Below the pieces are notes generated by a model. The model was given only the letters and a program-made list of their open reading frames with translations, was not told the DNA's origin and made no database searches. A stretch of DNA of 33,994 bases from Pseudomonadota bacterium. Lineage in GTDB: Bacteria > Pseudomonadota > Gammaproteobacteria > Burkholderiales > Burkholderiaceae_C. This document shows positions 1-33,994 of the stretch, piece after piece. Location: the NCBI GenBank assembly GCA_018242005.1, contig JAFECU010000272.1, positions 1 to 33,994 on the forward strand, read 5' to 3'. Position 1 is the stretch's first letter, and every line of letters begins with the position of its first letter. Both the position numbers and the translations under genes were made by a program.

Positions 1-78
1 CACGATGCCGCCTGGGTGCAGCGCACCCTGGGCGACTGCGCACCGGCAGAGCAGCGGATGCAGGTGCTGCTGGCGTGA
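1..78 (+). CDS. 3' end of an unidentified gene (partial)
   Basis: An open frame enters from the left edge and ends with TGA at 76-78. It encodes 25 C-terminal residues ending QRMQVLLA. The stop overlaps the GTG start of the next gene in a GTGA arrangement, so the two are very likely translationally coupled and share an operon. In several proteobacteria attH-like genes lie downstream of ABC transporter genes (attEFG in Agrobacterium), so a transporter permease is one possibility, but the visible tail is too short to identify and shows no diagnostic motif. Confidence 0.6.
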   Translation, partial: HDAAWVQRTLGDCAPAEQRMQVLLA

Positions 79-1169
79 TAGCCCGCCGCACGCTGCTGGC
101 CCTGGGCGCGTTCAGCGTACTGGACGCACGGGCGGGGGCACTGACGGCGCGCACCCTTGCCTTTCCGCGCGACCATGGCAGCCACCCCGGCCTGCGCACC
201 GAATGGTGGTACGTCACCGGCCAGGCACGCGCCGACGGGCAGCTGTGGGGCTTCCAGATCACGTTCTTCCGCTCGCGTGTCGACGGTACTCAAGGCCTGC
301 GCTCGGCCTTCGCGGCGCGCCAGCTCATCTTCGCCCATGCCGCACTGACCGACGTGCAGGGCCAGCGCCAACTGCACGACCAGCGCATCGCGCGCGCGGG
401 CTTCGGCATTGCGCAGGCGATGGAGGGCGACTGCGACATCCGCCTGCGCGACTGGTCGCTGCGGCGCCGGCCGACGGATGCACCCGGCGCCAGCCGCTAC
501 GAGATCCGCGCCCAGGCCCAGGGTTTTGCACTGGAGCTGGCCTGCGCCAGCACCCAGCCCGTGCTGCTGCAGGGCAACGCCGGCCTGTCGCGCAAGGGGC
601 CGGATGCAAGTCAGGCCAGCTATTACTACAGCCAGCCGCAGCTGCTGGTGACTGGCAGCGTCACGCTCGATGGCCGCCGCATGGCCGTGACCGACGCACC
701 CGCGCCCGACAACCGCGCCTGGATGGACCACGAGTGGAGCGAGGCGCTGATGGCACCCGACGCCGTGGGCTGGGACTGGATAGGCATGAACCTCGCGGAC
801 GGCGCGGCGCTCACCGCCTTCCAGTTGCGGCGCGCCGATGGCAGCGCGCTGTGGGCCGGGGGCTCGTGGCGCGGTGCGGGCGCAGCCGTGGCGCGTGCAT
901 TTGGCCCGACCCAGGTGGTGTTCTCCCCGCAACGTCACTGGCACAGCCCCGCCAGCGGCGCAGACTACCCGGTGCGATGGCGCGTGGACACGCCCGCCGG
1001 CAGCTTTTCCGTGCAGGCATTGCTGGATGCGCAGGAGCTCGACAGCCGCGACTCCACGGGGGCGACCTACTGGGAAGGCCTGAGCCTGCTGCACGACGCC
1101 ACGGGCCGTGAGGTCGGCCGCGGCTACCTGGAGATGACGGGCTACGCACAGCGCTTACGTCTGGGCTGA
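75..1169 (+). CDS. AttH/CrtC-like lipocalin-domain protein, exported
   Basis: This 364-residue protein belongs to the AttH / carotenoid 1,2-hydratase-like superfamily, which has two stacked lipocalin-like barrels. The best sign is the TEWWYVTG motif at about residues 42-49 followed by the GFQITFFR strand, and later MDHEWSE and GWDWIGMNL, all typical of this family. The N-terminus (MIARRTLLALGAF) has an Arg-Arg pair before a hydrophobic stretch, so it is probably a Tat or Sec signal peptide and the protein acts in the periplasm. The GTG start at 75 overlaps the upstream stop, which supports it as the real start. The substrate is unknown; 'hydrolase' or 'carotenoid hydratase' names in this family are mostly transferred annotation. 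Confidence 0.85.
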   Translation: MIARRTLLALGAFSVLDARAGALTARTLAFPRDHGSHPGLRTEWWYVTGQARADGQLWGFQITFFRSRVDGTQGLRSAFAARQLIFAHAALTDVQGQRQLHDQRIARAGFGIAQAMEGDCDIRLRDWSLRRRPTDAPGASRYEIRAQAQGFALELACASTQPVLLQGNAGLSRKGPDASQASYYYSQPQLLVTGSVTLDGRRMAVTDAPAPDNRAWMDHEWSEALMAPDAVGWDWIGMNLADGAALTAFQLRRADGSALWAGGSWRGAGAAVARAFGPTQVVFSPQRHWHSPASGADYPVRWRVDTPAGSFSVQALLDAQELDSRDSTGATYWEGLSLLHDATGREVGRGYLEMTGYAQRLRLG

Positions 1170-1180
1170 TCTGGGCTGAT
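1161..1180 (+). repeat. 10-bp tandem duplication over the attH-like stop
   Basis: CTGGGCTGAT occurs twice in direct tandem at 1161-1170 and 1171-1180. The first copy holds the last two codons and stop of the upstream gene; the second repeats the stop in the same arrangement just outside. It looks like a replication-slippage duplication with no coding consequence. Confidence 0.6.
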
Positions 1181-1190
1181 CAGAACCCAG

Positions 1191-1235
1191 AAAAGCAAAA
1201 CGGCCACGCGGGACACGGTACCCCCGCATGGCCGT
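1191..1235 (-). terminator. Rho-independent terminator of the liv-type operon
   Basis: Read on the minus strand, a two-part GC stem (outer arms 1229-1235 with 1200-1206, inner arms 1223-1227 with 1208-1212, separated by one mismatch) is followed by TTTTGCTTTT (1200-1191). It starts about 20 bases after the stop of livM, the last gene of the operon. The plus-strand side has no T run, so it should act mainly on the minus strand. Confidence 0.8.
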
Positions 1236-1254
1236 CGAGTTGTGCAGCGGGCCT

Positions 1255-2256
1255 TCAGTGCGATCCGCCGCTCCCGGCCCCGCGCCGCTCCAGCCACGCG
1301 ATGATCTCCCCCATGATGCCGCGGCGGAAGGCCAGCACGCAGACCACGAAGATCAGCCCGGTGACGATGGTCACCGACTCGCCCAGGGTGTTGAACCAGT
1401 CCACCGTCGTCAGCCTGGCCAGCAGGGAGCCCAGGTCGCCGATCTTGTTCTCCAGCGCCACCACCACGGCGGCGCCGACCAGCGGGCCGCTGAGCGTGCC
1501 CATGCCACCCACCAGCGTCATCAGCACCACGTGGCCTGAGGCGCTCCAGTGCACGTCCGAGAGCGTGGCAAAGCCCAGCACCAGGGTCTTGAGCGAACCG
1601 GCAAGCCCCGCGATGGCGGCAGAGATCACAAAGGCCAGCAGCTTGAAGCGGTTGGTGTCATAGCCCAGCGAGGTGGCGCGCGGCTCGTTCTCCTTGATGC
1701 CGCGCAGCACCTGGCCGAACGGCGAATCGATGGTGCGCACGATGAGCAGGAAGGCCGCCACCACGATGGCCAGGCACACGTAGTACATGGTCATGTCGCT
1801 CGACAGGTCGAGCAGGCCGAAGAGCTTGCCGCGCGGCACGCCCTGCAGGCCGTCTTCGCCGCCGGTGAAGGGCATCTGCAACGCTGCAAAGAACAGCATC
1901 TGCGCCAGGGCCAGCGTGATCATGGTGGCGTAAATGCCCTGGCGGCGAATGGTGAACCAGCCCATCACCAGGCCCAGCAAGGCCCCCGACAGCAGGCCGG
2001 CGAGCAGGCCCAGCTCGGGCGTGGCGCCCCAGACCTTGACGGCATGGCCCGTGACATAGGCCGCGCCGCCCAGGAAGGCCGCATGGCCGAAGGACAGCAG
2101 ACCCGTGTAGCCGAGTAGCAGGTTGAAGGCCGAGGCGAACAGCGCGAAGCACAGCAGCTTCATCACGAACACCGGATAGGCGCCCAGAAAGGGAGCGGCG
2201 ATCAGGGCAAGCAGCAGCAGGCCGTAACCGATGGGAGCGAATTTCTTGACGTTCAT
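1255..2256 (-). CDS. livM: Branched-chain-type ABC transporter permease LivM
   Basis: This 333-residue, strongly hydrophobic permease of the LivM family pairs with LivH to form the membrane channel of a branched-chain amino acid-type (HAAT) importer. The family hallmark is the stretch around LGYTGLLSFGHAAFLGGAAY near residues 48-67, followed by repeated transmembrane helices and the cytoplasmic EAA-like loop around RGIKENEPRATSLGYD that docks the ATPases. A GTG three codons upstream is in frame, but the ATG at 2256 has AGGGG at good spacing and is preferred. It is the last gene of the operon, 18 bases after livH, and is followed by a strong terminator. The substrate cannot be told from the permease. 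Confidence 0.9.
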   Translation of the reverse strand: MNVKKFAPIGYGLLLLALIAAPFLGAYPVFVMKLLCFALFASAFNLLLGYTGLLSFGHAAFLGGAAYVTGHAVKVWGATPELGLLAGLLSGALLGLVMGWFTIRRQGIYATMITLALAQMLFFAALQMPFTGGEDGLQGVPRGKLFGLLDLSSDMTMYYVCLAIVVAAFLLIVRTIDSPFGQVLRGIKENEPRATSLGYDTNRFKLLAFVISAAIAGLAGSLKTLVLGFATLSDVHWSASGHVVLMTLVGGMGTLSGPLVGAAVVVALENKIGDLGSLLARLTTVDWFNTLGESVTIVTGLIFVVCVLAFRRGIMGEIIAWLERRGAGSGGSH

Positions 2257-2274
2257 GTGAATCACCCCTGCGGC

Positions 2275-3159
2275 TTACTTTTCTTTGCCGAACAGGCCGG
2301 CGGGGCGGATGAGCAAAACGATGGCCATGATGACGAACACCACGGTGGAAGATGCCTCCGGGTAGAAGACCTTGGTGAAACCCTCGATCACACCGAGCCC
2401 CAGGCCGGTGAGGATGGAGCCCATGATGGAGCCCATGCCGCCGATGACCACCACGGCAAACACCACAATGATGAGGTTCTGCCCCATGAGCGGCGTGACC
2501 TGGTACACGGGCGCGGCCAACACGCCGGCAAAGGCGGCCAGCGCGGCGCCAAAGGCGTAGGTCAGCGTGACCATGACCGGCACGTTGATGCCGAAGGCCT
2601 CGACCAGGCGGGGATTCTCGGTGCCGGCGCGCAGATAGGCGCCGAGCTTGGTCTTCTCGATCACGAACCAGGTGGCGATGCAGACCACGATGGATGCGAC
2701 GACCACCCAGGCGCGGTAGTTGGGCAGGATCATGAAGCCCAGGTTGGTCGCGCCATCGAGCAGGTCTGGCGTGTCATACCCCAAGCCCGAGACACCGTAG
2801 ATGGATCGGAACACGCCCTCTATGACCATGGTCAGCCCAAGTGTGAGCAGCAGGCCATACAGGTGGTCGAGCTTGTAGATCCAACGCAGCAACAACCGCT
2901 CTATGACCACACCGACCACACCCACCAGAAGTGGCGCGGCAATCAGCATCACCCAGTAGTTGACGCCGAGGTAGCTCATGGCCATCCAGGTGATCAGCGC
3001 CCCCAGCATGAACAGCGCGCCATGCGCGAAATTGATCACGTTGAGCAGGCCGAAGATCACGGCCAGGCCCAGGCTGAGGATCGCGTAGAACGAGCCATTG
3101 ACCAGCCCCAGCAGGAGCTGGCTCAGCATGGCTGGCAGTGAGACACCGAAGATTTCCAT
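2275..3159 (-). CDS. livH: Branched-chain-type ABC transporter permease LivH
   Basis: This 294-residue LivH-family permease is the partner of LivM. The N-terminal LLLGLVNGSFYAILSLGLA and FGLLNVINFAHGALFMLGA stretches are the typical first helices of the family, and the protein remains hydrophobic to its short basic end. The ATG at 3159 is used; an in-frame TTG lies three codons upstream. No convincing Shine-Dalgarno precedes it, so translation may depend on coupling to the binding-protein gene 48 bases upstream. The order of binding proteins before livH and livM is usual for HAAT operons. Confidence 0.9.
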   Translation of the reverse strand: MEIFGVSLPAMLSQLLLGLVNGSFYAILSLGLAVIFGLLNVINFAHGALFMLGALITWMAMSYLGVNYWVMLIAAPLLVGVVGVVIERLLLRWIYKLDHLYGLLLTLGLTMVIEGVFRSIYGVSGLGYDTPDLLDGATNLGFMILPNYRAWVVVASIVVCIATWFVIEKTKLGAYLRAGTENPRLVEAFGINVPVMVTLTYAFGAALAAFAGVLAAPVYQVTPLMGQNLIIVVFAVVVIGGMGSIMGSILTGLGLGVIEGFTKVFYPEASSTVVFVIMAIVLLIRPAGLFGKEK

Positions 3160-3207
3160 TTGTACCAAACGCTACGGGTGGTGGGTGAGGGACCGGTCAG
3201 CGCGCCA

Positions 3208-4404
3208 TTACTTCCACAGCGCGCATTTGCTCTCGGCCTTGGTGGTGAATACCGAGTCGCCGGGCAGCTTCTTGACGATCTTGTAGTAGTCCCAGGTGCC
3301 CTTGGATTCCTTGGGCGACTTCACCTGGACGAGGTACATGTCGTGCACGTAGCGACCGTCGGGACGGATCTGGCCCTTGGCAAAGAAGTCGTCCATCTTC
3401 ATGCCGCGCCACGTGGCCATGACCTTGTCGGCGTCGGTCGTGCCGGCGGCCTGCACGGCCTTGAGGTAATTCATCGTGGCCGAGTAGTCCGCCGCTTGGA
3501 TTTCGGTGGGGCGGCGGTTGGTCTTCTTCATGTAGGCATCGGCGAACTTGCGCGAGGCCTCATCCATGTCCCAGTACCAGCTCGTGACGAACTGCATGCC
3601 CTCGGTGTTCTTCAGGCCCAGGCTGTGCACGTCGCTGTAGAACACCAGCATGGGCGCAACCTTCATGGTCTTGCCGATGCCGAACTCCTTGGCGGCCTTG
3701 ATGGAGTTGATGGTGTCGCCGCCGGCATTGGCCAGCGCCAGCACCTGTGCCTTGGAGTTCTGCGCCTGCAGCAGGAAGGACGAAAAATCGGTCGCACTGA
3801 GCGGGTGGCGCACCGCGCCCACCACGGTACCGCCCTTTTCCTTGACGACCTTGGAGGCATCGGCCTCCATGGCATGGCCAAAGGCATAGTCGGCCGTCAG
3901 AAAGAACCAGGTCTTGTCGCCGCCCTCGACCATGGCCGCTGCCAGGCCCTTGGACAGCGCCACCGTGTCATAGGCATAGTGCACGGTGTAGGGCGTGCAC
4001 TGGTCATTGGTGAGTGCCGAGGACGCCGCGCCGTTGTTGATCATGACGCGCTTTTTCTCATCCGCCACCTTGGCCAGCGCCAGCGCGGTACCGGAGTTGG
4101 TACCGCTGAAGATCATGGTCAGGTTCTGCGTGTCGATCCATTCACGCGCCTTGGTGGCTGCGATGTCGGGCTTGTTCTGGTGATCCACCGTCAGCAGTTC
4201 GATGGGCTTGCCCAGCACCTTGCCGCCAAAGTCGTCGATGGCCATCTGAATGGCCGTCGCGCCGCCCTTGCCTTCGAGGTCGGCATACAGGCTGGACATG
4301 TCGGAGATATAGCCAATCTTGACCTTGTCCTGCGCATGGGCCGGCGTGGCCATGAGTCCGGCGGCGCCCAGCGCCATGGCCAGTGTCACGAGTCTTGTAT
4401 TCAT
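3208..4404 (-). CDS. ABC transporter periplasmic substrate-binding protein (second paralogue)
   Basis: This is a 398-residue periplasmic binding protein of the Leu/Ile/Val-binding (peripla_BP_6) type. It has a clear Sec signal peptide (MNTRLVTLAMALGAAGLMATPAHA, cleaved before QDKVKIG). The mature start, VKIGYISDMSSLYADLEGKG, is the first ligand-lobe strand of this family. The ATG at 4404 is preferred because AGGAG lies just upstream and the signal peptide starts there; the longer open frame has no signal peptide. It is closely similar to the gene immediately upstream along its whole length, including the shared C-terminus TTKAESKCALWK, so the two are tandem duplicates. Its ligand is unknown; family relatives bind amino acids, amides and aromatic acids. 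Confidence 0.9.
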   Translation of the reverse strand: MNTRLVTLAMALGAAGLMATPAHAQDKVKIGYISDMSSLYADLEGKGGATAIQMAIDDFGGKVLGKPIELLTVDHQNKPDIAATKAREWIDTQNLTMIFSGTNSGTALALAKVADEKKRVMINNGAASSALTNDQCTPYTVHYAYDTVALSKGLAAAMVEGGDKTWFFLTADYAFGHAMEADASKVVKEKGGTVVGAVRHPLSATDFSSFLLQAQNSKAQVLALANAGGDTINSIKAAKEFGIGKTMKVAPMLVFYSDVHSLGLKNTEGMQFVTSWYWDMDEASRKFADAYMKKTNRRPTEIQAADYSATMNYLKAVQAAGTTDADKVMATWRGMKMDDFFAKGQIRPDGRYVHDMYLVQVKSPKESKGTWDYYKIVKKLPGDSVFTTKAESKCALWK

Positions 4405-4488
4405 GTCGAGTCTCCTGAAGTCTTCGTTGAATTGATTTGCAGTGTCTGCCCACACAGACCCGGCCAGACGCCGGGCCGGTGGTTCAAG

Positions 4489-5691
4489 CTACTTCCACAG
4501 CGCGCACTTGCTCTCGGCCTTGGTGGTCCAGACCTGGTCGGCGGGCAGCTTGGCCACAACCTTGTAGTAGTCCCAGGGCTGCTGCGACTCCTTCTGCGAC
4601 TTCACCTGCATCAGATACATGTCGTGCGCGAAACGGCCATCGGGGCGAATGACGCCCTTGGCGTAGAAATCATCGATGGGCGTGGACTTGAGCTTGGCCA
4701 TGACCTTGTCGGCATCCGTGGTGCCAGCGGCCTGCACGGCCTTGAGGTAGTTCATCGTGGCCGAGTAGTCGGCGGCCTGGATGTCGGTGGGCATGCGCTT
4801 GGTTTTTTCGAAGAACTTCTTGCCGAAGGCGCGCGTCTGGTCGTTCAGGTTCCAGTCCCAGCTGGTGGTCAGCAGCAGGCCTTCGGTGTTCTTCAGGCCC
4901 AGGCTGTGCACGTCGGTGATGAAGACCAGCAGGCCGGCCAGCTTCATGCTCTTGGTGATGCCGAATTCCTTGGCGGCCTTGACGGAGTTAATCAGGTCGC
5001 CGCCGGCATTGGCCAGGCCCAGCACCTGGGCCTTGGAGTTTTGCGCCTGCAGCAGGAAGGACGAGAAGTCGGAGGCATTGAGCGGCGCCCGTACACTGCC
5101 CAGCACGGTGCCGCCGTTTTCCTTGACCACGCGAGCGGTGTCGGCCTCCAGCGCCGCGCCAAAGGCATAGTCGGCCGTCAGGAAGAACCAGCTCTTACCA
5201 CCCTGCTTGACCACGGCGCTGCCCGTGCCCTTGGCCAGGGCCACGGTGTCGTAGGCATAGTGCACGGTGTAGGGGCTGCACTGCTCATTGGTCAGCGCCG
5301 AAGAACCTGCGCCGCTGTCGAAGAACACGCGCTTCTTTTCCTTGGCGATCTCGGCCATGGCCAGCGCCGTGCCCGAGTTGGTGCCGCCGAACAGCATGGT
5401 CAGGCCCTGGGTGTCTATCCATTCGCGCGACTTGCTGGCGGCAATGTCGGCCTTGTTCTGGTGATCGGCGGAGAGCAGCTCGATGGGCTTGCCCAGCACC
5501 TTGCCGCCGAAGTCGTCGATGGCCATCTGGATGGCGAGGGCGCCGTTCTTACCCTCCACGTCGGCGTACAGGCTGGACATGTCGGTGATGAAGCCGATCT
5601 TCACCTTCTCTTGCGCATGTGCCTGCACGGCCGCAAGGGAGACACCTGCGGCACCCAGTACGGCAACCAGTGTCTTGAGTTTGCGATTCAT
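4489..5691 (-). CDS. ABC transporter periplasmic substrate-binding protein (first paralogue)
   Basis: This 400-residue periplasmic binding protein feeds the same LivHMGF importer. The signal peptide is MNRKLKTLVAVLGAAG followed by VQAHA, with the mature chain starting QEKVKIGFITDMSSL. The ATG at 5691 has a strong AAGGAGAG ribosome site; an in-frame extension upstream lacks a signal peptide and is not used. It shares most residues with the next gene (conserved blocks include DDFGGKVLGKPIELL, GTNSGTAL and ADYSATMNYLKAVQAAGTTD) but differs in several lobe-facing positions (for example FFDSGAGSS versus MINNGAASS). The two may therefore have distinct ligand preferences; that is inference. Confidence 0.9.
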   Translation of the reverse strand: MNRKLKTLVAVLGAAGVSLAAVQAHAQEKVKIGFITDMSSLYADVEGKNGALAIQMAIDDFGGKVLGKPIELLSADHQNKADIAASKSREWIDTQGLTMLFGGTNSGTALAMAEIAKEKKRVFFDSGAGSSALTNEQCSPYTVHYAYDTVALAKGTGSAVVKQGGKSWFFLTADYAFGAALEADTARVVKENGGTVLGSVRAPLNASDFSSFLLQAQNSKAQVLGLANAGGDLINSVKAAKEFGITKSMKLAGLLVFITDVHSLGLKNTEGLLLTTSWDWNLNDQTRAFGKKFFEKTKRMPTDIQAADYSATMNYLKAVQAAGTTDADKVMAKLKSTPIDDFYAKGVIRPDGRFAHDMYLMQVKSQKESQQPWDYYKVVAKLPADQVWTTKAESKCALWK

Positions 5692-5746
5692 TTCTCTCTC
5701 CTTCTCTTGGTGGTCAGAAATCGGCGTTGCTCCGCCTGATGCGGCT

Positions 5747-6460
5747 TCAAACGCCCAGCAGCTGATTGAGCACAGGCATCTGTGTCTCGAGTTCGGCGGC
5801 CTCGAAGCGCAGGGCGATGCGGCCATGCTCCATGACGTAGAAGCGGTCGGCCAGCGGCGCGGCGAAGCGGAAGTTCTGCTCCACCATGACCACGGTGTAG
5901 CCCTTGGCGCGCAGCGTGGTGATCATGCGCGCCAGCGCCTGCACGATGACCGGGGCCAGGCCCTCGGAGATTTCGTCGAGCAGCAGCAGTTTGGCGCCTG
6001 TGCGCAGGATGCGCGCCACGGCCAGCATCTGCTGCTCGCCGCCGGACAGGCGTGTGCCCTGGCTGTTCTTGCGCTCGGCCAGGTTGGGAAACATGGCGTA
6101 GATTTCGTCAACCGACATGCCGTCCTGACCGGTCTTGAGCGTGGGCGGCAGCATCAGGTTTTCCTCGCACGACAGGCTCGAGAAGATGCCGCGCTCCTCC
6201 GGGCAGTAACCCAGGCCCAGGTGGGCGATGCGGTGCGTGGGCATGGCGATGGTCTCGGTGCCATAGACCTTGATGGAACCCTTGCGCGTTCCCGTCAGCC
6301 CCATGATGGCGCGCAGCGTGGACGTGCGACCGGCGCCGTTGCGGCCCAGCAGCGTGACCACCTCGCCGGGCTGGACGACGATGTCCACTCCGTGCAGCAC
6401 ATGCGACTCGCCGTACCAGGCTTCGAGATTGTGGATTTCCAATGCGGGCGTATTCGCCAT
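5747..6460 (-). CDS. livF: ABC transporter ATP-binding protein LivF (Walker A Lys replaced by Arg)
   Basis: This 237-residue LivF-type ATPase couples ATP hydrolysis to the LivHM channel at the inner face of the membrane. It has the ABC signature LSGGEQQ, the Walker B LLLLDEISEGL and the H-loop region MVEQN. The P-loop reads GRNGAGRTS at residues 39-47: the normally invariant Lys is Arg45 (codon CGC at 6328-6326). The start ATG is preceded by GGAG at about nine bases. LivG of the same operon has a normal Lys, so one ATP site may be altered. Whether this Arg is shared across Comamonadaceae LivF proteins needs an alignment; the gene otherwise looks intact. Confidence 0.9.
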   Translation of the reverse strand: MANTPALEIHNLEAWYGESHVLHGVDIVVQPGEVVTLLGRNGAGRTSTLRAIMGLTGTRKGSIKVYGTETIAMPTHRIAHLGLGYCPEERGIFSSLSCEENLMLPPTLKTGQDGMSVDEIYAMFPNLAERKNSQGTRLSGGEQQMLAVARILRTGAKLLLLDEISEGLAPVIVQALARMITTLRAKGYTVVMVEQNFRFAAPLADRFYVMEHGRIALRFEAAELETQMPVLNQLLGV

Positions 6461-6500
6461 TCAGTTCTTCTCCATAGCACTTCGCGACGCCCCAGTCGCC

Positions 6501-6534
6501 AAAAAACGGCGGCGCCCCAGGCAGCAGGCGCCGC
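6501..6534 (-). terminator. Terminator or attenuator between livG and livF
   Basis: On the minus strand an 8-bp stem, GGCGCC extended by two more pairs on each side (arms 6527-6534 and 6509-6516), has a 10-base loop and is followed after two bases by six T (6506-6501). This is the form of an intrinsic terminator, yet it lies inside the operon, in the 168-base gap between livG and livF. It may partly uncouple the two genes, or act as an RNA processing or stability structure. Confidence 0.6.
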
Positions 6535-6598
6535 GCACGAGCTTCCACGCCGCGCCGGCGTCGTCTCTGTCAGCGCGCGCAGCGCGAGGCAAGCGGCA

Positions 6599-6613
6599 AG
6601 CGGCCCAGCCGCT
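6599..6613. repeat. Short intergenic hairpin just after livG
   Basis: AGCGGC-CCA-GCCGCT is a perfect 6-bp inverted repeat next to GGGGGG, in the same 168-base gap. On the minus strand the stretch resembles the CCCCCTGAGCGGC-type intergenic repeats that I recall from Comamonadaceae genomes; a genome-wide count is needed to confirm that it is a dispersed repeat. Confidence 0.35.
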
Positions 6614-6628
6614 CAGGGGGGCGTTCAT

Positions 6629-7432
6629 TTAATGGGCGCCCTGCAATTGGCCATCGGTCGTGCCCATGTACGCTTCCATGACCTGCGGATTCTTCGAGAC
6701 CTCTTCGTAGGGCCCTTCTGCGAGCACGGCGCCACGCTGCAGCACCGTGATGCAATCGGCTATTGTCGAGATGACCTTCATGTTGTGCTCCACCATCAGG
6801 ATGGTGCGGCCGGCCGACACCTTCTTGATGAGCTGCGTGACGCGGTCCACGTCCTCGTGGCCCATGCCCTGCGTGGGCTCGTCGAGCAGCATGAGCTCGG
6901 GCTCCATGGCCAGCGTGGTGGCAATCTCCAGCGCACGCTTGCGGCCGTAGGGCAGGTTCACCGTGACCTCGTCGGCCAGTTCTTCCAGGCCCACCTCGGC
7001 CAGCAGCTCGATGGCACGACCGTTGAGCTGGTTCAGGCTGCTTTGGCTGCGCCAGAAGTGGTAGCTCGTACCCAGCCTGCGCTGCAAGCCCAGGCGCACG
7101 TTCTCCATCAGCGTGAGGTGCGGAAACACGGCAGAGATCTGGAACGAACGGATCACACCGCGCCGCGCAATCTGCGCTGGCTGCTCGTTCGTGATGTCGT
7201 GGCCGTTGAAATGAATGGTTCCGGAGGTCGGCACCAGGAACTTGGTCAGCAGGTTGAAACAGGTGGTCTTGCCCGCCCCGTTGGGCCCGATCAGGGCGTG
7301 GATGGAGCCACGGCGTACGCTCAGGTTCACCTCGTTGACCGCCGTGAAGCCCTTGAACTCCTTGGTGAGGTTGGATGTTTTCAGTATGACGTCGCTCATT
7401 GCCACGGGACGCGCCGCACGGACGCGCGGCAT
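6629..7432 (-). CDS. livG: ABC transporter ATP-binding protein LivG
   Basis: This 267-residue LivG-type ATPase is the first gene of the six-gene importer operon. It has a normal Walker A (GPNGAGKTT), the LivG-type sequence after it (CFNLLTKF), the RGVIRSFQ Q-loop region, Walker B ELMLLDEPTQGMG and the H-loop MVEHNM. Two starts compete. ATG 7432 has GGAG seven bases upstream. ATG 7399 gives the usual family N-terminus MSDVILKT but has no clear ribosome site. I give the first on the strength of the ribosome site and regard the 11 extra residues as uncertain. Confidence 0.88.
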   Translation of the reverse strand: MPRVRAARPVAMSDVILKTSNLTKEFKGFTAVNEVNLSVRRGSIHALIGPNGAGKTTCFNLLTKFLVPTSGTIHFNGHDITNEQPAQIARRGVIRSFQISAVFPHLTLMENVRLGLQRRLGTSYHFWRSQSSLNQLNGRAIELLAEVGLEELADEVTVNLPYGRKRALEIATTLAMEPELMLLDEPTQGMGHEDVDRVTQLIKKVSAGRTILMVEHNMKVISTIADCITVLQRGAVLAEGPYEEVSKNPQVMEAYMGTTDGQLQGAH

Positions 7433-7461
7433 GCCCCTTCTCCATGTTTATGTTGCGCTGC

Positions 7462-7493
7462 ATAGTAAGAGGCGAGCTCCTCGTTCATGAACG
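7462..7493 (-). promoter_or_regulatory. Candidate liv-operon promoter with palindrome
   Basis: On the minus strand TTCATG (7491-7486) and TACTAT (7467-7462) are 18 bases apart, a modest sigma-70-like match 30-60 bases before livG. The -35 element sits inside a perfect 12-bp palindrome, CGTTCATGAACG (7482-7493), that could be an operator. No experimentally known operator of this sequence is claimed. Confidence 0.3.
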
Positions 7494-7537
7494 GGAGAAA
7501 TGCCTACGTACAAACGCCTAAGCTGCAGCAACTCCGG

Positions 7538-7557
7538 CACGAGGGTGTGGCCCCGTG
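7538..7557 (-). terminator. Weak hairpin after modE
   Basis: CACG-A-GGG, loop TGTGG, then CCC-CGTG forms a 7-bp stem with one bulged A, a few bases beyond the modE stop. It lacks a T tract on the minus strand, so termination here would be weak or Rho-dependent. Confidence 0.25.
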
Positions 7558-7562
7558 GTAGA

Positions 7563-9168
<1,606 letters not shown>

Positions 9169-9232
9169 AGTGCCTTGCGCAGTTGCAACGGTCACCCTGG
9201 CATGATTCGGACGTAGATCCACCAAAAGGCAA

Positions 9233-9943
9233 GTGCGAGCAGCTCTTGTTTCAATAGCATTGAACCCACCCCTGCTGAGTCCAGAAGACTGGGCCGCCAT
9301 CACGCTGACGCTGGAGCTCGCCGGCATCACCACCGTGCTGCTGCTGGCCCTGTGCACGCCGCTGGCGTGGTGGCTTGCGCACACGCGCTCGCGCTGGCGG
9401 GGGCCCGTGGGTGCGGTGGTGGCGCTGCCGCTGGTGCTGCCGCCCACGGTCATCGGTTTCTACCTGCTGGTGCTCATGGGCCCGCACGGCCCCGTGGGCC
9501 AGTTGACCGAATCCCTGGGCCTCGGGAGGCTGCCGTTCACCTTTCCCGGCCTGGTCGTGGGCTCAGTCGTCTATTCGCTGCCGTTTGCGGTGCAGCCGCT
9601 ACAGCGCGCCTTCGAGGCGCTGGGCCGGCGCCCGCTGGAGGTGGCGGCCACGCTGGGCGCCAGCCCGCTGGACCGCTTCTTCACCGTCGCACTGCCGCTG
9701 GCGCGCCCGGGCTTCATCACCGCCGCCATCCTGAGCTTTGCCCACACCGTGGGCGAGTTTGGCGTGGTGCTCATGCTCGGCGGCAACATTCCCGGCGTGA
9801 CGCGCGTGGTGTCCGTGCAGATCTACGACCATGTCGAGGCCATGGAATACGCACAGGCCCACTGGCTCGCCGGCGGCATGGTGGTTTTTGCCTTCGTCGT
9901 GCTCATGCTGCTGCACTGGTTGCAGCCCAAGGACATGCGATGA
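9233..9943 (+). CDS. modB: Molybdate ABC transporter permease
   Basis: This 236-residue permease of the ModB family forms the channel for molybdate. Family motifs are [15 protein letters not shown] near residues 63-77, the EAA loop around [23 protein letters not shown] (ATPase docking), and [15 protein letters not shown]. Start choice is uncertain: GTG 9233 follows AAAAGG by only a few bases, and a TTG at 9260 is also in frame just before [11 protein letters not shown], where the family usually begins. The stop overlaps the modC start, so the two are translationally coupled. Confidence 0.92.
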
Positions 9944-11016
9944 GCGGCATACAGGCCCGCCTGCTTCTCACGCGCCCCGACTTCAGTCTGGACCTTGACC
10001 TTGAGCTGCCCGGCCGGGGCGTCACGGCCCTGTTCGGCCCCTCGGGCTGCGGCAAGACCAGCTGCCTGCGCGCGCTCGCGGGGCTGGAGCGCACTCAGGG
10101 CAGCGTGCGCGTCAACGGCGAGCTCTGGCAGGATGACGCCACCGGCCATTGGCTGCCCACGCACCGGCGCCAGCTCGGCTATGTGTTCCAGGAGGCCAGC
10201 CTGTTCGCCCACCTGAACGTGCAGCGCAACATGGAATACGGCCTGCGTCGCCTGCCCGCCGCGCGCCGCCGCGTGTCGCTGGACCAGGCCGTGGAGCTGC
10301 TTGGACTGGGCGCGCTGCTCCCGCGCATGCCTCACACCCTGTCTGGAGGCGAGCGCCAGCGCGTCGCCATTGCACGGGCGCTGGCCGCCAGCCCTCGCGT
10401 GTTGCTGATGGACGAACCCCTGGCCGCGCTGGACGCCGCGCGCAAGGCCGAGGTCATGCCCTACCTTGAGCGCCTGCAGCGCAGCCTGGACATTCCCATG
10501 CTGTATGTAAGCCACTCCTGCGACGAAGTGGCGCGCCTGGCCTCCCGCCTGGTGCTGATGCAGGCCGGCCGTGTCATGGCTCAGGGCCCAACCGCTGAAC
10601 TCATGGCGCGACTGGACCTCCCCATGGCCCATGGCGACGCCGCCGCCGCGCTGGTGCAGGGACGGGTGGCGGCCTACGACGCGCAGGACCAGTTGCTCAC
10701 GGTGACAACGGCCGGCGGACGAATCCAGCTGGCCAGCGCCAACCCGCGCGCCGCGGGCGAGAGATTGCACCTGCGCGTGCTGGCGCGCGACGTGAGCTTG
10801 GCGCGCACGCGTGCGCCAGACAGCAGCATCCTGAACCTGCTGCCCGTGCGCATCACGCGGCTGACAAACGACGCGCCGGGTCAGGTGCTGGTGGCACTGG
10901 ACATGGCAGGCACCCAGTTGCTGTCGCGTATCACGCAGCGCTCCTGTCGCATGCTGGCGCTGGGCGTGGGGGATGAGGTGTTTGCCCAGATCAAGGGCGT
11001 GGCGTTGGTGGATTAA
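9940..11016 (+). CDS. modC: Molybdate ABC transporter ATP-binding protein
   Basis: This 358-residue ModC energises ModB. It has Walker [10 protein letters not shown] (residues 33-41), Q-loop [10 protein letters not shown], signature [16 protein letters not shown], Walker [13 protein letters not shown] and H-loop YVSHS. A C-terminal TOBE/MOP domain from about residue 290 ([24 protein letters not shown]) is diagnostic for molybdate/tungstate ATPases and is where cytoplasmic oxyanion can inhibit transport. The ATG overlaps the modB TGA in ATGA. Length and motifs are normal. Confidence 0.94.
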
Positions 11017-11084
11017 GAGCAGCAAGCGCTGCGACGCTGGCCGGTGCTACAGTCGATTCCATCCACATTTTTGGAGAAAGTAGC

Positions 11085-11474
11085 ATGGACGCACAGCAGT
11101 TGATCTCCGAATTTCTTGCATCCGACCACGGGGCCCAGGCGGTACAGGCGCTTGGCCAGCAAGGCATCAGCGGCGACGATGCGCAGCAATTGCTCAGCCA
11201 GGCCACGGAGGCGGCCCACGCCCACGTAGAGGAGCAGCAGCAGGGGCTGATGGGCGAGCATGCGGGCAAGAGCTTCTTTGCCGGCATGGCCGCTGGACTG
11301 GTACGCGGCGATGGCTTCTTCAAGTCACTGATGGAGGGCGGCGAAGGCATCATGTCGGGCCGAGTCGCCGAGTCGCTGGCCGCACGCGCGGGCCTGGATC
11401 CATCGATGGCCTCCACCGTGGCCGCCGCGGCCACGCCGTACATCGTGGCCTTCCTGAAGCAGCGGCTGGCCTGA
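11085..11474 (+). CDS. Small helical protein, possibly DUF937/YidB-like
   Basis: This 129-residue Gln/Ala-rich protein has no signal peptide and no clear transmembrane helix. The N-terminal half (MDAQQLISEFLASDHGAQAVQALGQQGIS) looks like short amphipathic helices. The C-terminal part (RVAESLAARAGLDPSMASTVAAAATPYIVAFLKQRLA) resembles the DUF937 pattern in which a degenerate helix-turn-helix precedes a 'P..V..L' helix, as in YidB. That family call is tentative. The start has GGAGA upstream. It stands 68 bases after modC and may have its own promoter; no functional link with molybdate is evident. Confidence 0.7.
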   Translation: MDAQQLISEFLASDHGAQAVQALGQQGISGDDAQQLLSQATEAAHAHVEEQQQGLMGEHAGKSFFAGMAAGLVRGDGFFKSLMEGGEGIMSGRVAESLAARAGLDPSMASTVAAAATPYIVAFLKQRLA

Positions 11475-11487
11475 GGCAGGGTACAGA

Positions 11488-11503
11488 GGCGGCTCGCGCC
11501 GCC
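11488..11503. terminator. Hairpin between convergent genes
   Basis: GGCGGC-TCGC-GCCGCC is a perfect 6-bp stem with a four-base loop, located between the convergent small-protein gene and the acyl-CoA synthetase. There is no strong T run on either side, so it is a plausible but weak bidirectional terminator. Confidence 0.4.
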
Positions 11504-11517
11504 GTTACTGATTCCCT

Positions 11518-13164
11518 TCAAACATCGATTGCCGTCGCCGACCCGGCCTTGCGGCGCAGCTCGAACTTCTGGATCTTGCCCGTGCTGGTCTTGGGCAACT
11601 CGCCAAAGACCACGGCGCGCGGCACCTTGAAGCCGGCCAGGTGCTTCTTGCAATGCGCCACGATGTCCTCGGGCGTGGTCTGGGCGCCGGCCTTGAGTTC
11701 GACGAAGGCGCAGGGCGTTTCACCCCATTTTTCGTCGGGCCGGGCGACCACGGCGGCCGCCAGCACGTCGGGGTGGCGGTAGAGCACGTCCTCGACCTCG
11801 ATCGAGGAAATGTTCTCGCCGCCCGAGATGATGATGTCCTTGCTGCGGTCCTTGATCTTGATGTAGCCGTCGGGGTACTGCACGGCCAGGTCGCCGCTGT
11901 GGAACCAGCCACCGCGGAAGGCCTCCTCGGTGGCCTGCGGGTTCTTCAGATAGCCCTTCATGGCAATGTTGCCGCGGAACATGATCTCGCCCATGGTCTC
12001 GCCGTCGTGCGGCACGGGCTGCATGGTTTCGGGGTCGAGCACCATGGCCGCGCGCTGCAGGTGGTAGCGCACGCCCTGGCGCGCGTTCAGGCGCGCGCGC
12101 TCGCCGATGTCCACGTCGTTCCAGGCGTCATGCTTGGCGCACACCGTAGCCGGGCCATAGACCTCGGTCAGGCCGTAGACATGGGTCAGGTCGAAGCCGA
12201 GCTTTTCCATGCCCTCGATCATCGAGGCCGGTGGCGCGGCGCCAGCCACCATGGCCTTGACGCCGGCGGGCACGCCCTCCTTCATGGCAGCGGGCGCATT
12301 CACCAGCAGGCCGTGCACGATGGGCGCGCTGCAGTAGTGCGTGACGCCATGCTTGCGGATGGCATCAAAAATCGCCTGCGCCTCCACACGGCGCAGGCAG
12401 ACGTTGACGCCGGCGCGCGCCGCCACCGTCCAGGGGAAGCACCAACCGTTGCAGTGGAACATGGGCAGCGTCCAGAGGTAGACGGCATGCTTGGGCATGT
12501 CCCACTCCAGCACGTTGCTGATGGCGTTGATGGCCGCACCACGGTGGTGGTAGACCACGCCCTTGGGGTTGCCCGTGGTGCCGCTGGTGTAGTTGAGGGC
12601 GATGGCGTCCCACTCGTTCTCAGGCAGCTCCCAGGCGAACGTCGGGTCGCCCGCGGCCAGGAATTCCTCGTAGGTCTGGCTGCCCAGGCGCTCGGCGGCG
12701 GCGCCGTACACCGCGTCTTCCACGTCGATGAGCAACAGCGGCGACTTGGACTGGCGCAGCGTCAGCGCCTTGGCCATGACGGAGGCGAACTCGGGATCGA
12801 CGATCGCGGCCTTGGCCTCGCCGTGGTCGAGCATGAAGGCGATGGTCTCGGGATCCAGGCGCGTGTTCAGCGCATTGAGCACCGCACCCGCCATGGGCAC
12901 GCCGAAATGCGCCTCCACCATGGGCGGGGTGTTGGGCAGCATCACCGCCACGGTGTCGTTCTTGCCTATGCCGGCGCGGCGCAGGCTGCTGGCCAGGCGG
13001 CGGCAACGGTCGTAGGTCTGGCTCCAGGTCTGGCGCAGATCGCCGTGCACGATGGCCAGACGGTCGGGGTAGACCTCGGCGGTGCGCTCGATAAAGCTCA
13101 GGGGCGACAGCGGGGCGTGGTTGGCCGCGTTCTGGGACAGGTTCTGATCGTACATGCTGGTCAC
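11518..13164 (-). CDS. AMP-forming acyl-CoA synthetase
   Basis: This 548-residue ANL-superfamily enzyme activates a carboxylic acid to the acyl-adenylate and then the CoA thioester. Motifs run in the usual order: ALNYTSGTTGNPKGV (P-loop-like A3), VYGLTEVYGPA, GEIMFRGNIAMKGYLKNP, GWFHSGDLAVQYPDGY and the hinge IKDRSKDIIISGGENISS, ending with the catalytic Lys region TGKIQKFELR. The GTG at 13164 (MTSMYDQNL) is preferred because AAGGAG lies six bases upstream; the ATG at 13155 is nine bases further on. Relatives act on short- to medium-chain or methylmercapto-type acids; the substrate here cannot be told. Divergent from dnaG with no functional link. Confidence 0.9.
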   Translation of the reverse strand: MTSMYDQNLSQNAANHAPLSPLSFIERTAEVYPDRLAIVHGDLRQTWSQTYDRCRRLASSLRRAGIGKNDTVAVMLPNTPPMVEAHFGVPMAGAVLNALNTRLDPETIAFMLDHGEAKAAIVDPEFASVMAKALTLRQSKSPLLLIDVEDAVYGAAAERLGSQTYEEFLAAGDPTFAWELPENEWDAIALNYTSGTTGNPKGVVYHHRGAAINAISNVLEWDMPKHAVYLWTLPMFHCNGWCFPWTVAARAGVNVCLRRVEAQAIFDAIRKHGVTHYCSAPIVHGLLVNAPAAMKEGVPAGVKAMVAGAAPPASMIEGMEKLGFDLTHVYGLTEVYGPATVCAKHDAWNDVDIGERARLNARQGVRYHLQRAAMVLDPETMQPVPHDGETMGEIMFRGNIAMKGYLKNPQATEEAFRGGWFHSGDLAVQYPDGYIKIKDRSKDIIISGGENISSIEVEDVLYRHPDVLAAAVVARPDEKWGETPCAFVELKAGAQTTPEDIVAHCKKHLAGFKVPRAVVFGELPKTSTGKIQKFELRRKAGSATAIDV

Positions 13165-13258
13165 GGCAGGCTCCTTGCTTCTTGGACGGTTCAGCGTATA
13201 GAAAAACCTCACTATTACAGCAAAGCCGGCTGACGCGAGGCTGAGCGAAAATACCCCG

Positions 13259-15196
13259 GTGTCCATTCCCCAGTCGTTCATCCAGGAGCTGCTTTCGCGC
13301 GTTGACGTGGTCGATGTCGTCGGCCGCTACGTGCAACTCAAGAAAAGCGGCGCCAACTTCATGGGGTTGTGCCCATTTCATGGGGAAAAATCGCCCTCGT
13401 TCAGCGTCAGCCCGTCCAAGCAATTCTTTCACTGCTTTGGCTGCGGCAAGAACGGCAATGCCATCGGTTTCCTCATGGACCATGCGGGCATGGGCTTCGT
13501 CGAGGCCGTGCAGGACCTGGCCCAGCAGGTCGGCCTGCAGGTGCCGCAGGAAGACGTCTCACCCCAGGAGCGCGAGCGCGCCGCCGCCCAGCGCCAGAAG
13601 CAGGCCACGCTGACCGAGGTGCTGGAGAAGGCGGGCGAGGCCTGGCGCCAGCACCTGCGCGAATCGCAGCGCGCCATCCAGTACTTCAAGGGCCGGGGCG
13701 TGTCGGGTCAGGTCGCCCGGCACTACGGCCTGGGCTACGCGCCCGAGGGCTGGCGCGGCCTGGCCAGCGTGTTCCCCGAGTACGACAGCCCGCTGCTGGA
13801 AGAAAGCGGCCTGGTCATCGTGAATGCCGAGGACGGCAAGCGCTACGACCGCTTTCGCGACCGGGTGATGTTCCCCATCCGCAATGTCAAGGGCGAGTGC
13901 ATAGGCTTTGGCGGGCGCGTGCTGGGCGACGACAAGCCCAAGTACCTCAACTCCCCGGAAACCCCGGTCTTTCACAAGGGCCGCGAGCTCTACGGCCTGT
14001 TCGAGGCGCGCACGGCCATCCGCGAGATGGGCTATGCGCTGGTCACCGAGGGCTACATGGACGTGGTCGCCCTGGCCCAGCTGGGCTTTCCCAACGCCGT
14101 GGCCACGCTGGGCACGGCCTGCACGGCCGATCACGTGCACAAGCTGTTTCGCTTCACCGACCAGGTGGTTTTCAGTTTTGACGGCGACGCGGCCGGCCGG
14201 CGTGCGGCGCGCAAGGCGCTCGACGGCGCCCTGCCCTACGCCAGCGACACGCGCAGCGTGAAGTTTCTGTTCCTGCCCGCCGAGCACGACCCCGACAGCT
14301 TCATCCGCGCCTACGGCCCCGAGGCCTTTGCGCGCCACGTGGGCGACGCCGTGCCCCTGTCGCGCTTTCTGCTGGAGGCCGCGCGCGAGGGTTGCGACCT
14401 GGGGACAGCCGAAGGCCGCGCCCACATGCTGGCCAACGCCCAGCCGCTGTGGGCGGCGCTGCCCGACGGCGCCCTCAGGCGTCAGCTGCTCGCCGAGCTG
14501 GGCGAGCTGGGCCAGCTGCCCGTCCAGGACCTTGCCGCGCTATGGGGACCTAACGGCACCCACAACAACGCCGCACGACCGGCGCAATCCGCCTCGGGCT
14601 TCGGTGAAGAGCCCCCCTGGGGCCTGGAGCCGCCAGATTCATGGCCCGCCGGCACCAGCGCCGGCCAGGCCGCGCGCCCCTGGCGCAAGAGCGGCGACTG
14701 GAAGGGCAAGGGCCGCTGGCGCCGCGAGGACCCGCGCCCCGCTCAGCCGCCGCTGCCGCGTACGCCCCTGTCCGGCCGCAGCGACCACGCGGCCCGGCTG
14801 CTGCTGTCGCACATGGCATTCTTGGAAGATCTGTCGCACGAAGACTACGACACGCTGAGCGCCCAACCCGCCCCGCATGGCCCCCTGTTCACCTGGCTGG
14901 AGGGCCAGCTGCACGAACATGGACCCAAACCCTGGGCCGTGCTGCGCGAGGCGCTGGCCGGGCACGACTGCCAGCAGCTGGCCGAACGCGTCATGACCGG
15001 ATCGCACGCCCAGACCGAAGGCGACGAGGCCGAACTACGTGCCGAACTGCGCGGCCTGCTCAACCGCATGCTGATCGACGCCATCAAGCAGCAGCAAAAC
15101 GCCCTCATTGCCACCGCAGGGCAGGACCCGGCCGCCCTCGCGCACTACCGCCAGCTGCAGGAGCGCCGCCGCGCGCTTGAACGGGGAACCTCTTGA
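13259..15196 (+). CDS. dnaG: DNA primase
   Basis: This 645-residue primase makes RNA primers for DNA replication. The N-terminal CHC2 zinc ribbon is intact (C38, H41, C59, C62 in CPFH and CFGC). The catalytic core follows (YFKGRGVSGQVARHYGLGYAP; GFGGRVL), then the TOPRIM acidic motifs EGYMD (about residues 264-268) and DGDAAG (about 307-312). The C-terminal helicase-binding region, after a Pro/Arg/Gly-rich linker at about 440-505, ends with the typical helical domain. The start is GTG at 13259, 94 bases from the divergent synthetase start. In many proteobacteria rpsU precedes dnaG; it is absent here. Confidence 0.96.
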   Translation: MSIPQSFIQELLSRVDVVDVVGRYVQLKKSGANFMGLCPFHGEKSPSFSVSPSKQFFHCFGCGKNGNAIGFLMDHAGMGFVEAVQDLAQQVGLQVPQEDVSPQERERAAAQRQKQATLTEVLEKAGEAWRQHLRESQRAIQYFKGRGVSGQVARHYGLGYAPEGWRGLASVFPEYDSPLLEESGLVIVNAEDGKRYDRFRDRVMFPIRNVKGECIGFGGRVLGDDKPKYLNSPETPVFHKGRELYGLFEARTAIREMGYALVTEGYMDVVALAQLGFPNAVATLGTACTADHVHKLFRFTDQVVFSFDGDAAGRRAARKALDGALPYASDTRSVKFLFLPAEHDPDSFIRAYGPEAFARHVGDAVPLSRFLLEAAREGCDLGTAEGRAHMLANAQPLWAALPDGALRRQLLAELGELGQLPVQDLAALWGPNGTHNNAARPAQSASGFGEEPPWGLEPPDSWPAGTSAGQAARPWRKSGDWKGKGRWRREDPRPAQPPLPRTPLSGRSDHAARLLLSHMAFLEDLSHEDYDTLSAQPAPHGPLFTWLEGQLHEHGPKPWAVLREALAGHDCQQLAERVMTGSHAQTEGDEAELRAELRGLLNRMLIDAIKQQQNALIATAGQDPAALAHYRQLQERRRALERGTS

Positions 15197-15217
15197 AATT
15201 TGGCAAGTCGGTATAAT
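15193..15217 (+). promoter_or_regulatory. Candidate rpoD promoter at the end of dnaG
   Basis: A perfect TATAAT (15212-15217) is preceded by TTGAAA (15193-15198), but the spacing is only 13 bases, too short for a normal sigma-70 pair; no better -35 lies 16-18 bases upstream. The -10 is striking in this GC-rich stretch and would give rpoD a leader of about 230 bases. Confidence 0.4.
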
Positions 15218-15360
15218 GTAAGGTTTGTCGGCAAGAGCGACAGCAGCACCTCCGGACCAGGCAACCGTGACAACAGCGCACAACCGCCCTCCCCCACCGC
15301 AAGGACTGCACACCAAATGTTCGCCCAGACATCTTGCCCTGAGGGTCCACCCCTCGAACC

Positions 15361-15380
15361 GCGAAGGCTCCGGCCTTCGC
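15361..15380 (+). other. Hairpin in the rpoD leader
   Basis: GCGAAGGC, loop TCCG, GCCTTCGC forms a perfect 8-bp stem 74 bases before the rpoD start. It is not followed by T residues, so it is unlikely to be a terminator. The dnaG-rpoD gap (15197-15453) holds no other recognisable element and no credible small gene. Confidence 0.45.
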
Positions 15381-15453
15381 CGTGCCTGCCCGCGCCGGGA
15401 TCCATGGCGCTTGTGTTCTCTTTGTGTGTCCGTTTTTGACCCTAAGGTTGTCC

Positions 15454-17862
<2,409 letters not shown>

Positions 17863-17892
17863 GGCGACGCGCACGGCAAACCGCATCGAAAC

Positions 17893-17921
17893 CGCCCGGC
17901 CTCCGGCACGGGCGTTTTGTT
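17893..17921 (+). terminator. Rho-independent terminator 1 after rpoD
   Basis: CGCCCG (17893-17898) pairs with CGGGCG (17909-17914), extended inside by GCC/GGC with one bulged A, and is followed by TTTTGTT. It begins 31 bases after the rpoD stop. Confidence 0.85.
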
Positions 17922-17968
17922 CAAGCGCTCCGGGAGACTGTCGGACTTGGAGGTCGCGGGTTGCAAAT

Positions 17969-17988
17969 CGGCCGCAGCGGCCGGTTTT
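17969..17988 (+). terminator. Second terminator-like hairpin before folA
   Basis: CGGCCG-CAG-CGGCCG (17969-17983) is a perfect 6-bp stem followed by G and TTTT. It lies 48 bases after the first terminator and only 54 bases before the folA start, so rpoD transcripts should be well insulated from folA. Confidence 0.55.
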
Positions 17989-18505
17989 CGCTTTCGACGC
18001 GCCATGTCCGACATGCCTCCTGATTGGTTGCCTCCCCACAACATGCAACTCGCCCTCATCTATGCCCGCGCAGCCAATGGCGTCATTGGAAAGGACGGCA
18101 CCATGCCCTGGCATCTGCCGGAGGACTTGGCACATTTCAAGACGCTGACCCAAGGCCACCCGGTCATCATGGGACGCAAGACCTGGGACTCGCTGCCCGC
18201 GCGCTTTCGGCCGCTGCCCGGACGTGCCAACATCGTCGTGACGCGCCAGGCGGATTGGCATGAAATTGGCGCTCAGCGTGCATCCAACCTGCGAGAGGCG
18301 CTATTGTTTGCAGAGCAGACAGCCACCACCACGGCCTGGATCATGGGCGGCGCACAGATCTATGCCCAGGCCCTGCCCCTGGCGAGCCGCGTCGAGGTGA
18401 CCGAGATCGATCGCGATTTCGATGGCGATGCCTTAGCCCCCACCCTGGGTCCCGAATGGCAGGAGGTGGCGCGCAGCCGCCATGTGGGCAGCGGCGGCCT
18501 GCCGT

Positions 18506-19105
<600 letters not shown>

Positions 19106-19115
19106 GCCCTGTCCC

Positions 19116-19766
19116 TCAAGGCTGCGCGCGGCGCGCGGGGCGCGGCATGGGCGCCATCTCCACGCGTCGGTTGCGCGCACGGCCCTCGGCGTCGACATTC
19201 GAAGCCACGGCCTGCTCGGCGCCGAAGGCGGCGGCGAACACCTGGGACGCGGGTATGCCTTCGTCGATGAGCGTGCGCGTGACGGTCAGGGCGCGCTGAG
19301 CCGACAGCTCCCAGTTGTCGGTAAAGCGTGCCCCGCTGCCGCGCATGGGCCTATCGTCGGTGAAGCCGCTCACCATGAGGATCTCGCCACGCTCGCGCAG
19401 GTAGGCCGTGAGCGGCTCCGACAGGCTGCGCAGCAGCTGCCGCCCCTCAGGCTGCAATTCGTCGGAATTGAAGGCGAACAGCACGCTGCCGCTGATGCCT
19501 ATGCGCCCGTCCTGCAGCGTGACGCGGCCGGCCGCCAGCGGCCCGGCCAGAGCCTGCTCCAGCGTCATGAGGCGGCGCGCCTGCTCGGCGCGCTGCTGTT
19601 GCTCGGTCTTGAGGCGCTCGGCCAGCTCCATCTGCATGCCTAAAGCGCAGACGAGGATGAGCGCGAACGCGCCCAGGGCGCCGGCCATCAGGTCGCCGAA
19701 CACGGCCCAGACGGGGGCGTCGCTGTCCAGGCCGTCCTCGAGCTCTCCGCTCGCATGCGCCGTCAT
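19116..19766 (-). CDS. OmpA-domain MotB/ZorB-like inner-membrane protein
   Basis: This 216-residue protein has one N-terminal transmembrane helix (about residues 20-45, WAVFGDLMAGALGAFALILV) with an Asp at position 25 where MotB and ZorB carry their proton-binding Asp. A short coiled coil (about 46-75) follows, then an OmpA-like peptidoglycan-binding domain (about 85-205: VLFAFNSDELQPEGRQLL, VSGFTDDRPM, NWELSAQRALTVTRTLI, GRARNRRVEM). The layout is that of the B subunit of a 5:2 ion-driven motor. The ATG overlaps the DUF802 gene stop (ATGA), so the A- and B-like subunits are translationally coupled. It is not flagellar: no flagellar genes are nearby. Confidence 0.87.
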   Translation of the reverse strand: MTAHASGELEDGLDSDAPVWAVFGDLMAGALGAFALILVCALGMQMELAERLKTEQQQRAEQARRLMTLEQALAGPLAAGRVTLQDGRIGISGSVLFAFNSDELQPEGRQLLRSLSEPLTAYLRERGEILMVSGFTDDRPMRGSGARFTDNWELSAQRALTVTRTLIDEGIPASQVFAAAFGAEQAVASNVDAEGRARNRRVEMAPMPRPARRAQP

Positions 19767-21850
19767 TGGACGGCCTCTTCTGCGCGCAGCGCGGCCACCT
19801 GCTGCAGGCCATCGATGATCTGCTTTTGCGCGCCCACGCTGAGTTCTATCACCTCGCGCGCCTGCGCCACGTAGTAGTCCAGCTGCTCGTCGCTGCGCGA
19901 GAGCGACTTGGCCATGGCGGCCTCGATGCGCTGAAGCTGCGCCAGCATCTGCTCGCTGGCCTGGCCAAACAGCTGCACGGCGCCGCCAAAGGCTTCGCCC
20001 AGGCTGGCGATCTCGCTGGCGCCAGCGCCGACCTGCGCGGCCAGACCCTCCAGGCGGGCGGTCTGAGCATCCAGCGTTTGGGCGAATTGGCCGCCCGCGC
20101 GATCCATGGAACCCGCGGCCTGGGCCACGAGGGCGTCAATGGCACCGCGCTGCTCGTCGGCGGCGCGGCCGGCGGCGGCCAGCAGCGTGGACAGGGATTC
20201 CAGCAGGCGGGCGCGCTCGTCCAGCATGGCGTTGTCGCGTGCGATGCTGTCTGTGATCTGCTGGCGCAACTCGCCCATGGCCTGGGCGGCGGCGCGCGGC
20301 GCGTCGGCAGCGGCGTGTACCAGGCGTTGCACCTCGTCGAGCGTGCCCTGGGCCTGGGCTTGCATGTGGCGTGCGATGTCACCCGCGGCCCGGGCCAGCG
20401 CATCGCCCGTCTGCTGCTGCTGCTTTGCGGCCTGGGCACCGGCCTGGCGCCATTCGTCGGTCAGCGTGGCGGCGACGGACTGCAGGGCCTGCGTCCACTG
20501 GGCCAGGCGCCGCTCCTCCTGCGCGGCCAGGCGGTCCTGCAGGCCCTGGTGGGCCTGGTCCACCGTGGCCTGCAGTGAACCGGCATGCTGTGCCAGTCCG
20601 TCGGTGGCCGCCTTCAGGGCCTGCTGCTGGCGCTCGGCCAGGCGCTCGCCCTCGGTGCTCTGACGCTCCAGTGCCGCGTCCCAGCGCGCGGCCTGCACGT
20701 CCGACTGCTGGGACAGGCGCTGCGCCAGGTCTGCGGCCAGATCGGCCGTGCGCTGCTCGAACCCCTGGGTGAAGCGCTCCAGTGCATCGCCCAGCGCCCG
20801 GGCCGTGGCCTGGCCGGTGCTGCGGTGCTCGCTCAGGGCGCTGGTCCATTGCGTGCTGACGGCGCTGGTGGCCTCGCCAAAGCGCGTAGCCATGGCGTCG
20901 AGCTGGCGGCCGACCTGCTGCGCCATGGCCTCCTGCAGGTGCCTGCTCTCACGCGCCAGGGCGGCCAGCGTGGCCTCGGTGACGGGCCTTATGGCGGCGC
21001 CGGCCTGGGCCGCGCTCTGCGCTGCGGTATCGGCCAGCGTACGCTGCACCGTGGTGGCCAGGGCCGTGTAGGCGGCCTCGGTCTCGCGGTAGAAGCGTTG
21101 TTGCTCGGCCGCCAGTCGCTCGCCCAGAGCCTGCTGCTGGCGCTCGAGCGCGGACATGCAGTCCTGCAGGCTGCTCACCACCTGGGGCAGGCTGTCTGCC
21201 TGCTGCTCCTGCAGGCGCAGTGATGCCTCGCGCTGGTGCTGGCTGGAGTACGGCCGCAGCGGGCCGGCCGTGGCGGCATCGAGCCGCCGCGCGGCCTGGA
21301 TGCGATCGCGCCGGCACAGAGCCGTCATCAGTCCCAGCATGGCGGATGCCGCCACGCCCGCCACCGATGTGCCAAACGCCAGCCCCAGGCCGCGCACGGG
21401 GACCGACAGCGCGTCGCGCATGGCCTCGAGCCCGTCGGCTCCCGCCAGCGCCGCGCCCGTGCCATTCAGGGCCACCACCATGCCGCCGAAGGTGCCCAGC
21501 ATGCCCAGCAGCACCAGCAGGCCGCTCAGATACGAGGCCAGCACCGGCCCCGGCAGGCTGCTGCGAGCGCCTTCGACGCGCTGGCGTACCGCGTGGCGCA
21601 GGCCCGCTGGAAGCGAGGCCAGCCAGTCGTCCAGCCGCGCGGGCGTCTGCGACAGGCCGTGCAGCGCAACGGCCAACGCCTGCGTGGCGCGCGAAAAGCG
21701 CAGCAGCTCCCAGCTGCCCAGCAGGTAGAAGCCCGCGATCAGCACGATGATGAGCAGCGCCAGCGGCTGGGCGTGTATGTAGCCCGTGCCCACCCAACCC
21801 ACGGTGGCAAGGCCGGCGGCAAACGCGGCCAGGGAAAACAGTTTCATCAT
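19763..21850 (-). CDS. DUF802 protein, MotA/TolQ/ZorA-like motor subunit with long coiled coil
   Basis: This 695-residue membrane protein has two hydrophobic helices at the N-terminus (about 5-25 and 30-50). A second pair, LSGLLVLLGMLGTFGGMVVAL (about 110-130) and LGLAFGTSVAGVAASAMLGLMTAL (about 155-180), matches the TolQ/ExbB/MotA core, where LGTxxGM and the TS-AG motif line the ion path. From about 205 to 690 it is almost entirely Gln/Ala/Glu/Leu-rich coiled coil facing the cytoplasm, recalling the long tail of ZorA. It overlaps the DUF3348 stop upstream and the OmpA gene downstream. I infer an ion-driven stator-like complex; its target is unknown. ZorC and ZorD are not present. Confidence 0.87.
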   Translation of the reverse strand: MMKLFSLAAFAAGLATVGWVGTGYIHAQPLALLIIVLIAGFYLLGSWELLRFSRATQALAVALHGLSQTPARLDDWLASLPAGLRHAVRQRVEGARSSLPGPVLASYLSGLLVLLGMLGTFGGMVVALNGTGAALAGADGLEAMRDALSVPVRGLGLAFGTSVAGVAASAMLGLMTALCRRDRIQAARRLDAATAGPLRPYSSQHQREASLRLQEQQADSLPQVVSSLQDCMSALERQQQALGERLAAEQQRFYRETEAAYTALATTVQRTLADTAAQSAAQAGAAIRPVTEATLAALARESRHLQEAMAQQVGRQLDAMATRFGEATSAVSTQWTSALSEHRSTGQATARALGDALERFTQGFEQRTADLAADLAQRLSQQSDVQAARWDAALERQSTEGERLAERQQQALKAATDGLAQHAGSLQATVDQAHQGLQDRLAAQEERRLAQWTQALQSVAATLTDEWRQAGAQAAKQQQQTGDALARAAGDIARHMQAQAQGTLDEVQRLVHAAADAPRAAAQAMGELRQQITDSIARDNAMLDERARLLESLSTLLAAAGRAADEQRGAIDALVAQAAGSMDRAGGQFAQTLDAQTARLEGLAAQVGAGASEIASLGEAFGGAVQLFGQASEQMLAQLQRIEAAMAKSLSRSDEQLDYYVAQAREVIELSVGAQKQIIDGLQQVAALRAEEAVQ

Positions 21851-22560
21851 GTACAGCCCGATAGGGTATGGCGTCGAAGCGCTTGCAGAAGCCCCTCGAC
21901 CGGTTGCAATCTCAATTCCAGTTCGGCCAGCAGCACGGCCTGCAGGTCGGCGCGAAACGCTTCCCGCGCGGCCCCGGTGGCCTCTCCGGCCTCATCCGTG
22001 CACAGCCGCTGGAAGTGCTTTTCAAGCCGCGCAGGCACGGCCGCGAACAGCCGCTGCTCCTGCGCCGACAGCGCCTGGGCCAGCACAACGTCCACCGCGG
22101 CAAGCCGCGCCAGATCACCGCCGCCGGCGGCCACGGCGGCGCGCACGCGGTCGCGCAGTGCGCCCACGGCCACGCCCATGGCCTGCTGGCGCGCCAGACA
22201 GCATTGGCGGTACGGGGCAAACCCCATGGCGGCCTCCAGTGGCGAGCGCCCCGCGGCCTGCACCTCACGGCCTATGGCCTGCGCAAGCGTGGCGCGCACG
22301 CGCTCGTATTCGGTGTGTCCGTCGGTGTACCGGTCGTGGGGACCCGTTGCCTTGGCGGGAGTCGTTGCAGCGGGCAGCTCCAGGGCGGCGGACAGCGCGA
22401 TGGCGTCCGTCCAGCCTACCCATTGAACCAGCCCGTCCGCGAATGCGGCACGCGTTTCGCCCACGCGCTGGGGCGCTTCGGCCATATCCGCCAATAGGCG
22501 CACAAGTGCCGTGCCCGTCAGGCCGGAGCGCCATGGGTACTGCGCCATAGTGCGGTTCAT
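21847..22560 (-). CDS. DUF3348-family protein, first gene of motor-like cluster
   Basis: This 237-residue protein resembles the DUF3348 family: the WRSGLTGTALVRLLADMAEA start and the VQWVGWTDAIALSAAL motif near residues 45-60 are family-like. The rest is mostly alpha-helical with repeated RA.VA.A pieces and a conserved Cys-containing PYRQCCLARQQAM. It has no signal peptide and no transmembrane segment. The ATG at 22560 is preferred; a TTG three codons earlier is also in frame, and no clear ribosome site is seen. It overlaps the start of the DUF802 gene, so all four genes form a tight operon. Function unknown. Confidence 0.82.
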   Translation of the reverse strand: MNRTMAQYPWRSGLTGTALVRLLADMAEAPQRVGETRAAFADGLVQWVGWTDAIALSAALELPAATTPAKATGPHDRYTDGHTEYERVRATLAQAIGREVQAAGRSPLEAAMGFAPYRQCCLARQQAMGVAVGALRDRVRAAVAAGGGDLARLAAVDVVLAQALSAQEQRLFAAVPARLEKHFQRLCTDEAGEATGAAREAFRADLQAVLLAELELRLQPVEGLLQALRRHTLSGCT

Positions 22561-22592
22561 GCGGCTCAAAAAACTTGGCAGTCTACACTGGC

Positions 22593-22606
22593 GGGCTTAC
22601 AAGCCC
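22593..22606. repeat. GGGCTT-AC-AAGCCC inverted repeat before DUF3348
   Basis: A perfect 6-bp inverted repeat lies 33-46 bases upstream of the DUF3348 start, near a TAGACT sequence on the minus strand (22587-22582) that could be a -10 element. It may be an operator, or a short terminator-like stem facing the integrase side. The rest of 22561-22841 carries the integrase control region and no gene. Confidence 0.35.
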
Positions 22607-22693
22607 TTGCGGGCCCATGTATCGAGCGTATCGAATCACTAATGAGGAAGCGTCATGCAATTGGCCACCTGAAGTATGCATTGCGATTTCAGG

Positions 22694-22798
22694 GCGTCTC
22701 AAAAAATTTCATATTCTTAAAAAATATCAATACTTTCAATAACTTATTGTCGCATAGCGTCTCAGTCGATCAATCGAAATTTCTTGACATCTCGATCA
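22694..22798 (+). promoter_or_regulatory. Integrase control region with short direct repeats
   Basis: GCGTCTCA occurs at 22694-22701 and 22757-22764, and TCGATCA at 22766-22772 and 22792-22798. The first TCGATCA copy is part of the inverted repeat TCGAT-CA-ATCGA (22766-22777). A perfect TTGACA -35 candidate lies at 22784-22789, but the matching -10 position falls in GC-rich repeat sequence. The layout suits arm-type integrase or excisionase sites or a repressor site; this is inference. Confidence 0.4.
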
Positions 22799-22800
22799 TT

Positions 22801-22840
22801 TGGGGGCCTCATTGGGGGCCTCGAAAGCCTGAGGCCCCCA
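22801..22840 (+). promoter_or_regulatory. Hairpin that buries the integrase ribosome site
   Basis: TGGGGGCCTCA (22801-22811) and a second near copy TGGGGGCCTC (22813-22822) are both complementary to TGAGGCCCCCA (22830-22840). The only plausible Shine-Dalgarno sequence, GAGG at 22831-22834, seven bases before the ATG, is inside that right arm. Either left arm would mask it, giving two alternative 10-11-bp stems. Confidence 0.65.
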
Positions 22841-22841
22841 G

Positions 22842-24059
22842 ATGCTCACCACCCTCCAAATCAAGTCCGCCAAGGCGCAAGAGCGCGCCTACAAGCTCGC
22901 CGACAGCGGCGGGCTGTACCTGCTTGTCCAGCCCAATGGATCAAAGCTCTGGCGCTACAAGTTCCGCATCGGGGGTGTCGAGGGCAAGCAATCGTTTGGC
23001 GCGTTCCCCGAAGTCAGCCTGGCGGAAGCACGCGGGCTGCACGGCGACTCCCGCAAGCTGGTCGTCCAAGGCATCAACCCAGTCCAGACCAAGCAGGAAT
23101 TGAAAGTCGTTCAGGCACAGGAGCAACTGGAGCGCACGAAGGGCACGTTTGCCGCCGTGATGTCCGACTGGGACACTGCCACAGCCGCCGGGCTGCGCCC
23201 ATCCACCGTGAGGCAGCGCCAGCGCGAGATCAACAACGATCTGGTGCCGAAGCTGAAAAACCGCCCGATGGACGGCATCACGCGCCTGGAGTTGACCGCG
23301 CTGCTGAAGGACGTGGAAAAGCGCGCTCCCGAAGTGGCCCGCAATCTTCGCAACCACCTGTGGGGCATGTTCGAATACGCGATCGACTCCGGGTTGATGG
23401 AGAACAACCCAGTGCCGCCTCTACGCGTCATGAAGAAGCGCAACCAGTCGAACCACCCTGCCCTGGCTGGCGACCAGATCGGAGATTTCCTGCGCGCGCT
23501 CGATGCAGCCACGGCAATCAATGAAGAGACGCGCATCGCGATGCTGCTCGTCTTGTTGACCGCCTGCCGAAAAGCGGAGGTCATCGAAGCTCGCTGGGAT
23601 GAGTTGGACCTGAAGGCCGCCCAATGGGAGATTCCGGCGGCACGCATGAAGGCAAAGCGCCCTCACTGGGTGCCGCTGTCACGTCAGGCCATAGAGTTGC
23701 TCACGAACCTGCGCAAGATTGTCCCGGCCAACCGCGAACACCTGTTTCCGAACCGGCTCGACCCCCGCCGACCAATGGCCAATCGCAGCCTGAACGCCCT
23801 GATGGAGCGGCTTGGCTTTGGCGGAGAAGGAACGCCGCACGGCATGAGGGCGGCCTTCAGCACGCACTTCAACAGACTGGGTGCGAGCGTGGACGTGATC
23901 GAACATTGCCTGGCGCATGTACCGGCCAACGCCGTGCGTGCGGCTTACAACCGCCATGCTTATCAAGACGAACGGCGCATGATGCTCCAGACGTGGGCTG
24001 ATCATCTAGACGGCGTACGGGAGAGTCGGGGTGCGCCGTTGCTCCAGCGAGTTGCATAG
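22842..24059 (+). CDS. int: P4-type tyrosine recombinase (site-specific integrase)
   Basis: This 405-residue integrase catalyses integration and excision of the island. It has the DUF4102 arm-type domain at the N-terminus (SAKAQERAYKLADSGGLYLLVQPNGSKLWRYKFR), a core-binding domain at about 105-185, and the catalytic domain with R243, a lysine near 270-272, H333-x-x-R336 (HGMR), H359 and nucleophile Y369. All catalytic residues are present, so it looks active. It reads away from the backbone junction and converges with the hamB gene, which ends 62 bases after it. No tRNA or tmRNA target was seen beside it, unlike most P4-type elements. Confidence 0.94.
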   Translation: MLTTLQIKSAKAQERAYKLADSGGLYLLVQPNGSKLWRYKFRIGGVEGKQSFGAFPEVSLAEARGLHGDSRKLVVQGINPVQTKQELKVVQAQEQLERTKGTFAAVMSDWDTATAAGLRPSTVRQRQREINNDLVPKLKNRPMDGITRLELTALLKDVEKRAPEVARNLRNHLWGMFEYAIDSGLMENNPVPPLRVMKKRNQSNHPALAGDQIGDFLRALDAATAINEETRIAMLLVLLTACRKAEVIEARWDELDLKAAQWEIPAARMKAKRPHWVPLSRQAIELLTNLRKIVPANREHLFPNRLDPRRPMANRSLNALMERLGFGGEGTPHGMRAAFSTHFNRLGASVDVIEHCLAHVPANAVRAAYNRHAYQDERRMMLQTWADHLDGVRESRGAPLLQRVA

Positions 24060-24120
24060 CCCACCAGAAGATAGTGTCGTCGGCACGTGTTTAGCTAGCG
24101 AATTGTGCGCAATGCGCCAG

Positions 24121-27100
24121 CTACGAAGCCACCAAGTCATTGGGTCCTAGATACTCGATATCAATCGAATCGTTCGAGCCATTGGCAGTGGCAATAGTCA
24201 GTCCGACCGCCTCTCGGTTGAACGGGTATCGGACCTTGCCTACCCGCTTGAAATCGGCGGAGAAAACAGTGTCTTCCTCGCCAGGCCCACCGCCAAGCCG
24301 CAGAGCGGTACCTGGCGGCGGCGGCACACCGAACCACGCTACGGAACCGTTGTAGCCGAGCGAATCCCACGCGGCCAACCGGCCACCCCCCTGGGGCGCG
24401 GTGAACTCTCTCCAGAGTTCGTGTGACTCATCAGTAGGCCAGTCGAAGTGGTCCCTGCGCGCACGAACATCCGGCATCGCCAACCACCGCCTCATCCCGG
24501 CCGGCGAATCAAAACTCGCGCCGGTCTCGACTACCGCACTGATTGCGCCAAGACGGGACGCAAAGCCTGCCTTAATGAGCGTCGACGCAGAGGCCAGGAG
24601 TGTCCCTGTCTCGACTGCGGCCACGGCCGGTGCGCCTGCGTAGTCGGCGAGCGTAGCCTCTTCGGAGAACGGATCAGGATCGTGATGGGCCTCAGCTCTG
24701 ACGCGCACAGCTTCCATTGCCCATGGAAGGTTGTAGACGAATGCGTGCTCGATGAGCGAGACGGCATCGTTAGGGTCGTCTACCCCCATTTCGGGCACCG
24801 GGTAACCACGCAGCCACCGCTCAAGAATGTGCTTCCAATTAGATGGAAGTTTGTTTGGTGTAAACGGGGAAATCTTGAATGCAATGTCTGCAAAGTCAAC
24901 GATGGAAACAACTGCGCGGTCGTGGTCTCCAGACCCCGTTGCCTCGTTTGCTTGAAGCAGCAATTGATCCAGTTCCTGCGCCTTTTTGTCAAGCGCTTGG
25001 CCAGTGGCCAGCCCGACGCCAGCCAAGAAGTAGCCGCGACGCTGGGCGGCCGTGGTACTTGCCCAAATGAACTTGGCGCGCGCCGTCAGGGTACCGAGTA
25101 GAGCAGCCTGCGTCCCTGCGGATTTCCGTATCAATCGGCGGGAGAGCAAGGACGAGGTTAGAACCTTGTCGAGCTGTGCTTCGACCTCGTTGTCCGAGAC
25201 CTGAGTGTCTCCGAGCAAGCTAAAAACGGCTGTATCCAGACTGGTCAGGTGTTGAAGCCAACTCTCGGCAGCCTCTTCCCTAGCGATTCCCGTCTCGTTA
25301 GCCAGAATAGGAAAGTCCCATCCGCCCTGCCCTGCGACGTACTCCATCAGGGCGGCCACATCCTTGCTCCCTATCTTCTTGGCCATACGCGAAAGCAAGG
25401 ACATCAAGAGCCGCAGAATCCCGCTCTCCATTTCCCGTCCTCTGCCACTTCCAATGAGCTCAGCCCACGCCGCGCGCCGCTTGCCGTGGTCCCCGAACAT
25501 CGGGTAGACCACCAACCCTTCAATGTCTACGTAAGCACGCCCCGCGCGGCCCACGACGTTCCGGAATTCTGACTCGCTGATGGCCTCTCGATTTCGCATG
25601 TGGCCATGGAACACCAAGCTTGATGCCGCGAGATTCAAGCCCTGCGCAAGCGTTGGCGACGACACCGTCAGTCTGAGGATGCCATCGCGCAGCAGCTTCT
25701 CGACTTCTCTCCTGAAAGCAGTCGGCAGTTCACCGTGATGAACCGCCACACCCAATCGAAGGCATTCAAGAATTGGATGGTCCGCCCCAAACCATTCCAC
25801 ACCGACCGCAAGCGCTGGCGCCAGAACCGCGACCGGTTGCGTCAAAACGGACGCAACAAGGCCGAGACCATGCATCTTGATGATGCACTTTGCGACGGTC
25901 ATTACCGACCTACGAAGCGGGCAGAACACCAGAACCGATTGTCCGTCCTCCATAAGACGCCAAGCACTCGCGACGCAGAGCTCAGTCTGGTCGGACGGGT
26001 AGACCTTGGCGTTCTTTCTTGTCGATGTCTTCCTCCCGAGCACGAACTTGGACACGAATGGGTGCTCATCACCAACGACGATGTTGAGTCGCCCAGTCTG
26101 CGTGGAAGCACTCCAGTCGACCTCTCCGAATCGTAGGCGTGTTGGGCGCCAGTTGTCTTTGATAAGTCCATCGGGGCGGTCGAACGTGAGCCAGTTTGTG
26201 AAGTCAGTGAGTTGGTCTCCTTCAGGAAGAATTGCAGACAAGCACACTATTCGACGATTAGGGGCATCCGGCCTGCGCAACAGCCGCTGGATTTGCGCCT
26301 CGTAACGGACTTCTCGCTCGCCCAGCCCAATCATGTGGCCTTCGTCCAAGATGACCAAACCAATGTCCTGCAGCAACTCGGGGTCGTTCCGAAGCGCAAA
26401 GTCCAGCTTCTCTGGTGTCGACACCAGTATGTGCTCAGTGCGCAGTGCTTCGACGTCCGTGTCACTCGTTCCAATGCTTCCATACAAGCTTGAGACTGTC
26501 TTTCCCAAAGGGCCGAACGTACGCCGGAGAGATACCTCCGTTTGAGCGGACAGTGCTCGTAGTGGCGTCACGAAGACCACGCGTCTGCCTTGAGCAAGGC
26601 AAGCCAGGATGCACAGCTCAGCGATACGCGTCTTTCCCGCACTAGTCGGCAACGACAGGACCAAGTTCGCATCGAACTGCAGAACACGTTTGGCTGCATC
26701 GACCTGAGAGGGCCACAACTCAATCTCGGCTCGCTTGCGGCACATAAGCGATGCGATGAAGAGCTTGCGCATGTCGGCCCAGTCTCCAACATACGCACCT
26801 GCGGGACCCTGGATCGGCAACAGGACATGAAAACTGCTGCTCCAAAGGCCATCGATGACGTGCGCCGCAAGCCGGTGGACCCACCATTGACTAACAAGGT
26901 TCAGCTCCGCAGCAACCGCAAGCCCTTCTTGGAGGCACGTCCGTGCTGCTTCAATTACCCCTTGCTCCCCGCGCTCCAAAGCAAGCAGCGTCTGAGACAT
27001 TGCGGAGAGGAAGTTTCCTTCCAGAGCGAGCGTCATCATTTCAACAACGCGGCTATCGTCACCTTCCTCATCATCGACGACATCTGGCGATTCGAATACT

Positions 27101-27621
27101 GAAATAAGACTTTCGTCAGAACCAGTGCCCGATGCGAACCAATCCCCCACGGCTTTGTCAACGCCTTCGAGGTCCCTAAGCATCAGCTTGGCCAAACAGA
27201 GTTCAATAACCGAGAGATTCGATTGACCGATCCCCTCGTACAGCAGAGAGTAGGCACGTGCCGAATAGCGGCCGAGGTGATAGGCTGCGCCTGCTACCAA
27301 GCGATGAAAGTCCCGGTATTCATTGGCCACGCCGCGCGCGACCACCGCTTCAATTGACTCCGCTGCGACCTCAAAGGCCACCTTGGCGAAGCTATGACTC
27401 CCTCCGAGATCAACGTATCGCAGCCCGTGAAGAAGTAGTGAGTAACCAAAGGACAGCAGGTCATCGGTCAATCTTGGGCTAAAGTTCGGAGCGTCTATGG
27501 GCAACTCACCTGCGCGCCAAATCATTCCGCGAGCTTGGCCTTTCGCCAGTAGCTGCTGGCGGTATCCCGGCGCAACTGCCGCTTCGATGCTCGCCCGTAA
27601 TTCCTCGAGTGTGGTAGCCAT
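24121..27621 (-). CDS. hamB: Hachiman helicase HamB (SF2, Ski2/DEAD-like)
   Basis: This 1166-residue superfamily 2 helicase is the second gene of a Hachiman system. In order: Q-motif-like WPSQ (303-306), Walker A PTSAGKT (325-331), motif Ia VTPLRALSAQ, Walker B DEGH (426-429), motif III LSAILPEG (461-468), SPTLAQGLN (655-663) and motif VI VGRAGR (690-695); about 300 residues precede the helicase core and about 450 follow. In studied Hachiman systems HamB senses DNA damage or altered DNA and holds HamA in check until activated. It shares one base with the hamA stop (TGATG), so the two are translationally coupled. Identification rests on the helicase plus the DUF1837 partner; alone it could be any Ski2-like helicase. 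Confidence 0.88.
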   Translation of the reverse strand: MATTLEELRASIEAAVAPGYRQQLLAKGQARGMIWRAGELPIDAPNFSPRLTDDLLSFGYSLLLHGLRYVDLGGSHSFAKVAFEVAAESIEAVVARGVANEYRDFHRLVAGAAYHLGRYSARAYSLLYEGIGQSNLSVIELCLAKLMLRDLEGVDKAVGDWFASGTGSDESLISVFESPDVVDDEEGDDSRVVEMMTLALEGNFLSAMSQTLLALERGEQGVIEAARTCLQEGLAVAAELNLVSQWWVHRLAAHVIDGLWSSSFHVLLPIQGPAGAYVGDWADMRKLFIASLMCRKRAEIELWPSQVDAAKRVLQFDANLVLSLPTSAGKTRIAELCILACLAQGRRVVFVTPLRALSAQTEVSLRRTFGPLGKTVSSLYGSIGTSDTDVEALRTEHILVSTPEKLDFALRNDPELLQDIGLVILDEGHMIGLGEREVRYEAQIQRLLRRPDAPNRRIVCLSAILPEGDQLTDFTNWLTFDRPDGLIKDNWRPTRLRFGEVDWSASTQTGRLNIVVGDEHPFVSKFVLGRKTSTRKNAKVYPSDQTELCVASAWRLMEDGQSVLVFCPLRRSVMTVAKCIIKMHGLGLVASVLTQPVAVLAPALAVGVEWFGADHPILECLRLGVAVHHGELPTAFRREVEKLLRDGILRLTVSSPTLAQGLNLAASSLVFHGHMRNREAISESEFRNVVGRAGRAYVDIEGLVVYPMFGDHGKRRAAWAELIGSGRGREMESGILRLLMSLLSRMAKKIGSKDVAALMEYVAGQGGWDFPILANETGIAREEAAESWLQHLTSLDTAVFSLLGDTQVSDNEVEAQLDKVLTSSLLSRRLIRKSAGTQAALLGTLTARAKFIWASTTAAQRRGYFLAGVGLATGQALDKKAQELDQLLLQANEATGSGDHDRAVVSIVDFADIAFKISPFTPNKLPSNWKHILERWLRGYPVPEMGVDDPNDAVSLIEHAFVYNLPWAMEAVRVRAEAHHDPDPFSEEATLADYAGAPAVAAVETGTLLASASTLIKAGFASRLGAISAVVETGASFDSPAGMRRWLAMPDVRARRDHFDWPTDESHELWREFTAPQGGGRLAAWDSLGYNGSVAWFGVPPPPGTALRLGGGPGEEDTVFSADFKRVGKVRYPFNREAVGLTIATANGSNDSIDIEYLGPNDLVAS

Positions 27622-28382
27622 CAGGTCTTCACCGCCGCGAACACGGCGTCTATAAACGCCTTTTGGCCTTCAACGTGGAGGCCAACATAGTGCTGCGCCA
27701 CGGGCCCGGTGTACTCGCCCAGGTTCTTGCTCAGAATTGCCGTGGCATCGTTGCCAGAGAACGAGAACAGCATGTGTGTCACCTGAGACAGCTTCAGGCC
27801 GGTCTTCAGCTGCGCATCGTCCAAGGCATCCTTGAGCGGCTTGTCGCCGGCCTCGCTGAGCCTGTCGGCGACGAAGCTCAAGGCATGCGGAGACGGGAGT
27901 TCGCCGAACTCCGAAAGTGCCTTGCGGGCATCCTTCACAACCGATGCCGGCATCTTCGCGCGGCTCTTGGACTCAGCCTTGAGCACCGCGAGTCCTGCGC
28001 CCCCTTGTCCAAGTTCGAAGGCCAAGACGTCATCTCCCCTCATAGCCATGTTGCGATGATCCTTCCATCGCAGCCGTTTGATTCCCAGCTTGAACGGTGT
28101 AGCCTCGTGAACGTATGTCGTGCAAAGAATTTCTCCGAGGTCGCCGGACTGAATTGAGGTAGCTGTCGGAAGCTTTTGCGCGACAAATTCGGCAACAGCG
28201 GAGCGCCCAAGCCGAGTTAGCAAACCAGCTAGTCTGGCTGGTGCCACATAGTGGTCAGGTACGGCTGCCGCGACCGCAGCTATAGCCGCAGCATGCTTCG
28301 TAGGGTCCGCTTTCAGGACCTTCAACTTGTGCTTTGGTACCGGCGGCTCTACTTGAGCACACCATTCGGCGTATCGGGTCAT
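27621..28382 (-). CDS. hamA: Hachiman effector HamA (DUF1837 nuclease)
   Basis: This 253-residue protein carries the DUF1837 (HamA C-terminal) domain. Typical blocks are GDLGEILCTTYV (80-91), KRLRWKDHRNMAMRGDDVLAF (about 102-122) and the strand ending KAESKS, with E137-x-K139. The D117/D118-E137-K139 pattern fits a PD-(D/E)xK-like nuclease fold. In Hachiman, HamA is the nuclease released when HamB acts, degrading DNA in the infected cell. The ATG has AAAGG about seven bases upstream, and 114 bases separate it from the Argonaute gene, enough for its own promoter although none is convincing. Length is normal for the family. Confidence 0.88.
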   Translation of the reverse strand: MTRYAEWCAQVEPPVPKHKLKVLKADPTKHAAAIAAVAAAVPDHYVAPARLAGLLTRLGRSAVAEFVAQKLPTATSIQSGDLGEILCTTYVHEATPFKLGIKRLRWKDHRNMAMRGDDVLAFELGQGGAGLAVLKAESKSRAKMPASVVKDARKALSEFGELPSPHALSFVADRLSEAGDKPLKDALDDAQLKTGLKLSQVTHMLFSFSGNDATAILSKNLGEYTGPVAQHYVGLHVEGQKAFIDAVFAAVKT

Positions 28383-28496
28383 TCGAGGCCTTTCGCGTAT
28401 CTAGAAGTATCGCTGACTTGAAGACCGTGACAGTAGCAGCGTCGGCAGAACGTAGAGACCCGATGCCTCTGCGGAGCTCTCATTCAAATTAACGGC

Positions 28497-29921
28497 CTAC
28501 ATGAAAAATCGAAACTGGTAGGGAGTTGTGCCTAGTCGATCCATGCGCTTGACCACACGTGACAGAACCTTCGCATACTCCAACGTCACCGGTAGCGGGT
28601 TGTAGAGGGCGTCGTTGTTCCAGTCCATTTTGCTGAGCGCCAGAATGGCCCAAGCGGCGTCATCCCAAGTACCGTGGCCAGCGTGTCGGATCAGTCGAAT
28701 CGGCCGCGGGGTGCCTCGTGAACCTTGAAAGTAGGGGCGATTGCTAATGCCTGCGACGGCTCCGTGCGTCCAAAGCAAAGCGTCAAAGGGCCCCAGCCCA
28801 AGTAGCGTGCCGCGCGTGACCGGATACATCGCTGCCTGAGGTTCTCCTTTGACTCTGGGCTGCTCATGAAGTACACCCCGCCATCCGACATCTTCGACGA
28901 CCTGCACAAGGTCGACGGACTCGCACAAATGGAATGCCTCCATACAGCCATCGACTTCGTCGGGCTTAAACTCCGTTGTCTTGTGGACCATTACTCGTCG
29001 CGGCACCCTGCCGGCGTGTCGGCGTCTGTATAAGTCCATGGCGCGGGTCATCACCTTGAACATCTCAGTTCGCGACAAAAACGGGTTTTCGCGCTGAACC
29101 TCGAACTCGTTCGTGTCGTAGGCGATGAACTCCACTCCCGCCCCATCGGCGTCAAAAACTTGGCTACAGCACGTGACGAAGCGCGGCTTACCCGAAATGA
29201 CCGGGCGCAACGAGTAAGAAAGGCCGATGTAGGCCGTCTCTGTCTCGGTGTGAGCCAACTTCCAAGGAACACCGCCAGCTTTGGCATAAAGAGCCAGGCC
29301 GATGCGCCACATGACGCTCGCTCTGTCCTTGTACGCGAGGCCGCTACCCTCACGAACAATTTGTACGGGCATACCGGCCGAAGCGGTAATGGCCTTCACA
29401 TGATCATGCAGATCGAAATCCTCGCCCACCCCTCCCGTGAATCCCATTTCCCAGCGATCGGGCAAATAAATGAAAAGGACGTCGAAAAGGTTCCGCCTGC
29501 GGTCTAGCTGCTGCAACGCTCGCGTCATTGCGGCCGCCAGCACAATGTGAGGTGACCGGCTCGCCTCATAGGCGTGCTCAAGCTGTGCTTCCAGTTCCAT
29601 GTGGCAGCTGTTCCCAGCTCCCGTCATTCGGACATTAAAAACCTGCTGAAAGCCGGGCCACGCTGGGAGGTAGTCCGTGCGCTCCGTTGGCTCGTAGCGC
29701 GAGTTGAGTTCCTTCAGGAAGTCGTAGAGATGCTGGCTTTCGCCTGCCGGCGCCAGCGTGGCCACCCTGATGGGGTCCGGGACCAAGAGACCCTTCGAGT
29801 AAGGTCCGTATTGAACGAGCCCACGAAGGGGATGAATATGCACGTCGCTGCGCCGCGCCGGGTGAAAGCTCAGCTTCGGCTCGCTGAGGAGGACGTGGTT
29901 GGCCAACTGGCTTGCGCTCAC
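28497..29921 (-). CDS. Short prokaryotic Argonaute (MID-PIWI, catalytically inactive) of SPARSA
   Basis: This 474-residue protein is a short pAgo with only MID and PIWI domains. The PIWI-like stretch ALYAKAGGVPWKL (210-222) then TAYIGLSYSLRP (229-240) is characteristic. In active Argonautes the strand reads IGxD; here the position is Ser235, so target cleavage is not expected. It ends in a hydrophobic tail, FRFFM, as Argonautes do. The GTG start overlaps the stop of the SIR2-APAZ gene by four bases (GTGA). In SPARSA systems the pAgo carries a guide that recognises invading nucleic acid and activates its SIR2 partner to destroy NAD+. The identification rests on fold motifs plus the partner gene. 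Confidence 0.88.
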   Translation of the reverse strand: MSASQLANHVLLSEPKLSFHPARRSDVHIHPLRGLVQYGPYSKGLLVPDPIRVATLAPAGESQHLYDFLKELNSRYEPTERTDYLPAWPGFQQVFNVRMTGAGNSCHMELEAQLEHAYEASRSPHIVLAAAMTRALQQLDRRRNLFDVLFIYLPDRWEMGFTGGVGEDFDLHDHVKAITASAGMPVQIVREGSGLAYKDRASVMWRIGLALYAKAGGVPWKLAHTETETAYIGLSYSLRPVISGKPRFVTCCSQVFDADGAGVEFIAYDTNEFEVQRENPFLSRTEMFKVMTRAMDLYRRRHAGRVPRRVMVHKTTEFKPDEVDGCMEAFHLCESVDLVQVVEDVGWRGVLHEQPRVKGEPQAAMYPVTRGTLLGLGPFDALLWTHGAVAGISNRPYFQGSRGTPRPIRLIRHAGHGTWDDAAWAILALSKMDWNNDALYNPLPVTLEYAKVLSRVVKRMDRLGTTPYQFRFFM

Positions 29922-31687
29922 GCTCCAGCCCTCCGAGTGAAGCCAGTTCGCTGACCGAACCTGAATGCAGCGTCGACGCCGGTTGAAACGCCCAATGCGT
30001 GGACTTCTTCGCCGTCGCCGTAAAGATATGACGACCAGAAATCGACAAGAGAATCGAGTTTCTGGTTATAACGCTTGAAGGTGCGCTCCCTGCCAAAGCC
30101 TGAGGCCGCGAACCTGGTCTCAGCCGTCAGTGTCAGGAAGATGGGACCTGGCTCCAAGAGCAGCCATAGGCTATCTGCGGCCCATTCGATGCGCACCGCA
30201 CAGCCCTCGCGCCATTGAAGGTTCGGATACTTCGGCACTGACCCGCCCAAAGGAGGGACGTGCTTTTTTAGTTCCTGGAGTCCAGGCTCATCCACGGAAA
30301 TGGGATACAAGAGGTCAGTCGTGCGCTTGCGAATCCGACCCAGTCCTCGGTGGCGGCACAGAGCCCGGACTACTGCATCGCGAAGTAGACCTCTCTCCGC
30401 AGAGTCGTAGCGCAATCGCCGAGGCTCGATGGAAGCCAAGTCGAACTCAGCGACGTCGAACGGTGCGAAAGCTTTGTGAATGTCGGCATCGGCTCCAAAC
30501 GCAAGGACTCCTGGCCTTGTCCTCGCTGCTAGAACATCAACTCCCGCTGCTTCTACGGCCTGCCGCACCTCGCCAGTTCCTCCGACTTTGCACACCACAC
30601 GTCTGAAGACGGTAGGCATCTGCGCGACCCGCAACGCGTTCAACCGCACAACCGGCCAATGGGCTTTGCCAACGATGGCCGGTGCCGCTGTCTTGATTTC
30701 CCTCTGCTTACCGAATGCCTCCAAGGACTTGGCATCGAGCTTGGACACAAGGCGCACGAGATCTCGCAGCCCCTCGTCGAAACTTTGGACTCGAACAAGG
30801 CCGGTCTCAATGCCGTGAGCGTGTGCTCGTTCAAGAAGCGCGGTCACGCGCTCGTATGGAGAACCGTCCCCCCGATGCAGCCAGAACAGGCCTGCCGGAA
30901 ACGCGCCTGGAATTGCTGCGGCTTCCTCCAATGTATCCATGATGGAGTCGTCACGCCCGCTGTAGCCGCACACAATCAGCCCGGAGCGCCGACAGCTATC
31001 GACCAAGGCCGCGCGCAGCTCACGATCCTGATGACGAAGTTCGTCATCGGTGTTCTTTAGCTGACGCCAGCGGAAGTCTCCATGAAGCTTTACCTCTATG
31101 GGCCAACGACCGTCTGCCATTGCCTTGCGAGCTATTTCGGGACCAACGCCGAAGGCCACAGAAGTGAGCGCGCCTGTCCCATCAAATACTTTGGCACATG
31201 CATCCGCCACCAGAGGGTCAAAGTTCGTCGTCCAGACTATGCGCGTGTGGTCAGCCTTCATCAGGGCAGCAAGAGCCACGTGGCCATAGGAAGGCTTTGC
31301 TCCGCTCACCTTAGCGTCGAGATAGGCCCGACGGTCCGCTTCAGCGGGGAAGACCTTCTCGAAGATGACCGAGTACTCATTGGAAGCCCCCTCAGCCGGC
31401 AGACTGTTTGTCGAGTCGATGTGGGACTGCAAGTGTTGACGAACGCCAGGCGCCGAGAGATCGGCAACCATTTCCGGCGGCGCCCGCCGTTGACTTACAA
31501 ACAACTTTTGCTTGAACTCCCAAATCATGTCACCGGCTGTCGGGATGCCAGCGGCCGCTGAAGCGCCAGCGCCCAAGAACCACATCAAGCTTCCGGGGCG
31601 CATAGAAAACCGCCGGGAAAAATCGTCCGGCTGTATCTCAAGCTTCGACGCCGACGAAACATCCGGCTGCTTTTCGATTTCCAGCAT
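29918..31687 (-). CDS. SIR2-APAZ NADase, effector of SPARSA
   Basis: This 589-residue fusion has a SIR2 domain at about 30-280: nucleotide loop LGAGAS (38-43), WTTNFD with N155, catalytic-type H202 in KLHGDF, and GYSGRDD (241-247). A C-terminal APAZ domain (about 330-589, with FRRVVCKVGGT, RALCRHRGLGRIRKRT and the C-terminal FGQRTGFTRR) stands in for the missing N-PAZ half of the short Argonaute. Characterised SPARSA complexes hydrolyse NAD+ after guide-directed target binding, killing or arresting the cell. SIR2 residues look intact, so it should be active. The ATG at 31687 has GGAGGG just upstream. First gene of the pair. Confidence 0.9.
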   Translation of the reverse strand: MLEIEKQPDVSSASKLEIQPDDFSRRFSMRPGSLMWFLGAGASAAAGIPTAGDMIWEFKQKLFVSQRRAPPEMVADLSAPGVRQHLQSHIDSTNSLPAEGASNEYSVIFEKVFPAEADRRAYLDAKVSGAKPSYGHVALAALMKADHTRIVWTTNFDPLVADACAKVFDGTGALTSVAFGVGPEIARKAMADGRWPIEVKLHGDFRWRQLKNTDDELRHQDRELRAALVDSCRRSGLIVCGYSGRDDSIMDTLEEAAAIPGAFPAGLFWLHRGDGSPYERVTALLERAHAHGIETGLVRVQSFDEGLRDLVRLVSKLDAKSLEAFGKQREIKTAAPAIVGKAHWPVVRLNALRVAQMPTVFRRVVCKVGGTGEVRQAVEAAGVDVLAARTRPGVLAFGADADIHKAFAPFDVAEFDLASIEPRRLRYDSAERGLLRDAVVRALCRHRGLGRIRKRTTDLLYPISVDEPGLQELKKHVPPLGGSVPKYPNLQWREGCAVRIEWAADSLWLLLEPGPIFLTLTAETRFAASGFGRERTFKRYNQKLDSLVDFWSSYLYGDGEEVHALGVSTGVDAAFRFGQRTGFTRRAGA

Positions 31688-31718
31688 AACCCTCCGGGAA
31701 AAACCTAGCGGTAGCGCG

Positions 31719-31894
31719 CTAACAGTCTACAAGTCGTTCGTCAAATTTCGTATCCGGCCACAGTTGATTGATCTGTTCTTCCAACGCATTCACCCGATGC
31801 GCATTCAGTATGCAGACGACAGGTGCCGCGCTCAGCCGATGTTCATGCCCCACATCTGGCCATCAGAAAATAGTTTAGTGCTCTCGTTCGTCAT
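31719..31894 (-). pseudogene. Possible frameshifted small gene upstream of SPARSA
   Basis: An ATG at 31894, 12 bases after GGAGG, opens 20 codons (MTNESTKLFSDGQMWGMNIG, stop at 31832). In another frame of the same strand a 44-codon stretch ends at 31719 and has a protein-like composition (SAAPVVCILNAHRV, then NALEEQINQLWPDTKFDERL). One added base near GATGGCC (about 31863) would join them into one protein of about 58 residues. It may be a decayed small gene, a sequencing error or chance. No family is recognised. The rest of 31688-31925 shows no convincing promoter. Confidence 0.3.
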
Positions 31895-31925
31895 GAATAC
31901 TAACTACCTCCCATAGCTAGATTGC

Positions 31926-33994
31926 TTACCGAATACGAATCGGCAACGACACCTGGGGCTGGATCGGCACCAGCGTCTTGGCATAGGCGCGCAGGATGTC
32001 GTTGTAGAGATCGGCGTGCTTCGGTGCCTCGACCGACAGGATCAGCGCGTAGCGGATCTTCTCTGCACCGGTGGCCCGGCCGCCGCCGTCGCGGGCGTTG
32101 TAGTGGATGTCGAACACGGGGTTCTTGAAGCTGGAACCGCGGAAGGTTTTGGCACCGTGCAGCACGGTTTCCCACTTGCCCTGATCCGAACGACGCTCCT
32201 GCTCGGTGGCGAACTTCTTCAGGTCGAAGAAGCCCTTGGTATCGGCGTTGCTCTTGCCGTCTTTGATCTTCTCGTCGTTGGGACGGAAGACGACTTCGAG
32301 GCCGGCCTTGGTGTAGGCCGCAGCATCCTGCGGATCGGTGGGTGATGCGTAGCAGAAGGTAGCCTTCAGGCGAACGTTGCCTGTCAGCCCGTCCTTGGGC
32401 AGCGGCAGGCTGGCGCGCAGGTACTTGCTGGGTTTGAGCTCCCCCTGGTAGACCACTCTGGCCACGCCATCCGGACACGTGATGATGTCGAGCGTGTCCT
32501 CGGGAATCTTGCCCCAGCCCACTTCGATCGGGTCATGCTCGCCAGGATCGGCCGCATGGACCAACAAGGCCTTGATGGCAAGAGGTGTCAGGTTGCCGCC
32601 CAGGATGGCACGGATACCGACCGCGCTACGCAGCAGGTACGGCGCCGCGAAGCTAGTGCCGAGCTGTGGCGTCAGCACTGGTTTCGCGTTCGGCGCCAAG
32701 ACGTGGAAGTACTTGGACGCCGGGTTGCCGCCGAAGGCCATCAGGTCCGGCTTGACGACGCCGGGGCTGCGACCCGGCCCGATCGCGCTGTAGGGCGCGC
32801 GAGCCCAGCCCGCGCCGGTGTCGTCGGCCGCGCCGACCGAGAGGGCATTCACGCAGTCCGACGGAACCTGCACCCGGCTGTAGCCGAGCTCGCGGTCACG
32901 TTCTCCGTTGTTGCCCACGGCCACAGTCATGAGCGTGTCACCGTCGCTGAGCAGCTCGTCGATGACGGAGGTCCAAGCATGGACCTCCTGATCCTCCACT
33001 TCGAGGTCCGGCCCCAGGCTCAAGTTAATGAACTCGTAGGAGCGGGACAGCAGAACCTGTTCGATGAGACCGAGCGTGCGATACAACTCCAACGGTTCCT
33101 CACCGGCCGACTCCTGGTCGAGCACACGCAAATGATCCACTGGGGCGAAAGGCCTGCCGGCCGTTCCGTTGGGCTGGATCGGGCCGAACAACACGGCCGA
33201 CGTCACGCCCAGGCCGTGCTCCGGGCCATCCGGGTCGTCGTCGGCGTCTTCGTCGAGCTTGCGGTACGAGCGCAGCCAGGGGCCGATGGGGTGGTGCTTC
33301 GGCAGGCCGCCGTCCAGGATGGCGACGCGAGGCTCGGACGATAGGGCCTGCTCGGTAGGAAGGCTGCACCCGACCGAGGGACCGCCGCTGCGTTGCAGCG
33401 GGCGAATGCCGCGCAGTTTGGGCACCGGCCGGATCACCCGGACGAAGGTGAAGCTGGCCAGCTTCTCGACTTCGCGCGGCTTGCCTTCGACCGGTACGAA
33501 CCACAGGTTGCCGGCGACGAAATCGACTTCACTATGGACCTTAACGCCCTCCCGCTGGGCGAACTTCATGAAAGCCTTCTGGATCAAGCCAGGGTCTTCG
33601 CCCGGTAACAGATGCAGGCCCACCTCGAAGAACCGATCCTTCGGTCCGCCCAGGCTCACGATGCGCTCCGCTGGCGCGAAAGCGGCGAACTGTTCGATGT
33701 GGGCCAGGTCGTCGCCCTCGTCGGATTCCGCGTCGATGGTTTCCGTCCACCGCGAAAGGTTGCGGAAGGCTTGGCGCTTGCCCGCGACGAACAGTTCGGT
33801 CGTCGTGGTCTCCTGCGGCTGCCCCTTGCGGGTCCAGGCCTGTGGCTTGACCTTGACAGTACGGCTACCGATGGACTCCAGCCCCGTACTGCGCAACAGC
33901 CCGGTCGGGAAATAGGAACGAGCGATGAAGCTGGGGTTCATCATCAGCCGGGCCACCGCGAAGTCGCCCGGACAGGCGTCGATGGGCAGTTCGT
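31926..33994 (-). CDS. Subtilisin-like S8 protease, IetS type (5' end outside window)
   Basis: This large S8-family serine protease is open to the right edge; the frame before a GTG at 33956 reads LPIDACPGDFAVARLMMNPS without a stop, and that is normal family sequence, so the true start is outside. Counting from that GTG, the catalytic triad is D215 (VAILDGG), H247 (EHGLGVTS) and S435 (GTSFAAPY), with the oxyanion Asn349 in VGNNG. About 200 residues precede the protease core and a beta-rich tail follows. There is no visible secretion signal, so it is probably cytoplasmic. Such proteases pair with an AAA+ ATPase as IetAS (plasmid incompatibility and defence); an ietA gene is expected just upstream, beyond 33994. 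Confidence 0.85.
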   Translation of the reverse strand, partial: ELPIDACPGDFAVARLMMNPSFIARSYFPTGLLRSTGLESIGSRTVKVKPQAWTRKGQPQETTTTELFVAGKRQAFRNLSRWTETIDAESDEGDDLAHIEQFAAFAPAERIVSLGGPKDRFFEVGLHLLPGEDPGLIQKAFMKFAQREGVKVHSEVDFVAGNLWFVPVEGKPREVEKLASFTFVRVIRPVPKLRGIRPLQRSGGPSVGCSLPTEQALSSEPRVAILDGGLPKHHPIGPWLRSYRKLDEDADDDPDGPEHGLGVTSAVLFGPIQPNGTAGRPFAPVDHLRVLDQESAGEEPLELYRTLGLIEQVLLSRSYEFINLSLGPDLEVEDQEVHAWTSVIDELLSDGDTLMTVAVGNNGERDRELGYSRVQVPSDCVNALSVGAADDTGAGWARAPYSAIGPGRSPGVVKPDLMAFGGNPASKYFHVLAPNAKPVLTPQLGTSFAAPYLLRSAVGIRAILGGNLTPLAIKALLVHAADPGEHDPIEVGWGKIPEDTLDIITCPDGVARVVYQGELKPSKYLRASLPLPKDGLTGNVRLKATFCYASPTDPQDAAAYTKAGLEVVFRPNDEKIKDGKSNADTKGFFDLKKFATEQERRSDQGKWETVLHGAKTFRGSSFKNPVFDIHYNARDGGGRATGAEKIRYALILSVEAPKHADLYNDILRAYAKTLVPIQPQVSLPIRIR

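Follow-up and report, generated by a model that had tools for sequence, protein, structure and literature searches.

Identification of a SPARSA gene pair

We identified what is very probably a complete two-gene SPARSA system, in which a guide-triggered loss of NAD+ would make an infected cell stop growing or die. The window, meaning the whole stretch of 33,994 nucleotides that was analysed, is the entire contig C191 of a 313-contig assembly. It carries a SIR2-APAZ effector gene followed by a short MID-PIWI Argonaute gene, with catalytic and 5'-phosphate residues in place; the two genes stay together in related loci, and here they lie on an integrase island. SPARSA, which was reportedly first described in a 2022 paper, is a known defence system, and the pair is a well-preserved further example of it. 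Our reading draws on the sequence of the pair and on analogy with the SPARSA of Geobacter sulfurreducens (Gs). The first-pass annotation had recognised the layout of such systems, and the tests we ran on profiles, on solved-structure sequences, on residues and on synteny all agree with it.

The effector gene lies on the reverse strand at 29918..31687 and forms an open reading frame of 589 aa with an ATG start. By limits carried over through alignment from GsSir2, as given in the available text of PMC10781750, the SIR2 domain spans approximately residues 21-327 (31627-30707), a linker residues 328-347 and APAZ residues 348-585 (30646-29933), all on that strand. The Argonaute gene, on the reverse strand at 28497..29921, has a GTG start and encodes 474 aa, with MID at approximately residues 1-225 and PIWI at 226-474, a limit carried over from the same text. 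Start and stop share the four bases GTGA (29918..29921 on the reverse strand by reading of the sequence), an overlap that had already been pointed out and that is present at 29921-29918. Within the intergenic stretch upstream of SIR2-APAZ (31688..31925, reverse strand), a GGAGG-like ribosome site stands immediately before the ATG, and a scan of 28300-32000 found no sigma-70-type promoter site.

Scanning genomes with the Argonaute confirmed 156 places. The best 80 of the 156 were analysed and comprise 31 near loci (61-86% Argonaute identity) and 49 far loci (39-44%). A four-base start/stop overlap in the right frame was found at 61 of 70 related junctions (near 24/24, far 37/46), ten of the 80 loci being left out of this count (L020 and L067, which have no SIR2 match, and eight with a SIR2 frame below 570 codons).

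The SIR2-APAZ effector

Pfam placed SIR2_2 on the effector (E 2.4e-12) and gave no APAZ match to it. The PADLOC SIR2-PNTD1-PNTD2 models cover residues 27-587 (E 3.7e-171) and, as the best match, residues 54-587 (E 6.1e-176). Among sequences of solved structure, residues 21-585 align with the SIR2-APAZ chain 8in8_B (E about 6e-64), and the only matches at E <=0.1 were 8in8_B, 8jl0_A and 8jkz_A, which are variants of one chain. The letters of this chain agree with all 20 mapped GsSir2 residues named in the available text of PMC10781750, so the 8in8-type entries are the Geobacter sulfurreducens SPARSA. The earlier view that the C-terminal half resembles APAZ is thus borne out by the PADLOC models and by the chain alignment up to residue 585, with Pfam silent. 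The first-pass annotation had further made its reading hang on APAZ and PIWI matches: Pfam has neither, but PADLOC and the solved SPARSA chains match both.

The SIR2 residues that had been reported as intact are so. LGAGAS is present at residues 38-43, and the catalytic N155 and H202 stand opposite GsSir2 N142 and H186 in the alignment. By alignment, GsSir2 F143, D144, Y226 and F287 correspond to F156, D157, Y242 and F303 of the window protein, and GsSir2 S227, R229 and D230 to S243, R245 and D246. Mutation of N142, H186, F143, D144, Y226 or F287 abolished the NADase activity of GsSir2, according to the accessible text of PMC10781750. The window protein has other residues in place of GsSir2 R30, S38, E262 and also L112; in the same text, alanine mutants of R30, S38 and E262 are described as still active. 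With the catalytic Asn and His and the majority of the NAD-pocket residues kept, the alignment of the SIR2 pocket speaks for the earlier proposal. Across related SIR2 rows the catalytic columns hold Asn and His in 76 of 78, the remaining two being gaps, and both residues are invariant in an alignment of the window with 43 of 73 near-full-length SIR2-APAZ frames (alignment A1).

The short Argonaute

A Pfam search gave no match to the Argonaute, PIWI included. The best PADLOC model was pAgo_I (E 1.1e-194), and residues 3-474 align with the MID-PIWI chain 8in8_C (E 3e-111; 195 of 462 positions identical, 42%), in keeping with the earlier description of a downstream protein made of MID and PIWI alone. 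Other short pAgos of solved structure were far weaker matches, the next having E 2.8e-28. For both window proteins the E-values lie well outside the range of chance matches. There is no acidic residue in IGLSY (232-236) or RVMVHKT (309-315), the stretches in which an active Argonaute would be expected to carry Asp. Columns 232-236 hold one D among 40 Argonaute rows. According to the part of PMC6299218 available to us, the DEDX slicing tetrad is absent from all short-clade pAgos.

The 5'-phosphate pocket is kept, with GsAgo D164, H166, K170 and Q181 corresponding to D170, H172, K176 and Q187. All 80 related loci have H, K and Q in the last three columns, and 77 of the 80 have Asp in the D170 column. 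GsAgo Y359 is also kept, as Y366. None of the residues that contact the guide 5' bases in Gs (N184, R190, N195) is conserved in the window Argonaute: N184, next to an insert of one residue, falls on R190 in the pairwise alignment or on E191 in the multi-row one, R190 falls on Y197 and N195 on S202. GsAgo N82 and Y84, at the target 3' end, are likewise non-conserved. The loss of the Y84 equivalent may be just apparent, since window Y84, one place before the aligned L85, is invariant across 40 aligned Argonautes. The N184A change abolished GsAgo activity in the accessible text of PMC10781750; with this residue, R190, N195, N82 and Y84 not conserved, the exact function cannot be transferred from Gs.

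Among the best 80 of 156 loci, Gs N184 is kept in 44 of 49 far loci and in none of the 31 near loci, all of which (31/31) have R-E or R-Q and a one-residue insert after the conserved Gln; neither Gs R190 nor Gs N195 is retained at any of the 80. By these counts the N184 change is a sequence mark of the near loci, and R190 and N195 are peculiar to Gs. The first bases of the guide may consequently be read differently in the near group. The guides of GsSPARSA have a 5'-AU bias. In Gs, 5'-U and 5'-A guides both activate in vitro (PMC10474274, as far as its accessible text goes), which counts against a different guide choice in the near group, and any such effect may be weak.

Comparison with known systems gives a likeness to GsSPARSA, namely two genes, a SIR2-APAZ protein with a short MID-PIWI Argonaute, the catalytic Asn and His, the 5'-phosphate pocket and near end-to-end alignment. 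The window system differs in an Argonaute of 42% identity, in the insert and changed residues at the guide 5'-base pocket and at N82 and Y84, and in the replaced SIR2 residues R30, S38 and E262. Both window proteins also match parts of the PADLOC models for single-chain SIR2-APAZ-Ago pAgos (PDLC02420 and PDLC02384; 1010 and 1030 positions), where one long model spans what is two genes in the window.

A mobile island with exchangeable cargo

The pair, which is intact and recently mobile, is carried on an integrase island of low G+C. From a tyrosine integrase gene (22842..24059, forward strand; Pfam), the order runs through the Hachiman helicase gene hamB (24121..27621; PADLOC HamB 1577.9 bits, Pfam DEAD), hamA (27621..28382; Pfam HamA E 4.8e-11, PADLOC HamA E 2.7e-94) and the SPARSA pair to the subtilase gene ietS (31926..33956; Pfam and PADLOC), which is cut by the contig end; these last five genes are all on the reverse strand. 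The adjacent HamA and HamB qualify as Hachiman by Pfam and PADLOC. G+C is 0.596 from 22664 rightwards and 0.670 over 1-22600. No tRNA was found in the window, nor any RNA family at gathering thresholds within 21000-33994. This island context (integrase, Hachiman, IetS), the alternative cargo described below and the divergent guide-end pocket are additions to what the first-pass annotation had reported for this pair.

Genome alignments place the left island boundary, a feature with no strand, at 22590..22665. When 21850-22800 was searched against six genomes, the congeners G295 and G004 aligned just up to 22605 and 22590, respectively, G142 aligned throughout, G333 aligned solely from 22664, and G226 and G355 gave short matches alone. 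The same edge recurs, at 22665, in the island of G123, which belongs to yet another genus than the window and G333.

G333 is a single-contig genome of another genus and differs from the island part of the window at 7 of 11,331 bases (5 in 8777, 0 in 2078 and 2 in the remaining overlap piece). Within the pair one base differs, giving D466Y at a variable position in APAZ, with the Argonaute identical; no amino-acid change was found in the Argonaute, HamA, HamB or the IetS part. At this G333 locus (L158) ietS and SIR2-APAZ are separated by an insertion sequence, which sits at the place corresponding to 31917-31920 and comes with a CTAG duplication, and ietA (PADLOC IetA E 2.1e-82) precedes a 740-aa IetS.

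Contig C124, which comes from the same assembly, has long matches to the window just at its two ends, in ietS (91.8% over 2083 bases) and at the integrase end (92.1% over 418). Between these ends it carries SMEK-APAZ, a short pAgo and RT_UG5-nitrilase. This SPARDA-like pair shares with the window pair an APAZ effector with a short pAgo, the same ietS before and the same integrase after, and differs in having SMEK in place of SIR2 and an Argonaute of 26-30% identity. C124 differs from the island of the congener G142 at 7 of 8699 bases, and the G142 island adjoins the same chromosomal flank as the window island (main flank blocks 85.8 and 89.3% identical). In G123 and others, yet other genes lie behind ietS. 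One integrase/ietS frame thus carries different cargo, as the contents behind ietS in C191, C124/G142 and G123 differ. The assembly may mix strains, and C191 and C124 may belong to one cell or to two strains binned together. Defence hotspots with exchangeable island content have been described for Pseudomonas (PMC12629846, in its available text), and the exchange of cargo here is an example of that known pattern.

In the assembly of the window, an Agrobacterium IetA query matched just other AAA genes. An AAA gene on C162 was rejected as IetA; it adjoins a cytochrome-type gene and looks MoxR-like. A DNA search with 3601 bases of G333 (L158:4400-8000; 40 of 231 candidates scored) gave no match above 30 bases to the ietA stretch in this assembly. 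In the same search, 38-39 bases just before two contig ends match exactly and the other matching stretches are diverged copies, and the contigs probably break where two islands become identical.

All five genes being adjacent and in one direction, SPARSA could belong to a larger unit that works jointly with Hachiman, IetAS or both, and such a unit would fit L020, where HamAB adjoins what is left of an Argonaute gene, and L054, where HamAB adjoins a SPARSA pair. We consider it very unlikely, because HamA matches occur in 2 of the 80 related loci and IetS matches in none (E <=1e-5; flanks of up to 10 kb, many shorter at contig ends), and because different cargo lies behind this ietS in C124 and G142. 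The closest named relative, Variovorax sp. YR216 (L017; Argonaute 86% and SIR2-APAZ 77% identical), has the same kind of gene overlap as the window but, unlike it, no HamA, HamB, ietS or integrase match within 10 kb flanks. We looked for a third gene common to the near loci by clustering neighbouring ORFs within 6 kb in the 31 near loci and the window, many loci ending at a contig edge, and found none: no family besides SIR2-APAZ and the Argonaute reached more than 5 of 32 loci, and several such sets are near-clonal. Within the limit set by these contig edges, a conserved third gene was rejected.

Relatives and loss of the effector

In a tree of 82 Argonautes, from which the shortened L020 was omitted, the window and Variovorax sp. 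YR216 form a pair with support 100/100. The deep split between near and far loci is not firm in this tree, since the fork joining Gs with 48 far loci has support 91/55 and excludes the far locus L049; the branch leading to Gs is also long, and the tree program flags a risk that long branches are drawn together. The taxonomic labels of the near loci span many phyla, and some of these loci have identical Argonautes. Many come from metagenome bins and could be misbinned. The isolates Sedimentitalea nanhaiensis (L029) and Lutimaribacter pacificus (L030) share the same Argonaute, which speaks for transfer.

Among 299 genomes of the family, 11 had any match to SIR2-APAZ, the window's own included, and the best match outside the own genome was 34-35% identical. 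The near-identical copy in G333 was absent from this sample and appeared in a later draw of 399, so such samples miss carriers. IetS was found at E <=1e-60 in 20 of the 399 family genomes (own included). The Argonaute matches 91 plasmid records; the near type is represented by two Rhodobacterales records (66-67%), each with a Fic-family gene upstream. Phage records gave no Argonaute match, and viral contigs gave four distant SPARSA (39-40%).

By their reading frames, some relatives have lost the effector, and the window pair has not. The SIR2 gene is split or shortened in 5 of 29 assessable near loci (L028, L032, L033, L040 and L045; 30 loci have a SIR2 match, and L046 was left out as it lies at a contig end), and in L032 it is broken by an insertion of several kb. 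Among far loci, L051 has a short SIR2 frame and L060 lies at a contig edge. Measured between stops, the Argonaute frame is 460 codons or longer in all 80 loci. L020, a Curvibacter MAG, has lost SIR2-APAZ and the true Argonaute start, and a transposase gene is there in their place. The broken near effectors and L020 would suit a SPARSA fossil in which the genes remain and the function is lost, an explanation that we likewise regard as very unlikely, as both window frames are intact with their catalytic residues kept and a copy differing by one base has open frames in another genus. It is also very unlikely that the SIR2 domain is a nuclease, as first proposed for SIR2-APAZ and as SIR2 domains close to pAgos were annotated in earlier work (PMC6299218, available part), because NAD+ is hydrolysed by the SPARSA of Gs, and the residues essential for this, as named in the accessible text of PMC10781750, are conserved in the window.

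Proposed function and implications

From the Geobacter sulfurreducens SPARSA we infer complex formation, guide type, trigger, NAD+ loss and protection for the window pair. The SIR2-APAZ protein and the short Argonaute would form a heterodimer and load a 5'-phosphorylated guide RNA, which would pair with single-stranded DNA of an invading plasmid or phage. The PIWI domain would sense this pairing, the SIR2 pocket would be released to hydrolyse NAD+, and the resulting depletion would halt the growth of the infected cell or kill it. Against the SPARSA reading we counted the broken effectors in 5/29 near loci, the non-conserved guide-end residues and the lack of a promoter-like site.

In conclusion, it is possible, if doubtful, that the near group, 31 named loci together with the window, forms a branch of SPARSA that reads the first bases of the guide by a rule of its own, and that the integrase/IetAS slot swaps NAD+-depleting and SMEK-nuclease-type short-Argonaute cargo between related strains. 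The solved SIR2-APAZ chains matched here are three variants of one Geobacter sulfurreducens protein, and the window pair has a divergent guide-end pocket. It is thus well suited to asking whether guide choice varies within SPARSA, and the islands with alternate cargo allow two short-Argonaute systems to be compared as they occur in nature, within the same genomic frame.

Damage and insertions around the SIR2-APAZ gene

Among the relatives of the SPARSA pair, L028, L032, L033, L040 and L045 keep an open Argonaute frame together with a SIR2-APAZ gene that is split or shortened. At the related locus of a Curvibacter MAG (L020, 5260-8156), a transposase gene, which we take to be IS3-like, occupies the expected place of SIR2-APAZ and the start of the Argonaute gene, and HamAB is retained adjoining this disrupted site. 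An insertion sequence was also found in L158, an otherwise near-identical island from another genus, where it lies between ietS and SIR2-APAZ (10041-11219, equivalent to 31917-31920 in the window) and is accompanied by a duplication of CTAG. It is possible that this insertion affects expression of the SIR2-APAZ/Argonaute pair.

Both Rhodobacterales plasmids with near-type SPARSA (L123 and L124) carry a Fic-family gene upstream of it, and four viral-classed IMG/VR contigs (L198-L201) carry far-type pairs (Argonaute identity 39-40%).

Other cargo in the island frame

In G123, a further genome with the same left island edge, ietS is followed (L160, 5954-10752) by ORFs of 259 aa and 197 aa, for which PADLOC returned no match, and by a 1141-aa UvrD/GajB-like helicase; ORFs resembling the first ones are present in L164, L165 and L167. 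A second copy of ietS was identified within the window's own assembly, on contig C124 (L003, 1-8699), where it is followed by SMEK-APAZ/short pAgo and an RT_UG5-nitrilase gene and, beyond these, by the same integrase as in the window island. This region is alternative cargo within the window's island frame.
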